NCBI RefSeq assembly: GCF_024266585.1
Contig: NZ_CP100647.1
Span: 2,089,001 to 2,153,000, forward strand
Origin: Xanthomonas sacchari
GTDB taxonomy: Bacteria; Pseudomonadota; Gammaproteobacteria; Xanthomonadales; Xanthomonadaceae
Reading direction: 5' to 3'
DNA: 64,000 nt
Each line of letters begins with the position of its first letter. Position 1 is the first letter of the stretch. The position numbers were made by a program, and so were the translations under genes. Of this stretch, positions 1 through 64,000 are shown one piece after another. The notes beneath the pieces were generated by a model, which was not told the origin of the DNA, did no database searches, and was given only the letters and a program-made list of their open reading frames with translations.

Positions 1-2
1 CG

Positions 3-557
3 AGCATGCTGTCCAGCCCGATGGACGACAGCATGCGACAGACCGTGCAGCGCCTGCTGCAGGCGCTGAGCCACCCGCTGGACGCGGCGATCCTCGGCCG
101 CGCACTCGTGCGCGAGCTGTACTTCCGCGTGCTGACCGGGCCGCAAGGCCACGGGCTGCGCGCGGCCTTGGCGCAGCAAGGCCACTTCGGCCGCATCGGT
201 CGTGCCCTGCAGCGCATCCACCGCGATCACGCCCGGCGGCTCGACGTCGCGCAGCTGGCGCGCGAGGCGGGGATGAGCACGCCCTCGTTCCATGCGCATT
301 TTAAGGCGGTGACCCAGGTCGCGCCGATGCAGTACCTGAAATCGATCCGCCTGCACCAGGCGCGGCTGCTGATGGCGCGCGAGGGCATGACCGCCGCGGC
401 CGCCGGTCACGCGGTCGGCTACGAGAGCGCGTCGCAGTTCACCCGCGAGTTCAAACGTCTGTTCGGCCGGCCGCCGATGGCGGAAGCACGGCGCATGCGC
501 GCCGACTTCGCCGTGCCGCCGGCCATGGCCGGCGCGGCATTCGTCGCCTCGCATTGA
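3..557 (+). CDS. AraC-family transcriptional regulator, 5' truncated by window edge
   Basis: This is the C-terminal part of an AraC/XylS-type regulator. The reading frame is open to the left edge, so the first ATG at base 6 is probably internal; family members of this kind are about 300 residues and about 183 are visible. The visible N-terminal third (MRQTVQRLLQALSHP and following) resembles the end of the AraC_N effector domain. Two helix-turn-helix motifs follow: LDVAQLAREAGMSTPSFHAHF and, after the conserved SPMQYLKxIRLHQAR-like linker (here APMQYLKSIRLHQARLLM), the second around AAAAGHAVGYESASQFTREF with the family signature FKRLFGRPP. It binds DNA; the target and inducer cannot be inferred because the upstream neighbour is outside the window. 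Confidence 0.85.
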   Translation, partial: SMLSSPMDDSMRQTVQRLLQALSHPLDAAILGRALVRELYFRVLTGPQGHGLRAALAQQGHFGRIGRALQRIHRDHARRLDVAQLAREAGMSTPSFHAHFKAVTQVAPMQYLKSIRLHQARLLMAREGMTAAAAGHAVGYESASQFTREFKRLFGRPPMAEARRMRADFAVPPAMAGAAFVASH

Positions 558-896
558 GCGATGCGGTGCGCACCACGGCTACGGAGTGCGCGTCTGCAGC
601 GTCAGCTGTCCCATAGCGGCGCGGGATCGGTCGCGAGGCGAGCGACGGCGGGCGAGGTCGCTGCGCCAGGCGCACGAGGCCGCTGACGGCCGCGGCGCAC
701 GCTGCGCTATGGCGCCGCGCAGCAGGCAGGGGCGCACGGACCCTGTGGTATTCTGCGCGCCGTTGCGGTGCCGTGCGTTCGCGCGCTCACCGCCGATCCG
801 CGGCCGCGGCCGCGGCAACGCCGGATCCGGCGCTGCGATGCGCCACGCGCGCGTCGTCCGCCGTGCCTCCCTCCCGTCCGTCCTGGTCCGCCTTCC
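558..896. other. Intergenic region upstream of rlmKL, nothing recognisable
   Basis: About 340 bases between the AraC-type gene and rlmKL. It is very GC-rich. Open frames cross it on both strands but none has a recognisable product. A promoter for rlmKL is expected here, but I could not identify one with confidence. Confidence 0.5.
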
Positions 897-3071
897 GTGA
901 AATTCTTCGTCTCCTGCGCCAAGGGCCTGGAATACCTGCTTGTCGATGAACTGCTCGCGCTCGGCGTGGCGCAGGCCACCGCCACCGTCGCCGGGGTCAA
1001 TGCCGAAGGCACCCTGCAGGACGCGCAGCGCGCGGTGCTGTGGTCGCGCCTGGCCAGCCGCGTGCTGTGGCCGTTGCAGTCCTTCGACTGCCCCGACGAG
1101 GCGGCGCTGTACGCAGGCGTGGCGGCGCTGCCGTGGCGCAACCATCTGGCGCCGCAGCACACCCTGGCGGTGGACGCGCATGTGTCCGGCACCGGCATCA
1201 CTCACGCGCGCTTCGCCGCGCAGCGGGTCAAGGACGCGGTGGTGGACACGCTGCGCGGCGAGGGCCTGGAGCGGCCGTCGGTGGACGTGGAGCACCCGGA
1301 CCTGCGCCTGAACCTGTCGCTGCGCAAGGGCCGCGCCACGCTGTCGGTGGACCTGGGCGGCGGCTCGCTGCACCGGCGCGGCTGGCGCCAGGCGCAGAAC
1401 GAGGCGCCGCTGAAGGAGAACCTGGCCGCGGCGGTGCTGCTGCGCGGGCAGTGGCCGGCGCTGTACGCGCAGGGTGGCGGACTGCTGGATCCGATGTGCG
1501 GCAGCGGCACGCTGCTGATCGAAGGCGCGCTGATGGCCGCCGATGTCGCGCCGGGCCTGCTGCGCGGCGAGCTGGCGGCGCAGCAGCGCGGCGACACCGA
1601 CGCCGACGCCGCGCCGAGCCGCTGGCTGGGGTTCGACCTGGCGGCCTGGCGCACGCTGCTGGCCGAGGCGCGGCAGCGTGCCCAGGCCGGTCGCGCGGCG
1701 TTGCGGCCGGTGCTGTACGGCAGCGACATCGACCCGCACGCGCTGCGCGCGGCGCGCGAGAACGCGCAGGCCGCCGGCGTGGCCGAGGCGATCGTCTTCG
1801 CCGTGCACGACGTCGCCGACCTGCGCGCGCCGGCGCAGGCGCTGGGCACGGTGGTGTGCAATCCCCCCTACGACGAGCGCCTGGCCGCCGACGCGGCGCT
1901 GTACCGGCGCCTGGGCGATGCGCTCAAGCGCGCGGTGCCGCAGTGGCGCGCCAGCCTGCTGTGCGGCAGCGACGAACTGGCCTATGCCACCGGCCTGCGC
2001 GCGGCCAAGAAGTACCAGATGTTCAACGGCGCGCTGGAATGCCCGTTGATCGTCTGCGACCCGATCGCGGTCGCGCCGCGCGCGGGCGCCGCCGAGGCGC
2101 CGCGCGCGCTCAGCGACGGCGCGCAGATGGTCGCCAACCGCCTGCGCAAGAACCTGCGCAAGTTCAAGACCTGGCGCACGCGCGAGCGGATCAGCTGCTA
2201 CCGCGCCTACGACGCCGACCTGCCGGAGTACGCGGCGGCGATCGACGTGTACCAGGAAGACGGCGGCCAGGCGCGCACCTTCCTGCACGTGCAGGAGTAC
2301 GCGGCACCGGACAGCATTCCCGATGCGGACGTGCGCCGCCGCCGCAACGAACTGCTGGCGGCCGCGCGCGAGGTGTTCGCGGTGCCGGCCGAACAGGTGG
2401 CGCTGAAGACCCGCGAACGCGGCAAGGGCGGCAGCAAGTACGGCCGCTTCGAGCAGCGCGGCGAGTTCCTGGTGGTGCGCGAGCACGAGGCGCTGCTGCG
2501 GGTGAACCTGTTCGACTACCTGGACACCGGGCTGTTCCTCGACCACCGTCCGCTGCGCGGGACGATGGCGCGGCAGGCGCGCGGCAAGCGCTTCCTCAAC
2601 CTGTTCTGCTACACCGGGGTGGCCAGCGTGCAGGCGGCGGTGGCCGGCGCCGATTCCACCACCAGCGTGGACCTGTCCGGCACCTACCTGCAGTGGTGCG
2701 CCGACAACCTGGCGTTCAACGGCAAGGGCGGCGCCCAGCACCGGCTGGTGCAGGCCGATGCGCTGAGCTGGCTGGAGGCGGAGAAGAACCGTTACGACGT
2801 GATCTTCTGCGACCCGCCGACCTTCTCCAACTCCGCGCGCGCCGAGGATTTCGACATCCAGCGCGAGCACGTGCGGCTGTTGCGCGCGGCGGTGGCGCGG
2901 CTGATGCCCGAAGGCGTGCTGTACTTCTCCAACAACTTCCGCCGCTTCAAGCTCGACGAGAACGCGCTGGCCGAGTTCGCCGTATGCGAGGAGATCAGCG
3001 CGCAGACCATCGATCCGGATTTCGAGCGCAACCCGCGCATCCACCGCGCCTGGCGGTTGCAGCGGCGCTGA
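897..3071 (+). CDS. rlmL: Bifunctional 23S rRNA methyltransferase RlmKL
   Basis: Fusion enzyme that methylates 23S rRNA at m2G2445 (RlmL part) and m7G2069 (RlmK part) during large-subunit assembly in the cytosol, using S-adenosylmethionine. The GTG at 897 is chosen because the conserved N-terminus [18 protein letters not shown] begins right after it; upstream codons in the same frame look non-coding. A THUMP-type N-terminal region is followed by a first Rossmann methyltransferase with [10 protein letters not shown] near residue 198 and NPPYDERL near 322. The second methyltransferase has FLNLFCYTG near 566 and the catalytic CDPPTFSN near 638. The length of 724 residues fits the fused gammaproteobacterial form. 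The next gene is convergent. Confidence 0.95.
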
Positions 3072-3093
3072 GGCGCGTCGCGCCGGTTGCCTC

Positions 3094-3117
3094 GTAGGAG
3101 CGGCTCAGCCGTCGCGG
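3094..3117 (+). repeat. Partial copy of the dispersed Xanthomonas GTAGGAGCGGC repeat
   Basis: The left arm GTAGGAGCGGCTCAGCCG is present without its partner arm. It overlaps the last codons and stop codon of the convergent HD-GYP gene (stop at 3105), so the C-terminal tail of that protein is written by the repeat. Confidence 0.6.
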
Positions 3118-4136
3118 TGCTGCGCCTTGCCGCGTTGCGGCGGGTCCTGGTCCGCCTCGCGTTCGTTCCAGTACGCCTGGATCTGCAGGATCTGCGGCAG
3201 GATCGCCTCGAACAACTGCACAAGGCGCGGTTCGAACTGGCTGCCTGACTTGTCGCGGAACAGCGCCAAGGCCTGTTCCAGCGGCCATGGGTCCTTGTAC
3301 GGGCGCGGCGAGGTGAGGGCGTCGAACACGTCGGCCAGCGCCACGATCCGTGCCGATTCGGGAATCTGCGTGCCGGACAGTCCGGCCGGGTAGCCGCCGC
3401 CGTCCCAGTGCTCGTGGTGGTACAGCGCGACTTCGGCGGCGAGGCGGAACAGCGGCGCGCCGCTGCGGCTGAGGATGTCGTAACCGATCCGAGGGTGCTG
3501 CTTCATCACCTGCCATTCGTCCGCGTCCAGCGGACCGGGCTTCTTCAGCACCGCGTCGGGGATGCCGATCTTGCCGGTGTCGTGCATCGGCGCGGCCTGC
3601 TCCAGCAGGTCGGCGTCCTCGCGCGACCAGCCGGCGGCCAGCGCCAGCGTGCGGGCGTAGGCGGCCATGCGCCAGATATGCGTGCCGGTGTCCGAGTCGC
3701 TGTAGTGGCCGGCCATGCCCAGCATCTCGATCGCGTCGCGGTGGCTGTCGGCCAGACTGGTGGCGCTGACCAGCGACAGGTGGGTGCGCACCCGTGCGCG
3801 CAGGATGCTCGGCGAGTACGGCTTGGTGATGTAGTCCACGCCGCCGGCGTCGAAGCCGATGCTCTCGTCGGTGTCCTTGTCCTTGGCGGTGACGAAGATG
3901 ATCGGGATCGCCGCGCTGCGCTGATCGTCCTTCAGGGTGCGGGCGAGGGTGTAGCCGTCGACGTCGGGCAGGTCGACATCGAGCAGGATCAGCGACGGGC
4001 GGTGCTTGGCCACCCCACGCAGGGCTTCGGCGCCGTTCTTGGCGAACACCAGCGTGTAGTCGTCACGCAGGAGCTGCCGGATCAGGGCCAGGTTGCTGGG
4101 TTCGTCGTCGACGCAGAGGATGCACGGCTGGGGCAT
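3105..4136 (-). CDS. Response regulator with HD-GYP c-di-GMP phosphodiesterase domain
   Basis: Cytosolic two-component output protein (343 residues) predicted to hydrolyse cyclic di-GMP. A receiver domain covers about residues 5-120 with the acidic start VDDE, phospho-acceptor Asp53 in LLDVDLPD and Lys in the KPYSP loop. The HD-GYP domain covers about 130-320 with HDTGK at 185-189, the HHEHWDGGGYP signature at 240-250 and the downstream ADVFDAL motif, so the metal and catalytic residues appear intact. Architecture resembles RpfG of Xanthomonas, but the partner here is not RpfC: a large hybrid kinase gene ends 46 bases upstream on the same strand and is the likely phosphodonor. The tail after residue 320 is charged and overlaps an intergenic repeat. 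Confidence 0.92.
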   Translation of the reverse strand: MPQPCILCVDDEPSNLALIRQLLRDDYTLVFAKNGAEALRGVAKHRPSLILLDVDLPDVDGYTLARTLKDDQRSAAIPIIFVTAKDKDTDESIGFDAGGVDYITKPYSPSILRARVRTHLSLVSATSLADSHRDAIEMLGMAGHYSDSDTGTHIWRMAAYARTLALAAGWSREDADLLEQAAPMHDTGKIGIPDAVLKKPGPLDADEWQVMKQHPRIGYDILSRSGAPLFRLAAEVALYHHEHWDGGGYPAGLSGTQIPESARIVALADVFDALTSPRPYKDPWPLEQALALFRDKSGSQFEPRLVQLFEAILPQILQIQAYWNEREADQDPPQRGKAQHRDG

Positions 4137-4181
4137 GGTGGGTTTCCGTCGGACACGCGCCGCCGCGCGGGCGGCGCACTT

Positions 4182-8255
<4,074 letters not shown>

Positions 8256-8551
8256 GCTCCCCCTTCCTCTGGCACCGCGCGTTCGGCACGCGCATCGGCT
8301 TTCCCCTGACCGGTTGCGGGATGGCGTTCACAGCGGTGGCGCAGGTCCCGCAGGTCGTTCCGCAACGCTAGCGCGGGCGGCACGGCCGCGCCAGCCCTGC
8401 AGGCCGGACCGCCGAGGCGCATCTACACCTTGCAGCGTGGGTGGCACGGTGCGCCGTGGCGCGCGATGCGCGACACCGGCTGTCCGCGTCGCGTCGTGCG
8501 TCGGCGCCTGAGCGGCCATCGCGCAGCGCAGTGCATCCTTGCCAGGCACGC

Positions 8552-9853
8552 TCAGCCAAGCAGCGTGACGGCAGCGTGCAGCGCCAATCCGATCAGGCCG
8601 CCGACCAGGGTGCCGTTGAAGCGGATGTACTGCAGGTCGCGGCCCACGCTCAGTTCCAGTTGCTCGACCAGGTGGCGTTCGTCCCAGCCCTTCACGGTCT
8701 GCGCTATGTGCTCGGTGACGCCGCTGCGCAGGCGCTGGGTCAGCCGCTCGGCACCGCCGAGCAGGTGCTGGTTGAGCGCCTCGCGCAGGGCGGGATCCTG
8801 CGACAGCGACTGGCCGAGCGCGCCGAGGGCGCGCTGCAGGTGCTGCACCAGCGCGCCGTCCTGCCGCGACAGGTCTTCGCGCAGTGCAGCATGGATCTGG
8901 TCCCACAGACCCTGCACGTACTCCTGCACGCCGGGGTGCTCGATCAGCCGTTGCTTCAGCGCTTGCACCTTGGCCGCGGTGGCCGGGTCGGCGCGCAGCC
9001 GCTGCACGTAGCCGCCGAGCCAGCGCTCGTAGTCCTGGCGCAGGGGGTGCTGCGGCTGCGACAGCACGTCCTGCAGTTCCTCCAGCAGCGCGTGCGCCAA
9101 CCGCTCGGCGAGGGTGTCGGCGATGCCTTCGACCGGCTTCACCCATTCCACGGTGCCGACCAGCTTGGGCCATTCGCGCCGCGCGTACTTGACGATCATC
9201 GCCGACACCCGCTGCTTGACCGCGGCATCGTCCAGGTGCCGGCCGAGCCGGGTCAGCGCTTCGTCGAGCAGCGCCTGGTGGCGGCCGTCGGCGGTGAGCA
9301 GGCCGAGGAGTTCGCCGGCGGTGGCGGCGGCGTCCCAGTCGCGCAGCCGCGCCACCACGAAGCCATGGATGCGGCGCCGTACCGCCGCCTCGTCCAGCAG
9401 GTCCAGCGCCTGCAGCGCCCAGCCGCGGGCGAGGTCGGCCAGCCGCGCCGACTGCGCCGGTTCGGCCAGCCACTGGCCCAGCCGCGCCGCGGGATCGAAG
9501 GCGCTGAGCTTGGCCAGCAACGCGCCCGGTTCCAGGAACTGATCGCGCACGAACACCGCCAGGCTGTCGGCGATGCGCGCCTTGCCGTGGGGGATGATCG
9601 CCGTGTGCGGAATCGGCAGGCCCAGCGGATGCCGGAACAGCGCCACCACCGCGAACCAGTCGGCCAGCGCACCGACCGTGGCCGCTTCGCAGAAGGCGCC
9701 GACCCAGGCCCACACGCCGTGCAGGCCCATCGCATGACTGAGCAGGAAGCCGCACAGCATCGCCAGCAGCAACAGGACCGCCAGCAGCTTCATCCGCCGC
9801 AGCTGCGCGCGGCGCGGATCCGGCGCCAGGTTGGGGGAGGAGGGCACGCTCAT
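8552..9853 (-). CDS. DUF445 family inner-membrane protein (YjiN-like)
   Basis: Protein of 433 residues of the DUF445 family, function not established. The ATG at 9853 gives MSVPSSPNLAP followed by a transmembrane helix near residues 22-44 (LLAVLLLLAMLCGFLLSHAMG) and the family-typical segment GAFCEAATVGALADWFAVVALFR. A final hydrophobic stretch at the C-terminus (TLVGGLIGLALHAAVTLL) would anchor the other end, leaving a long helical middle rich in Leu, Arg and Gln. Upstream in-frame sequence is not conserved-looking, supporting this start. It is followed by about 300 non-coding bases before the hybrid kinase gene and preceded by the ParB-like gene on the same strand, so it could be monocistronic. 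Confidence 0.85.
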   Translation of the reverse strand: MSVPSSPNLAPDPRRAQLRRMKLLAVLLLLAMLCGFLLSHAMGLHGVWAWVGAFCEAATVGALADWFAVVALFRHPLGLPIPHTAIIPHGKARIADSLAVFVRDQFLEPGALLAKLSAFDPAARLGQWLAEPAQSARLADLARGWALQALDLLDEAAVRRRIHGFVVARLRDWDAAATAGELLGLLTADGRHQALLDEALTRLGRHLDDAAVKQRVSAMIVKYARREWPKLVGTVEWVKPVEGIADTLAERLAHALLEELQDVLSQPQHPLRQDYERWLGGYVQRLRADPATAAKVQALKQRLIEHPGVQEYVQGLWDQIHAALREDLSRQDGALVQHLQRALGALGQSLSQDPALREALNQHLLGGAERLTQRLRSGVTEHIAQTVKGWDERHLVEQLELSVGRDLQYIRFNGTLVGGLIGLALHAAVTLLG

Positions 9854-10035
9854 GCGGCCGAGTCTACGCAGTGCGCGGTGAGCGCGGTTGCATGGACACG
9901 GCAGCCCCGGCGGCGGGCCGTCCGTGGCGTCGGGCACGGTGCTACGGCCGCCCGTGGTCTTCGTCCGAACGTGTTGTCGCTGGCCCAGCACGTCCGAGGG
10001 CGGTGCGCGGCATCGGCCGCGCCCACCGGCGTGGA

Positions 10036-10887
10036 TCAGCCCGGCAACTGCGCGCGCAGCGCCGCCACTTCCTCGCGCAGCGCCTGGTTCTCGGCTTCGA
10101 GTTCGGCCACGCGCCGGTGGAGCGCGGCGATTGCGTCGGCATCCGCGTCCGGTGCGGGGGCCGGTGCCGAGACGTCGCTGTCGGCGGCGTCCGCCGGTGC
10201 GGGCTTGGGCTTGCGCTTGGATTCGCGGGCGCGCTTGGCGGCCTGCTTCAGTTCGTCCTTGCCGGCCATGGCCGCGGCGCGCTGTTCCTCCTCGGGCAGG
10301 CTGGCCACCGCGGCGGCGGCATTGATCGAGATCGCGCCGGACTTGACCGCTTCCACCACCTCGGCGGCGGCCTGCTTCTGGATCTTCTCGATCTGCACCA
10401 CCTGGCTGTTGCTGAGCCGCGCCACGCGCGCCAGTTCGGCGCGGCTCAGCGGCGCCGGCGCGTCGGCCCACGGCGGCGTCTCGGTGTCGTGGGCGGCCTC
10501 GGCGGCGGCATCCGCGGCGGCGACGTCGGCCGCGGGTGCTTCCGCGGCGGCCGCGCTGGCGCGCCGCTCGGCCAGGATCTCGCGCTTGCGCAGCGCCAGC
10601 ACGCCGCGCTGGAAATCGGAGACGCTGCGCCGGCCCAGGTGCTGGTCGATCATCCACAGGTGCACGTCCTGCAGCGACTGGAAGCGGGTGTTCTGCACGG
10701 TCTGGAACGGCAGGCCGTGCTTCTGGCAGATGCCGTAGCGGTTGTGCCCGTCGACCAGGATGTCGCCCCACAGCACCAGCGCGTCGCGGCAGCCCTCGGC
10801 CAGCAGGCTGCGTTCCAGAGCGGCGTATTCGTCGGGGGTCAGCGGATCGATGTAGGCCTTGAGGTCTTCTTTGACGACGATGTTCAT
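10036..10887 (-). CDS. ParB N-terminal-like protein with C-terminal coiled coil
   Basis: Protein of 283 residues. The start at 10887 (MNIVVKEDLKAYIDPLTPDE) is chosen because upstream in-frame sequence reads through an intergenic repeat. Residues 1-90 resemble the ParB/sulfiredoxin nuclease-like N-terminal fold (GDILVDGHNRYGICQKHG is the typical nucleotide-contact segment). A middle helical region has a possible helix-turn-helix (LSRAELARVARLSNSQVVQIEKI), then an Ala/Lys/Pro-rich linker and a heptad-like coiled coil (IAALHRRVAELEAENQAL and following) at the C-terminus. There is no parA neighbour, so a role in chromosome segregation is unlikely; it may be an orphan DNA-binding protein of plasmid or phage origin. 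Function unknown. Confidence 0.7.
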   Translation of the reverse strand: MNIVVKEDLKAYIDPLTPDEYAALERSLLAEGCRDALVLWGDILVDGHNRYGICQKHGLPFQTVQNTRFQSLQDVHLWMIDQHLGRRSVSDFQRGVLALRKREILAERRASAAAAEAPAADVAAADAAAEAAHDTETPPWADAPAPLSRAELARVARLSNSQVVQIEKIQKQAAAEVVEAVKSGAISINAAAAVASLPEEEQRAAAMAGKDELKQAAKRARESKRKPKPAPADAADSDVSAPAPAPDADADAIAALHRRVAELEAENQALREEVAALRAQLPG

Positions 10888-10929
10888 CAATGGGGCGGCA
10901 CGGCGTGGCTCGGGGGGCGGCATTGTAGA

Positions 10930-11050
10930 GGCCGGGAATCGGGAGCGGGGAATCGGGAATGGCAACAGCATGTGCCGCGGACGCATCGCGCGGGCGGTCC
11001 GCGCATGCAGCGCTTTCCGATTCCCTATTCCCGTTTCCCCATTCCCGGCA
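10930..11050. repeat. Imperfect inverted repeat of the GGGAATCGGGAATGG family
   Basis: Left arm about 10930-10962 (CGGGAATCGGGAGCGGGGAA) and right arm about 11018-11050 (CCCTATTCCCGTTTCCCCAT) are near reverse complements around a 55-base centre. It lies between the start of the ParB-like gene and the end of the EthD gene. The same family recurs at 11476, 16491, 31173 and 49739. Confidence 0.8.
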
Positions 11051-11365
11051 TCACCCCACCACCACCTCACTGATCTGCATCACCGGGCTCAGGTCGGTGT
11101 AGTTGGCGATGTCGGCGAGGATCTCCTGGGCGTGCGGGGCGAAGCCGGCCTGGAAGGCCTCTACCGAGTCGCTGAAGATGTGGCACATGCCGATGTAGGT
11201 CGGATCGCTGCCGGGGGTGCCGCCGGACAGGCCCCTGTCCACGGTGTAGCGGAGGCAGGCGGAGCCCATGCGTGCCTGCAGCAGCGGCATGTGCGTGTCG
11301 CGGTAGTAGGCGTGGTCGAAACGGGCGCCTGGCGTGTACGGATACATCACGCTGACCTTGATCAT
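11051..11365 (-). CDS. EthD family protein
   Basis: Small cytosolic protein of 104 residues with the dimeric alpha/beta-barrel EthD fold: MIKVSVMYPYTPGARFDHAYYRDTHMPL carries the family motif (YYxxxHxPL), followed by GMCHIFSDSVEAFQAGFAPHAQEIL. Relatives include accessory proteins of ether degradation and many uncharacterised stress proteins. It stands alone between two GGGAATCGGG-type inverted repeats, and no operon partner suggests a substrate. The start at 11365 is the only one giving the conserved N-terminus. Confidence 0.85.
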   Translation of the reverse strand: MIKVSVMYPYTPGARFDHAYYRDTHMPLLQARMGSACLRYTVDRGLSGGTPGSDPTYIGMCHIFSDSVEAFQAGFAPHAQEILADIANYTDLSPVMQISEVVVG

Positions 11366-11475
11366 GGAGCGGCTCCTGGGGCGGCGGTGGACCCCGGCCG
11401 GGTGCCGGGGTGGCGCAAGGCTACACCCGGCCTCCGCTGGCGCGTGCTGCGTTGCGGCGGGTCGTGGGGCGTGCG

Positions 11476-11606
11476 CCGGGAATCGGGAGTGGGGAATCGG
11501 GAATGGCAAGAGCAAGAGCAAGCGATGCGGCTGACGGATTGCCCCATGCGCGCGCTGCAGTGCCTTTTCGACTCCCTATTCCCGATTCTCCATTCCCGGC
11601 TTCCCG
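11476..11606. repeat. Imperfect inverted repeat of the GGGAATCGGGAATGG family
   Basis: Left arm about 11476-11508 and right arm about 11567-11606 (TCCCTATTCCCGATTCTCCA) are near reverse complements. It sits between the 3' end of ald and the 5' end of the EthD gene, both on the minus strand. Confidence 0.8.
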
Positions 11607-11622
11607 GCCTCACAGGCAACCG

Positions 11623-12735
11623 TCAGCCCAGCGCGTCCAGCGGTCGCACGAAGTCCTGGCCCAGTGCCTGCGCCACCGCGCGGTGGGTGAGCCGGCCGGC
11701 GTGCACGTTGAGGCCGTTGCGCAGGTCCTGGTCGTCGCGCAGCGCCTGCAGGCCGTGTTCGGCCAGCAGCAGCACGAACGGCAGGGTGGCGTTGGTCAGG
11801 GCGAAGGTGGAGGTGCGGGCCACGCCGCCGGGCATGTTGGCCACGCAGTAATGGACGATGCCGTCGACCTCGTAGGTCGGCTGCTGATGCGTGGTGGCAT
11901 GGCTGGTCTCGAAACAGCCGCCCTGGTCGATCGCCACGTCGACCAGCACCGAGCCGGGCCGCAGCAGCGCCAACTGCGCGCGCGACACCAGCTTGGGCGC
12001 GGCGGCGCCGGGGATCAGCACCGCGCCGATCACCAGGTCGGTCTGCGGCAGGCACCGCTCGATCGCGTCGCGGGTGGAGTACAGCGTGGTCAACTGCTGG
12101 CCGTACAGTTCGTCCAGGTACTTGAGCCGCTCCAGCGAGCGGTCCAGCACCGTCACCCGCGCGTGCAGGCCCATCGCCATGCGCGCGGCGTTGATGCCGA
12201 CCACGCCGCCGCCGATCACCAGCACCTGCGCCGGGGTGACCCCGGGCACGCCGCCGAGCAGCACGCCGGAGCCTCCTTGCGCCTTCTCCAGCGCATGCGC
12301 GCCGGCCTGGATCGCCATGCGCCCGGCGACCTCGCTCATCGGCGCCAGCAGCGGCAGGCCGCCATGGCCGTCGGTGACGGTCTCGTAGGCGATGGCGGTG
12401 CAGCCGGAGCGCTGCAGCGCCGCGGCCTGCTGCGGATCCGGCGCCAGATGCAGATAAGTGAACAGCAGTTGCCCGGGGCGCAACATCGCGCATTCCTCCG
12501 GCTGCGGTTCCTTGACCTTGACGATCATCTCGGCCTGCGCGAACACGCTGGCCGCATCCTCGGCGATGCGCGCGCCGGCGCGTTCGTACTCGGTATCGGT
12601 CAGGCCGATGGCCTGGCCACCGCCGCGCTGCACCAGCACCTGGTGGCCGTGCAGCACCAGTTCGCGCACCCCGGACGGGGTCAGCCCGATCCGGTACTCA
12701 TGGTTCTTGATCTCTTTCGGAACGCCGACCAGCAT
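11623..12735 (-). CDS. ald: Alanine dehydrogenase
   Basis: NAD-dependent enzyme interconverting L-alanine with pyruvate and ammonia; cytosolic, normally hexameric. The 370-residue length is standard. The N-terminus [20 protein letters not shown] is diagnostic, the catalytic pair known from Mycobacterium Ald is present as Lys75 (VKVKEPQ) and His96 (TYLHLAPD), and the nucleotide-binding loop is [12 protein letters not shown] near 171-182. Its position next to a beta-alanine or omega-amino-acid:pyruvate aminotransferase (64 bases upstream, same strand) makes sense: the transaminase would use pyruvate as acceptor and produce alanine, which Ald recycles to pyruvate. Confidence 0.95.
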
Positions 12736-12798
12736 GAGCGGATCTCCAGGCAGACGCGGCGCGTGGGGAGCGCGGGCGGTGGGTGTGTAAGGACGGGA

Positions 12799-14175
<1,377 letters not shown>

Positions 14176-14206
14176 CGCAGGCTCCACGCGAGGGATGTTG
14201 AAAAAA

Positions 14207-14331
14207 CTTTACACCAAGCCGGCGCGCCGGGCATGACGCGGCGCGGCGCCGTCCGCGCGAATGGCACAGGCATTTGCTGGTCGCGTTGCCGCAGCGCGCG
14301 ACATTGACCGTCGGGGGTGGGGGTGTAAAGT
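14207..14331. promoter_or_regulatory. Divergent promoter region with mirrored GGTGTAAAGT motifs
   Basis: The 190-base gap between the aminotransferase and the XRE-cupin regulator carries the same motif GGTGTAAAGT on both strands: minus strand ending at 14207-14215 region and plus strand at 14322-14331. Each lies at the expected -10 region of its own gene; on the plus strand TTGACC at 14304-14309 is a fitting -35. A shared operator recognised by the adjacent regulator is the simplest reading. Confidence 0.45.
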
Positions 14332-14365
14332 ATCCGGCAACACCGCCACCGGCGTTCCTCCCGCG

Positions 14366-14914
14366 ATGGATATCGGCGCTCGCCTGCACCGGGTTCGCAC
14401 CGCCCATGGCCTGAGCCAGCGCGAGCTGGCCAAGCGGGTCGGGGTGACCAACAGCACCATTTCGCTGATCGAGCAGAACAAGGTCAGCCCGTCGGTCAGT
14501 TCGCTGAAGAAGGTGCTGGACGGCATCCCGATCTCGCTGGCCGAATTCTTCACCCAGGACCTGGACGTGGGCGCGGCCGACGCGCCGTTCTACCGCGCCG
14601 ACGAACTGCCCGACGTCGGCAGCGACGGCATCCACTACTACCTGGTCGGCCAGCATCGCCCGCAGCGGCAGATGTGCATCCTGCGCGAGGTGATGCCGCC
14701 CGGCAGCGACACCGGCAGCGCGATGCTGGTGCACGACGGCGAGGAGGGCGGGGTGGTGGTGGCCGGCGAAGTGGAGATCACCGTCGGCAGCCAGGTGCGG
14801 GTGCTGCGCGCCGGCGAGGGCTACTATTTCGAGAGCCGGGTGCCGCACCGGTTCCGCAACGTCGGCCGCGAGACCGCGGTGCTGGTCAGCGCCAATACCC
14901 CGGCCACCTTCTGA
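14366..14914 (+). CDS. XRE-cupin transcriptional regulator (PuuR-like)
   Basis: Regulator of 182 residues with an N-terminal helix-turn-helix (residues about 5-60, LSQRELAKRVGVTNSTISLIE) and a C-terminal cupin domain (about 100-180, PGSDTGSAMLVHDGEEGGVVVAGEVEI). This is the architecture of PuuR, the putrescine-responsive repressor of the puu genes in E. coli. The start at 14366 gives MDIGARLHRVRTAHGL. It is followed after 72 bases by the puuC-type dehydrogenase and is divergent from an omega-aminotransferase, so it most likely controls both and perhaps the polyamine genes 16-30 kb away. Direct evidence for the effector is lacking. Confidence 0.88.
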   Translation: MDIGARLHRVRTAHGLSQRELAKRVGVTNSTISLIEQNKVSPSVSSLKKVLDGIPISLAEFFTQDLDVGAADAPFYRADELPDVGSDGIHYYLVGQHRPQRQMCILREVMPPGSDTGSAMLVHDGEEGGVVVAGEVEITVGSQVRVLRAGEGYYFESRVPHRFRNVGRETAVLVSANTPATF

Positions 14915-14986
14915 GCGTCGCATGCCGCGGCGCCGGCGCTGGCCGCCGCGCCGTTCCGATCCATCCTCCCGCAGCAGGAGTTCCCG

Positions 14987-16489
14987 ATGACCGCACCCCG
15001 CACCCGCGACGCCTGGCAGGCGCTGGCCGACACGCTGCAGCCGCGCACCCAGGCGTTCATCGACGGCCGCTACGTCGACGCCGCCAGCGGCAAGACCTTC
15101 GAGTGCACCAGTCCGATCGACGGCCGCCTGCTGGGCCATGTCGCCGAGGGCGAGGCCGTGGACATCGACCGCGCGGTGGCCGCGGCGCGGCGCAGCTTCG
15201 AGGCCGGCCACTGGTCGCAGGCCAAGCCGGCGCAGCGCAAGAAGACCTTGCTGGCGCTGGCGCACCTGGTCGAACGCCATGCCGACGAACTGGCGCTGCT
15301 GGAGTCGCTGGACATGGGCAAGCCGGTGCGCGATGCGCGCCAGGTCGACCTGGCGGCGACGGTGCGCTGCCTGTCCTGGACGGCCGAGGCGGTGGACAAG
15401 CTGTACGGCGAAGTGGCGCCGACCGGGCAGGACGAGCTGGGCCTGATCACCCGCGAGCCGCTGGGCGTGGTCGGCGCGATCGTGCCGTGGAACTTCCCGC
15501 TGCTGATGGCGGCGTGGAAGATCGCCCCGGCGCTGGCCGCGGGCAATTCGGTGGTGCTCAAGCCCTCGGAAAAGTCGCCGCTGAGCGCGCTGCGCCTGGC
15601 CGAGCTGGTCGCCGAGGCGGGCATTCCCGATGGCGTGTTCAACGTGGTGCCGGGCTTCGGCAAGGCCGCCGGCGAGCCGCTGGCGCTGCACATGGACGTG
15701 GACGGGCTGGTGTTCACCGGCTCCACCGCGGTCGGCCGGCGCCTGCTGCAATGCGCCGGGCTGTCGAACATGAAACGCGCGTACATGGAATGCGGCGGCA
15801 AGAGCCCGAACCTGGTATTCGCCGATGCGCCGGATCTGGAGCAGGCGGCGCAGGCGGCGGCCGCGGCGATCTTCTACAACCAGGGCGAGGTCTGCACCGC
15901 GGCCTCGCGCCTGCTGGTGGAGCGTTCGATCAAGGACAGCTTCGTCGCGCGCGTGGTCGCCGCCGGCCGCGCGCTGCAGCCGCGGCATCCGTTCGACGAG
16001 GACGCGGCGATGGGCGCGCTGGTGGACGAGCGCCAGACCCACCGCGTGCTCGACTACATCGCCCGCGGCAACGCCGAAGGCGCGCGCCTGCTGCTTGGCG
16101 GCAAGCGCGTGGAGGTGGTGCCCGGCGGTTGCTACGTGGAGCCGACCGTCTTCGACGAGGTCGGCCACGAACACACCATCGCCCGCGAGGAGATCTTCGG
16201 CCCGGTGCTGTCGGTGATCGCCTTCGACGACGAGGCGCATGCCCTGCGCATGGCCAACGACAGCGACTACGGCCTGGCCGCCGGCGTGTGGACCCGCGAC
16301 ATCGGCCGCGCCCACCGCGTGGCGCGCAAGCTGCGCGCCGGCAGCGTGTGGGTGAACTACTGGGACGGCGGCGACATGACCGCGCCGTTCGGCGGCTACA
16401 AGCAATCGGGCAACGGCCGCGACAAGTCGCTGCACGCCTTCGACAAGTACACGGAGATGAAGGCGACCTGGATCAATTTGGCTGAGTAG
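14987..16489 (+). CDS. puuC: Aldehyde dehydrogenase, gamma-glutamyl-aminobutyraldehyde type
   Basis: NAD(P)-dependent aldehyde dehydrogenase of 500 residues, full length for the family. Features: [21 protein letters not shown] near 166-186, catalytic Glu268 in MECGGKSPN, and nucleophile Cys303 in GEVCTAASR. The closest pattern is PuuC, which oxidises gamma-glutamyl-gamma-aminobutyraldehyde in putrescine breakdown and accepts other amino-aldehydes. It is co-directional with and just downstream of a PuuR-like regulator. In this genome the other puu genes (puuA, puuB, puuD) are in a separate block at 29.9-35.1 kb, so the pathway is dispersed. RBS-like AGGAG lies 8 bases before the ATG. Confidence 0.9.
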
Positions 16490-16490
16490 C

Positions 16491-16687
16491 GGGGAGTGGG
16501 GAATCGGGATCGGGGATGGGGCAAGCGTGCGGCCGCGGTTGGCATGTCGTAGGCGCGGCTTCGGCCGCGATGGGCGTTCCCGGGAAACCCTGTCGCGGCT
16601 GAAGCCGCTCCTGCACAGCGGACGGTGCTCCAGGTCGCGGCGCAGCCACTCATCGCCAATCCCGACTCCCCACTCCCGGCGCTCTCT
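16491..16687. repeat. Composite intergenic repeat: GGGAATCGG inverted repeat enclosing a GTAGG..CCTGC palindrome
   Basis: The outer arms are GGGGAGTGGGGAATCGGGAT at about 16491-16520 and its near reverse complement at about 16657-16687. Nested between them at 16549-16615 is a full copy of the other family: left arm GTAGGCGCGGCTTCGGCCGC, a 20-base spacer, and right arm TCGCGGCTGAAGCCGCTCCT. It lies between convergent genes, where it could act as a bidirectional transcription stop, though no T-run is evident. Confidence 0.75.
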
Positions 16688-17147
16688 CCACCCGGCACGC
16701 AAAACAGCCCTGCCGCGCATGATGCAGATGCAGGTAGCGCACCTGCGGGTCGGCGAAGGCGCAGGCGATCGCGGTGGCGATGCGCTCGCCCGGCTGCACG
16801 TCGGCGGCGATCAGCAGGTCGCAGGCGTCGTAGCCGCGCAGCGAGATCAGGCGGCGGACGATGGCATCGGGGACTTCGCCCGGCGCCGGCGCGGCGGTGG
16901 CGACATGGCGGCGCACGTAGATCGGCCCGGCGGCGCGGTACGGCGTCTGCGCGGGCTGGTGCAGGTAATGCAGCAACAGCAGCTCCTCGCCGGGCCGCGC
17001 GTCCTCCAGGCTGATCCGGCATGGATAGCCGAGCGCGCTGTCGGCACGCAGGCGCTGCGCGTGGCGCGCCTGCAGTTGCGCATCGTCGAGATCGAACAGC
17101 GGGGCGAACGCGGCGGCGGGCAGGCCGACGCAACGGAAGCTGGACAT
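16650..17147 (-). CDS. DUF1203 domain protein
   Basis: Protein of 165 residues matching the DUF1203 pattern: MSSFRCVGLPAAAFAPLFDL at the N-terminus, then CRISLEDARPGEELLLLHYLHQPAQTPYRAAGPIYVRR and a C-terminal VRYLHLHHARQGCFACRVER. Such proteins are common in proteobacteria and have no proven role; the His/Cys-rich end may bind metal. The start at 17147 is chosen for the conserved N-terminus. The 3' end runs into the right arm of the neighbouring intergenic repeat. It is divergent from the TetR regulator with 380 bases between. Confidence 0.8.
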   Translation of the reverse strand: MSSFRCVGLPAAAFAPLFDLDDAQLQARHAQRLRADSALGYPCRISLEDARPGEELLLLHYLHQPAQTPYRAAGPIYVRRHVATAAPAPGEVPDAIVRRLISLRGYDACDLLIAADVQPGERIATAIACAFADPQVRYLHLHHARQGCFACRVERAPGVGSRDWR

Positions 17148-17449
17148 GGGCGCTCCAGGAACGAATGGAGCGCGCAGCGTGCCGGTCGTCGTGCCGCCGT
17201 GCCGGCCGCATTCGGACACGGTATTGGTCATGCGTGGCATCCGGCATGGGGGCGGTGGCGCCTGGCGTCGCGGTGGCGTCCGTAGCAAGGGGCGGGTGAC
17301 GGGCGCGACGTACGTGCGAGGGTCGCCCCACGCGTCGGCCCGAAGCGACGCTACGCGCACGAGCACGCAGGCCTTGCGTGCGTGGCGGTCCGCGTCGGCG
17401 CCAAGCGGATCGGTGGCAGCGCTACGGCAACCGGCGGCGGGCAGTCGTG

Positions 17450-17499
17450 CTAGGTCGATTGACCTAGTCGCATTCTCGGAGTTAGGATGATTGTCCTAA
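17450..17499. promoter_or_regulatory. Two palindromic operators upstream of the TetR gene
   Basis: Two dyads share the pattern TAGGnnGATTGnCCTA: CTAGGTCGATTGACCTAG at 17450-17467 and TTAGGATGATTGTCCTAA at 17482-17499. Their centres are 32 bases apart, about three helical turns, so two dimers would bind on one face. They end about 28 bases before the start codon, placing them over the promoter. Autorepression by the TetR protein is the likely function. The remaining 300 bases up to the DUF1203 gene show no other feature. Confidence 0.8.
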
Positions 17500-17527
17500 A
17501 GAGCTTGGCCTGATCGGGGGAATGAGG

Positions 17528-18100
17528 ATGGACACGCGCGCACGCATCGTCGCCGAGGCCGACCGCCTGTTCTACGCGCAGGGCTATGGGGCGACTTCGT
17601 TCGCCGATGTCGCCGACGCGGTCGGCATCTCCCGCGGCAACTTCTACCATCACTTCAAGAGCAAGGACGCGATCCTGGATGCGGTGATCGCGCTGCGCCT
17701 GGAACGGACCCGGGCGATGCTGCAGGACTGGGAAGACGCAGCGGCGGCACCCGCCGACGGCATTCGCCAATTCATCCAGATCGTGGTGCGCAACCAGGCG
17801 TCGATCATGCGCCATGGCTGCCCGGTGGGAAGCTTGTGCGGCGAGCTGTCCAAGCTCGAGCACCCTGCGCAGGCGCAGGCCACGCAGCTGTTCGGCCTGT
17901 TCCGCCAGTGGCTGCGCCGGCAGTTCGAACGCCTTGGGCGCAGCGCCGAGGCCGATGCGCTGGCCATGCACGTGCTGGCCTTCAGCCAGGGCGTGGCGGT
18001 GCTGGCGCAGGCGTTCGGCGATGCGGATTTCGTCCAGCGCGAGGTCGCGCGCATGCAGGCCTGGCTCGACGCGGTTGCCGCCGCGCCGGCAGCCACGTGA
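17528..18100 (+). CDS. TetR-family transcriptional regulator
   Basis: Repressor of about 190 residues. The N-terminal helix-turn-helix is ARIVAEADRLFYAQGYGATSFADVADAVGISRGNFYHHFKSKDAIL, a near-ideal TetR signature. The C-terminal half (CPVGSLCGELSKL and following) resembles the ligand domain of the YxaF/LmrA-like or AcrR subgroup. ATG 17528 has GGGGG 7 bases upstream; an ATG two codons earlier (17522) is also possible. Paired operators lie just upstream. It is followed after 41 bases by a YciI-like gene and then tag, so the three may be one transcript. Confidence 0.92.
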   Translation: MDTRARIVAEADRLFYAQGYGATSFADVADAVGISRGNFYHHFKSKDAILDAVIALRLERTRAMLQDWEDAAAAPADGIRQFIQIVVRNQASIMRHGCPVGSLCGELSKLEHPAQAQATQLFGLFRQWLRRQFERLGRSAEADALAMHVLAFSQGVAVLAQAFGDADFVQREVARMQAWLDAVAAAPAAT

Positions 18101-18141
18101 TCGGCGTTGGTTTCCTCTTTCCCACGCGCAGGAGCGTGCTC

Positions 18142-18429
18142 ATGTTCATCGTGTTGTTGCGTTTTGCCGCCGATCGCAGCCAGGCCGGGCCGTTGCTGCA
18201 GGCGCATGTGCAGTGGTTGCAGCAGGGCTTCGACGATGGCGTGTTCGCGCTGGCCGGCAGCCTGCCGCCGCAGGCCGGCGGCGCGATCCTGGCGCATGGC
18301 CTGAGCCGCGCCGACCTCGAGCGCCGGCTGCAGGCGGACCCGTTCGTCGCGGCCGGCGTGGTGCGCAGCGAGATCGTCGAGGTGGCGCCGGCCAAGGCCG
18401 CGCCTGGCCTCGAGTTCCTGCTGGCATGA
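18142..18429 (+). CDS. YciI-like protein
   Basis: Small cytosolic protein of 95 residues with the ferredoxin-like YciI fold: MFIVLLRFAADRSQAGPLLQAHVQWLQQGF, then FALAGSLPPQAGGAIL and DPFVAAGVVRSEIVEVAPAK. The conserved His of the family (LQAHVQWL) and the DPF motif are visible. YciI relatives are suspected hydrolases or detoxification proteins; the substrate is unknown. It lies directly downstream of a TetR repressor that probably controls it. An AGGAG sequence precedes the ATG by 7 bases. Confidence 0.85.
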   Translation: MFIVLLRFAADRSQAGPLLQAHVQWLQQGFDDGVFALAGSLPPQAGGAILAHGLSRADLERRLQADPFVAAGVVRSEIVEVAPAKAAPGLEFLLA

Positions 18430-18460
18430 GCCGGCGTCGCGGCATCGACAGGACCTGCGC

Positions 18461-19060
18461 ATGAACGCCACCATTCCCGGCCCCGACGGTCGCCCGCGTT
18501 GCCGCTGGTGCGCGGCGGCGCCGGAGTTCTTCCACTACCACGACAGCGAGTGGGGCTTTCCGGTCGACGACGACCGCCGCCTGTTCGAGAAGCTGTGCCT
18601 GGAGGGATTCCAGTCCGGGTTGAGCTGGCGCACCATCCTGGCCAAGCGCGAGAACTTCCGCGCGGCCTTCCTCGACTTCGATTACCACTGTCTTGCCGCA
18701 TTCGACGACGGCGACGTGGCGCGGCTGCTGCAGGATCCCGGGATCGTCCGCCACCGCGGCAAGATCGAGGCGGCCATCCACAATGCGCGCATGGCCCAGG
18801 CGCTGGTGCGGCAGGAAGGTTCGCTGGCGGCGTTCGTCTGGCGCTACGAGGCGCCGGCGGCGGACACGGCGCAAACGCGCGCGACCTCGCCCGAATCGGT
18901 GGCGTTGTCGAAGGAACTGAAGGCGCGCGGCTGGAAGTTCGTCGGGCCGACCACGGTATATGCCTTCATGCAGGCCATGGGTCTGGTCAACGATCACGCC
19001 GAGGACTGCGTGGTGCGTGCGCAGGTGGAACGGGCGCGGGCGCGTTTCCGCCGCCCGTGA
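18461..19060 (+). CDS. tag: DNA-3-methyladenine glycosylase I
   Basis: Base-excision repair enzyme that removes 3-methyladenine from alkylated DNA; cytosolic, 199 residues. The signature RCRWCAAAPEFFHYHDSEWGFP carries the zinc-binding Cys and His, and LSWRTILAKRENFR and LVNDHAEDC (second His/Cys zinc pair) match the Tag family. E. coli Tag is 187 residues. It follows the YciI-like gene by 31 bases, so it may be co-transcribed with the TetR-regulated unit. Confidence 0.94.
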   Translation: MNATIPGPDGRPRCRWCAAAPEFFHYHDSEWGFPVDDDRRLFEKLCLEGFQSGLSWRTILAKRENFRAAFLDFDYHCLAAFDDGDVARLLQDPGIVRHRGKIEAAIHNARMAQALVRQEGSLAAFVWRYEAPAADTAQTRATSPESVALSKELKARGWKFVGPTTVYAFMQAMGLVNDHAEDCVVRAQVERARARFRRP

Positions 19061-19123
19061 GCGGCGGATGCGCGGGCCCGGCCGATCGCGGCGGGCGGAC
19101 CGCGATGACGGCGCGTCCGCGCC

Positions 19124-19714
19124 TCAGCGCGGCAGGTAATCGGCGAAGGCGACCGGGTGCCGCGGATCGGCCGATTGCACCTGCTCGCCGTCCTTGACCA
19201 GCGCTTCGGCGTCGGGTGCAGGATCCGGGTTCATCTCCCAGCGCTGCTGGATGCGCTTGTGGAACAGCCACTGCTTGCGCTGCGGGTCGTAGCGGAAGGT
19301 GGTGAAGTCGGTCCAGTGCTGGCCGCAGGACACCCCGTTCTGCACGGTGAAATAGCGGCCCTTGGCGGCGAACGGGTCGTCGCCGTCGGTGAACGGATCG
19401 CACTGGCCGCCCTGGTCGCGCTTGAGGATCACCCGATCGTTACGTGCTGCCAGCCGGTAGTGGCCGTCGGCCTGCTGCACGAAGATCAGCAGCGGCCGTG
19501 CCGGTGCCGGCGTGCGCCCTTGCTCGCCGCGTTGCTGCAGTGCGAGCAGGTAGTCGGCGCGGCCGTCGCCATCCAGGTCGGCCTGCAACTGCGCCAGCGG
19601 CTGGTAGCCGGCCGGCACCTGGCGCAGCAGGTCCGCCGGAAGATCGGCGGCATGGGCGAGCTGGCTGCCGAGCAGGAGGGTGGCGGCGAGGCCGAAGCGG
19701 TAGGGGACAGGCAT
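19124..19714 (-). CDS. Secreted protein of unknown function
   Basis: Protein of 196 residues. The start at 19714 gives MPVPYRFGLAATLLLGSQLAHA, a clear Sec signal peptide with an AHA cleavage site, so the product is probably periplasmic. The mature part contains LQADLDGDGRADYLLAL, a calcium-binding-like DxDxDG loop reminiscent of FG-GAP/VCBS units, and a cysteine pair (GGQCDPF and GVSCGQHW). I do not recognise a named family. It is convergent with tag and stands alone. Confidence 0.72.
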   Translation of the reverse strand: MPVPYRFGLAATLLLGSQLAHAADLPADLLRQVPAGYQPLAQLQADLDGDGRADYLLALQQRGEQGRTPAPARPLLIFVQQADGHYRLAARNDRVILKRDQGGQCDPFTDGDDPFAAKGRYFTVQNGVSCGQHWTDFTTFRYDPQRKQWLFHKRIQQRWEMNPDPAPDAEALVKDGEQVQSADPRHPVAFADYLPR

Positions 19715-20022
19715 GGAACGCGTTCGCAGGCGAGGGGGCGCAAGCCTAACCGACGGTTGCGCAACGGAGGAATCACACATGGCCTGGAGGTGCCCAGGCG
19801 TCGCGTGCGCTGGCGGGCAGGGACGCGCCCGGCCCTCGTGCACGGCACAAGGGTTGGCGTGCCGCACAGTTCCGGCGTACCGCGCGGCGCCACCGCGCGT
19901 TTTGTACTACGCTCGGCGCGTGCGGTCGCGCGTCGGCAGGCCGTTCGCCAGGCGGCATCGTGGAGACGCCGCAGGCGCGTCATCCGCACCTACGGCGCCG
20001 ACGCATCCCAGGGGGACACCAT
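19715..20022. other. Intergenic region before the oxalate/formate operon
   Basis: About 308 bases between divergent genes. It presumably holds the promoter of the transporter-fdhD-fdhF operon; TTTTGTACTACGCT near 19900 is a possible -10 area. No operator-like dyad was found. Confidence 0.3.
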
Positions 20023-21705
20023 ATGAACGACTCGCACCGCGCTGCCGGCTCCGTGCCGACCGATCACGCCGGCCTGCTCTCGAAGGAACGCATCGTCGCC
20101 CGGCCGGGCTTCAACCGCTGGCTGGTGCCGCCGGCGGCGCTGGCGATCCATCTGTGCATCGGCATGGCCTACGGCTTCAGCGTGTTCTGGCTGCCGCTGT
20201 CCAAGGCGCTGGGCATCACCGAGGCGGTGGCCTGTCCGGCCGACATGGGGTTCCTGGCGCGCATCGTCTCGGCCAGTTGCGACTGGAAGATCAGCGAGCT
20301 GCAGTGGATGTACACGCTGTTCTTCGTCCTGCTGGGCTGTTCGGCGGCGCTGTGGGGCGGGTGGCTGGAACGCGCCGGCCCGCGCAAGGCCGGCGTGGTC
20401 GCGGCGCTGTGCTGGTGCGGCGGGCTGGTGATCTCGGCGCTGGGCATCCACCTGCACCAGATCTGGCTGCTGTGGCTGGGCTCGGGCGTGATCGGCGGCA
20501 TCGGCCTGGGGTTGGGCTACATCTCGCCGGTATCGACGCTGATCAAGTGGTTCCCGGACCGCCGCGGCATGGCCACCGGCATGGCGATCATGGGCTTCGG
20601 CGGCGGCGCGATGATCGGCAGCCCGCTGGCCGACATGCTGATGCGGCATTTCGCCGGCCCGCACTCGGTCGGGGTGAAGGAAACCTTCCTGGTCATGGCC
20701 GCGCTGTACTTCGTGTTCATGATGGCCGGCGCGTTCGGCTACCGGGTGCCGCCGAGCGGCTGGACCCCGGCCGGTTGGACCGCGCCGGCGGCCAGCGCCA
20801 ACGCGATGATCACCGCCCACCACGTGCACGTGCGCAAGGTCTGGGGCATCCCGCAGTTCTGGCTGCTGTGGGGCGTGCTGTGCCTGAACGTGTCGGCCGG
20901 CATCGGCGTGATCGGCATGGCCTCGCCGATGTTGCAGGAGGTCTTCGGCGGCCGCCTGATCGGGGTGAACGCCGACTTCGGCGGCCTCGATCCCACGCAA
21001 CTGGCCGCCATCGCCGCCATCGCCGCCGGCTTCACCGGCCTGCTCAGCCTGTTCAACATCGGCGGCCGCTTCTTCTGGGCCAGCATGTCCGACAAGCTCG
21101 GCCGCAAGCACACCTACTCGCTGTTCTTCGTGCTCGGCATCGCCCTGTACGCGGCCGCGCCGTGGGCCGGCAAGGTCGGCGGCAGCGCGCTGTTCGTCGG
21201 CATCTTCTGCGTGATCGTGTCGATGTACGGCGGCGGCTTCGCCACCATCCCGGCCTACCTGGCCGACCTGTTCGGCACGCAGATGGTCGGCGCCATCCAC
21301 GGCCGCCTGCTCACCGCCTGGGCTACCGCCGGCATCCTCGGTCCGGTGGTGGTCGGCTACATGCGCGAGTACCAGCTGGGCATGGGCGTGCCGCCATCAC
21401 AGGTGTACAACACGACCATGTACATCCTGGCGGGGATGCTGGTGCTGGGCCTGATCTGCAACCTGTTGGTACGGCCGGTGGCGGCCAGGCACTTCATGAC
21501 CGAGCAGGAACTGGCCGCGGAGAAGCAACTGGCCCACGAGAAGGTCGGCGGCGGCGGCCAGGTGGCGCCGGATGCGGCGCAGCTGGCGCTGGTGGGCCGC
21601 GGCGGCAACCCGCTGCTGCTGGCGCTGGCCTGGCTGGCGGTCGGCGTGCCGATGCTGTGGGGCATCTGGGTCACCCTGCAGAAAGCGTTCGTGCTGTTCC
21701 ACTGA
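20023..21705 (+). CDS. OFA-family MFS transporter (oxalate/formate antiporter type)
   Basis: Inner-membrane carrier of 560 residues with about 12 hydrophobic segments. The first helix WLVPPAALAIHLCIGMAYGFSVFWLPL and the loop GGWLERAGPRKAG are typical of the oxalate/formate antiporter (OFA) family; a second conserved loop is SDKLGRKHTYSLFFV. A long central loop and an extra C-terminal helix (GNPLLLALAWLAVGVPMLWG) make it longer than classical OxlT (about 420). GGGGG lies 8 bases before the ATG. It heads a tight operon with fdhD and an FdhF-like oxidoreductase, so formate, oxalate or a related small carboxylate is the probable substrate. Confidence 0.87.
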   Translation: MNDSHRAAGSVPTDHAGLLSKERIVARPGFNRWLVPPAALAIHLCIGMAYGFSVFWLPLSKALGITEAVACPADMGFLARIVSASCDWKISELQWMYTLFFVLLGCSAALWGGWLERAGPRKAGVVAALCWCGGLVISALGIHLHQIWLLWLGSGVIGGIGLGLGYISPVSTLIKWFPDRRGMATGMAIMGFGGGAMIGSPLADMLMRHFAGPHSVGVKETFLVMAALYFVFMMAGAFGYRVPPSGWTPAGWTAPAASANAMITAHHVHVRKVWGIPQFWLLWGVLCLNVSAGIGVIGMASPMLQEVFGGRLIGVNADFGGLDPTQLAAIAAIAAGFTGLLSLFNIGGRFFWASMSDKLGRKHTYSLFFVLGIALYAAAPWAGKVGGSALFVGIFCVIVSMYGGGFATIPAYLADLFGTQMVGAIHGRLLTAWATAGILGPVVVGYMREYQLGMGVPPSQVYNTTMYILAGMLVLGLICNLLVRPVAARHFMTEQELAAEKQLAHEKVGGGGQVAPDAAQLALVGRGGNPLLLALAWLAVGVPMLWGIWVTLQKAFVLFH

Positions 21706-21720
21706 GTCCGGAGGGTTGCG

Positions 21721-22560
21721 ATGTATTCGGGTGCGTCATCCCGACCAGGCGCGGTCGCGCGCGGCGTGCGTCGCCACCGCGACGGGCGCACGACCGTCGC
21801 CCAGGACCTGGTGGCGGCCGAAGTGCCGGTGGCGTTCGCCTACAACGACACGCCGTTCGCGGTGATGATGGCCACGCCGGAGGACCTGGAGGATTTCGCG
21901 CTGGGCTTCTCGCTCAGCGAGGGCATCGTCGCGGCGCCGGCGCAGTTGCGCATCGAGGCCGTGGAGACCTACCTGGAAGGCATCTCGCTGCGCTTGCGGA
22001 TCCCGCTGGCGCAGGCCGCCGCGCTACAGGCGCGGCGCCGCAACCTGGACGGGCGCAGCGGTTGTGGCGTGTGCGGCAGCGAGTCGCTGGAGGCGGTGCT
22101 GCGCGCACCGCGGCCGGTGCCGGCCGGCACCCCGATCACGCCCGCGGCGCTGGCCCGGGCCCTGCGCGCCTTGCGCGCGCAGCAGGCCCTCAACGCGCTG
22201 ACCGGCGCCACCCATGCCGCGGCCTGGGCCGACGCGCAGGGCGATCTGCAACTGATCCGCGAGGACGTCGGCCGCCACAACGCGCTGGACAAGCTGATCG
22301 GCGCACTGGTCGGCGCCGGTCTCGATGCGGGCGCCGGTTTCGCCGTGGTCACCAGCCGCGCCAGCTACGAGATGGCGATGAAGGCCACGCAGGCCGGCAT
22401 CCCGCTGCTGGCCGCGATCTCCGCGCCGACCGCGCTGGCGGTGGCGCTGGCCGACAGCGCCGGCCTGACCCTGATCGGTTTCGCCCGCGACCACGATTAC
22501 GTCATTTACAGCCATCCGCAGCGCCTAGCGCAGATAGAACCCGCCGGAGAGCCCGCATGA
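21721..22560 (+). CDS. fdhD: Formate dehydrogenase accessory sulfurtransferase FdhD
   Basis: Cytosolic sulfurtransferase (279 residues) that passes sulfur from IscS to the molybdenum cofactor of formate dehydrogenase-type enzymes. The catalytic cysteine motif is GRSGCGVCGSESL with Cys115 and Cys118; DVGRHNALDKLIG and SRASYEMAMKA are the other family signatures. The stop codon overlaps the start of the downstream molybdoenzyme gene (ATGA at 22557-22560), so the two are translationally coupled, which fits maturation of that very enzyme. Confidence 0.95.
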   Translation: MYSGASSRPGAVARGVRRHRDGRTTVAQDLVAAEVPVAFAYNDTPFAVMMATPEDLEDFALGFSLSEGIVAAPAQLRIEAVETYLEGISLRLRIPLAQAAALQARRRNLDGRSGCGVCGSESLEAVLRAPRPVPAGTPITPAALARALRALRAQQALNALTGATHAAAWADAQGDLQLIREDVGRHNALDKLIGALVGAGLDAGAGFAVVTSRASYEMAMKATQAGIPLLAAISAPTALAVALADSAGLTLIGFARDHDYVIYSHPQRLAQIEPAGEPA

Positions 22561-24905
22561 ACAAGAAGACCATCCAACCCTATACGCAGCCGGCCGGCGG
22601 CTGGGGCGCGCTGCGCGCCGTGGCCAAGCACCTGATGGAGCAGGATGTGGCGGTGCAGGGCGCCAAGACCCTGCTGCACGCCAACCAGCCCGACGGTTTC
22701 GACTGCCCCGGCTGCGCCTGGCCCGACCGCGACCACACCTCGACCTTCGAGTTCTGCGAGAACGGCGCCAAGGCGGTGGCCGCCGAATCCACCGCGCGCC
22801 GCGCCACTCCCGAGCTGTTCGCCCAGCACAGCGTCGCGCAACTGGCCCGCTACAGCGACTACTGGCTGGAGGGGCAGGGCCGGCTGACCCAGCCGCTGCG
22901 CTACGACGCCGACACCGGCCACTACGTGCCGGTGGACTGGGACGCGGCGTTCGCGCTGATCGCCAGTCATCTCAACGGCCTGGCCTCGCCGGACGAGGCG
23001 ATCTTCTACACCTCCGGCCGCACCAGCAACGAGGCCGCGTTCCTGTACCAGCTGTTCGTGCGCGAGTTCGGCACCAACAACTTCCCGGATTGCTCCAACA
23101 TGTGCCACGAGCCGTCCGGCACCGCGCTGAAGGCGCAGATCGGGGTCGGCAAGGGCACGGTGTCGCTGCAGGATTTCGAACTGGCCGATGCGATCTTCAT
23201 CTTCGGCCAGAACCCCGGCACCAACCATCCGCGCATGCTCGGCGAGCTGCGCCAGGCGGCCAAGCGCGGCGCGGCGATCGTCTCGTTCAACCCGCTGCGC
23301 GAGCGCGGCCTGGAGAAGTTCGCCGACCCGCAGGACAAGCTGCAGATGCTGCACAACGGCTCCACGCGGATCTCCTCGGACTACTTCCAGCTGAAGATCG
23401 GCGGCGACCTGGCCGCGGTCAAGGGCATCATCAAGCACGTGCTGGAGCGCGACGCCGAGGCCGCCGGCAGCGGCCAGCCGCGGCTGCTGGACCTGGAGTT
23501 CATCGAGCGCCATACCGTGGGCTTCGAGGCCTTCGCCGCCGAGGTCGCCGCCGAGCCGTGGGACACCATCGTCGAGGAGTCGGGGCTGAGCGAGGCCGAG
23601 GTGCGCAAGGCCGGAGAGATCTACCTCGCGTCGGAGCGGCTGATCGCCTGCTGGGGCATGGGCATCACCCAGCACAAGCATTCGGTGGCCACCATCCAGA
23701 TGATCGCCAACCTGTTGCTGCTGCGCGGCCATCTCGGCCGCCCCGGCGCCGGCGCCTGCCCGGTGCGCGGCCACAGCAACGTGCAGGGCGACCGCACCAT
23801 GATGATCTACGAGAAGCCGCCGGAAGCGTTCCTGGATCGGTTGCAGGCGGTGTTCGGGTTCGCGCCGCCGCGCGCGCCCGGCTACGACACGGTCGGCGCG
23901 ATCGAGGCGATGGCCGACGGCCGCGCCAAGGTGTTCTTCGCCATGGGCGGCAATTTCGCCACCGCCACGCCGGATACCGAGGCCACCCACCGCGCGCTGC
24001 GCCGCTGCGCGCTGACCGTGCACGTGACCACCAAGCTCAACCGCAGCCACCTGGTGCACGGCCGCGACGCGCTGATCCTGCCGTGCCTGGGCCGCACCGA
24101 GATCGACATCCAGGAGGGCGGGCCGCAGCACGTCAGCGTCGAGGATTCGATGAGCATGGTGCACCTGTCCGGCGGCATCAATCCGCCGGCCTCGCCGCAG
24201 TTGCGGTCCGAACCGGCGATCGTGGCGGGCCTGGCCGAGGCCACGCTCGGCGCGCGCAGTACGGTGCGCTGGCGCTGGCTGGTCGCCGACTACGACCGCA
24301 TCCGCGACCTGATCGCGCAGATGTTCGACGATTTCGCCGACTTCAACACGCGGGTGCGGGTGCCCGGCGGCTTCCGCCTGTCCAACGACGCGCGCGACCG
24401 CGTGTGGGACACGCCCGAGGGCCGCGCGGTGTTCAAGGCGCATGCGGTGCCCACCGACAACCCGATCCACCGCGCGCGCCGCCAGCACCCGGGGCAACTG
24501 GTGTTCACCCTGGCCACCACACGCTCGCACGACCAGTACAACACCACCATCTATGGCCTGGACGACCGCTACCGCGGTGTGTTCGGCGAGCGCCGGGTGC
24601 TGTTCATCAACGCCGCCGACATCGCCGACCTGGGCCTGCACGCCGGCGACTGGGTGGATCTGCACAGCCTGTGCGAGGACGGCGTGCCGCGCCAGGCCAA
24701 GCGCTTCATGCTGGTCGCCTACAACATCCCGCGCGGCTGCCTGGCGGCCTACTACCCGGAAACCAACGCGCTGGTGCCGTTGTCCAGCTTCGCCGACGAG
24801 GCGCGCACACCGACCTCCAAGTCGATTCCGGTGGTGGTCACCCCACACCTGGCCGAGGCCGCCGCGGCCGCTCCGCGCGACATCGGTGTGGCGCTTGTCC
24901 GCTGA
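22557..24905 (+). CDS. FdhF/YdeP-family molybdopterin oxidoreductase
   Basis: Molybdopterin-dependent oxidoreductase of 782 residues, close in pattern to YdeP and related to formate dehydrogenase alpha subunits. An N-terminal cysteine cluster (Cys50, Cys53, Cys67 in DCPGCAWPD and FEFCENG) could hold an iron-sulfur centre. Cofactor-binding segments include FYTSGRTSNEAAF, DCSNMCHEPSG, IFGQNPGTNHPRML and, in the C-terminal molybdopterin dinucleotide domain, TTRSHDQYNTTIYGL. There is no twin-arginine signal, so it is cytosolic. It is coupled to fdhD and probably oxidises formate or a related compound delivered by the upstream transporter. In E. coli, YdeP is linked to acid resistance. Confidence 0.9.
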   Translation: MNKKTIQPYTQPAGGWGALRAVAKHLMEQDVAVQGAKTLLHANQPDGFDCPGCAWPDRDHTSTFEFCENGAKAVAAESTARRATPELFAQHSVAQLARYSDYWLEGQGRLTQPLRYDADTGHYVPVDWDAAFALIASHLNGLASPDEAIFYTSGRTSNEAAFLYQLFVREFGTNNFPDCSNMCHEPSGTALKAQIGVGKGTVSLQDFELADAIFIFGQNPGTNHPRMLGELRQAAKRGAAIVSFNPLRERGLEKFADPQDKLQMLHNGSTRISSDYFQLKIGGDLAAVKGIIKHVLERDAEAAGSGQPRLLDLEFIERHTVGFEAFAAEVAAEPWDTIVEESGLSEAEVRKAGEIYLASERLIACWGMGITQHKHSVATIQMIANLLLLRGHLGRPGAGACPVRGHSNVQGDRTMMIYEKPPEAFLDRLQAVFGFAPPRAPGYDTVGAIEAMADGRAKVFFAMGGNFATATPDTEATHRALRRCALTVHVTTKLNRSHLVHGRDALILPCLGRTEIDIQEGGPQHVSVEDSMSMVHLSGGINPPASPQLRSEPAIVAGLAEATLGARSTVRWRWLVADYDRIRDLIAQMFDDFADFNTRVRVPGGFRLSNDARDRVWDTPEGRAVFKAHAVPTDNPIHRARRQHPGQLVFTLATTRSHDQYNTTIYGLDDRYRGVFGERRVLFINAADIADLGLHAGDWVDLHSLCEDGVPRQAKRFMLVAYNIPRGCLAAYYPETNALVPLSSFADEARTPTSKSIPVVVTPHLAEAAAAAPRDIGVALVR

Positions 24906-25143
24906 TCCGCTGCTGACCGCACGTCTGCTGCAACTGCTGGCCGAGGCGCCGGAGGGCATGGTCCTGGCGCGCGTGTGCAAGCGCCTGGACGTGCGCATGA
25001 GCGTACTGCTGCGCACCTTGGCCTGGCTCGGCGATGCCGAGCTCGCCCGGCAGGCGGGGCCGGGCTGGGTGCGGGTGGAACGTGCGGGCGAACGCGAGCT
25101 GGCGGTGCTGACCGCCGCCGGCCGCGCGCAACTGCGGCAGTAG
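24895..25143 (+). CDS. Small winged-helix-like protein at the end of the fdh operon
   Basis: Short protein of about 82 residues, overlapping the end of the oxidoreductase gene. There is no ATG upstream of residue 22; TTG at 24895 or GTG at 24886 are candidate starts. The sequence LLQLLAEAPEGMVLARVCKRLDVRMSVLLRTLAWLGDAELA reads as a helix-turn-helix, and the end GPGWVRVERAGERELAVLTAAGRAQL as a beta wing, as in MarR- or FaeA-like proteins. It may regulate the operon or be a maturation factor. I do not know a named family. Confidence 0.6.
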   Translation: MSADPLLTARLLQLLAEAPEGMVLARVCKRLDVRMSVLLRTLAWLGDAELARQAGPGWVRVERAGERELAVLTAAGRAQLRQ

Positions 25144-25626
25144 GCGCTGCGCCCCCGCCATTCGAGGCGGTTGTCGATGTCTGCACGCTGCGCCGTGGGC
25201 GGTCTGGCAAGCGGGCCTGCCCCCCGCGCCTGGCCCGACGCTCTCTTTCGACATCGACATCGACATCGGTGCGCGTGCGCTATCGGCGCGCATGCGCTGC
25301 CGGCGTGCGTGCGGCCGGTGTCGTTGCCCCATCCCGACAGGCGCAGTGCGCTCGTGCGCGTGCAGGGGCGTCGTATCGGAACTGCACAGGTCCAGTTTTT
25401 GCGTTAACGGGCGCACGCGAAAATAGATAATCAATTCTCGTTGCGTGGGCATGTAAGTTTCATGCTTTCCCGCGGTAAGTGACCCAGTCGCGCTTTGGCG
25501 CATTTGGAGCGCAAACGTCTTCCCCAGTCTCAATCCGTGAGAATGCCGGATTCGACGCTGTGGTCGTTTTCATGAAACTGACCCACGCGTCCGCTCGGAG
25601 AATCGGGCCTTGCCGCCCCCCGATGC
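25144..25626. other. Non-coding stretch before the ice-nucleation repeat gene
   Basis: About 480 bases. The left half is GC-rich with a short CGACAT tandem near 25245-25265. At 25420-25445 there is an unusually AT-rich patch with GATAATCAATTCTC, weakly like a Fur box or an old promoter. No reading frame here encodes the conserved N-terminal domain of ice nucleation proteins. A run of six C at 25616-25621 directly precedes the repeat frame. Confidence 0.5.
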
Positions 25627-26865
25627 TTGGTTGCCGGCGCCGACAGCTCGCTGATCGCCGGCTACGGCAGCACCCAGACCGCGGGCTACAACAGCACCCT
25701 GACCACGGGCTATGGCAGTACCCAGACCGCCCAGGAGAGCAGTTCCCTCACCGCCGGCTACGGCAGCACCTCGACGGCCGGCTACGACAGCTCGTTGACC
25801 GCCGGTTATGGCAGCACGCAAACCGCCGGCTACAAGAGCACGCTGACGGCCGGCTATGGCAGCACCTCGACCGCCGGCCACGACCGCTCGTTGATCGCCG
25901 GCTACGGCAGTACCCAAACGGCCGGGTATGAGAGCACCTTGACCGCGGGCTACGGCAGTTCGCTGACCGCGCAGCAGAACAGCTCGTTGACCGCCGGCTA
26001 CGGCAGTACCGAGATCGCCGGTTACGCCAGCACGCTGATCGCCGGCTACGGCAGTTCCCAGACCGCCGGCTACGAGAGCACGTTGACCGCCGGCTATGGC
26101 AGTACCCAGATGGCCGAGCACAGCAGTTCGCTGACGGCAGGCTACGGCAGCACCGGCGTCGCCGGGCAGGACAGTTCGCTGATCGCCGGCTACGGCAGCA
26201 ATCTGACCAGCGGCGTGCGCAGCTTCCTGACGGCCGGCTACGGCAGCAACCTGATCGCCAGCTACGGAAGCTCGCTGATCGCCGGCCACGACTGCATCCA
26301 GATCGCCGGCCACAAAAGCATGCTGATCGCCGGCAAGGGCAGCTCCCAGACCGCGGGGTCGCGCAGCACCCTGATCGCCGGTGCGGACAGCGTGCAGACC
26401 GCCGGCGACCGCAGCAAGCTGATCGCCGGCGCCGACAGCACCCAAACCGCCGGCGATCGCAGCAAGCTGTTGGCCGGACGCAACAGCCACCTCACCGCGG
26501 GCGACCGGAGCAGGCTCACCGCCGGGGACGACAGCACGCTGATGGCCGGCGACCGCAGCAAGCTGACCGCCGGCAAGAACAGCGTCTTGACCGCCGGTGC
26601 CCGCAGCAGGCTGATCGGCAGCCTGGGGTCGACGCTGACCGGCGGGGAGAACTCCACGCTTATTTTCCGCTGCTGGGATGGCGAGCGCTACACCAACCTC
26701 GTGGTCACCACCGGCGAGCAAGGCGTGGAAGCCGACATGCCGTACCAGGTCGATGCGCAGGGCAACCTGGTCGGCAAGGGCGACGACGCGGAGGTGGTGG
26801 AGCAGGCGCCGTGCCTGCCGTTGGAGTGCGATCCGGGCGTTGTCGAGGAGGTGCACGATGTCTGA
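25627..26865 (+). CDS. Ice nucleation protein fragment lacking the N-terminal domain
   Basis: Open frame of about 412 residues made of roughly 21 tandem 16-residue units (AGYGSTQTAGYxSTLT pattern, 48 bases each), then five or so arginine coils (TAGDRSKL type) near residues 255-340 and the conserved C-terminal cap IFRCWDGERYTNL with EADMPYQ. This is the ice-binding solenoid of InaX/InaZ-type proteins. Complete proteins have about 1200-1570 residues and an N-terminal export domain of about 160 residues, which is absent. The frame opens only at 25582, has no ATG, and starts at best with TTG 25627, so this looks like a 5'-deleted or frameshifted gene. If translated it would probably stay in the cytosol. 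The last 30 residues are acidic and lineage-specific. Confidence 0.85.
   Translation: MVAGADSSLIAGYGSTQTAGYNSTLTTGYGSTQTAQESSSLTAGYGSTSTAGYDSSLTAGYGSTQTAGYKSTLTAGYGSTSTAGHDRSLIAGYGSTQTAGYESTLTAGYGSSLTAQQNSSLTAGYGSTEIAGYASTLIAGYGSSQTAGYESTLTAGYGSTQMAEHSSSLTAGYGSTGVAGQDSSLIAGYGSNLTSGVRSFLTAGYGSNLIASYGSSLIAGHDCIQIAGHKSMLIAGKGSSQTAGSRSTLIAGADSVQTAGDRSKLIAGADSTQTAGDRSKLLAGRNSHLTAGDRSRLTAGDDSTLMAGDRSKLTAGKNSVLTAGARSRLIGSLGSTLTGGENSTLIFRCWDGERYTNLVVTTGEQGVEADMPYQVDAQGNLVGKGDDAEVVEQAPCLPLECDPGVVEEVHDV
25640..26380 (+). repeat. 48-bp coding tandem repeats (ice-nucleation solenoid)
   Basis: About fifteen consecutive 48-base units encode TAGYGSxxTAGYxSxL; they then grade into the arginine-coil units. 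Individual units are diverged at third positions, so the array is old rather than freshly expanded. Confidence 0.85.
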
Positions 26866-27233
26866 GGGGCGAGGCGACCGCGGCGCCGGCGGCCGCCGCG
26901 GGACCGGGGCGGCGGCGGGAGCCGCACGGTCGCGCGGATAGTCCGTTTGCCGGGCTTTCCCAGTCGTGCCCGGATGTGCCCGTGCGAGGTGCGCGCGGGC
27001 ACATCCCTGCTCGGTGGCGGCGCCGGCGTTGGTGCCGCTGTCGGGCGGCGTGCGATGTCCTGGGGTGGTCACGGCCGTCGCGGCGGTCGCCCACCGCCGG
27101 CAAGCGGGAGTGCGCGGGCGCTCCGCTGTTCGAGGGGCGGACGCGCGCAGCGCGGCATGGGCCGGCCGCACGACGCTGCGAAAGGCGAGGCGATCTGCCA
27201 GAATCGCAGGCGTTGTCCGCCAATGCCGAGTCC
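26866..27233. other. Intergenic region, nothing recognisable
   Basis: About 368 very GC-rich bases between the ice-nucleation fragment and the MHS transporter. No conserved frame, dyad or repeat stands out. Confidence 0.4.
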
Positions 27234-28514
27234 ATGAGCGCCGTCGCGTCTCCCGTTCCGCCCGTCAACTCGCCACGTCGCGTGCTGCTGGCCAGTCTGG
27301 TCGGCACCACCATCGAGTTCTTCGATTTCTATATCTACGCCACCGCCGCGGTGCTGGTGTTCCCCAAGCTGTTCTTCCCCGCAGGCGATTCCGATGCGGC
27401 GCAGCTGCAGTCGCTGGCGACCTTCGCCGTGGCCTTCGTCGCGCGGCCGCTGGGGTCGGCGCTGTTCGGCCATTTCGGCGACCGCGTGGGGCGCAAGGCG
27501 ACCCTGGTGGCGGCGCTGCTGACCATGGGCCTGTCCACCGTGCTGATCGGCCTGCTGCCCAGCTACGACCGTATCGGCCTGTGGGCGCCGGCGTTGCTGG
27601 TGCTGTGCCGCTTCGGCCAGGGCCTGGGCCTGGGCGGGGAATGGGGCGGGGCGGTGCTGCTGGCCACCGAGAACGCGCCGCCGGGCAAGCGCGCCTGGTA
27701 CGGCATGTTCCCGCAGCTGGGGGCGCCGCTGGGCTTCCTGCTGTGCTCGGGCATCTTCCTGGTGCTGGACGCGTGGCTGGACGAGGCGCAATTCCTGCGT
27801 TGGGGCTGGCGCATTCCGTTCGTCGCCAGTGCCCTGTTGGTGATCACCGGGCTGTGGGTGCGCCTGCGCATTCACGAGACCCCGGATTTCCAGCGCGCGC
27901 TCGACCGCAACGAGCGCGTGCGCCTGCCGATGCTCACGGTGCTGTCGCAGCACGCCGGCGCGACGGTGCTGGGCACGTTCGCCGTGCTGGCGACCTTCGT
28001 GCTGTTCTACCTGATGACGGTGTTCGCGCTGGGCTACGGCACCACCACGCTGCACTACAGCCGCGAGCAGTTCCTGCTGCTGCAGATGGCCGGCATCCTG
28101 TTCTTCGCCGCCGGCATCCCGCTGTCGGCCTGGTATGGCGACCTCCGCGGCACGCGCCCGGCGATGCTCGTGGCCAGCGTGGTGATCGTCGCGTTCGGGT
28201 TGCTGTTCGCGCCGCTGTTCCAGGCCGGGCAGCCCTGGCAGGTGCTGGGCTTCCTGGCGCTGGGGTTCTTCTTCATGGGCCTGACCTACGGCCCCTGTGG
28301 CACGCTGCTGGCCGAGCTGTTTCCGGTGCCGGTGCGCTACACCGGCGCCTCGCTGTCGTTCAACCTGGCCGGCATCCTCGGCGCGGCGCCGGCGCCCTAC
28401 GTGGCGGTGTGGCTGGCCAAGCACTACGGGTTGCCGTGGGTGGGCTACTACCTCAGTGCGGCGGCGCTGCTGACCTTGCTGGCGCTGCTGGCGATTCGCC
28501 GACCGCGTCGCTGA
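27234..28514 (+). CDS. MHS-family MFS transporter (metabolite:H+ symporter)
   Basis: Inner-membrane carrier of 426 residues with about 12 transmembrane segments. The first helix LLASLVGTTIEFFDFYIYATAAVLVFP and the loop GHFGDRVGRKATL are hallmarks of the metabolite:H+ symporter branch (ShiA, ProP, KgtP, citrate carriers); FGQGLGLGGEWGGAVLLATENAP is the second signature. The substrate is not predictable from sequence: shikimate, dicarboxylate and proline/betaine carriers share these motifs. The 3' end overlaps the 3' end of the convergent diguanylate cyclase gene by 62 bases. Confidence 0.9.
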   Translation: MSAVASPVPPVNSPRRVLLASLVGTTIEFFDFYIYATAAVLVFPKLFFPAGDSDAAQLQSLATFAVAFVARPLGSALFGHFGDRVGRKATLVAALLTMGLSTVLIGLLPSYDRIGLWAPALLVLCRFGQGLGLGGEWGGAVLLATENAPPGKRAWYGMFPQLGAPLGFLLCSGIFLVLDAWLDEAQFLRWGWRIPFVASALLVITGLWVRLRIHETPDFQRALDRNERVRLPMLTVLSQHAGATVLGTFAVLATFVLFYLMTVFALGYGTTTLHYSREQFLLLQMAGILFFAAGIPLSAWYGDLRGTRPAMLVASVVIVAFGLLFAPLFQAGQPWQVLGFLALGFFFMGLTYGPCGTLLAELFPVPVRYTGASLSFNLAGILGAAPAPYVAVWLAKHYGLPWVGYYLSAAALLTLLALLAIRRPRR

Positions 28515-29832
28515 GCGCCGGTTCCTCGGCGGGGGCGCACTCGACCCGGTTACGGCCGCCGGCCTTGGCCAGGTACAGGTGTTTGTCGGCCTCGGTCAGC
28601 AGTGGATGCAGGCTCTGCCGCTGCGGCCCGCTGTTGCTGATGCCGATGCTGATGGTGAGGTGCAGCATCTGCGTGCCCACCGGGATCTTGAGGTCGGCGA
28701 TGCGCGCGCGCAGGGCCTCGAAGTAGTCGATGGCGGCCGCGGCGTCCAGGCCCGGCACCAGCATGCAGAACTCCTCGCCGCCGAAGCGCGCCACCATGTC
28801 CTGCGGGCGGGCGTGCGCGGCCAGGGTCGCGGCGACCGCGCGCAGCGCCTCGTCGCCGGCCTCGTGGCCGCAGGTGTCGTTGATGTGCTTGAAATGGTCG
28901 ATGTCGAGCATCGCCACGCTGACCGGTTGCTGCCGCGCCAGCCACTGCGGCAGCAGGCGCTGGCTCTGTTCGAGGAAGTGCCGGCGGTTGGGCAGGCTGG
29001 TGAGGAAATCGCGCGTCGCCAGGTCCTGCAGGGTGCCGATCAGCTCCAGCTGATCCACGTTCTGCGAGACCCGGCAGAAGAATTCCTCGCGCGAGAACGG
29101 CTTTCGCAGGAAGTCGTTGGCGCCGTTCTTGAGGAAGCGCGGCACCAGCGACGGGTCGTTGTTGCCGGACAGGCCGATCACCGCCAGCATGTCGCGCGCG
29201 CGCAACGCGCGCAGCCGCCGGGTGAACTCCACGCCTTCCATGCCCGGCATTTCCTGGTCCACCACCGCCAGGCGGATGGACGGGTTGGCTTCGATCGCGC
29301 GCAACCCGGCGGCGCCGTCGGCGGCCTCGATCACGCGGTAGCCGTACATCTTCAGCAGCGAGGCCGCGTAGGCGCGCGCCGACGGCGAATCGTCCACCAC
29401 CAGCGCGGTGATGGCGCGGTTGCGTGCCAGCCGCTGCACCAGCCAGGCCAGGTAGTCGATGCTGTCCGGCGCGTTCTTCAACACGAAGTCGATGATCTGC
29501 TGGGTCAGGATGCGCTTGCGCAGGCTTTCGTCGTAGACCCCGCTGACCACCACCGTCGGCAAGCCGCGCGCGATGAAGAAATCCACCACGGTGTCGCGGT
29601 CGCCGTCGGCCAGCACCAGCCCGGTCAGCGCCAGGAACCAGGAGCCGCCATCGTCCAGGGCGGCGGCGGCCTCGGCCAGGGTGGAGACCACGGTGACCGG
29701 CAGTTCCACCCGCTGTTCGATCGCCGCGCGCAACAGGTCGGTGAAGGTGCGCGAGTTTTCCACCAGCAGGATGCGCTGCTGTGCGGGGCTGCCGTCGGGG
29801 GCGATCGGGGAGATCGACAACGGGTGCGACAT
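28453..29832 (-). CDS. Diguanylate cyclase response regulator (pseudo-receiver, receiver, GGDEF)
   Basis: Cytosolic protein of 459 residues predicted to make cyclic di-GMP. The first receiver-like domain (residues about 18-135) has lost the phosphorylation site: the acidic pair is EN and the acceptor position reads LALTGLVLADG. The second receiver (about 140-262) is intact with VVDDSPSAR and Asp192 in VVDQEMPGMEG. The cyclase domain has GGEEF near 351-355 and an RxxD inhibitory site five residues before it (RPQDMVAR), so product feedback is likely. MSHPLSISPIAP at 29832 is the start. The gene overlaps the convergent transporter gene at its 3' end. Confidence 0.92.
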   Translation of the reverse strand: MSHPLSISPIAPDGSPAQQRILLVENSRTFTDLLRAAIEQRVELPVTVVSTLAEAAAALDDGGSWFLALTGLVLADGDRDTVVDFFIARGLPTVVVSGVYDESLRKRILTQQIIDFVLKNAPDSIDYLAWLVQRLARNRAITALVVDDSPSARAYAASLLKMYGYRVIEAADGAAGLRAIEANPSIRLAVVDQEMPGMEGVEFTRRLRALRARDMLAVIGLSGNNDPSLVPRFLKNGANDFLRKPFSREEFFCRVSQNVDQLELIGTLQDLATRDFLTSLPNRRHFLEQSQRLLPQWLARQQPVSVAMLDIDHFKHINDTCGHEAGDEALRAVAATLAAHARPQDMVARFGGEEFCMLVPGLDAAAAIDYFEALRARIADLKIPVGTQMLHLTISIGISNSGPQRQSLHPLLTEADKHLYLAKAGGRNRVECAPAEEPALSDAVGESPAAPARSAAPPH

Positions 29833-29908
29833 GCATGCCTCGCGGGCGGCAATCGGGGGGTAGCCCGGGTAGCGGCCGCGCGCGCGCAAACTTGAGGGCG
29901 GCGCGCTG

Positions 29909-31216
29909 CTACCAGAGTGCGTCGCGCAGCTTGTACCAGGACATCGCCGCCACCAGCAGCGGCGTGCGCAGCAGGCGGCCGCCGGGGAACGGCGCGTGCG
30001 GAATCCGCGCGAACACGTCCAGCCGTTGCGCCTGCCCGGCGATCGCCGCGGCGATGACCGCCCCGGCCAGGCCGGTGGCGGCCACGCCATGGCCGGAGAA
30101 GCCCTGCGCGAAGTACACGTTCGGGGTCAGCCGGCCCCAATGCGGGGCACGGTTGCGGGTGATGTCGACGTAGCCGCCCCAGACCGACTCCATTTCGACC
30201 TGGCGCAGTTGCGGGAACACCCGCCGCATGCGCCGGGTCATCACCCCGCGCAGGCCCGGCGGCGGCAGCGACGAATAGCTGGCACGGCCGCCGAACAGCA
30301 GCCGGTGGTCGCGGCTGAGGCGGAAGTAGTCCAGCGCCCAGTTGACGTCGGCCACCGCCATGTCGTTGCCGATCAGCGCGCGGGCCAGCGCCTCGCCCAG
30401 CGGCGCGCTGGCGCCGATGTAGGTGCCGACCGGCATGATCCGCGACTCCAGTTCCGGGGCGATGCCGCGTAGCCAGGCATTGCCGGCGAGGATGGCGAAC
30501 TCGCCTTCGGCCTCGCCGTGCGCGCTGCGCAGGATCGGCCGCGCGCCGCGCACCAGGTGCGTGACCGGGGTTCGCTCGTAGATGCGCACCCCGGCGGCCA
30601 GCGCCGCCCGTGCCAGGCCGCGCGCGTAGTCCAGCGGATGCAGGTGCCCGCTGGCCGCGTCGTACATCGCGCCCAGGTAGCGCGGGCTGCGCAGCTGCGA
30701 CTGCAACTGCGTGCGGTCCCACCATTGCAGCGGATAGTCGTAGCGCTGCGCCATCTCGATGATGCCGGCGCGCAGCGCACGTTCCTGGCGCGGCTTGATC
30801 GCCACGTGCGCGTGCCCGTCGCGCCAGTCGCAGGCGATGCCATGGCGGGCGATGCGGGTGCGCAGCAAGTGCATGCCGTCGCGGGAGAAGTCGAACAGCA
30901 GCCGCGCATCGTCCTGGCCGAGCAGGGCTTCCAGGGTGTGTTGTTCGCAACCGTAGCCGACGATGGCCTGCCCCCCGTTGCGCCCGGAGGCACCCCATCC
31001 GACCCGTTGCGCCTCCAGCACCACCACCCGATACCCGGCCTCGGCCAGGGCCAGCGCCGCACTCAGCCCGGTATAGCCGGCGCCGAGGATGCACACGTCG
31101 GCCTGCACCCGTCCGCGCAGCGGTTCCTGCGCCGGGAACGGCGTGGCGCTTTGTGTGTACCAGGAAGCGTCGGGAAGGGGGACTCGGGAATCGGGAATGG
31201 GAGAAGCGCTGGTCAT
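29909..31216 (-). CDS. puuB: FAD-dependent amine oxidoreductase, gamma-glutamylputrescine oxidase type
   Basis: DAO-family flavoenzyme of 435 residues. The dinucleotide fold is ADVCILGAGYTGLSAALALA near 40-58, followed by VGWGASGRNGGQAIVGYGCEQ, the pattern of PuuB and related glycine/sarcosine-type oxidases; the C-terminal GFSGHGVAATGLAG contacts FAD. PuuB oxidises gamma-glutamylputrescine to the aldehyde. It lies 105 bases downstream of a puuA-like gene on the same strand, supporting the assignment. Residues 5-16 (SPIPDSRVPLPD) are encoded by the arm of a GGGAATCGGG-type intergenic repeat, so the start may have shifted into the repeat; an upstream ATG at 31246 is also in frame. Confidence 0.88.
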   Translation of the reverse strand: MTSASPIPDSRVPLPDASWYTQSATPFPAQEPLRGRVQADVCILGAGYTGLSAALALAEAGYRVVVLEAQRVGWGASGRNGGQAIVGYGCEQHTLEALLGQDDARLLFDFSRDGMHLLRTRIARHGIACDWRDGHAHVAIKPRQERALRAGIIEMAQRYDYPLQWWDRTQLQSQLRSPRYLGAMYDAASGHLHPLDYARGLARAALAAGVRIYERTPVTHLVRGARPILRSAHGEAEGEFAILAGNAWLRGIAPELESRIMPVGTYIGASAPLGEALARALIGNDMAVADVNWALDYFRLSRDHRLLFGGRASYSSLPPPGLRGVMTRRMRRVFPQLRQVEMESVWGGYVDITRNRAPHWGRLTPNVYFAQGFSGHGVAATGLAGAVIAAAIAGQAQRLDVFARIPHAPFPGGRLLRTPLLVAAMSWYKLRDALW

Positions 31217-31321
31217 GGCCGCGCACTGCTGCGGTGGCGCTGGCACACCATGCCCTGGGCGGCAGGCGCTTTCGCTGTTGCTGCTTTCGATTCCCGCTTC
31301 TCCATTCCCGATTCCCCGCCG
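31173..31321. repeat. GGGAATCGGG inverted repeat overlapping the puuB start
   Basis: Left arm about 31173-31203 (GGGACTCGGGAATCGGGAAT sense on the plus strand) and right arm about 31289-31320 (TCCATTCCCGATTCCC). The left arm lies inside the first codons of puuB; the right arm abuts the stop codon of the puuA gene upstream. Confidence 0.75.
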
Positions 31322-32701
31322 TCAAACCGTGCGCAAATACCAGCGATAGTCCACATCGCTGACCTGCGCCTGGAAATCCAGCAGTTCGCGGCGCTTCTGC
31401 TGGCCGTAGATATGCCGGAAGCGCGCGCCGAAGGCGGTGGCGGCGAAGTCGCTGGCCAGGAAGCGGGCGATCGCGCCGCGCCAGTCCGGTTCGCGCGCGG
31501 GGTGCTGGGTATAGGCGTTGCCCTGGGTCGGCGGGCCCGGATCGAGGCCCTGCGCCAGGCCGTGTTCGATGCCGGCCAGGACCGCCGCGGCGACCAGGTA
31601 GGGATTGGCGTCGGCGCCGGCGATGCGGTGTTCGATGCGGGTGTTGGCCGGGTCGCTGTGCGGCACCCGCATCGCCACGGTGCGGTTGTTGAAGCCCCAG
31701 CTGTCGTTGAGCGGGACGAAGGCATTGGCGACGAAGCGCCGGTAGCTGTTGGCGTGCGGCGCGAACAACAGCAGGCAGTCCTCGGCGCTGCGCTGCAGCC
31801 CGCCGATGGCATGCCGCAAGGGCGCGGCCGGCCCCTGCGGGGTGCAGGCGAACAGGTTGTGGCCGGCGCCATCGAGCAGGCTCACGTGTAGGTGCAGGCC
31901 GCTACCGGACTGCGCGGCGAACGGCTTGGCCATGAAGCTGGCGAGCAGCCCCTGCTGCTGCGCGATCGCCTTGATCGCGCGCTTGAGCAGCACCGCGTCG
32001 TCGCAGGCGGCCAGCGCATCGGCGCGGTGCTTGAGGTTGATCTCGAACTGGCCGGGCGCGTATTCGGCGACCGCGGTGTCGGCCGGGATGCCCTGCGCGC
32101 GGCAGGCCTGCGCGACCGCGTCGGTGAAGCCGCGCTGGTCGTCCAGTTCCTGCATGTAGTAGACCTGGGTGCTGTCGTTGCGCCGCCCGCTGTGGGCTTG
32201 CAGCGGCGGCTGCGGGCGTCCGTTCGCATCGGCGTGCGGGTCGAACAGGTAGAACTCCAGCTCCACCGCGATCACCGGGGTCAGTCCGCGCGCCTGCAGG
32301 CGGGCCACTACCTGCGCCAGCACCTGGCGCGGAGCGAAGTCGAGTGCGCCGCCGGCGCCGTCCTGCATCGCCAGCAGCAGTTGCGCCGACGGTACCGGCG
32401 CCCATGGCACCGGCCGCAGGCTGCCGGGCACCGGGAAACACAGCCGGTCCTCGTCGCCGATGTCGTAGCCCAGTCCGGTTTCCTCGACGGTGTTGCCGGT
32501 GATGTCGGTGGCGATCAGCGACATCGGCAGGCACACCCCGTCGCGGTAGACCTTGTCCAGCGCGTCGCGGGCGATGCGCTTGCCGCGCAGTAGGCCGTTG
32601 CAGTCCGGCAGCAGCAGGTCGATCTGCTCGCAGCCGGCGATGCACTGCAGGGTCTGGGCATCCTCCGGGGGCAGCAGCGGAGCATCGTGCATGCGGGTCA
32701 T
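31322..32701 (-). CDS. puuA: Glutamine synthetase-like gamma-glutamylpolyamine synthetase (PuuA type)
   Basis: Class I glutamine synthetase homologue of 459 residues without the adenylylation tyrosine region of GlnA. Metal and substrate motifs are AVELEFYLF, GQFEINLKH, GSGLHLHVSL, NSYRRF, NNRTVAMRVP and RIEHRIAGADANPYL. The PuuA subgroup ligates glutamate to putrescine using ATP, the first step of the gamma-glutamyl pathway. The start at 32701 (MTRMHDAPLLPP) is preferred over an upstream in-frame ATG. It is followed by puuB and is divergent from puuD, with 267 bases of shared control region. A paralogue lies 1 kb away downstream of puuD. Confidence 0.9.
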   Translation of the reverse strand: MTRMHDAPLLPPEDAQTLQCIAGCEQIDLLLPDCNGLLRGKRIARDALDKVYRDGVCLPMSLIATDITGNTVEETGLGYDIGDEDRLCFPVPGSLRPVPWAPVPSAQLLLAMQDGAGGALDFAPRQVLAQVVARLQARGLTPVIAVELEFYLFDPHADANGRPQPPLQAHSGRRNDSTQVYYMQELDDQRGFTDAVAQACRAQGIPADTAVAEYAPGQFEINLKHRADALAACDDAVLLKRAIKAIAQQQGLLASFMAKPFAAQSGSGLHLHVSLLDGAGHNLFACTPQGPAAPLRHAIGGLQRSAEDCLLLFAPHANSYRRFVANAFVPLNDSWGFNNRTVAMRVPHSDPANTRIEHRIAGADANPYLVAAAVLAGIEHGLAQGLDPGPPTQGNAYTQHPAREPDWRGAIARFLASDFAATAFGARFRHIYGQQKRRELLDFQAQVSDVDYRWYLRTV

Positions 32702-32968
32702 CGCGGCGGACGGCGGGAATGCTTCGAGCTTAGCAGAGCGCCGTGGCGTCAAGAATACTCAACAGGCGCCGGGTACGATGCGCGGACGTGCGGTCGCGCT
32801 ATCGTGCGGCGGTGGCCCGGTTTTGCCGAGTGGCAGGCAGCAATTGCTGCGTTGCGCTGCTCAGGTCACGGCATCGCGCACTCGGTCTGTGCCGTGTTCC
32901 GCATTGCCTCGTGTTGTAAAAATAAAACGCCCGCGGTAACTTGCGACGACGCCACACGAGTTCTTCGC

Positions 32969-33724
32969 ATGGCCGTATCGCCCCTGGTCGGCGTGCCGAC
33001 CGACCGCAAGCTCATCGGCCATCATCCGTTCCTGGCCGCGGGCGAAAAGTATCTGCGCGCCGCCGTCGATGGCGCCGGGGTGACCCCGGTGCTGCTGCCG
33101 TCGCTGCAGCCGCCGGTCGATGCCCGCGCCTGGCTGACGCGGCTCGACGGCCTGTTGCTGACCGGTGCGGTCAGCAACATCGAGCCGCATCACTACAGCG
33201 ACGAGCCGAGCTGGCTCGGCAACCCGCACGACCCGGCGCGCGACGCCAACACGCTGGACCTGATTCCGCAGGCGATCTCGCTGGGCCTGCCGATCCTGGC
33301 GATCTGCCGCGGCTTCCAGGAAGTCAACGTCGCCCTCGGCGGTACCCTGCACCAGAAGGTGCACGCGCAGCCGGGGCTGTCCGATCACCGCGAGGATCCG
33401 CAGGCGACGCTTGAGGCGCAGTACGCACCGGCGCACGAGGTGACGCTCAGCGAAGGCGGCTGGCTGGAGGAGATCGCCGGCTGCGGGCGGGTGCGGGTCA
33501 ATTCGCTGCACGGCCAGGGCGTGGCCCGGCTCGGCGGCGACCTGATCGTCGAGGCGCTGGCACCGGACGGGCTGGTCGAGGCCTTCCGCGGCATCGGTCC
33601 CGGTTTCCTGCTCGGCGTGCAATGGCATCCGGAGTGGCGGGTGCTCGACGACCCGTTCTATCTCGGCATCTTCCAATCCTTCGGCGACGCCTGTCGCCAC
33701 TATGCGGCCACCCGCAGGCGCTGA
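32969..33724 (+). CDS. puuD: Gamma-glutamyl-gamma-aminobutyrate hydrolase
   Basis: Class I glutamine amidotransferase-like hydrolase (251 residues) that releases GABA from gamma-glutamyl-GABA. The nucleophile is Cys113 in ILAICRGFQEVNVALGG and the partner residues are His220 and Glu222 in GVQWHPEW. The N-terminus PLVGVPTDRK is typical of PuuD. It is divergent from puuA-puuB and followed after 5 bases by a second PuuA-like gene, so the two are probably co-transcribed. An AT-rich patch (GTTGTAAAAATAAAACG) at about 32915-32932 is the likely promoter zone. Confidence 0.92.
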   Translation: MAVSPLVGVPTDRKLIGHHPFLAAGEKYLRAAVDGAGVTPVLLPSLQPPVDARAWLTRLDGLLLTGAVSNIEPHHYSDEPSWLGNPHDPARDANTLDLIPQAISLGLPILAICRGFQEVNVALGGTLHQKVHAQPGLSDHREDPQATLEAQYAPAHEVTLSEGGWLEEIAGCGRVRVNSLHGQGVARLGGDLIVEALAPDGLVEAFRGIGPGFLLGVQWHPEWRVLDDPFYLGIFQSFGDACRHYAATRRR

Positions 33725-33729
33725 TTCCC

Positions 33730-35112
33730 ATGGCCAGTCGATCCCGATCGCGCAAGCACACGCCGGAACAGCAGGAAAGTTCGCTGCGGCGCTGGCTCAA
33801 GGAGCGCCACATCACCGAGGTCGAGTGCCTGGTGCCCGACATCACCGGCAATGCCCGCGGCAAGATCATCCCCGCCGCCAAGTTCTCGCACGACTACGGC
33901 ACGCGCCTGCCCGAAGGCATCTTCGCCACCACCGTCACCGGCGACTATCCGGACGACTATTACGACCTGACCTCGCCGTCGGATTCGGACATGCAGCTGC
34001 GCCCGGACCCGGATACGGTGCGGATGGTGCCGTGGGCCGCCGACCCTACCGCGCAGGTGATCCACGATTGCTACACCAAGGAAGGCCAGCCGCACGAACT
34101 GGCGCCGCGCAACGTGTTGCGCGGGGTGCTGGCGGCATATGCGGCGATCGGCTGCAAGCCGGTGGTGGCGCCGGAGCTGGAGTTCTTCCTGGTGCAGAAG
34201 AACACCGATCCGGATTTCCCGCTGCTGCCGCCGGCCGGCCGCTCGGGGCGGCCGGAGACGGCGCGGCAGTCGTATTCGATCGACGCGGTCAACGAGTTCG
34301 ATCCGATCCTGGACCTGATGTACGACTATTGCGATGCGATGGAACTGGACGTGGACACGTTGATCCACGAATCCGGCGCGGCGCAGCTGGAGGTCAACTT
34401 CACTCACGACGACGCGTTGTCGCGTGCGGACCAGGTGTTCCTGTTCAAGCGCACCATGCGCGAGGCGGCGCTGCGCCACGGCGTCTACGCCACGTTCCTG
34501 GCCAAGCCGATGGAGAACGAGCCGGGCAGTGCGATGCACATCCACCAGAGTCTGGTGGACAAGCACGGCAAGAACGTCTTCAGCGGCCGCCGTGCCGGCG
34601 AGTACAGCCGCACCTTCGCCCATTATCTGGCGGGCCTGCAGAAGTACGTGCCGATGGCGATGGCGTTCTTCGCGCCCAACGTCAATTCCTACCGCCGGCT
34701 GATGTTCGGCGAGGTGTCGCCGAGCAACGTGCTGTGGGGTTTCGACAACCGCACCTGCGGCCTGCGGGTGCCGATCGATACGATCGAGAACATGCGCGTG
34801 GAAAGCCGCTTTGCCGGTTCCGATGCCAATCCCTATCTGGCGATGGCGGCAACGCTGGCCTGCGGCCTGCTCGGGATCCGCGAGAAGCTCGAGCCGACCG
34901 AGCCGACCACGGGCAGTGGCAAGGAGATGGGCTATCAGTTGCCGCGCTCGCTGGGCGAGGCGCTGGACGAGCTGGAGCGCTGCGCGCCGTTGCAGGAGTT
35001 GTTGGGTCCGCGCTTCGTGCGGGCGTACATTTCGGTCAAGCGCAAGGAGTACGAGACGTTCTTCCGGGTGATCAGCTCGTGGGAGCGGGAGTTCCTGTTG
35101 TTGAACGTGTAG
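33730..35112 (+). CDS. Second glutamine synthetase-like gamma-glutamylpolyamine synthetase
   Basis: PuuA-type enzyme of 460 residues, only distantly similar to the one at 31322. Motifs: APELEFFLV, AQLEVNFTHDDAL, GSAMHIHQSL, NSYRRLMFG, DNRTCGLRVP, VESRFAGSDANPYLAMAATLACG. The GSAMHIHQS and EVNF forms resemble the Pseudomonas spuI/pauA subgroup, which ligates glutamate to different polyamines. It follows puuD by five bases and is the last gene before a 1-kb repeat region. Two paralogues in one cluster suggest different amine preferences (for example putrescine versus diaminopropane or spermidine); that is inference. Confidence 0.9.
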   Translation: MASRSRSRKHTPEQQESSLRRWLKERHITEVECLVPDITGNARGKIIPAAKFSHDYGTRLPEGIFATTVTGDYPDDYYDLTSPSDSDMQLRPDPDTVRMVPWAADPTAQVIHDCYTKEGQPHELAPRNVLRGVLAAYAAIGCKPVVAPELEFFLVQKNTDPDFPLLPPAGRSGRPETARQSYSIDAVNEFDPILDLMYDYCDAMELDVDTLIHESGAAQLEVNFTHDDALSRADQVFLFKRTMREAALRHGVYATFLAKPMENEPGSAMHIHQSLVDKHGKNVFSGRRAGEYSRTFAHYLAGLQKYVPMAMAFFAPNVNSYRRLMFGEVSPSNVLWGFDNRTCGLRVPIDTIENMRVESRFAGSDANPYLAMAATLACGLLGIREKLEPTEPTTGSGKEMGYQLPRSLGEALDELERCAPLQELLGPRFVRAYISVKRKEYETFFRVISSWEREFLLLNV

Positions 35113-35136
35113 GGGGCGGTTCGCGCTAGCCAGCCA

Positions 35137-36090
35137 GAACATCGAGGTTGCCGTTGCCGTTGCCGTTGCCGCTGCTGTTGCTGTTGCTGTTGCTCCTGAC
35201 GTTGCTCTTGCTCCGGACGTTGATGTTGCTTTTGCCTTACCGGGTTCCCTTCCGGAGCGGCGAACCAGGCGGGAAAAACCTGAAGGGCGGCGCACATGGA
35301 TGTGCGCCGTCCGCGGCAGGGGCAGGGCTCGCCGGAAAAAGGCGAAGCACTGCTTCGCCCCGGCGGGCGGGCTGGCGCCGCGAGGCGACTGCCCCGGACT
35401 TGGCTGCGGAGCAGCCAAGCCCCTTCCGCGGATCCCGTCTGGTTCGCGGACCCGGAGCGCGCAGCGCGGAGGGCGCGAAGGCAGGGCGCGCTTGACCAGC
35501 CTTCGGCTGTGGTAAAGCGCTTCTTTTGGTTACCTTTTCTTTGCGCGAGCAAAGAAAAGTAACTCGCCCGCAAGGGCGAAAGCCTTTAAAACTTTTGCTG
35601 TTGCTACTGCTGTTGATTGAAGTTTGCCTGTCGGACGAGAAGATCTGTAGGAGCGGCTTTAGCCGCGACAGGGACAGTGGACTCTCGCTGTCGCAGCTAA
35701 AGCCGCTCCTATGATCCAGCGGTCGCCGCCGCATCAGCTAGAGCAAGAGCAAAGCTTTCGCCTTGCGGCGAGTTACTTTTCTTTGCTTGTGCAAAGAAAA
35801 GTAACCAAAAGAAAGCACACCCTGCCTCGCGCCCTCCGCGCTAACGCGCTCCGGGTCCGCGTCCAGCCCGGGGATCCGCGGAAGGGGCATCCTGCCCCTG
35901 CCGCGGACGGCGCACATCCATGTGCGCCGCCCCTTCGGGGTTTTTCCCCGGGCTGGCCGCCGCTTCGGAAGGGAACCCGGTAAGTCAAAAGCAACAACAA
36001 CTGCAACAGCCGAAGCAATAGCAACAACAACAGCAACGGCAAGAACAACAGCAACAGAAACTGCAACAGAAACTGCAACTGTAACTGCAA
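35137..36090. repeat. Large imperfect inverted repeat with triplet-repeat ends
   Basis: Roughly 35150-35620 and 35741-36090 are imperfect reverse complements. From outside to inside each arm has: a TTGCTG/CAACAG-type simple repeat, a block containing CCGGGTTCCCTTCC, a block with GGCGCACATGGATGTGCGCC, and a block with the hairpin GTTACTTTTCTTTGC / GCAAAGAAAAGTAAC (perfect at 35770-35803). The left arm carries about 95 extra bases near 35330-35425. A separate GTAGGAGCGGC palindrome (35647-35711) occupies the centre. No conserved protein is encoded. It fills most of the 1-kb gap between the second puuA-like gene and the aminotransferase. Confidence 0.85.
35647..35711. repeat. Full copy of the Xanthomonas GTAGGAGCGGC palindrome
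   Basis: Left arm GTAGGAGCGGCTTTAGCCGC and right arm CAGCTAAAGCCGCTCCTA with a 25-base spacer, at the centre of the large inverted repeat. Confidence 0.85.
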
Positions 36091-36134
36091 AGCACGGCCG
36101 CGGCGGCGGCCTTGGTATCGACATTGGAGTGGAC

Positions 36135-37499
36135 ATGGACCGGATCGACACACGCGCCCTGCAGGACCTGGATGCCGCGCACCACCTGCACCCGTTCAAC
36201 GACAACGGCGCCCTGGCGCAGAAAGGCACCCGCATCCTCACCCGTGGCGACGGCGCCTACGTCTGGGACGCCGACGGCAACCAGTTGCTCGACGCCTTCG
36301 CCGGCCTGTGGTGCGTCAACGTCGGCTACGGGCGCAAGGAACTCGGCCAGGCCGCTGCGCGGCAGATGGAACAGCTCGCGTACTACAACAGCTTCTTCCA
36401 GTGCACCACCGAACCCACCATCCGCCTGGCCGCCAAGCTCGCCGAACTGACGCCCGGCGACCTCGACCATGCGTTCTTCACCAACTCCGGCTCCGAGGCC
36501 AATGACACCATCCTGCGCCTGGTGCGGCACTTCTGGGCGGTGCAGGACCAGCCGCAGAAGACCATCTTCATCGGCCGCCACGACGGCTACCACGGCACCA
36601 CCATGGCCGGCGCCAGCCTCGGCGGGATGAAGGGCATGCACCGCCAGGGCGGCTTGCCGATCCCGGACATCCACCACATCGATCCGCCATACCCGTTCGG
36701 CGACGGCGCCGACCTGGACCCCGAGGAATACGGCCTGCTGGCCGCGCGGCGGCTGGAGGACAAGATCCTGGAGCTGGGGCCGGAGCGGGTGGCCGCGTTC
36801 ATCGGCGAACCGATCATGGGCGCGATCGGCGTGTACATCCCGCCGCGCAGCTACTGGCCGGAGATCGAACGCATCTGCCGCCGCTACGACGTGCTGTTGG
36901 TCGCCGACGAGGTGATCTGCGGCTTCGGCCGCACCGGCGAATGGTTCGGGGCGCAGCATTTCGGCTTCCAGCCGGACGTGATGACCCTCGCCAAGGGCAT
37001 CACCTCCGGCTACATCCCGCTCGGCGCGGCGATGTTCGGCAAGCGCGTGGCCACCGTGCTGAAGGAGCAGGGCGGCGAGCTCGCCCACGGCGGCACCTAT
37101 TCCGGCCACCCGGTGTGCGCGGCGGTGGCGCTGGAAAACCTGCGCCTGCTGCAGGACGAGGGCATCGTCGCACGCGCGCGCAGCGAGATCGCGCCCTACC
37201 TGGCGCAGCGCTGGACCGAGCTGGGCGAGCACCGGCTGGTCGGCGAGGCGCGCATCGTCGGCATGATCGGCGCGCTCGAGTTGGTGCCGGACAAGCCGCG
37301 CCGGCACTACTTCCCCGAGCGCGGCAAGGTCGGCGCGCTGTGCCGCGACAACGCGCTGCGCCGCGGCCTGATCCTGCGCGCCACCAATGACGCGATGCTG
37401 CTGTCGCCGCCGCTGATCCTCAGCCGCGCCCAGGTCGACGAACTGTTCGACAAGGCCTGGTTGGCGCTGGAGGACACGGCGCAGGCGCTGGGCAAATAG
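36135..37499 (+). CDS. Class III aminotransferase, putrescine/polyamine:pyruvate type
   Basis: PLP enzyme of 454 residues. DAFAGLWCVNVGYGRKEL, FFTNSGSEANDTILRLVRHFW, VADEVICGFGRTGEWFG and the Schiff-base lysine near 287 (TLAKGITSGYIPLG) match the SpuC branch that transaminates putrescine with pyruvate. It would bypass the gamma-glutamyl route and feed 4-aminobutyraldehyde to the dehydrogenases nearby. The ATG at 36135 is chosen because the conserved start DRIDTRALQDLDAAHHLHPF follows. The frame stays open upstream through Thr/Ala-rich triplet repeats but that part has no family match. potF follows 91 bases downstream. Confidence 0.9.
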   Translation: MDRIDTRALQDLDAAHHLHPFNDNGALAQKGTRILTRGDGAYVWDADGNQLLDAFAGLWCVNVGYGRKELGQAAARQMEQLAYYNSFFQCTTEPTIRLAAKLAELTPGDLDHAFFTNSGSEANDTILRLVRHFWAVQDQPQKTIFIGRHDGYHGTTMAGASLGGMKGMHRQGGLPIPDIHHIDPPYPFGDGADLDPEEYGLLAARRLEDKILELGPERVAAFIGEPIMGAIGVYIPPRSYWPEIERICRRYDVLLVADEVICGFGRTGEWFGAQHFGFQPDVMTLAKGITSGYIPLGAAMFGKRVATVLKEQGGELAHGGTYSGHPVCAAVALENLRLLQDEGIVARARSEIAPYLAQRWTELGEHRLVGEARIVGMIGALELVPDKPRRHYFPERGKVGALCRDNALRRGLILRATNDAMLLSPPLILSRAQVDELFDKAWLALEDTAQALGK

Positions 37500-37590
37500 C
37501 CCGGCGCTGGGTAGTCTGGAGCCTCTCTCTTCCGGATCCGGCGCGCCGCGCGGATCCTTCCGACCCTACATGGACCTGCGGAGACCTGCC

Positions 37591-38712
37591 ATGACCCTGC
37601 GACTGCTCACCCTATCCCTGGCCACGGTGCTGCTCGCCGGTTGCGGCGGCTCCGGCAGCGACGCAGGCAAGTCGGGGCAGGAAGAGGCGAAGGTCCTCAA
37701 TGTGTACAACTATTCGGACTACATCGCCGAGAACACGATTCCCGAGTTCGAGAAGCAGACCGGCATCAAGGTCACCTATGACGTGTTCGACAGCGACGAG
37801 ATGGTGGAGACCAAGCTGCTGGCCGGTGGCAGCGGCTACGACGTGGTGGTGCCGACGCTGAACTTCTTCGGCCGGCAGATCCAGGCCGGTGTGTTCCTGC
37901 CGCTGGACAAGAGCAAGATCCCCAACCTGGCCAATCTCGATCCGCAGATCATGCAGCGCATCGCCCAGCAGGATCCGGGCAACAAGTACGGCGTGCCGTA
38001 CATGGTCGGCACCACCGGCATCGGCTACAACGTGGACAAGGTCAAGGCCGCGTTCGGCAGCACCGACATCGCCAACAGCTGGGACCTGGTGTTCAAGCCG
38101 GAGAACCTGGCCAAGCTCAAGGACTGCGGCGTGACCCTGCTGGATACGCCGTCGGACCTGATCCCGATCGCGCTGCACTACCTGGGCGAGGATCCGCACA
38201 GCACCGATCCGGCCAAGATCGAGCAGGCCGCGGCGCTGATCAAGCGCATCCGCCCGTACGTGCAGAACTTCCACTCCTCGCAGTACGTGACCTCGCTGGC
38301 CAACGGCAGCACCTGCCTGGCGGTGGGCTGGTCGGGCGACATCATCCAGGCGCGCGACCGCGCCGAGGAAGCCAAGAACGGCGTGCACGTGGCCTATTCG
38401 ATTCCCAAGGAGGGCGCGCCGCAGTGGTTCGACATGCTGGCCATCCCCAAGGACGCCAAGCATCCGGAGAACGCCTATGCGTTCATCAACTACCTGCTGA
38501 CGCCGAAGGTGGCCGCGGCCAATACCGACTTCATCCACTACGCCAACCCGGTGCCGAAGGCGACCCCGCTGGTGGACGCGGCGATCCGCAACGACCCCAC
38601 CATCTATCCGCCGCCGGAAGTGGCCGCGAAGATGTTCACCTATTCGATCAACCCGCCCGAAGTGGACAAGCTGTACACCCGCCTGTGGACGGAGATCAAG
38701 ACCGGCCGTTGA
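37591..38712 (+). CDS. potF: Polyamine ABC transporter substrate-binding lipoprotein
   Basis: Periplasmic spermidine/putrescine-binding protein of 373 residues. The N-terminus MTLRLLTLSLATVLLAGCGG is a lipoprotein signal with the lipid-carrying Cys18, an uncommon form for PotF. The mature protein begins VLNVYNYSDYIAENTIPEFEKQTGIKVTYD, the SBP_bac signature of the PotD/PotF group, and ends with VDKLYTRLWTEIKTGR. The transport components potG-potH-potI start 6.5 kb downstream beyond an IS element and an efflux operon, so this gene is now physically separated from its partners. Confidence 0.93.
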   Translation: MTLRLLTLSLATVLLAGCGGSGSDAGKSGQEEAKVLNVYNYSDYIAENTIPEFEKQTGIKVTYDVFDSDEMVETKLLAGGSGYDVVVPTLNFFGRQIQAGVFLPLDKSKIPNLANLDPQIMQRIAQQDPGNKYGVPYMVGTTGIGYNVDKVKAAFGSTDIANSWDLVFKPENLAKLKDCGVTLLDTPSDLIPIALHYLGEDPHSTDPAKIEQAAALIKRIRPYVQNFHSSQYVTSLANGSTCLAVGWSGDIIQARDRAEEAKNGVHVAYSIPKEGAPQWFDMLAIPKDAKHPENAYAFINYLLTPKVAAANTDFIHYANPVPKATPLVDAAIRNDPTIYPPPEVAAKMFTYSINPPEVDKLYTRLWTEIKTGR

Positions 38713-38810
38713 GCCGCTGGCGTTCGCGCTCCCGGGAGACGCCCTGGGGTTGACCGGGGCAGGCGGCACGCCGCGCTGGTCCCCGGCACGGCCAGGGCGA
38801 GCGCATGCGC

Positions 38811-38937
38811 CCGTTGTGGGAGGGACTTCAGTCCCGACTGCATGCTCCCGACGCACACGGCGTCTTTGCTTCGCGACGAAGGCCGCCGCTAACACGCCCT
38901 CCTGCCGCAGCTTGGCAAGCCACGTTGCCCGTAGGAG
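38811..38937 (+). repeat. First copy of a 130-bp direct repeat
   Basis: Begins CCGTTGTGGGAGGGACTTCA (with hairpin GGGACTTCAGTCCC) and runs to GTAGGAG. A second copy at 39184-39313 is nearly identical. The gap between them (38996-39183) holds no gene. Confidence 0.85.
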
Positions 38938-38995
38938 CGGCGTCAGCCGCGACAGCCTTCCCGGTAACGCCCGTCGCGGCTGAAGCCGCTCCTAC
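38931..38995. repeat. Full copy of the Xanthomonas GTAGGAGCGGC palindrome
   Basis: Left arm GTAGGAGCGGCGTCAGCCGC, right arm GCGGCTGAAGCCGCTCCTAC, 25-base spacer. It follows the first 130-bp direct repeat, and is the undisturbed counterpart of the copy split by the IS element. Confidence 0.88.
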
Positions 38996-39183
38996 AGGGG
39001 CAGCGTCCATTCGGCTTGATCGTGGCGAACTTGATCGTGGCGAAGGCATGTGATGGAAGCTGCCCTTAGGTCGCTCCCGCAACGCCCACCAGCGCGCGCG
39101 GGGCGCGCCGCCAAGCCGTCGCGGTTGTTATGCGACAGGGACAAAGCCCTCTCTCACCCACGTCGACCAGCCAAGCACTGCGT

Positions 39184-39313
39184 CCGTTGTGGGAGGGACT
39201 TCAGTCCCGACGGCATGCAGCCCGACGCACACGGCGTCTTCGCGCTTCGCGACGAAGGCCGCCGCTAGCGCGCCTTCCTGCCGCAGCTTGGCAAGCCGTG
39301 TTGCCCGTAGGAG
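39184..39313 (+). repeat. Second copy of the 130-bp direct repeat, ending at the IS insertion point
   Basis: Nearly identical to 38811-38937, ending GCCCGTAGGAG at 39313. The rest of its palindrome continues after the IS element at 40462 (CGGCTTCAGCCGCGACGG). Confidence 0.85.
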
Positions 39314-39320
39314 TCAACTG

Positions 39321-40244
39321 TCATGCCCCAGCGATAACCGGAGGAGCGTACGGTGCCTGATCGCGCGCGATGGCATTGAGCCAGCGCAGGAACTTGTGCA
39401 TGCAGGCGACGATGGCGACCTTGGCCGGCTTGCCGGCCGCGCGCAAGCGCGCGTAGGTGTTGGCCAAGGGGGATTTGGCGCGGATGCTGGCCCAGGTGGC
39501 CATGTACAGCACGCCTCGCACGTCGGCACGGCCGCCTTTGATGCGACGTTGGCCTTTCCAGCAGCCGCTGTCGTGATTGAACGGGGCCAGCCCGACCAGG
39601 GCGGCGAGCTTGCGTGGCGGCAGCGTGCCCAGCTCTGGCAACCGCGCGGCCAGGACCGCGCGCAGGATCGTGCCGAGCCCAGGTACCTTGGGCAAGCTCG
39701 AGCAGGTCTTGCCCTGCTGCTCGATCTCCTGCGTCAATGTCTGGATATGCTGGTTCAGCAGGGCGATCACCTCTCGGCAGCGGTGTTGCACCTTGGCGCT
39801 GGTGATGTGTTCCAGGCGCCGCCGATGGGCATCGCGCTGGCCCACCAGGGTGGCACGCAGGTCCAACAGTTCGCGAAGAGACTGCTGGTGCTCGGGCACC
39901 ACGGTCGTGGGCGTGGTCGGGATGTGCTGGGCGGCGATGGCCAGCAGGCGCGCGTCCAGGGCGTCGGTCTTGGCCTGCAGGCCCAAGGCTTGGGCTAGCT
40001 TGCGCGGACGATCGGCGGCCATCCGCACTGCAGGCAGGGCCGCCTCTCGGAGCACCCGCAGCACGGCATGTTCGTAGCCGCCACTGGCTTCCAGCACGAT
40101 CCGCTCGCAGCCCAGCTCCACCAGGCGTTGGGCCAGCACACGCTGCCCCTGTGGCGTATTGGGTTGGGTCCAGGCCTGCTCGTCCGGCAGGACATGAATG
40201 ACCAGTTCGGCCTTGGATACATCGATCCCGACATAGCGCCGCAT
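39321..40244 (-). CDS. IS110-family DEDD transposase (recombinase)
   Basis: Recombinase of 307 residues. The N-terminal RuvC-like DEDD domain has Asp8 (YVGIDVSK), Glu52 (VLEASGGYE), and Asp94/Asp97 (KTDALDARL). A helical coiled middle (140-180) leads to the C-terminal Transposase_20 domain with PGLGTILRAVLAARLPEL and the catalytic serine candidate Ser226 in LAPFNHDSGCWKG, followed by GGRADVRGVLYMA. All catalytic residues are present, so it should be active. The start at 40244 (MRRYVGIDVS) is chosen since upstream in-frame sequence belongs to the noncoding RNA region. IS110 recombinases work with a bridge RNA that pairs with target and donor DNA. Confidence 0.93.
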   Translation of the reverse strand: MRRYVGIDVSKAELVIHVLPDEQAWTQPNTPQGQRVLAQRLVELGCERIVLEASGGYEHAVLRVLREAALPAVRMAADRPRKLAQALGLQAKTDALDARLLAIAAQHIPTTPTTVVPEHQQSLRELLDLRATLVGQRDAHRRRLEHITSAKVQHRCREVIALLNQHIQTLTQEIEQQGKTCSSLPKVPGLGTILRAVLAARLPELGTLPPRKLAALVGLAPFNHDSGCWKGQRRIKGGRADVRGVLYMATWASIRAKSPLANTYARLRAAGKPAKVAIVACMHKFLRWLNAIARDQAPYAPPVIAGA

Positions 40245-40279
40245 AGACGTTCTCCGCAGTAGACTCAGGAACGAGAGCA

Positions 40280-40430
40280 CTCCTGCCGATGCCCATGCTT
40301 GTGGAGTTCGAGCTCGCGACTCGGGCAACTGTTCGGGCTGATGAGGCAGGAGATACGGGGTGCGGCGGCGCTGACTCCTACTCGTGCTTGCTGGCACTGC
40401 GGCTAAACGGCCTGCCGCACTCCGCTCTCA
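40280..40430 (-). ncRNA. Predicted IS110 bridge RNA with target- and donor-binding loops
   Basis: Read on the transposase strand. Target loop (40420-40360): outer stem GTGCGGC (40420-40414) with GCCGCAC (40366-40360), apical hairpin GTGC/GCAC (40397-40394, 40387-40384). Its 5' guide AGCCGC (40404-40399) is identical to the left target flank plus core C; its 3' guide GTAGGAG (40381-40375) is complementary to CTCCTAC on the right. Donor loop (40352-40280): outer stem CTCCTGCC with GGCAGGAG, inner stem GCCC/GGGC, apical CGAG/CTCG. Its 5' guide ACAGTTG (40332-40326) equals the element's right end; its 3' guide CACAAG (40303-40298) is complementary to CTTGTG at the left end. This is the organisation known for IS621 bridge RNA. 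The exact RNA ends are inferred. Confidence 0.82.
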
Positions 40431-40436
40431 CCTACA

Positions 40437-40461
40437 ACGATAGACCCTCATTTGACACAAG
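40437..40461 (-). promoter_or_regulatory. Half of a promoter completed only in the circular IS form
   Basis: On the transposase strand the left end reads CT-TGTGTCAAATGAGGGTC-TATCGT, with TATCGT at 40442-40437. The right end of the element ends in TTGA. In the excised circle TTGA joins CT to give TTGACT, exactly 17 bases before TATCGT: a strong sigma70-type promoter about 20 bases upstream of the bridge RNA. In the integrated state the flank GAAGCCG replaces TTGA, so the -35 is lost. Confidence 0.65.
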
Positions 40462-40757
40462 CGGCTTCAGCCGCGACGGGTTTTCCCAGGGATGCCTCGT
40501 CGCGGCTGAAGCCGCTCCTGCACGCGCGTTTCCTACGGTGATGCGCGCCCCCCGATGTCGCTTCCGACAAGCCCTCGCGCCTGGTGCTGAACCATGCGCG
40601 CCGCCGGCCTGTGGCATCCGCACGCCCCCCGCCATGCCATGCTCACGCATCCTGTACTCGCCGGTACAAACAATGCGCCGTTCCGGCGTACGCTACCGTT
40701 TGGTGCTGTCGCCATCCCGACCCGGCGACGTTCTTCCTCTCCCCAGGAACCAGCGAC
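40462..40757. repeat. Remainder of the split palindrome and leader of the efflux operon
   Basis: 40462-40519 is the rest of the interrupted palindrome (CGGCTTCAGCCGCGACGG, spacer, CGCGGCTGAAGCCGCTCCTG). The following 240 bases hold the upstream region of the emrA-like gene; AGGAACC precedes its TTG start. A precise promoter was not assigned. Confidence 0.7.
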
Positions 40758-42011
40758 TTGAGCAACCACGACCCAGACTCCTCGCAGGCGCCGCGGCAGG
40801 GCGCCGCGCACGACCCCCAGGCCGACCAGGGCCAGGCCGGCAAGCGCCGGGACGACGCGGGCGGCGCCGCCGCCGGCAAGTCCGACACCCCGTCCCCGCT
40901 GAAGAACCCCAAGGTCAAATGGACCCTGCTGCTGATCGGGCTGCTGGTGGCGATCGGCCTGGTGGTGTGGCTGATCTACTACCTCACCACCGGCCGCTAC
41001 CTGCAGGAGACCAACAACGCCTACCTGCAGGCCGACACGGTCGCGGTGGCGCCACGGGTCAATGGCTACGTGACCGCGGTGTACGTGCGCGACAACCAGG
41101 CCGTCGCCGCCGGGCAGCCGCTGCTGGAGATCGACCCGCGCACCTACCGCGCCACCCTGGAGCAGGCGCAGGCCGCGATCGCGGTGCGCCAGGCCGACAT
41201 CGCCGCCGCCGAGGCCGGGTTGCAGGCGCAGCGCGCCAGCCTGCTGCAGGCGCGCACCCAGGTCACCGCCGCCGCCGCCAGCCTGCGCTTCGCGCAGGGC
41301 GAGGCCAGGCGCTTCGGGCCGCTGGCCGCCTCCGGCGCCGACACCCACGAACACTACGAAAGCATCGTCCACGATCGCGACCGCGCGCAGGCGCAGTTCG
41401 ACGCGGCCAAGGCCCAGGTCGCCGCCGCCGAGAGCCAGGTGCAGGGCACCGCGGCCAAGCTCGACCAGGCGCGCGCCGGCCTGGCGCAGGCGCAGGCCGA
41501 TGCCGCGCAGGCGCAGGTCGCCGTGGAGGACACCCGCCTGACCGCGCGCATCGCCGGCCGCATCGGCGACAAGACCGTGCAGGTCGGCCAGTTCGTCGCC
41601 GCCGGCACCCGGCTGATGAGCGTGGTGCCGGTGGACGCGCTGTACCTGAGCGCCAACTTCAAGGAAACCCAGGTCGGGCTGATGCGGCCGGGGCAGCCGG
41701 CGCGGATCGAGGTCGATGCGTTGTCCGGGGTGGAACTGGACGGCGTGGTCGAGAGCATCGCCCCCGGCACCGGTTCGCAGTTCGCGCTGCTGCCGCCGGA
41801 GAACGCCACCGGCAACTTCACCAAGGTGGTGCAGCGGGTGCCGGTGCGGATCCGGATCAAGGCCGGCGCCGAGGCGCGCAAGGTGCTGGTGCCGGGCATG
41901 TCGGTGACGGTGACCGTCGATACGCGCAGCGCCAAGGACGCCAAGGAACGCGTGGAGGAAGAGGACGTGCAGGGCCAGGATGCGGTCGCCCCGCGTGGGC
42001 GCAACCCGTGA
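40758..42011 (+). CDS. emrA: EmrA-type HlyD-family efflux adaptor
   Basis: Periplasmic membrane-fusion protein of 417 residues linking an inner-membrane exporter with an outer-membrane channel. No ATG fits; TTG at 40758 (coding SNHDPDSSQAP) has AGGAAC upstream and gives a polar N-tail, one membrane helix near 54-76 and the conserved TTGRYLQETNNAYLQADTVAVAPRVNGYV. A long Ala/Gln-rich coiled coil (about 125-235) and a beta-barrel with VVPVDALYLSANFKETQVG follow, as in EmrA. The stop overlaps the GTG start of the exporter gene. It begins about 300 bases after the IS110 element. Confidence 0.9.
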   Translation: MSNHDPDSSQAPRQGAAHDPQADQGQAGKRRDDAGGAAAGKSDTPSPLKNPKVKWTLLLIGLLVAIGLVVWLIYYLTTGRYLQETNNAYLQADTVAVAPRVNGYVTAVYVRDNQAVAAGQPLLEIDPRTYRATLEQAQAAIAVRQADIAAAEAGLQAQRASLLQARTQVTAAAASLRFAQGEARRFGPLAASGADTHEHYESIVHDRDRAQAQFDAAKAQVAAAESQVQGTAAKLDQARAGLAQAQADAAQAQVAVEDTRLTARIAGRIGDKTVQVGQFVAAGTRLMSVVPVDALYLSANFKETQVGLMRPGQPARIEVDALSGVELDGVVESIAPGTGSQFALLPPENATGNFTKVVQRVPVRIRIKAGAEARKVLVPGMSVTVTVDTRSAKDAKERVEEEDVQGQDAVAPRGRNP

Positions 42012-43585
42012 GCGAAGCGGCCGCGGCGGCGGGCGCGCATGCGCCGCGCAAGGCCGACACCGGCGCCTGGCTGGCGGTGGCTGCCGGCACCATCGGCTCG
42101 TTCATGGCGACGCTGGACATCTCCATCGTCAACGCCGCGCTGCCGACCATCCAGGGCGAGGTCGGCGCCAGCGGCACCGAGGGCACCTGGATCTCGACCT
42201 CCTACCTGGTCGCCGAGATCGTGATGATCCCGCTGACCGGCTGGTTCGTGCGCACCCTGGGGCTGCGCAATTTCCTGCTGATCTGCGCGCTGCTGTTCAC
42301 CTTCTTCTCGGTGGTGTGCGGGCTGTCCAACAGCCTGACCATGATGATCCTTGGCCGCGTCGGCCAGGGCTTCGCCGGCGGCGCGCTGATCCCGACCGCG
42401 TTGACCATCGTCGCCACGCGCCTGCCGCCGGCGCAGCAGACCCTGGGCACGGCGCTGTTCGGCATGACCGTGATCCTGGGGCCGGTGATCGGGCCGCTGC
42501 TGGGCGGCTGGCTGACCGAGAACGTGAGCTGGCACTACGCGTTCTTCCTCAACGTGCCGGTCTGCGCCGGCCTGGTGGCGCTGCTGCTGCTCGGGCTGCC
42601 GCACGAGCGCATGTACCTGCGCGGGCTGCTCGACGCCGACTGGCTCGGCATCTTCGGCCTGACCGCGGGACTGGGCGCGCTGACCGTGGTGCTGGAGGAG
42701 GGCCAGCGCGAGCGCTGGTTCGAGTCCACCGAGATCGTGCTGCTGAGCGTGGTCTCGCTGGTCGGCTTCGTCGCCCTGGTCGCCTCGCAGTTCGTCAGCC
42801 GGCAACCGGTGATCCGCCTGTCGATCCTGCTGCAGCGCAGCTTCGGCGCGGTGTTCGTGATGGTGATGGCGGTGGGCATGATCCTGTTCGGGGTCATGTA
42901 CATGATTCCGCAGTTCCTGGCGGTGATCTCCGGCTACAACACCGAGCAGTCCGGCTACGTGGTGCTGCTGTCGGGCATTCCCACGGTGCTGCTGATGCCG
43001 ATGATGCCCAAGCTGCTGACCACGGTGGACGTGCGCGTGCTGGTGCTCGGCGGGCTGACCTGCTTCGCCAGCGCCTGCTTCGTCAACATCCACCTGACCA
43101 CCGAGTCGGTGGGCATGCATTTCGTCGCCGGGCAGCTGCTGCAGGGCTGCGGGCTGGCACTGGCGCTGATGTCGCTGAACCAGGCGGCGATCTCCTCGGT
43201 GCCGCCGGACCTGGCCGGCGACGCCTCGGGCCTGTTCAACGCCGCGCGCAACATGGGCGGCTCGATCGGCCTGGCGCTGATCTCCACTTTCCAGGAGCGG
43301 CGCATGGTGTTCCACACGCAGATGCTCGGCAGCGGCACCACCGCCAATTCGCCGCTGGCGCAGGACTACCTGCACGGCATCGCCGCACAGCTGCAGTCGG
43401 CGTCCGGCGCCGGCGCGGCGATGCAATCGCTGGCGCAACTGGCGCGGCTAGTGCAGCAGCAGGCGCTGGTGATGACCTACAACGATCTGTTCTGGATCTT
43501 CGGGGTGATCGTGGTGTGCACGATCCCGCTGGCGTTCCTGCTCAAGCCGCTGCCCAAGGGCGGCGCTCCGCTCGCGATGCATTGA
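42008..43585 (+). CDS. emrB: EmrB-type DHA2-family multidrug exporter
   Basis: Proton-driven exporter of 525 residues with 14 predicted transmembrane helices. The GTG start at 42008 overlaps the emrA stop codon. Signature segments are GTIGSFMATLDISIVNAALPTIQGE, WISTSYLVAEIVMIPLTGWF, and GMTVILGPVIGPLLGGWLTENVSWHYAFFLNVP (DHA2 motif C). It should expel hydrophobic compounds through the EmrA-outer membrane conduit; drugs or plant phenolics are typical substrates of such pumps in plant bacteria, but the specificity is unknown. Confidence 0.93.
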   Translation: MSEAAAAAGAHAPRKADTGAWLAVAAGTIGSFMATLDISIVNAALPTIQGEVGASGTEGTWISTSYLVAEIVMIPLTGWFVRTLGLRNFLLICALLFTFFSVVCGLSNSLTMMILGRVGQGFAGGALIPTALTIVATRLPPAQQTLGTALFGMTVILGPVIGPLLGGWLTENVSWHYAFFLNVPVCAGLVALLLLGLPHERMYLRGLLDADWLGIFGLTAGLGALTVVLEEGQRERWFESTEIVLLSVVSLVGFVALVASQFVSRQPVIRLSILLQRSFGAVFVMVMAVGMILFGVMYMIPQFLAVISGYNTEQSGYVVLLSGIPTVLLMPMMPKLLTTVDVRVLVLGGLTCFASACFVNIHLTTESVGMHFVAGQLLQGCGLALALMSLNQAAISSVPPDLAGDASGLFNAARNMGGSIGLALISTFQERRMVFHTQMLGSGTTANSPLAQDYLHGIAAQLQSASGAGAAMQSLAQLARLVQQQALVMTYNDLFWIFGVIVVCTIPLAFLLKPLPKGGAPLAMH

Positions 43586-43592
43586 GGATTCC

Positions 43593-45101
43593 ATGGCCCA
43601 GCGTTTCTCCCGCGTTCTCGTCGCCGCCGCGCTGCCGTCGCTGCTGTCGGCCTGCATGCTTGGCCCGGACTACGTGAAGCCGCCGCCGGTAGCCGAGGCG
43701 GCGCTGGCGCAGCCGCGGCTGCACCGCGCCGATGCCACGGCCGCCGCCGCCGGGGTGGTGCCGGCCCCGCCGCCGCAGCGCTGGTGGGACACCCTGCAGG
43801 ACCCGCAGTTGACCCTGCTGGTCGAGCAGGCCCTGCAGCACAGCCCCAACCTGCGCGTGGCGCAGGCGCGCCTGCGCGCCTCGCGCGCCCTGGTCGACCA
43901 GCGCCATGCCGAACAGTTGCCCAGCGTCGGCGCCAATGCCGCCTACCTCAACGCCAGGCTGCCCGATGCGCTGGCCGATCGCGTGGGCAGCATCGCTGCC
44001 GGCACCGGCCAGCCGGTGGAGATCAATCCGCGCACGCAGCTCTACAACGTCGGCCTCGATGCCAGCTGGGAACTGGATTTCTTCGGCCGCCGCCGCCGCG
44101 CCAGCGAAGGCGCGCTGGCCGACGCCCAGGCCGACGAGGCCGACCTGGCCGATACCCAGGTGCAGATCGCCGCGGAAGTGGGGCAGGCCTATCTGGGCTA
44201 TCGCAGCACCCGTGCGCGCATGGCCGTCGCCCAGCGCAACCTGGAGGCCGCCCGGCAGACCCTGGAGCTGACCCGCCAGCGCCGCGCGCGCGGCGCCGAT
44301 GCCGACCTGCAGGTGGAACGCGCACAGGCGCAGCTGCAGCAGCAGGAAGCGGTGCTGCCCGACCTGCAGGCGCAGGCGCAGGTGGCGCTGGACCAACTGG
44401 CGCTGATGATCGGCCGCGCGCCCGGCGCGCTCGATGCCGAGCTGGCCGCGGACCGGCCGTTGCCGACGCTGCCGGCGCGCGTGCCGGTGGACGATGCCGG
44501 CGCGCTGATCCGCCGGCGCCCCGACGTGCGCCGCGCCGAGCGCCAACTGGCCGCCTCGTCGGCGCAGATCGGCGAAGCGCTGAGCGCCTATTTCCCGCAA
44601 GTGCGGCTGCTCGGCAACATCGGCATGGCCGCGACCTCGCCGGGCGATCTCGGCCGCGATGCGGTCAACAGCGTGGTGGCGCCGTTCCTGCAATGGTCGC
44701 TGTTCGACTTCGGCGCCACCCGCGCCAAGGTCGAACAGGCCCGCGCCGGCAATGCCGCGCGCCTGGCCGCCTACGAGGGCACGGTGCTGGCCGCGCTGCA
44801 GGACGCCAACGGCGCACTGGCGCGGTTCGGCGCCGCGCGCCAGCAGGCGCTGGCCGCGGACAAGGCCGCGGCCTCGGCGGATCGGTCCGCTGCGCTGCTG
44901 CAGCAACGCTACGCCGCCGGCGCGTCCTCGCTGATCGATGCGCTGGACGTGCAGCGCCAGCAGGCCTCGGCCCAGGACAGCGCGCTGCAGGCGCACACCC
45001 AGGTGCTGCTGCGCTACGTGGCGTTGCAGAAGAGCCTGGGCCTGGGCTGGGCGGCCCAGGCGGTACCGGCGTCCGCGCCAACGCCAGCCCCGACGCAGTG
45101 A
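43593..45101 (+). CDS. Outer-membrane efflux lipoprotein (NodT/OprM family)
   Basis: TolC-like outer-membrane channel of 502 residues. The N-terminus MAQRFSRVLVAAALPSLLSAC is a lipoprotein signal with acylated Cys21, followed by the conserved MLGPDYVKPP and RWWDTLQDPQLTLLVEQALQHSPNLRVAQARL. The two repeated outer membrane efflux domains contain RRPDVRRAERQLAASSAQIGEALSAYFPQV, the usual family landmark. Located seven bases after emrB, it completes a tripartite pump operon. No dedicated regulator gene is adjacent. Confidence 0.93.
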   Translation: MAQRFSRVLVAAALPSLLSACMLGPDYVKPPPVAEAALAQPRLHRADATAAAAGVVPAPPPQRWWDTLQDPQLTLLVEQALQHSPNLRVAQARLRASRALVDQRHAEQLPSVGANAAYLNARLPDALADRVGSIAAGTGQPVEINPRTQLYNVGLDASWELDFFGRRRRASEGALADAQADEADLADTQVQIAAEVGQAYLGYRSTRARMAVAQRNLEAARQTLELTRQRRARGADADLQVERAQAQLQQQEAVLPDLQAQAQVALDQLALMIGRAPGALDAELAADRPLPTLPARVPVDDAGALIRRRPDVRRAERQLAASSAQIGEALSAYFPQVRLLGNIGMAATSPGDLGRDAVNSVVAPFLQWSLFDFGATRAKVEQARAGNAARLAAYEGTVLAALQDANGALARFGAARQQALAADKAAASADRSAALLQQRYAAGASSLIDALDVQRQQASAQDSALQAHTQVLLRYVALQKSLGLGWAAQAVPASAPTPAPTQ

Positions 45102-45117
45102 GCGCGCTGCTTATACC

Positions 45118-45234
45118 AATCCCCATTCCCGACTCCCGAATCCCACGCCGTCACGGCTACACTGAGCTTCACCGCGCCGCGGTCGCCTGGGCATCGGCGT
45201 TCCGCACGACGGCGTGTTTCACGGGGAATCACCG
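45118..45234 (+). promoter_or_regulatory. Probable promoter region of potGHI
   Basis: Starts with a single arm of the GGGAATC repeat family (CCCCATTCCCGACTCCCGAA, 45121-45140). TACACT at 45158-45163 is a good -10; the -35 is not obvious. The distance to potG is about 70 bases. Because potF is far upstream, potGHI needs its own promoter. Confidence 0.4.
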
Positions 45235-46377
45235 ATGGCGTTGAGCGAAGCGAGAACCGACCATCTGCCGGCGCCGCCGCCGGTCAAGGGTGGCGGCTAT
45301 GTGTCCATCGCCGGCCTGCGCAAGGAGTTCGACGGCTTCGTCGCGCTGGACGACATCGACCTGGACATCGGCCAGGGCGAGATCTTCGCGCTGCTCGGCG
45401 GCTCCGGCAGCGGCAAGTCCACGCTGCTGCGTTGCCTGGGCGGGTTCGAGCAGCCCAGCCGTGGCCGCATCGTGCTCGACGGCCAGGCGCTGGACGGGCT
45501 GCCGCCGTATCGGCGCCCGCTCAATATGATGTTCCAGTCCTATGCGCTGTTCCCGCACATGAGCGTGGAGCAGAACATCGCCTTCGGCCTGAAGCAGGAT
45601 GGGCTGTCGCGCGCGGCCATCGCCAGCCGCGTCGGCGAGATGCTGGAGCTGGTGCGGCTGGGCACGCTCGGCAAGCGCAAGCCGCACCAGCTCTCCGGCG
45701 GCCAGCAACAGCGCGTGGCGCTGGCGCGCTCGCTGGCCAAGCGGCCCAAACTGCTGCTGCTGGACGAGCCGATGGGCGCGCTGGACAAGAAGCTGCGCTC
45801 GCAGATGCAGCTGGAGCTGGTCTCCATCATTGAGACCTCGGGCGTGACCTGCGTGATGGTCACCCACGACCAGGAGGAGGCGATGACCATGGCCACGCGC
45901 ATCGCGCTGATGGAGCATGGCCGCATCCGCCAGGTCGGCACCCCGGGCGACATCTACGAGTCGCCCAACAGCCGCTTCGTCGCCGAGTTCATCGGCTCGG
46001 TGAACATGTTCGAGGGCCGGATCGGCGAGGACCACCCGGACCACGTGACGGTGCTGTGCCCGCAATTCCCGGTGCCGATCTACATCAGCCACGGCATCAC
46101 CGGCGTGGAAGGGCAGGACGTGGCGTTTGCGGTGCGTCCGGAAAAGGTCTGGATCACCAAGGACGAACCCGAACAGACCTACAACAAGGCGCGCGGCACC
46201 ATCGAGGACATCGCTTATTTCGGCAGCCATTCGATCTTCCACGTGCGCCTGCCCAGCGGCATCCGGGTGCAGTCCAATTTCGCCAACCAGAAGCGCTGGG
46301 ACAGCGAAGGCATGACCTGGGGCGATGCGGTCTGGGTGTCGTGGGACGACAACGACGGCGTGGTGCTGACCGCATGA
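45235..46377 (+). CDS. potG: Polyamine ABC transporter ATP-binding protein
   Basis: ATPase of 380 residues energising putrescine import. Walker A is LLGGSGSGKST near 54-63, the Q loop MFQSYALFPH, signature LSGGQQQRVALAR near 153, Walker B LLLLDEPMGALD, and H loop VMVTHDQEEAM. The C-terminal TOBE domain (about 300-380) includes VAFAVRPEKVWI. This matches PotG/PotA. It is the first gene of potG-potH-potI, with the stop overlapping the potH start by four bases. Confidence 0.93.
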   Translation: MALSEARTDHLPAPPPVKGGGYVSIAGLRKEFDGFVALDDIDLDIGQGEIFALLGGSGSGKSTLLRCLGGFEQPSRGRIVLDGQALDGLPPYRRPLNMMFQSYALFPHMSVEQNIAFGLKQDGLSRAAIASRVGEMLELVRLGTLGKRKPHQLSGGQQQRVALARSLAKRPKLLLLDEPMGALDKKLRSQMQLELVSIIETSGVTCVMVTHDQEEAMTMATRIALMEHGRIRQVGTPGDIYESPNSRFVAEFIGSVNMFEGRIGEDHPDHVTVLCPQFPVPIYISHGITGVEGQDVAFAVRPEKVWITKDEPEQTYNKARGTIEDIAYFGSHSIFHVRLPSGIRVQSNFANQKRWDSEGMTWGDAVWVSWDDNDGVVLTA

Positions 46378-47336
46378 GCGCGCCCGTCGTGCCGGTGCCG
46401 TCGGAACCGACGCCGCGGCTGCGCCTGCAGCAGCGCTTGCGCCTGCGTTCCCTGCCGGCGATGCGCTGGCTGGTGATCGCCGCGCCCTACCTGTGGCTGC
46501 TGCTGTTCTTCGCGATCCCGTTCCTGATCGTGCTGCGCATCTCCTTCTCCGAACAGGCGATCCGCAGTCCGCCGTACAGCGAACTGCTGGAGATCCGCGA
46601 CGGCGTGCTGACGCTGAAGCTGACCCTGCAGAACTACCTGGCGCTGCTGCGCGACCACCAGTACATCGAGGCCTACTGGGGCTCGATCAAGATCGCCGGC
46701 ATCTCCACCGCGCTGACCCTGCTGATCGGCTACCCGATGGCCTACGCGATCGCGCGGCTGTCGCCGTCGGCGCGCAATATCGCGATGATGCTGGTGGTGC
46801 TGCCGTCGTGGACCTCGTTCCTGATCCGCGTCTACGCCTGGATCGGCATCCTCGACAGCAACGGCGTGCTCAACCGCGCGCTGCTGGCATTGGGCCTGAT
46901 CGATGCGCCGCTGCACATCCTGTACACCCCGGTCGCCGCCTACATCGGCATCGTCTACTGCTACCTGCCGTTCATGGTGCTGCCGCTGTACGCGACCCTG
47001 GTCAAGCTCGACCAGCGCCTGCTCGAGGCCGCCTACGATCTCGGCGCGCCGCCGTGGAAGGCGTTCCTGACCGTGACTCTGCCGCTGTCGCGGCCGGGCA
47101 TCGTCGCCGGCTGCATGCTGGTGATGATCCCGGCGGTGGGCGAGTTCGTGATCCCGGAGATGCTCGGCGGCCCGGACACGCTGATGATCGGCCGGGTGTT
47201 GTGGGGCGAATTCTTCAATAACCGCGACTGGCCGACCGCCTCGGCGGTGGCGATCGCGATGCTGGCATTGTTGATGGTGCCGATCCTGATCTTCAACCGC
47301 TACCAGCAGCGCCAGCTCGAAGGCGGGCACGCATGA
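46374..47336 (+). CDS. potH: Polyamine ABC transporter permease PotH
   Basis: Inner-membrane permease of 320 residues with about six helices. After a polar N-tail the first helix is WLVIAAPYLWLLLFFAIPFLIVLRISF. The EAA loop that docks on PotG is LEAAYDLGAPPWKAFLTVTLPLSRPGI near 218-244. The start and stop overlap potG and potI by four bases each, so translation is coupled. Confidence 0.93.
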   Translation: MSAPVVPVPSEPTPRLRLQQRLRLRSLPAMRWLVIAAPYLWLLLFFAIPFLIVLRISFSEQAIRSPPYSELLEIRDGVLTLKLTLQNYLALLRDHQYIEAYWGSIKIAGISTALTLLIGYPMAYAIARLSPSARNIAMMLVVLPSWTSFLIRVYAWIGILDSNGVLNRALLALGLIDAPLHILYTPVAAYIGIVYCYLPFMVLPLYATLVKLDQRLLEAAYDLGAPPWKAFLTVTLPLSRPGIVAGCMLVMIPAVGEFVIPEMLGGPDTLMIGRVLWGEFFNNRDWPTASAVAIAMLALLMVPILIFNRYQQRQLEGGHA

Positions 47337-48184
47337 GCGGCGTGCGCGGCGGCATGGGCACGGTGCTGCGCTGGACGGTACTCGGCGCCGGCTTCGCCTT
47401 CATGTACCTGCCGATCCTGCTGTTGATGGTGTATTCGTTCAATGCCTCCAAGCTGGCGACGGTGTGGGCCGGGTTCTCCACCAAGTGGTACGGCGAGTTG
47501 CTGCGCGACCGGCAGATCCTGCAGGCGGCGTGGATCAGCCTGAAGGTGGCGTTCTGGACGGCCACCGCGTCGATGGTGATCGGCACGCTGGCGGCGATGG
47601 CGATGACCCGCTTCCGGCGTTTTCCCAGCAAGAGCCTGTTCGGCGCGCTGGTGACCGCGCCGCTGGTGATGCCGGAGGTGATCATCGGCCTGTCGATCAT
47701 GATGATGCTGGTGTCGATGGGCGGCGTGCTCGGCATTCCGCCCAAGGGCGTGATGGCGATCTGGGCGGCGCACGTCACCTTCACGTTGTCCTTCGTCACC
47801 GTGGTGGTGTCCTCGCGCCTGCAGGAGCTGGACCGCTCGCTGGAGGAGGCGGCGATGGACCTGGGCGCCAACCGGCTCAAGGTGTTCTTCCTGATCACCG
47901 TGCCGATCATCGCCCCGGCGCTGGTGTCGGGTTGGCTGCTGGCGTTCACCCTGTCGCTGGACGACGTGGTGATCGCCAACTTCGTCGCCGGCCCGGATTC
48001 GACCACGCTGCCGATGACCGTGTTCTCCTCGGTGCGCATGGGCCTGAAGCCCAAGATCAACGCGCTGGCCACGCTGATGGTGCTGGCGGTGTCGATCGCC
48101 GCCGTCGTCGGCTGGTGGCTGATGGCGCGCAGCGAGAAGCGGCGCCAGCGCGACATGCAGCTGGCGCAGCAGCAGGCGGGCTAG
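47333..48184 (+). CDS. potI: Polyamine ABC transporter permease PotI
   Basis: Second permease, 283 residues, about six helices. The EAA loop LEEAAMDLGANRLKVFFLITVPIIAPALVSG lies near 166-196. The helix FAFMYLPILLLMVYSFNASKL is typical of PotI/PotC. It is the last gene of the pot operon. A GTAGGAGCGGC palindrome follows 14 bases after its stop codon. Confidence 0.93.
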   Translation: MSGVRGGMGTVLRWTVLGAGFAFMYLPILLLMVYSFNASKLATVWAGFSTKWYGELLRDRQILQAAWISLKVAFWTATASMVIGTLAAMAMTRFRRFPSKSLFGALVTAPLVMPEVIIGLSIMMMLVSMGGVLGIPPKGVMAIWAAHVTFTLSFVTVVVSSRLQELDRSLEEAAMDLGANRLKVFFLITVPIIAPALVSGWLLAFTLSLDDVVIANFVAGPDSTTLPMTVFSSVRMGLKPKINALATLMVLAVSIAAVVGWWLMARSEKRRQRDMQLAQQQAG

Positions 48185-48197
48185 GGTGCTGCTCAAC

Positions 48198-48267
48198 GTA
48201 GGAGCGGCTTCAGCCGCGATCTGCATTGCCGGAAAGGGTCCCGGTCGCGGCTAAAGCCGCTCCTGCC
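48198..48267. repeat. Full copy of the Xanthomonas GTAGGAGCGGC palindrome
   Basis: Left arm GTAGGAGCGGCTTCAGCCGC and right arm CGCGGCTAAAGCCGCTCCTG around a 25-base spacer, between potI and the dehydrogenase gene. It contains an intact match to the IS110 target. Confidence 0.88.
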
Positions 48268-48372
48268 AGGCCTCGCGGAACACTGTGAGCCATCGCACGC
48301 GGCACCATCGCCACGCCGCCGCAACCTTCGCGGCGCTAGGCTGAGCGGACATTTTTCCAGGAGTCCGTCGCG

Positions 48373-49737
48373 ATGCCTTACGACACCGTCAATCCCGCCA
48401 CCGGCCAGGTCGAACACCGCCAGGAGCTGATGGACGCCGCCGCCGTCGAGCGGCGTCTGGCCGCCTCCGCACAGGCATTCCCCGACTGGGCGGCGACCCC
48501 GCTGGAGCAGCGCGGCGCGCTGCTGCGCAAGGTCGGGGCGCAGTTGCGCGAACAGCGCGATGCGATCCAGCGGGTGATGACCGCGGAAATGGGCAAGCTG
48601 CGCAAGGAGGCGCTGGCCGAACTCGACAAGTGCGCTGCAGCCTGCGACTACTACGCCGACCACGCGGCCGAGTATCTGCGCGAGCAGACGGTGGCCACCG
48701 ATGCGCAGCGCAGCTACGTGCGTTACGAACCGCTGGGCTGCGTGCTGGCGGTGATGCCGTGGAACTTCCCGATCTGGCAGGTGTTCCGCTTCCTGGCGCC
48801 GGCGCTGATGGCCGGCAACGTCGCGCTGCTCAAGCACGCCAGCAACGTGCCGCGCTGCGCCGACGCGATCGCCAGGGTGCTCGCCGATGCCGGCGTGCCG
48901 GCCGGGGTGTTCGACGTGCTGCACATCGACAACGACCAGGCCGCCGAGGTGCTGCGCGATGCGCGCGTGGCCGCGGTGACCCTCACCGGCAGCGAGCGTG
49001 CCGGCCGTTCCATCGCCGCCAATGCCGGCGGGCAGTTGAAGAAGTGCGTGATGGAGCTGGGCGGCAGCGATGCCTTCGTGGTGCTGGACGATGCTGACCT
49101 GGACGCCACCGTGGCTGCGGCGGTGAAGTCGCGCTTCGACAACGCCGGGCAGACCTGCATCGCCGCCAAGCGCTTCGTGGTGGTCGAGGCGATCGCCGAC
49201 GCGTTCGTGCGCCGCTTCGTGGCCGCTGCCGCCGCGCGGCGCCTGGGCGATCCGCAGGACGAGGCGACCACGCTGGCGCCGATGGCCCGCCAGGACCTGC
49301 GCGACGAACTGCACAAGCAGGTGCAGGCCAGCATCGCCAAGGGCGCAACGCCGCTGCTGGGCTGCGAACCCGAGCGCGGCAGCCACGCCGGCTATCCGGC
49401 GTCGATCCTCGACCAGGTGGCGCCGGGCATGCCGGCCTACGACGAAGAACTGTTCGGTCCGGTCGCGGCGATCCTGCGCGTGGCCGACGAAGCCGAGGCG
49501 GTACGCGTGGCCAACGACACCACCTTCGGCCTCGGCGGCAGCGTCTGGACCGCCGACCGCGCCCGCGGCGAACGCGTGGCCTGCCAACTCGAATGCGGCG
49601 CCGCCTTCGTCAACGCCATCGTCAAGAGCGACGTGCGCCTGCCGTTCGGCGGCATCAAGCGCTCCGGCTTCGGTCGCGAACTGGCCGAGCATGGCATCCA
49701 TGAGTTCATGAATATCAAGTCGGTGTATGTGGCTTGA
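48373..49737 (+). CDS. Succinate-semialdehyde dehydrogenase-type aldehyde dehydrogenase (Sad/YneI-like)
   Basis: NAD(P)-dependent aldehyde dehydrogenase of 454 residues, the short form typical of Sad/YneI. The start MPYDTVNPATGQV, VMPWNFPIWQVFRFLAPALMAGN, catalytic Glu228 (VMELGGSDAF) and Cys262 (GQTCIAAKR) are conserved. It would oxidise succinate semialdehyde to succinate, the last step for GABA made from putrescine. Its place directly after the potGHI operon supports this role. A separate promoter is likely because a palindrome and 190 bases intervene. Confidence 0.88.
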   Translation: MPYDTVNPATGQVEHRQELMDAAAVERRLAASAQAFPDWAATPLEQRGALLRKVGAQLREQRDAIQRVMTAEMGKLRKEALAELDKCAAACDYYADHAAEYLREQTVATDAQRSYVRYEPLGCVLAVMPWNFPIWQVFRFLAPALMAGNVALLKHASNVPRCADAIARVLADAGVPAGVFDVLHIDNDQAAEVLRDARVAAVTLTGSERAGRSIAANAGGQLKKCVMELGGSDAFVVLDDADLDATVAAAVKSRFDNAGQTCIAAKRFVVVEAIADAFVRRFVAAAAARRLGDPQDEATTLAPMARQDLRDELHKQVQASIAKGATPLLGCEPERGSHAGYPASILDQVAPGMPAYDEELFGPVAAILRVADEAEAVRVANDTTFGLGGSVWTADRARGERVACQLECGAAFVNAIVKSDVRLPFGGIKRSGFGRELAEHGIHEFMNIKSVYVA

Positions 49738-49738
49738 G

Positions 49739-49880
49739 GTGGGGAATCGGGAATGGAGAATGGGGAATGGGAGAAGCGGCGGCGTCTGAGGGCGCCGGTC
49801 CGTTGTGGACGGGTGCTGTATGTCCAACGGTTGCGCCACTGCCTCACGTAAGCGGCGCGCTGCCCATTCCCGCCGCCGCT
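49739..49880. repeat. GGGAATCGGG-type inverted repeat between convergent genes
   Basis: Left arm GGGGAATCGGGAATGGAGAA (from 49740) and a shorter right arm CCCATTCCCG (about 49862-49871). It lies between the convergent dehydrogenase and corA genes. Confidence 0.65.
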
Positions 49881-49890
49881 GCGCGGCGGC

Positions 49891-50886
49891 TCACAACCAC
49901 CTGGCCCGCTTGAACGCCACATACAGCCCGAGGCACACCGCGGCGACGCCGCCGACCATCAGCGGGTAGGCCCAGGGCCATTCCAGTTCCGGCATCTGCT
50001 TGAAGTTCATGCCGTACCAGCTGGTGATCAGGGTCGGAGCGGCGAGCAGGGCGGCCCAGGCGCCGAGGCGCTTGACCGTCTCGCCCTGGGCCAGGGTCAC
50101 CAGCGACAGGTTCACGCTCAGCGCGGTGCCCAGCATCTCGCGCAGGGTGTCGATGGCGTCGTTGGTGCGCACCGCATGGTCGAGCACGTCGCGCACGTAC
50201 AGCCGCACTTCGTCGGCGATCAGCGGGCCGGGGTGGCGCTTGAGGTGCGCCAGCACGTCCTGCAGCGGCGCCACGCCCAGGCGCATCTGGTTGAGTTCGC
50301 GCTTGAGTTCGTACAGGCGGATCGCGGTGTCGCGGCGGTACGCCTCGGCGAAGATGTCCGACTCCAGCCGCTCCAGGCTCTGCCGGAAGGCGTCGAGGAT
50401 CGGCTGGTAGTTGTCCACCACGTAGTCCAGCACCGCGTACAGCGCGTACGACGGGCCCAATTTCATCAGCGAGGCCTCGCGTTCCAGCCGCTCGCGCACC
50501 GGCGCGTAGGGCAGGGAGGCGCCGTGGCGCACGGTCAGCAGGAAGCGCTCGCCGAGGAAGGCGTGGGTCTCGCCATAGACGATGCGCTCGTCGATCACCT
50601 GCGCGGTGTGCACGGCCAGGAACAGCGAGTTGCCGAAGGCCTCGACCTTGGGCCGCTGGTGCGCCTTGCGGGTGTCCTCGATCGCCAGCTCGTGCAGCTG
50701 GAATTCCTCCTTGAGCTGCTGCAGCACGGCGTCGCCGGGTTCGTACATGCCGACCCAGACGAAGCCGTCGTCGTCGCCGGCCAGCACGTCGCTGATCTGC
50801 TCCAGGGGGATGTCGTGGCGACGGCCGTGGCCGTCGTAGTGCACGCAGTTGATGACGCAGGCGGGATTGGCGGTCGCGGAGGCCAT
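49891..50886 (-). CDS. corA: CorA-family magnesium/divalent cation transporter
   Basis: Pentameric inner-membrane channel of 331 residues. Most of the protein is the cytosolic funnel domain (GFVWVGMYEPGDAVLQQLKEEFQLHELAIED is the conserved start of the fold). Two C-terminal helices contain the pore motif YGMNFKQMPELEW near 291 and the terminal LMVGGVAAVCLGLYVAFKRARW. The family moves Mg2+, Co2+ or Ni2+, some members Zn2+. It is monocistronic by appearance; an unrelated membrane-protein gene lies 49 bases upstream. Confidence 0.94.
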   Translation of the reverse strand: MASATANPACVINCVHYDGHGRRHDIPLEQISDVLAGDDDGFVWVGMYEPGDAVLQQLKEEFQLHELAIEDTRKAHQRPKVEAFGNSLFLAVHTAQVIDERIVYGETHAFLGERFLLTVRHGASLPYAPVRERLEREASLMKLGPSYALYAVLDYVVDNYQPILDAFRQSLERLESDIFAEAYRRDTAIRLYELKRELNQMRLGVAPLQDVLAHLKRHPGPLIADEVRLYVRDVLDHAVRTNDAIDTLREMLGTALSVNLSLVTLAQGETVKRLGAWAALLAAPTLITSWYGMNFKQMPELEWPWAYPLMVGGVAAVCLGLYVAFKRARWL

Positions 50887-50935
50887 GGCAGGATCGTGTT
50901 CGGCGGAGGCGCGCGTGGCGAGGGGCCCGACGGTA

Positions 50936-52222
50936 TCAGGGCTGCGGGCGAGGGCGGGTGAGCGCCCAGGCCAGCGCCGCGTGCACCGGCAACAGCAGCG
51001 CGATCCACTGCAGGTTGAATTGCGGCTGCAGCATCGACAGCCAGTGGATCAGCAGCGCGGCGCCGGCCAGCGCCACCACCAGCCACAGCAGCATGTCGAA
51101 CCAGCGCCCGGGACGGCGCCCGCGCAGCAGCGCCACGCCGCCGACCAGCAGCGGCAGGCACAGCGGATCCAGCAGCAACAGGTTGCGGTTGCCCCAGGCG
51201 GCGCGATGCTCGGTGAAGCCCCACAGGTACAGCAGGACCGCGCCGCCGAGCGCGCACAGCAGCCAGAACGGCAGCGCCAGCGCGGCCAGCCAGCGCGGCC
51301 GGCGGCGCAGCGCCAGCACGCCCGCCGCCGCGGCCAGCCCGACCAGCAGCCATGGCCACCAGTGCCGCACCTGCTCGGGCGGCTCCGGCGGCAGCCGCTG
51401 CGGCAGCAATTGCTGGCGCGCCTGCACCAGCGGGCGGCCGGCGCTGTTGCGCACCTCGTTCAGGCTCTCGGCCAGGCGCATCGGCACGAAGGCCTCCTCC
51501 CAGCGCGACAGCGGCTTGTCCGCGTACGGGCCCAGGCCCAGGTCGAAGCCCAGCCACATCCACGGCGCCGGCGAGGCCAGGCGCACCGATTCGCTGCGGT
51601 AGGTGTTGCCGCGCGAACGGCCGGACAGCTGCGCGTGCAGCGCCCCGCCCATGGCCCGGTCCAGCGCGTCGCGGACCATCGTGGCGCAGTTGGCGGTGTA
51701 GTAGTCGTAGCGGTAGCGGGCGTTTTCCGGGCGCGCGCGCCAGGCCAGCGCCTGCTGCAGCGCGCGCGCCTGCGCCGGGGCCAGGTCCAGCCATTGGATG
51801 TCCACGCCGCGGCCGGCTTCGCGATACTGCTCGAGATCCTCCTGCAGCGGCAGCGCCACCAGGTAGTAGCGCATGTCGCCGGCGGCGAAGCGGCCGACGA
51901 AGCCGGGTTCGCTGGGGTCGAAGAAACCGAAGTTGTACGAGGTGGCCTGGCCGGTGCGCGGGTCGAGCACCACGATGGCGTCGTGGCCGAAGCGCTCGAA
52001 GAACACCTCGCCGGGCTGCATCGTGGCCACGCCGATGCGCGGTGCCGGGTCGCTGGCGTCGGCTGTGGCGGCTGCCGCCGTCTCCGGCGCCTGGGCGGCC
52101 AGCGGCGGCGGTGCCGCCGGATCGGCGGACGGAGTCTGCGCAAACGCCAGTCCGGCCCACAGCGCCAGCAGCATTCCCAGCCAGCAGGCCGCGCGCGCGC
52201 GCGGCACGGTGCGCGCGCTCAA
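50936..52222 (-). CDS. DUF4105 membrane protein (Lnb-like fold)
   Basis: Protein of 428 residues with a Sec-type signal (ACWLGMLLALWAGLAFA) and, after the periplasmic DUF4105 domain (about 65-270), five or so C-terminal hydrophobic segments. The candidate active site motifs are PGEVFFERFGHDAIVVLD (His) and DYYTANCATMVRDALD (Cys). Enterococcal Lnb, a lipoprotein transacylase, belongs to a related fold, so an acyl-transfer role at the membrane is conceivable but unproven here. The start overlaps the stop of corC by four bases. Confidence 0.8.
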   Translation of the reverse strand: MSARTVPRARAACWLGMLLALWAGLAFAQTPSADPAAPPPLAAQAPETAAAATADASDPAPRIGVATMQPGEVFFERFGHDAIVVLDPRTGQATSYNFGFFDPSEPGFVGRFAAGDMRYYLVALPLQEDLEQYREAGRGVDIQWLDLAPAQARALQQALAWRARPENARYRYDYYTANCATMVRDALDRAMGGALHAQLSGRSRGNTYRSESVRLASPAPWMWLGFDLGLGPYADKPLSRWEEAFVPMRLAESLNEVRNSAGRPLVQARQQLLPQRLPPEPPEQVRHWWPWLLVGLAAAAGVLALRRRPRWLAALALPFWLLCALGGAVLLYLWGFTEHRAAWGNRNLLLLDPLCLPLLVGGVALLRGRRPGRWFDMLLWLVVALAGAALLIHWLSMLQPQFNLQWIALLLPVHAALAWALTRPRPQP

Positions 52223-53100
52223 GCGCCGTCCTGCTCGGCGGGCGGCAGGATGGTGACGTGGAACGCCTGCACCCGGCGCGCGTCGGCCCGCGCCACGCGG
52301 AACGCGAAGCGGCCCAGGGTCAGTTCCTCGCCGGTCTCGGGCAGGTGGCCGATCGCCTCGGTGACCAGGCCGCCGACGGTGTCGTAGTCGTCGTCGGGGA
52401 AGTCGGCGCCGAAGCGCTCGTTGAAATCCTCAATCGGGGTCAGCGCATCCACCACGTACTGGCCGTCGGCCTGCGCGGCGATCAGCGACGCCTCGTCCTC
52501 GGCGTCGTCGTGCTCGTCGTCGATGTCGCCGACGATCTGCTCCAGCACGTCCTCGATGGTCACCAGCCCGGCCACGCCGCCGTACTCGTCGACCACGATC
52601 GCCATGTGGTTGCGCGAGAGCCGGAACTCCTTGAGCAGCACGTTGAGCTTCTTCGATTCGGGAATCAGCACCGCCGGGCGCAGCAGTTCGCGCACCGTGC
52701 CCGGGCCGTGGTCGGCGACCACGCCGCGCAGCAGGTCCTTGGCCAGCAGGATGCCGAGGATGTCGTCCTTGTTCTCGCCGTGCACCGGGAAGCGCGAGTG
52801 GCCCGATTCCACCACCTGCTTCATCAGGTCGAGGAAGCGCGACTCCACCGGCAGCGAGACCATCTGCGCGCGCGAGACCATCACGTCGCCGACGGTGAGT
52901 TCGGAGACCGACAGCGCGCCCTCCATCATGCGCAGCGTGTCGGCGGCGATCAGGCCATCGTGCTGCGCGTCGCGCAGCACCTCGACCAGGTCGTCGCGGG
53001 TGTGCGGGTCGCCGGAGAACACCGAGGTCAGGCGTTCCAGCCAGCCGCGCCGTTTTTCGTGGGGTTCCGGGGAGGAGCTACTCGGTCCGTCTTCTGACAT
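52219..53100 (-). CDS. corC: CorC/YbeX CBS-domain protein
   Basis: Cytosolic protein of 293 residues with a CBS pair (about 75-195: VSRAQMVSLPVESRFLDLMKQVVESGHSRFPVHGENKDDILGIL) and the C-terminal CorC_HlyC domain. It lacks the membrane DUF21 part of longer homologues. YbeX is linked to ribosome maturation and Mg2+ homeostasis and is usually encoded with ybeY, phoH and miaB, as here. It starts 111 bases downstream of a secreted-protein gene that separates it from ybeY. Confidence 0.92.
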   Translation of the reverse strand: MSEDGPSSSSPEPHEKRRGWLERLTSVFSGDPHTRDDLVEVLRDAQHDGLIAADTLRMMEGALSVSELTVGDVMVSRAQMVSLPVESRFLDLMKQVVESGHSRFPVHGENKDDILGILLAKDLLRGVVADHGPGTVRELLRPAVLIPESKKLNVLLKEFRLSRNHMAIVVDEYGGVAGLVTIEDVLEQIVGDIDDEHDDAEDEASLIAAQADGQYVVDALTPIEDFNERFGADFPDDDYDTVGGLVTEAIGHLPETGEELTLGRFAFRVARADARRVQAFHVTILPPAEQDGA

Positions 53101-53211
53101 GTTCTGTGGGTAGGCGCCCGGTCGAACGGGCGGTAGCGGCAAGTCTAACAGGGCGGTCGCGACAGCATCGCGACGCCGGCGGCGGGGCCCCGGCGGCCCG
53201 CCGGCGCAGGT

Positions 53212-53826
53212 TCAGCCGCCAGAGGGCGGCGTATGCAGCGCGTCCGGCGCCGGTGCCGCGCCGGGTTCCTCGGGCAGGTCCAGGCTGTAGCTGCAGCCGG
53301 CCAGGGTCTTGCCGGGGTGCGATTTCACCGTGGACACGCTGAGGATGATCGACTCGATCATCGGCTCGCCGGTCTTGGGATCGCGGACGTCGCGGCTGAG
53401 CACTTCGCGGCCGAACATGGCCTTCTCCGGCGTGTCCACCGCCGCTTCCAGGTTCAGGCGCTTGGCCAGCGGCCGTGGGTCGGGCAGGTCCAGGATCGCC
53501 ATCACGCTGGCGCCGGAAAAGGCGATGCGCTCGCTGCTGTAGCCGAACACCTGGATCGGCCGGGTCAGCGCGTACTCGGTCATGAACAGGTTGGACTGCG
53601 GCAGCGGCCGCCAGCCGTGCGCCACCGCCTTCAGCGGATCGGCCAGCAGCGGCGCCAGGGCGGTGAAGTCGGCCACGTGCTGGCGGCATTCCAGCAGCGC
53701 CGGCAGGTCGATGGCCGGGTCGGCGGCCGCGCTGGCGGCAAGCGTTGCCGCCGGTGGCGCGGCGGGCGCGGCCGCCGCCGGGACGGCGCAGGCGAACGCG
53801 AGCAGGACGAGCGAGGGACGGATCAA
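53212..53826 (-). CDS. Secreted protein of unknown function
   Basis: Protein of 204 residues beginning MIRPSLVLLAFACAVPAAAAPAAPPA, a signal peptide with AAA cleavage site, so it is exported to the periplasm. The mature part has LLECRQHVADFTAL near the start and a late Cys (KTLAGCSYSLDLPE), a possible disulfide. I know no named family; similar small secreted proteins sit in this position in Xanthomonas-like gene orders. It lies between ybeY and corC. Confidence 0.75.
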   Translation of the reverse strand: MIRPSLVLLAFACAVPAAAAPAAPPAATLAASAAADPAIDLPALLECRQHVADFTALAPLLADPLKAVAHGWRPLPQSNLFMTEYALTRPIQVFGYSSERIAFSGASVMAILDLPDPRPLAKRLNLEAAVDTPEKAMFGREVLSRDVRDPKTGEPMIESIILSVSTVKSHPGKTLAGCSYSLDLPEEPGAAPAPDALHTPPSGG

Positions 53827-53929
53827 CGCACGGAACCTCGAAGGAAAGCGGGCTGCGGCGAGTGCCGCGCGGCCACGTTAGCGCCGGCGCCTGCGCTTGA
53901 CCAGCGCAGGACGAGCCGGCGCCGCCGGA

Positions 53930-54415
53930 TCAGCGTTCGCCGGCGTAGGGGTCGGACACGCCGAGGTCGGCGAGGATGTCGCGCTCCAGTTGCTCCATTG
54001 CCTCGGCTTCCTTGTCGTCCTCGTGGTCCCAGCCGAGCAGGTGCAGCACGCCGTGCACGGTCAGGTGCGCGTAGTGCGCGTTGAGCGGCTTGTCCTGTTC
54101 GGCGGCTTCGCGCGCCACCACCGGCGCGCAGATCACCAGGTCGCCGAGCAGCGGCAGCTTGACGCCCTTCGGCAGCCCCTCGGGCAGTTCCGCCGGGAAG
54201 CTGAGCACGTTGGTGGGGTAGTCCTTGCCGCGGTAGTGCTGGTTGAGGGCGCGGCCTTCGCGGTCGTCGACCAGGCGGATCGCCAGGTCGGCCTCGCGGA
54301 TGCGGCCCTTCAGCGCCGCGGCGACCCATTTGCGGAAGCTCGTCGCCGCCGGCAGCCCGGCACGGGGCAGGGCGTAGCTGACGCCGACATCGAGGCGGAC
54401 GGGACCTTTGGTCAT
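53930..54415 (-). CDS. ybeY: Endoribonuclease YbeY
   Basis: Metal-dependent RNase (161 residues) involved in 16S rRNA 3'-end maturation and ribosome quality control. The zinc motif [11 protein letters not shown] starts near residue 121 (His121, His125, His131), and [15 protein letters not shown] is the other conserved stretch. The length is usual. It belongs to the miaB-phoH-ybeY-corC neighbourhood. Confidence 0.94.
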
Positions 54416-54577
54416 GGCGGGACGGCGAACGCAGCGGACGGGCGGACAGTATCGCGCGTGCGGCGGCTCAGGGCGACCTTCCGGCGTCGGCGCTGGGGCG
54501 AGCGTGCCTCGCCGCAGCGTCCGCGCCTGCGCGGCGCGACAGGACCGCACAGGTCGTCGGGACGTGCGGCGCCCGGC

Positions 54578-55144
54578 TCAGGTCACGCATGCGACCAGGA
54601 ACAGCAAGCGCGTCTTTTCGGCAGCGGTGCGGTAGGCCACGCCGCCCATCGGGCCTTGCTGGCATTGCGGATTGTTGCGCAGGATCTCCACCTTGGCGGC
54701 GAAGCGCCCCGAAGCAGGCAGCCACACCGCGGCCTGGCCGTGTTCGAGTAGGTCGCCGACCAGGTAAAGGCTGTCCGCAGGCACCTTCTTGTAGGGAAGC
54801 GCGTTGCAGCCGAAGCGGTCGCGGGTCACGCCGTCGGCCTCGGCCGCCTCGAGCAGGGCTTTCGCCCGGGTTCCGGCGATCCAGGCCAGGCGTTGCGCCT
54901 CGTCGTCGCGCGGCGCGGTCGGCGAGGCGCGGACGACCGCTGCCGCGCGTTCGAGGACGTCGCGCGGCAGGCCGATGACGGCGCTGTCCTGCGCGATCGA
55001 CACGCACGGCGAGGTCAGCGATTGCGCCAGGGCGACGCGTTGCGGCGCAGGATCGCGTGCAGGGGTTTGCTCCGGCGTCTGGCCGCCGGCACTGCCGGCC
55101 AGGCCCAGCAGCGCTCCTAGCAGGCCCGGCCAGGGCCGGATCAT
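54578..55144 (-). CDS. Putative exported protein of unknown function
   Basis: Protein of 188 residues whose start codon overlaps the phoH stop (55141-55144). The N-terminus [22 protein letters not shown] is a likely signal peptide. Three cysteines occur in the mature part (SPCVSIAQ, FGCNALPYKK, NPQCQQGP) and one at the end. No family is recognised. The overlap suggests co-translation with phoH although the products act in different compartments. Confidence 0.7.
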   Translation of the reverse strand: MIRPWPGLLGALLGLAGSAGGQTPEQTPARDPAPQRVALAQSLTSPCVSIAQDSAVIGLPRDVLERAAAVVRASPTAPRDDEAQRLAWIAGTRAKALLEAAEADGVTRDRFGCNALPYKKVPADSLYLVGDLLEHGQAAVWLPASGRFAAKVEILRNNPQCQQGPMGGVAYRTAAEKTRLLFLVACVT

Positions 55145-56127
55145 GCGGCCGGTCCGCTGGCCCGGTCGTCGACGTCGCGCTTCTCGTAGGCGTTGACGAT
55201 GCGCGCCACCAGCGGATGCCGGACCACGTCGCGCGCCTCGAAGAAGGTGAAGCTGACCCCGTCCACCTCGTGCAGCACCTCGATCGCATCGCGCAGGCCG
55301 GACTTGACGTGCTTGGGCAGGTCGATCTGGGTCAGGTCGCCGGTGACCACGGCGGTGCTGCCGAAGCCGAGCCGGGTCAGGAACATCTTCATCTGTTCGA
55401 TGGTGGTGTTCTGCGCCTCGTCCAGGATCACGTAGGCGTCGTTGAGGGTGCGCCCGCGCATGTACGCCAGCGGCGCGATCTCGATGACGTTCTTCTCCAG
55501 CAGCTTGACCACCTTCTCCACGCCCAGCATCTCGTACAGCGCGTCGTACAGCGGGCGCAGGTAGGGGTCGACCTTCTGGCTGAGATCGCCGGGCAGAAAG
55601 CCCAGCTTCTCGCCGGCCTCCACCGCCGGGCGCACCAGGATCAGGCGCTGCACCCGCGATTCGTTCAGCGCTTCCACCGCACTGGCCACGGCCAGGAAGG
55701 TCTTGCCGGTGCCGGCCGGGCCGATGCCGAAGTTGATGTCGTGGGTGGCGATCTGGTGCAGGTACTTGGCCTGGTTGGCGCCGCGGCCGCGCACCGTGCC
55801 GCGCTTGACCTTGATCGCGACCTCCTGCGGCTGGTACACGCGCTGCGCCACCTGGTCGACGTTGGACTGGTTCAGCCGCAGGTGGATTTCCTGGTCGTCG
55901 AAGGTGACGTGGTCGGCTTCGGCGTACAGCGCCTGCAACAGGCGCTCGGCCGCCGCCACCGCCGGCTCCGGTCCGGTCACCCGGTACACGTTGCCGCGGT
56001 TGGAGATCTCCACGCCCAGGCGCAGTTCGATCTGCCGCAGGTGCGCGTCGAACGGGCCGGCCAGGTTGGCCAGGCGCTCGGTGTCGGCGGGATCCAGGGT
56101 GAAGTCGCGTTGCGCAGGGGTGGTCAT
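55141..56127 (-). CDS. phoH: PhoH-like ATPase
   Basis: Cytosolic P-loop protein of 328 residues (PhoL/YbeZ type). An N-terminal KH-like region (about 10-100) precedes the ATPase with Walker [12 protein letters not shown] at 136-146, [17 protein letters not shown], Walker [12 protein letters not shown] and [10 protein letters not shown]. YbeZ associates with YbeY and is suspected to be an RNA helicase or regulator in rRNA processing. The ATG at 56127 is chosen because an upstream in-frame ATG adds only a basic stretch (MRRRRRRAPA). Confidence 0.94.
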
Positions 56128-56482
56128 GGCGGGCGCACGCCGCCGGCGGCGGCGCATGAAAGTAGGGGCGCAAAGGGTAGCGCGCAGCGCGTAGCCGGGC
56201 CAGTGAAGGCGCGCGGGGACCGCGGCCGGCGTGCGCACGCCGACGCAGTCGCAGTGCGTCGTGCGGGTTCGTGCGCGCCACCGCCGCGACCCGCGCGACC
56301 TGGCGATGGCAACGTTGTCCACAATGGATGTGGATCGATTGTCCAAAAGCCTGTGGACAACCGTGCGGGCGCCTTGCCGCGCAAGGCGTTGACCTAGGTT
56401 GGCGAAAAAAACTGCAGCGCTCCGGACGGCGACCGCTGCGTGGCCGCGGCGCTTGTCGCTCTCGGATCGGTTGCGGCGGGCC
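56128..56482. other. Intergenic region with DnaA-box-like cluster upstream of phoH
   Basis: About 355 bases between phoH and the ACT gene. 56315-56360 holds four 9-mers close to the DnaA consensus TTATNCACA: TTGTCCACA (56315-56323), CGATCCACA on the minus strand (56329-56337), TTGTCCAAA (56339-56347), and TTGTCCACA on the minus strand (56352-56360). A hairpin GCCTTGC/GCAAGGC follows at 56371-56387. None is a perfect box. Confidence 0.5.
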
Positions 56483-56899
56483 TTATCGACGCCCACCGTC
56501 GCTGCGCGCGTCGCGGGCCTGCCTCCACGCGTCCGCGATTGCCCGTGCGCCGGCAAGGTCGTCCAACACCAGCACCAGCTGACCGTGGTGATCGCTGTAT
56601 TGCACGGCGATGTCGATGCCGGCGTCGCCGAGCAGGCCGGTCAGCAAGCCCAGTTGTCCCGGTGTTTCCTGGTCCAGGCGCAGCAGCACCGCGGGCCGCT
56701 CGGCGGCAACGCGCATCCCGTGCGCCTGCAGCGCGTCGCGCACCGGCGCGGCAGCATCGAACAGGAAGTGCGCGACCGCATGGCCATCCACGCGCCACAC
56801 ACCGCCGCCTTCGATGCTGATGCCGGCCGCGCCCAGTGCCTTGGCCATCGCCGCCAGTGCGCCGGGGCGATCGTCGAGATGGATCTCCACGTCCTTCAT
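56483..56899 (-). CDS. ACT-domain protein
   Basis: Small cytosolic protein of 138 residues with two ACT-like halves: MKDVEIHLDDRPGALAAMAKALGAAGISIEGG and PGQLGLLTGLLGDAGIDIAVQYSDHHGQLVLVLDD. ACT domains bind amino acids and regulate enzymes; this protein has no catalytic domain. Its start overlaps the osmC stop by four bases, so the two are co-translated and controlled from the same promoter. Ligand unknown. Confidence 0.82.
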   Translation of the reverse strand: MKDVEIHLDDRPGALAAMAKALGAAGISIEGGGVWRVDGHAVAHFLFDAAAPVRDALQAHGMRVAAERPAVLLRLDQETPGQLGLLTGLLGDAGIDIAVQYSDHHGQLVLVLDDLAGARAIADAWRQARDARSDGGRR

Positions 56900-57393
56900 C
56901 GCAGTGTCTCCGCCGCTGCCTCGCCGTGCACCACCGTCGCCTCGCAGCGCACCGCCACCGTGCAGCTGTTGGCGATGAAGCACTGCGCGTGCGCCTGTGC
57001 GTGCAGCGCGTGCGCGCGGGCCGCATCGCTGTCCGCGGCAATGGTCACCCGCGGCGCCAGCGCCACTTCGCGGAAGCGTCCGCCGCGGCCGGGATGCAGC
57101 TCCAACCAGCCTTGCGCCTGGTCGTGGTAGGCCAGTACCCGGATGCCGGCATGCGCGCACAGCGCCAGGTAGGTGAGCATGTGGCAGGCGGCGAGGGCGC
57201 CGACGAACAGGTCTTCCGGATTGTGCAGCGCCGGGTCGCCGCGAAACGCGGGATCGGCGCTGCCCGCCAGTGCCGCTTTGCCGGGAACCTGCAGCATGTA
57301 GTCGCGGCCGTAGCCGGCGTAGTCGGCGGTGCCGTCGCCGTGGTTGCCGGTCCAGTGCAGTTGCGAAACGTAGTGATGGAGCGTGTCGGCCAT
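56896..57393 (-). CDS. OsmC-family peroxide-detoxifying protein
   Basis: Protein of 165 residues with the OsmC/Ohr fold. NPEDLFVGALAACHMLTYLAL carries the first conserved Cys70, and FIANSCTVAVRCEATV the second (Cys144). Such pairs reduce organic hydroperoxides using dihydrolipoyl donors. The start at 57393 (MADTLHHYVSQLHWTGN) is preferred. It is divergent from an ArsR-type regulator 71 bases away, which probably represses it, and is co-transcribed with the ACT gene. Confidence 0.9.
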   Translation of the reverse strand: MADTLHHYVSQLHWTGNHGDGTADYAGYGRDYMLQVPGKAALAGSADPAFRGDPALHNPEDLFVGALAACHMLTYLALCAHAGIRVLAYHDQAQGWLELHPGRGGRFREVALAPRVTIAADSDAARAHALHAQAHAQCFIANSCTVAVRCEATVVHGEAAAETLR

Positions 57394-57442
57394 GTGCCTG
57401 CCTCGTGTGGGAAGCGGGCACGGTAGACGCCAGCGCGGCGCC

Positions 57443-57466
57443 ATGCTTCGTCTAGAATCGAAGCAT
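57443..57466. promoter_or_regulatory. Operator-promoter dyad covering the arsR start codon
   Basis: Perfect arms ATGCTTCG (57443-57450) and CGAAGCAT (57459-57466) flank TCTAGAAT. TAGAAT at 57453-57458 is a good -10 for the ArsR gene, only 6 bases before its ATG at 57465, which implies a leaderless transcript. A dimer of the ArsR-type protein bound here would block both divergent promoters. Confidence 0.65.
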
Positions 57467-58127
57467 GAGCGAAGCCACGCCGTTGTCCCGTGTCGCCTTC
57501 CTGCTGGGCGACGCCGCGCGCAGCCGCATGCTGGCCGCGTTGATGAGCGGACAGGCGCGCACCGCCACGGAATTGGCCCTGGACGGGGGCGTGGCGCCGT
57601 CCACCGCCAGCCGACATATGGCGCAACTGGTCGAGGCCGGCCTGCTCGCGGTGGTGTGCCAAGGTCGGCACCGCTATTTCCGCCTCGCCGATGCGCAGGT
57701 CGCCGCAGCGGTCGAGGCGATGATGGGGCTCGCGCCGCCGCCGGCGCGGCGTGCCGGCCCGTCGGATCCCGCGTTGCGCCGGGCGCGCGTGTGCTACGAC
57801 CACCTCGCTGGCGAACTGGCGATCCGCTGGCGCCAGCAGATGGAGGCGCGAGGACACCTGCTGTGCGGCGATGGCATGTCCCTGAGCGCGTCCGGCGCGG
57901 CCTGGTGCGCGACGCTCGGTATCGACGTGGCGGCGCTGCGCGCGTCGCGCCGGCCGGTGTGCCGGCCGTGCCTGGACTGGAGCGAGCGCCGCGACCATGT
58001 CGCCGGTGCGCTGGGCAGCGCCTTGCTCCGGCATCTCCTCGACACCGGGCTGGCCAGGCGCGTGCCGGACTCGCGAGTGGTGCAGATCGGCCCGCGCGGG
58101 GAACGGTTCCTGAGCCTGCTCGACTAG
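57465..58127 (+). CDS. ArsR-family transcriptional regulator
   Basis: Winged-helix regulator of 220 residues: LLGDAARSRMLAALMSGQARTATELALDGGVAPSTASRHMAQLVEAGLL is the ArsR helix-turn-helix; the longer C-terminal part (110-220) has several Cys/His (VCYDHLAGEL, GHLLCGDG, CRPCLDW), which could sense oxidants or metals. It is divergent from the OsmC gene, so hydroperoxide stress is a candidate signal. No Shine-Dalgarno sequence precedes the start, consistent with leaderless initiation. Confidence 0.87.
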   Translation: MSEATPLSRVAFLLGDAARSRMLAALMSGQARTATELALDGGVAPSTASRHMAQLVEAGLLAVVCQGRHRYFRLADAQVAAAVEAMMGLAPPPARRAGPSDPALRRARVCYDHLAGELAIRWRQQMEARGHLLCGDGMSLSASGAAWCATLGIDVAALRASRRPVCRPCLDWSERRDHVAGALGSALLRHLLDTGLARRVPDSRVVQIGPRGERFLSLLD

Positions 58128-58144
58128 GATGCGCCCGCTGCCGC

Positions 58145-59569
58145 TCAGGCCGCGGCGTCGTCCTCGGCCAGGTGCAGGCGGCCGCGCAGCGAATTGCTCA
58201 GCGCCTCGGTGATGGTCACGTCGACGAACTGGCCGATCAGGCGCGGGTGGCCGGGGAAGTTCACCGAGCGCATGTTCTCGGTCTTGCCGGTCAGCTCGGC
58301 CGGGTTCTTCTTCGACGGTCCTTCCACCAGCACGCGCTGCACGCTGCCGATCATGCCCTGCGAGATCTGTTGCGCATGCGCGTTGATGTGCGCCTGCAGC
58401 CGCGCCAGCCGCGCATGCTTGACCGCCTCGGGCGTGTCGTCTTCCAGGTCGGCGGCGGGCGTGCCCGGGCGCCGCGAATAGATGAAGGAGAAGCTCTGGT
58501 CGAAGCCCACGTCCTCGATCAGCTTCATGGTCTTCTCGAAATCGGCGTCGGTCTCGCCGGGGAAGCCGACGATGAAGTCCGAGCTGATCGAGATGTCCGG
58601 GCGCACCGCGCGCAGCTTGCGGATCTTCTGCTTGAATTCCAGCGCGGTGTAGCCGCGCTTCATCGCGCTGAGGATGCGGTCGCTGCCGGCCTGCACCGGC
58701 AGATGCAGGTAGTTGGCCAGCTGTGGCACGTCGCGGTAGGCCTCCACCAGCGAGTCGCTGAACTCCAGCGGATGCGAGGTGGTGAAGCGGATGCGGCCGA
58801 TGCCCTCGATCTGCGCGATGCTGCGGATCAGCAGGCCCAGGTCGGCATGCTGCACGTCCTCGCCGGCCTCGGCGTCGGCGTAGGGGCCGCGGTAGGCGTT
58901 GACGTTCTGGCCGAGCAGGTTGATCTCGCGCACGCCCTGCGCGGCCAGTTGCGCCACTTCCACCAGCACGTCCTCGAACGGCCGGCTGACTTCTTCGCCG
59001 CGGGTGTAGGGCACCACGCAGAACGAGCAGTACTTGGAGCAGCCTTCCATGATCGACACGAACGCCGACGGGCCTTCGGCGCGCGGTTCCGGCAGGCGGT
59101 CGAACTTCTCCACCTCGGGGAAGCTGATGTCCACCTGCGCCTGCCCGGAGGCGCGGCGTGCGCGGATCAGTTCCGGCAACCGGTGCAGGGTCTGCGGGCC
59201 GAACACCAGGTCCACGTAGGGCGCGCGCTTGACGATGGCCTCGCCTTCCTGCGAGGCCACGCAGCCGCCGACGCCGATGATCACCGGCTTGCCGCCGGCC
59301 TTGAGCGCCTTCCAGCGGCCGAGCTGGCTGAACACCTTCTCCTGCGCCTTTTCGCGGATCGAGCAGGTGTTGACCAGCACCACGTCCGCTTCTTCCGGGT
59401 TGTCGGTCAGCTCCAGGCCCTCGGCCGCAGCGAGCACGTCGGCCATCTTGGCCGAGTCGTACTCGTTCATCTGGCAACCGTGGGTCTTGATGTACAGCTT
59501 GCCGCGCACCGGCGAGGGCGCGGCGGCGGTGCCGGTGGAGGGCAGGGGATGCAGGATGGTCCCGGGCAT
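58145..59569 (-). CDS. miaB: tRNA-2-methylthio-N6-dimethylallyladenosine synthase MiaB
   Basis: Radical-SAM methylthiotransferase of 474 residues that converts i6A37 to ms2i6A37 in tRNAs. The N-terminal UPF0004 domain has Cys32 in [12 protein letters not shown] plus Cys in NTCSIREKA; the radical-SAM cluster is [20 protein letters not shown] near 172-191; a TRAM domain closes the C-terminus (GLVEGPSKK-like [20 protein letters not shown]). All six cluster cysteines are visible. In many gammaproteobacteria phoH directly follows miaB; here the OsmC/ACT/ArsR genes lie in between. Confidence 0.95.
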
Positions 59570-59638
59570 GGCGCTTAATCCAGGCGGGTGGCTGGGGAAG
59601 CTGACTAGTTTACCCGTGCCGGCGCGGCTGCGCTGGGC

Positions 59639-60256
59639 TCAGCCGGCCCCCGCGTCCACCGCCTGCGCGCGCTGCACCGCCGGCCGCGCCGCCATCCGCG
59701 CGGCGTAGGCGCGGGTCGGCGCCGGCGGATCGAGCAGGCCGAACTGCAGCATCCAGCCCAGCGCGCTGCCCCACAGCACGTCGGCGGCGCTGCAGCGCGC
59801 GCCGAGCAGGTGGTCGCCGCGCGCCAGTTGCGCGTCCAGCACCGCCAGCACGGTGTCGCAGTCGGCATAGGGCGACATCGCCCGCGGCGGTGGCGCGCGC
59901 TTGAGCGCGCGGTCGATCAGCGCCGGCTCGAAACAGGCGCCGTAGAACGCCAGCCAGCGCAGGTAAGGGCCGCGCAGCGGGTCGCCGATCGGCGGCGCCA
60001 GGCCGGCCTCCGGGTACAGGTCGGCCAGGTAAGGGTAGATCGCGCCTTGTTCGGTCACCACTGCGCCGGCATGCACGATCGCCGGCACCTTGCCCATCGG
60101 GTTGATCGCCAGGTACTCCGGCGCCAGTTGCGCCTGCCGCTCGAAGTCGATGCGCGCGATGGTGTAGTCGGCGCCCAGTTCCTCGAGCAGGATCAGCACG
60201 CCGCGCGAGCGCGACTGCGGGTTGTGGAACAGGGTGATGTGGCGGTCGGCGGTCAT
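59639..60256 (-). CDS. Glutathione S-transferase
   Basis: Cytosolic GST of 205 residues: the thioredoxin-like N-domain starts HITLFHNPQSRSRGVLILLEELGADY and contains NPMGKVPAIVHAGAVVTEQGAIYPYLAD (cis-Pro and the EQGAI glutathione loop); the helical C-domain follows with SAADVLWGSALGWML. The class cannot be fixed. It is divergent from a WYL-domain regulator, with an operator in the 76-base gap, so the regulator probably controls it. The start at 60256 gives MTADRHITLF. Confidence 0.9.
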   Translation of the reverse strand: MTADRHITLFHNPQSRSRGVLILLEELGADYTIARIDFERQAQLAPEYLAINPMGKVPAIVHAGAVVTEQGAIYPYLADLYPEAGLAPPIGDPLRGPYLRWLAFYGACFEPALIDRALKRAPPPRAMSPYADCDTVLAVLDAQLARGDHLLGARCSAADVLWGSALGWMLQFGLLDPPAPTRAYAARMAARPAVQRAQAVDAGAG

Positions 60257-60296
60257 GCGCGGCTCCTGGCTGGTCGGTGTTGGCAGCGTAGACCCC

Positions 60297-60321
60297 ATTG
60301 CGGACAGGTTCTGTCCGCAAT
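60297..60321. promoter_or_regulatory. Perfect palindromic operator between gst and the WYL regulator
   Basis: Arms ATTGCGGACAG (60297-60307) and CTGTCCGCAAT (60311-60321) around GTT. It ends 11 bases before the regulator's start codon and 40 bases from the gst start. CGGACA/TGTCCG half-sites are common for YafY-type regulators. Confidence 0.8.
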
Positions 60322-60332
60322 AGCGTGCACCG

Positions 60333-61310
60333 ATGTCCTCGCCCGCCGCCCGCCTGTTGCGCCTGATCGCCCTGCTGCAGACCCGCCGGCTGTGGTCCGG
60401 CGCCGAGCTGGCCGAGCGGCTGGGAGTGGACCGCCGCAGCCTGCGCCGCGACGTGGAGCGGCTGCGTGCGCTGGGCTATGCGGTGGAGGCGGCGGCCGGC
60501 GTCGGCGGCGGCTACCGCCTGGCGGCGGGGGCGCAGATGCTGCCGCTGCTGTTCGAAGAGGACGAGGCGGTGGCGGTCGCAGTGGCGCTGCGCGCCGCCT
60601 GCGCCAGCATGGCCGGCCTGGAGGACACGGCGGTGCGGGTGCTGGCCAAGCTCGAGCCGCTGCTGCCGGCGCGGGTACGGCAGCGCGCCGAGGCGCTGCA
60701 GGGCGCGACCCTGGCGCTGGGCCAGGACCCGCTGCGGCCGGACACGCGGGTGCTGATCGGCGTCGCCAGCGCCTGCCGCGACCGGCGCCTGCTCGGCTTC
60801 GCCTACCGCGACCATGGCGGCCGCGCCAGCCAGCGGCTGGTCGAGCCGTTGCGGCTGGTCAACGCCGGTCGCCGCTGGTACCTGCTGGCCTGGGACCGCG
60901 ACCGTGGCGACTGGCGCACCTTCCGCGTCGAGCGCATCGTGCCGCCCTTGCAGCTCGGCGCGGCGGTGGCGCTGCGCCTGCCGCCGCAGGAACCGGCGGC
61001 CATGGTCGATGCGGCGATCCGCTACAGCCCGCGGGCGATGGGGTTCGCCCTCAGCGTGCGCCTGCGCGGCAGCGCCGCCGAGTTGGGAGCGCGCGTTCCG
61101 CTGTGGTGCGGCACCTTGCAGGACGAGGCCGACGGCCACTGCCGGCTGTCGCTGCTGGCCGATGCGGTGCCGTGGCTGGCGGCGCAGTTGCTGACCGTCG
61201 GGGTGCCGTTCGCGGAACTGCAGGCCGAGCCCGAGGTGCGGGCCGCGCTGCGCGGGGTGCTGAACGCGTTGCTGGAGCAGGTGCCGGCGTCCGTACCGCC
61301 CGGGCAGTAG
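60333..61310 (+). CDS. YafY-type HTH/WYL-domain transcriptional regulator
   Basis: Regulator of 325 residues. The N-terminal winged helix is RLLRLIALLQTRRLWSGAELAERLGVDRRSLRRDVERLRALGY; the central WYL domain (about 145-225) has the variant QRLVEPLRLVNAGRRWYLLAWDRDRGDWRTFRVERI; a WCX domain ends the protein. WYL domains bind nucleic acid or small ligands. It is divergent from gst with a perfect palindrome between them, which implies autoregulation and control of gst. Confidence 0.92.
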   Translation: MSSPAARLLRLIALLQTRRLWSGAELAERLGVDRRSLRRDVERLRALGYAVEAAAGVGGGYRLAAGAQMLPLLFEEDEAVAVAVALRAACASMAGLEDTAVRVLAKLEPLLPARVRQRAEALQGATLALGQDPLRPDTRVLIGVASACRDRRLLGFAYRDHGGRASQRLVEPLRLVNAGRRWYLLAWDRDRGDWRTFRVERIVPPLQLGAAVALRLPPQEPAAMVDAAIRYSPRAMGFALSVRLRGSAAELGARVPLWCGTLQDEADGHCRLSLLADAVPWLAAQLLTVGVPFAELQAEPEVRAALRGVLNALLEQVPASVPPGQ

Positions 61311-61400
61311 GCGTCCGGGCCTGCCGGCGCCCAGGTCTGCCGGGTGTTCTGGGGTGGCGCGCACTTGGCAAGTGCCGGGGAAGTTGGGACACTCGCCGCC

Positions 61401-62357
61401 ATGAAGGGGATGCTGTGGCTCCTGGGGCTGGGATTCGCCACGTTGACGGCTGCGCCGGCCAGCGCCGGCACCCTGTACAAGTGCACCGGCAGCGACGGCG
61501 TGCCCAGCTACGGCAGCAAGCGCGTGTCCGGCGCCAGCTGCAGCGTGATCGGCCGCTACACCCCCGACCGCCGCGCCGCGCGCGCCGCCCCGGCCCCTGC
61601 GCCGGCCAAGGCCAGCGTCGAGCGGGCGCCCAGCCGCGGCGTCATCGCCAGCGCCTCAGCGGTGGCGCCGGCCACTCTGATCAGCGCCCCGGTGACCGCC
61701 CCGGCCCCGGTCACCGCCAACGCCGTGCCCAACCGGATTGCGCCGGTGCCGCCCGGCAGCAGCGGCGTACCGCGCCGCCTGGTCAGCGGCCAGCTGTACT
61801 CGTACATGAAGGATGGCGTGCGCCACTACACCAGTGCGCGCCCGACCCAGGTCGCCAATCTCGGCGCGGTGCGCACGATCCGCTACAGCTTCATGGAGAC
61901 CTGCTACGCCTGCGCCAATCCCGGGGTCAACTTCGGTGCGGTGCGCCTGAACACCACCGCCTACCAGAGCGAGATCGCCGCCGCTGCGCGCGAGTACGGC
62001 GTCGACGAGGCGGTGGTGCGCGCCATCATCCACGCCGAGTCCGCCTACAACCCGATGGCGCTCAGCCGCGCCGGCGCGCAGGGACTGATGCAGCTAATGC
62101 CGCCGACCGCGCGCCGCTTCGGCGTCAGCGATTCTTTTGATGCAGCGCAAAACATTCGCGGCGGCGTGCAGTACCTGGCGTGGCTGCTGAAGCGCTTCAA
62201 CGGCAACCTCAGCCTGGCCGCGGCCGGCTACAACGCCGGCGAGGGCGCGGTAGACAAACACGGCGGGGTGCCGCCGTACAGCGAGACCCAACGCTACGTG
62301 CAACGGGTGGGCGTGCTCGCCGAGCGCTACCGCGGCGTGCTGGCGACCGCGCGTTGA
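61401..62357 (+). CDS. Lytic transglycosylase with N-terminal DUF4124-like segment
   Basis: Exported cell-wall enzyme of 318 residues. The signal peptide MKGMLWLLGLGFATLTAAPASAG ends in ASA; the following LYKCTGSDGVPSYGSKRVSGASC is a DUF4124-type segment. A Pro/Ala-rich linker (about 55-110) leads to the SLT domain: EYGVDEAVVRAIIHAESAYNPMALSRAGAQGLMQLMPPTARRFGV with catalytic Glu213, then NIRGGVQYLAWLLKRFNGNLSLAAAGYNAGEGAV. It cleaves peptidoglycan to 1,6-anhydromuropeptides. Confidence 0.93.
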   Translation: MKGMLWLLGLGFATLTAAPASAGTLYKCTGSDGVPSYGSKRVSGASCSVIGRYTPDRRAARAAPAPAPAKASVERAPSRGVIASASAVAPATLISAPVTAPAPVTANAVPNRIAPVPPGSSGVPRRLVSGQLYSYMKDGVRHYTSARPTQVANLGAVRTIRYSFMETCYACANPGVNFGAVRLNTTAYQSEIAAAAREYGVDEAVVRAIIHAESAYNPMALSRAGAQGLMQLMPPTARRFGVSDSFDAAQNIRGGVQYLAWLLKRFNGNLSLAAAGYNAGEGAVDKHGGVPPYSETQRYVQRVGVLAERYRGVLATAR

Positions 62358-62395
62358 GCCGCCGCCGCGGCTCTGCACACGGCGTTGCGTCTCCA

Positions 62396-62425
62396 TTGTC
62401 GACGCGTTAAGGGTTCCGCTACACT
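62396..62425 (+). promoter_or_regulatory. Probable promoter of petABC
   Basis: TTGTCG (62396-62401), 18-base spacer, TACACT (62420-62425), about 78 bases before the petA start. The match to sigma70 consensus is fair and the location is right for the cytochrome bc1 operon. Confidence 0.4.
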
Positions 62426-62503
62426 GCAATGGATTTAGTGCGGCTCGCCCCCCACCGAGCTGCTGGCAGCCTCACGCTACCCAATCACAGATCGGAGTGC
62501 CGG

Positions 62504-63133
62504 ATGGCCAACGATGGGGTCAACGATTCTGTAAACGCAGGACGCCGCCGCTTTCTCACCGCCACCACGTCCGTCGTGGGTGCGGTCGGTGCGGGGTTCG
62601 TCGCGGTTCCTTTCATCAAGTCCTGGAATCCGAGCGCAAAGGCCAAGCTGGCCGGCGCGCCGGTCACCGCCGACATCAGCGCCCTGCAGGAAGGCCAGCG
62701 CCTGATCCTGGAATGGCGCGGCCAGCCGATCTGGATCGTCAAGCGCTCCAAGGCGATGCTCGATGCGTTGCCGTCGCTGGACAGCCGGCTCAAGGATCCG
62801 GAGTCCACCAACAAGGACCAGCAGCCGGACTACGTGCTGAAGAATCCGGAGTACCGCTCGATCAAGCCCGACGTCTCGGTGCTGGTCGGCCTGTGCACGC
62901 ACCTGGGCTGCTCGCCGGAAATGGTCGCCGAGATCCGCCCCGAACCCTACGACCCCGACTGGAAGGGCGGCTATTTCTGCCCCTGCCACAAGTCGCGCTT
63001 CGACATGTCCGGACGCGTGTTCCAGGGCGTGCCGGCGCCGATCAACCTGCTGGTGCCGCCGCACCACTACCAGGACGACAACACGCTGGTGATCGGCGTG
63101 GATCCGGGCGCGTCCGCAAAGGGAGGGGTGTAA
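62504..63133 (+). CDS. petA: Ubiquinol-cytochrome c reductase iron-sulfur (Rieske) subunit
   Basis: Rieske protein of the cytochrome bc1 complex, 209 residues, anchored in the inner membrane with its cluster domain in the periplasm. NAGRRRFLTATTSVVGAVGAGFVAVPF is the twin-arginine signal-anchor. The 2Fe-2S ligands are Cys131 and His133 (CTHLGC) and Cys159 and His162 (CPCHKSRFD); Cys136 and Cys161 form the disulfide. The ATG at 62504 has GGAG 10 bases upstream. petB follows 3 bases after the stop. Confidence 0.96.
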   Translation: MANDGVNDSVNAGRRRFLTATTSVVGAVGAGFVAVPFIKSWNPSAKAKLAGAPVTADISALQEGQRLILEWRGQPIWIVKRSKAMLDALPSLDSRLKDPESTNKDQQPDYVLKNPEYRSIKPDVSVLVGLCTHLGCSPEMVAEIRPEPYDPDWKGGYFCPCHKSRFDMSGRVFQGVPAPINLLVPPHHYQDDNTLVIGVDPGASAKGGV

Positions 63134-63136
63134 GTC

Positions 63137-64000
63137 ATGGCCGACAACCTCCTCACCCGCACCGCGGGCAACGTGTTCGACTGGGTCAACGAGCGCGCCC
63201 CCGGGCTGATGCCGTTCTACCGCAAGCACGTCAGCGAGTACTACGCGCCGAAGAACTTCAACCTCTGGTACTACTTCGGCTCGCTGGCGCTGGTGGTGCT
63301 GGTCAACCAGATCGTCACCGGCATCTTCCTGACGATGCACTACAAGACCAGCGCGGCCGAGGCGTTCAACTCGGTCGAGTACATCATGCGCGACGTCGAG
63401 TGGGGCTGGCTGATCCGCTACATGCACTCCACCGGCGCCTCGCTGTTCTTCATCGTGGTGTACCTGCACATGTTCCGCGGGCTGATGTACGGCAGCTACA
63501 AGAAGCCGCGCGAGCTGGTGTGGATCCTGGGCATGCTGATCTACCTGGTGCTGATGGCCGAAGCCTTCATGGGCTACGTGCTGCCCTGGGGGCAGATGTC
63601 GTTCTGGGGCGCCAAGGTGATCATCTCGCTGTTCGGCGCGATCCCGGTGATCGGCAACGGCCTGACCGAGTGGATCATGGGCGACTACCTGCCGTCCGAC
63701 GCCACCCTCAACCGCTTCTTCGCCCTGCACGTGATCGCGCTGCCGCTGGTGTTGTTGCTGCTGGTGGTGCTGCACCTGGGCGCGCTGCACGAGGTCGGTT
63801 CCAACAACCCCGACGGTGTGGAGATCAAGAAGGGCCCCAAGGGCAACCGCTGGAGCCCGAACAAGCCGGCCGACGGCATCCCGTTCCATCCGTACTACAC
63901 GGTCAAGGACATGGTCGGCGTCGGCTTCCTGCTGATGATCGGCGCCTTCATCATCTTCTTCGCGCCCGGCTTCGGCGGCCTGTTCCTGGAGCACGACAAC
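63137..64000 (+). CDS. petB: Cytochrome b subunit of the bc1 complex, 3' truncated by window edge
   Basis: The first 288 codons of cytochrome b (about 400 or more in full). The start MADNLLTRTAGNVFDWVNERAPG is followed by FNLWYYFGSLALVVLVNQIVTGIFLTMHYK, RYMHSTGASLFFIVVYLHMFRGLMYGSYK (haem-ligand histidines) and the quinol-site region GYVLPWGQMSFWGAKV. The C-terminal helices are just beginning (DMVGVGFLLMIGAFIIFFAPG) when the window stops; no stop codon is reached. It forms the membrane core of complex III with petA and a downstream cytochrome c1. Confidence 0.95.
   Translation, partial: MADNLLTRTAGNVFDWVNERAPGLMPFYRKHVSEYYAPKNFNLWYYFGSLALVVLVNQIVTGIFLTMHYKTSAAEAFNSVEYIMRDVEWGWLIRYMHSTGASLFFIVVYLHMFRGLMYGSYKKPRELVWILGMLIYLVLMAEAFMGYVLPWGQMSFWGAKVIISLFGAIPVIGNGLTEWIMGDYLPSDATLNRFFALHVIALPLVLLLLVVLHLGALHEVGSNNPDGVEIKKGPKGNRWSPNKPADGIPFHPYYTVKDMVGVGFLLMIGAFIIFFAPGFGGLFLEHDN

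Follow-up and report, generated by a model that had tools for sequence, protein, structure and literature searches.

The question raised by this locus is whether the non-coding end of a mobile element, lying upstream of its recombinase gene, can be read as a bridge RNA that names in its own letters both the site into which the element has moved and the two ends of the element itself. The window, i.e., the whole stretch of 64,000 nucleotides that was analysed, contains at 40461-39314 of the minus strand one complete insertion sequence of the IS110 family, and we are highly confident that it moves by bridge-RNA-guided recombination. As far as letters can carry such a case, it consists of the anatomy of the RNA, the match of guides and targets together with their co-variation, the paired structure, a junction promoter motif, and the occupancy of the target.

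With both copies of the CT core the element measures 1150 bp (39312..40461, minus strand) and with a single core copy 1148 bp, the ends being set by comparison of 11 genome copies and by the CT that element and target have in common. The open frame at 39321..40244 (minus strand) encodes a transposase/recombinase of 307 amino acids (DEDD_Tnp_IS110 and Transposase_20), in which Pfam recognises the N-terminal DEDD domain (PF01548, E 6.7e-16) and the C-terminal Transposase_20 domain (PF02371, E 6.3e-15), and its sequence matches the transposases of ISCro4 (9t56, E 1.1e-18) and IS621 (8wt6, E 5.6e-16). The non-coding parts comprise 217 bases upstream of the recombinase gene and 7 bases from the stop codon to the right core, and the element is flanked by two plus-strand genes, which encode a solute-binding protein and a HlyD-type protein. 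The single-contig genome of 4.89 Mb harbours 11 full copies with 98–100% identity and a short left-end fragment; one full copy is identical to the window copy over 1130 bases, and the others differ by up to 23 of 1130. In a search of a plasmid collection the sole match was located on a Xanthomonas sacchari plasmid and was 94.6% identical to the element. In another genome (G231; loci L057, L101, and L110-L112) the IS110 ends adjoin either runs of N or the end of another copy, an arrangement that points to copies in head-to-tail order or to an artefact of the assembly.

The occupied target around the element reads AGCCG-CT-element-CT-CCTAC, where the core CT represents the bases common to element and target. 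All 11 full copies of the genome interrupt the site between AGCCGCT and CCTAC inside a REP-like palindrome, and their outer flanks differ; by this comparison the left half of the interrupted target including the core (AGCCGCT) is placed at 40460..40466 and the right half including the core (CTCCTAC) at 39307..39313, both on the minus strand. The genome contains 246 intact copies of the 12-mer AGCCGCTCCTAC (122 and 124 per strand) versus 12 of the backwards pattern. An unoccupied intact AGCCGCTCCTAC is also present in the window in a REP-like repeat (38984-38995, plus strand), at a distance of a few hundred bases from the element. Several insertion sequences are known to target REPs, according to the part of the published work that is cited here (PMC1525189).

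The predicted bridge RNA is about 165-175 nt long with approximate ends at 40262..40436 (minus strand), supported by covariation in 39 relatives, and all of its parts listed below lie on the same strand. In the target loop the left guide AGCCGC (40404-40399) equals the left target AGCCG plus the core C, and the right guide GTAGGAG (40381-40375) is the complement of CTCCTAC at 39313-39307; between them an inner hairpin GTGC/GCAC (40397-40394 and 40387-40384) can be drawn, and the loop is closed by the stem GTGCGGC/GCCGCAC (40420-40414/40366-40360). The donor loop is closed by the stem CTCCTGCC/GGCAGGAG (40352-40345/40287-40280) and contains the left guide ACAGTTG (40332-40326), equal to the right end of the element (39321-39315), and the right guide CACAAG (40303-40298), complementary to CTTGTG of the left end (40461-40456). 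The original prediction had already interpreted this non-coding region as a bridge RNA, and its guides and coordinates were reproduced when re-read by script. The two stem-loops described there are both present, but they are enclosed by an outer helix GAGAGC/GCTCTC (40429-40424/40278-40273), seen in the single-sequence and consensus folds, which had gone unmentioned. The claim that such a guide-target match is hard to obtain by chance also held: when the letters of the element's own target were shuffled, 0 of 200 shuffles matched the target loop as well, the test being done twice, with the left guide free in the loop (13 of 14 letters matched) and then with the left guide at its structural place.

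As a single sequence the upstream end folds as the outer helix holding two arms, and the stability of this fold is unremarkable (z −1.61; 13 of 200 shuffles fold as well). Among the 39 aligned relatives compensatory change is seen at 17 of the 30 consensus pairs, and the target-loop stem accounts for 11 of these 17. Covariation of the predicted structure among homologues, for which the prediction had asked, is thus found, though not every named stem is represented in it: the target-loop stem, called strong, does covary, whereas the inner GTGC/GCAC hairpin is absent from the consensus fold of the 39 relatives and the donor-loop stem keeps only 2 pairs there. The donor loop carries CAGTTG without variation in 39/39 aligned RNAs, whereas the target loop varies. 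A model built from this alignment (R1) was applied to 274 genomes of the class and found matches in 10 of them, namely, the present genome, another member of its family, and eight distant others; in one locus taken per distant genome (n=8) an IS110 transposase follows just downstream on the same strand in 6, a contig end intervenes in 1, and none is seen in 1. The match of R1 in the window extends over 40270-40437 with 134.9 bits, a score to be read with the window sequence being among the model's own sequences.

The reading was further tested on relatives at other sites. Both ends could be placed in 57 of the 102 loci examined, the dropped loci being 44 in which an end was unplaceable or the flanks consisted of N and one (L113) whose left flank lies beyond the contig; in L056 the core was set by hand for the guide-target comparison. 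The 57 placed elements give 22 loop strings, 21 of them distinct, as the loop of the window copy enters twice with a one-base offset. Compared with their own targets these strings match in a mean of 13.0 of 14 letters versus 9.28 for shuffled targets, with 0.36% of shuffles equal, when the left guide is free to move; this free scan put the left guide off its structural place in nine rows (L036, L070, L073, L079, L080, L087, L088, L121, and L122). With the left guide held at its structural place, a repeat that still allowed the right guide to move, the mean was 12.86 versus 7.74 and 0.23% of shuffles were as good. The own target was the best or tied in only 15 of the 22 strings with the left guide free and 14 with it fixed, because several REP targets resemble each other; when nine representatives were cross-scored against each other's targets, the own target came top or tied in 9/9 (tied in 3).

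The targets of these relatives fall into AGCCGC and AGTCGC REPs, further REP-like variants, attC-like sites, a GTGGATC site, and two others, and guide and target change together from class to class: AGCCGC or AGTCGC with CTCCTAC, TAACGCC with CTGAATT at the attC-like sites, and GTGGATC with CTACT. In three loci (L050, L105, and L107) the same G-to-A change is found in both guide and target (TAACACC). The attC-like sites possess the left flank CTAACGCC or CTAACACC, and in 6 of the 12 attC-like loci displayed GTTAGGC lies within 110 bases of the stop codon; sequences of this kind are those of attC ends. Relatives with an upstream bridge RNA at attC-like sites include L042, L044-L047, L050-L054, L056, and L058, and further ones are L060-L063, L095, L099, L105, and L107-L109, among others. 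The match is not always literal: four of the five copies fetched from genome G271 (L079, L080, L121, and L122), and likewise L070 and L073, carry an AGTCGC guide at an AGCCGC target, which corresponds to an rU-dG wobble, and the worst left-side match is 4/7 (L087 and L088). The occurrence of the same guides at unrelated targets, named beforehand as what would speak against the reading, was looked for and none was found, the 11 own copies all sitting at one site and the 57 placed elements showing partial mismatches at most.

On the donor side the right guide co-varies with the left end of the element. Two types of right donor guide and left end were observed, ACAAG with CTTGT (16) and ATAAG with CTTAT (13), so that 29 of the 37 sequences whose end was located pair fully (5/5); the set comprised 39 sequences, 2 of them without an end, and in L043 an incorrect CTT had been used to set the left end. 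In L099, which has guides of the attC type, the other donor type appears on both sides, in the guide and in the left end. The predicted right donor guide CACAAG is complementary to the left end in the window, but it is conserved only as ACAAG versus CTTGT. The layout of two loops, each with two guides around a shared core, is likewise present with one deviation: ACAGTTG does equal the right end, but in the window clade it stands one base off the core, the right end being ACAGTTG-A-CT in this clade and ACAGTTG-CT in others. The extra A is at 39314 of the window, and since the left end of the window clade is one base shorter, the spacer of the joined ends stays at 17 bases. In relatives the right end was located by a search for ACAGTTG(A)CT, so neither the left donor-guide match nor the −35 TTG discussed below is independent evidence there. 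In L058 the right end, just past the transposase stop codon, contains a tandem repeat which doubles the ACAGTTG donor sequence.

The joined ends would also supply a promoter. A −10-like TATCGT (40437..40442, minus strand) would come to stand 17 bases from the right-end TTGACT (39317-39312) only in the circle, and the extra A of the window clade yields this better −35; in the integrated form the target sequence replaces the first −35 bases. Among 25 distinct junctions drawn from 46 elements, with the separately fetched 11 own copies left aside, YAnnnT lies 17 bases from the −35 position in 25/25 and TAnnnT in 21/25, the TTG of the −35 being part of the motif by which the element ends were located. 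A promoter scan of the integrated element revealed no sigma-70-type site, which fits a junction-only promoter and supports no antisense promoter either. Judged by these motifs, a putative promoter is created at the RE-LE junction, as the available part of the IS621 description reports for that element (PMC11208160).

The proposed mechanism, in which transcription, RNA-protein binding, and chemistry are modelled on IS621 and its relatives, would be as follows. On excision the two ends would become joined around the CT core, giving rise to the promoter TTGACT-17-TATCGT, absent when the element is integrated, from which an RNA of about 170 nt would be transcribed out of the left end. Its first loop would pair with both strands of the REP-like AGCCG-CT-CCTAC and its second loop with the two joined element ends, whereupon the recombinase would join target and element ends at CT. 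The same region may possibly be read on the other strand as the small RNA sX15, in the manner of Asr9 of ISPpu9.

The other strand deserves a separate account. Rfam family RF02234 (sX15) matches the plus strand at 40270..40434 with 30.5 bits against a gathering score of 55; it is the only Rfam match at this region with E up to 1, and no Rfam match over a gathering score was found in the window. The antisense strand of all 11 own copies gives the same 30.5 bits. Because this is below the cut-off, the window can be assigned homology to sX15, not membership; scores of related loci range from 35 to 61 bits within the genus and go up to 182 for others. Of 297 genomes of the bacterial family, sX15 matches are present in 61 and exceed the cut-off in 41, some genomes having many copies. 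Ninety loci, a part of the listed matches picked to cover genomes and multi-copy sets, were fetched, and in 68 of them an IS110 transposase start lies 20-32 bases off on the opposite strand, a count which sought this one arrangement only (the first 30 loci were also listed with up to three transposase matches, unfiltered). Among the remaining 22 loci the contig ends no more than 152 bases away in 12 and after a further 309 bases in L120; 9 of the 90 have room but no transposase start detected at the threshold, one of these (L048) having a weak one. By sequence comparison, then, the sX15 family is the antisense strand of predicted IS110 bridge-RNA left ends.

A candidate antisense −10 (TAGACT, 40260..40265, plus strand) stands beside the Shine-Dalgarno sequence CGGAG of the transposase (40256-40252). 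In 44 of the 46 distinct sequences that remained once seven decayed or odd loci had been skipped, short ones dropped, and identical strings merged, an antisense TAnnnT lies in the stretch leading from the bridge RNA to the Shine-Dalgarno sequence, 6-11 bases from the end of the last helix of the bridge RNA and near the start of the sX15 model. A consensus antisense −35 was not found, the best of five spacings giving at most 3/6 in 39 of 43 sequences. Polarity counts of G-U pairs vary with the structure assumed, with 86 sense versus 11 antisense cells under the sense structure and 68 versus 107 under the Rfam structure.

On plasmid pXCV183 of Xanthomonas strain 85-10 the sX15 match (150.9 bits) is an IS110 left end, and locus L135 (1522-1680) preserves the full sX15/bridge region as an orphan in which the transposase match covers only the first 16 residues. 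A similar region is seen on six Xanthomonas hortorum plasmid records, one of which (L136) was looked at. It was from strain 85-10 that sX15 was reportedly described (Schmidtke and others, 2012), and it may be transcribed from the antisense strand, as its orientation in Rfam suggests. In the literature searched, which was covered in part, no link between sX15 and IS110 was found, and the Rfam line displayed gives none. Identity of sX15 with the integron-borne sRNA-Xcc1 was considered and rejected, as an Rfam search of 12 representative loci with E up to 0.1 returned sX15 in 12/12 and no sRNA-Xcc1; the same search gave two unrelated microRNA-type matches elsewhere. According to the portion of the source available, sRNA-Xcc1 sits in a symE cassette (PMC12444791).

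These facts allow a tentative proposal, to which we give somewhat less than an even chance, that the IS110 elements of Xanthomonas and its relatives carry a conserved antisense sX15 acting as an anti-bridge RNA and providing copy-number control. In this case sX15 would be made from integrated copies and would show complementarity to the bridge RNA over its entire length as well as to the recombinase mRNA leader. Delivered in trans by these copies, in which the bridge promoter is itself broken, the RNA would limit or tune the bridge RNA coming from excised circles. An orphan copy with its transposase reduced to a short remnant persists on pXCV183.

An alternative would be to regard the antisense sX15, a small regulatory RNA, as the functional RNA of this region and the sense guide matches as a by-product of the REP-like sequence of the element. 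The presence of RF02234 on the antisense strand of every own copy, the 182 bits reached in relatives, and the TAnnnT conserved at the expected antisense −10 place fit this explanation, but the guides track targets as unlike as the attC-like sites, the donor guide changes together with the element end, and the sense junction −10 keeps its distance, so we regard it as very improbable. The targets of the own copies, REP-like in 11/11, along with the known attraction of several insertion sequences to REPs, might instead mean that the recombinase alone recognises the REP hairpin and that the guide matches are captured target sequence. This is the least probable of the explanations considered, as relatives with nearly the same donor loop occupy attC-like and other sites, and the letters of their target loops change accordingly.

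It may also be asked whether the element has decayed and lost its mobility, leaving a fossil bridge RNA. The differences of up to 23 of 1130 bases between the window copy and others would fit this; however, the 98–100% identity of 11 full copies, one of them identical to the window copy over 1130 bases, and the open frame of 307 amino acids in the window copy itself make such decay scarcely credible, marginally less so than an sX15-only function. Guided recombination by a bridge RNA encoded on the transposase strand is retained as the reading of this locus.

In summary, the bridge-RNA reading is right and ordinary in kind for a well-covered family, as bridge RNAs have already been predicted by published models in 85.7% of IS110s according to the accessible part of that study (PMC11208160). 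The added value is a natural series of retargeted loops and the recognition that sX15 is the antisense strand of such loci. In this family of predicted bridge RNAs the target loops, of several REP types and attC-like, have been exchanged in nature on a near-constant donor loop, so that the rules of retargeting, among them wobble tolerance and a donor-core offset of one base, can be studied on natural material. That the antisense RNA has a regulatory role is put forward here as a proposal; with sX15 re-read as the antisense of IS110 bridge-RNA loci, its role in controlling the movement of the element becomes a direct question.

Among known systems the closest is IS621, which in the published account, as far as available, shares with the present element a non-coding RNA at the left end, the order of target loop and then donor loop, the CT core, a REP target, and a promoter at the RE-LE junction (PMC11208160), and which has a related recombinase. 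It differs in the letters of guide and target and in having no extra A between the donor match and the core, and the separate 5′ stem-loop of IS621 is not predicted in the window element, where the modelled outer helix encloses both loops instead; for lack of this stem-loop the element is filed under the IS110 family and not under the IS621 subtype. With Asr9 of ISPpu9 the candidate antisense RNA shares its position over the 5′ untranslated region of tnp, but ISPpu9 also has a downstream sense RNA, Ssr9, in the part of the study cited (PMC8450116), while in the window element the antisense RNA is a candidate, with no −35 recognised. The sX15 model covers in its full length the DNA region of the predicted bridge RNA, on the opposite strand. 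The seekRNA of IS1111 and IS110 elements, in the accessible text of its description (PMC11187229), resembles the RNA predicted here in originating from the longer non-coding region and in matching both target strands; that region lies upstream of tnp in IS110 types, as it does here, and the protein motif G--P----SG of that description is found in the translation as GLAPFNHDSG. With the long non-coding region upstream and not downstream of the transposase, and only 7 bases from the stop codon to the right core, the element is not of the IS1111 type. The targeting of attC is described there for IS1111 types (PMC11187229), whereas in the present series it is IS110-type relatives that use attC-like sites.
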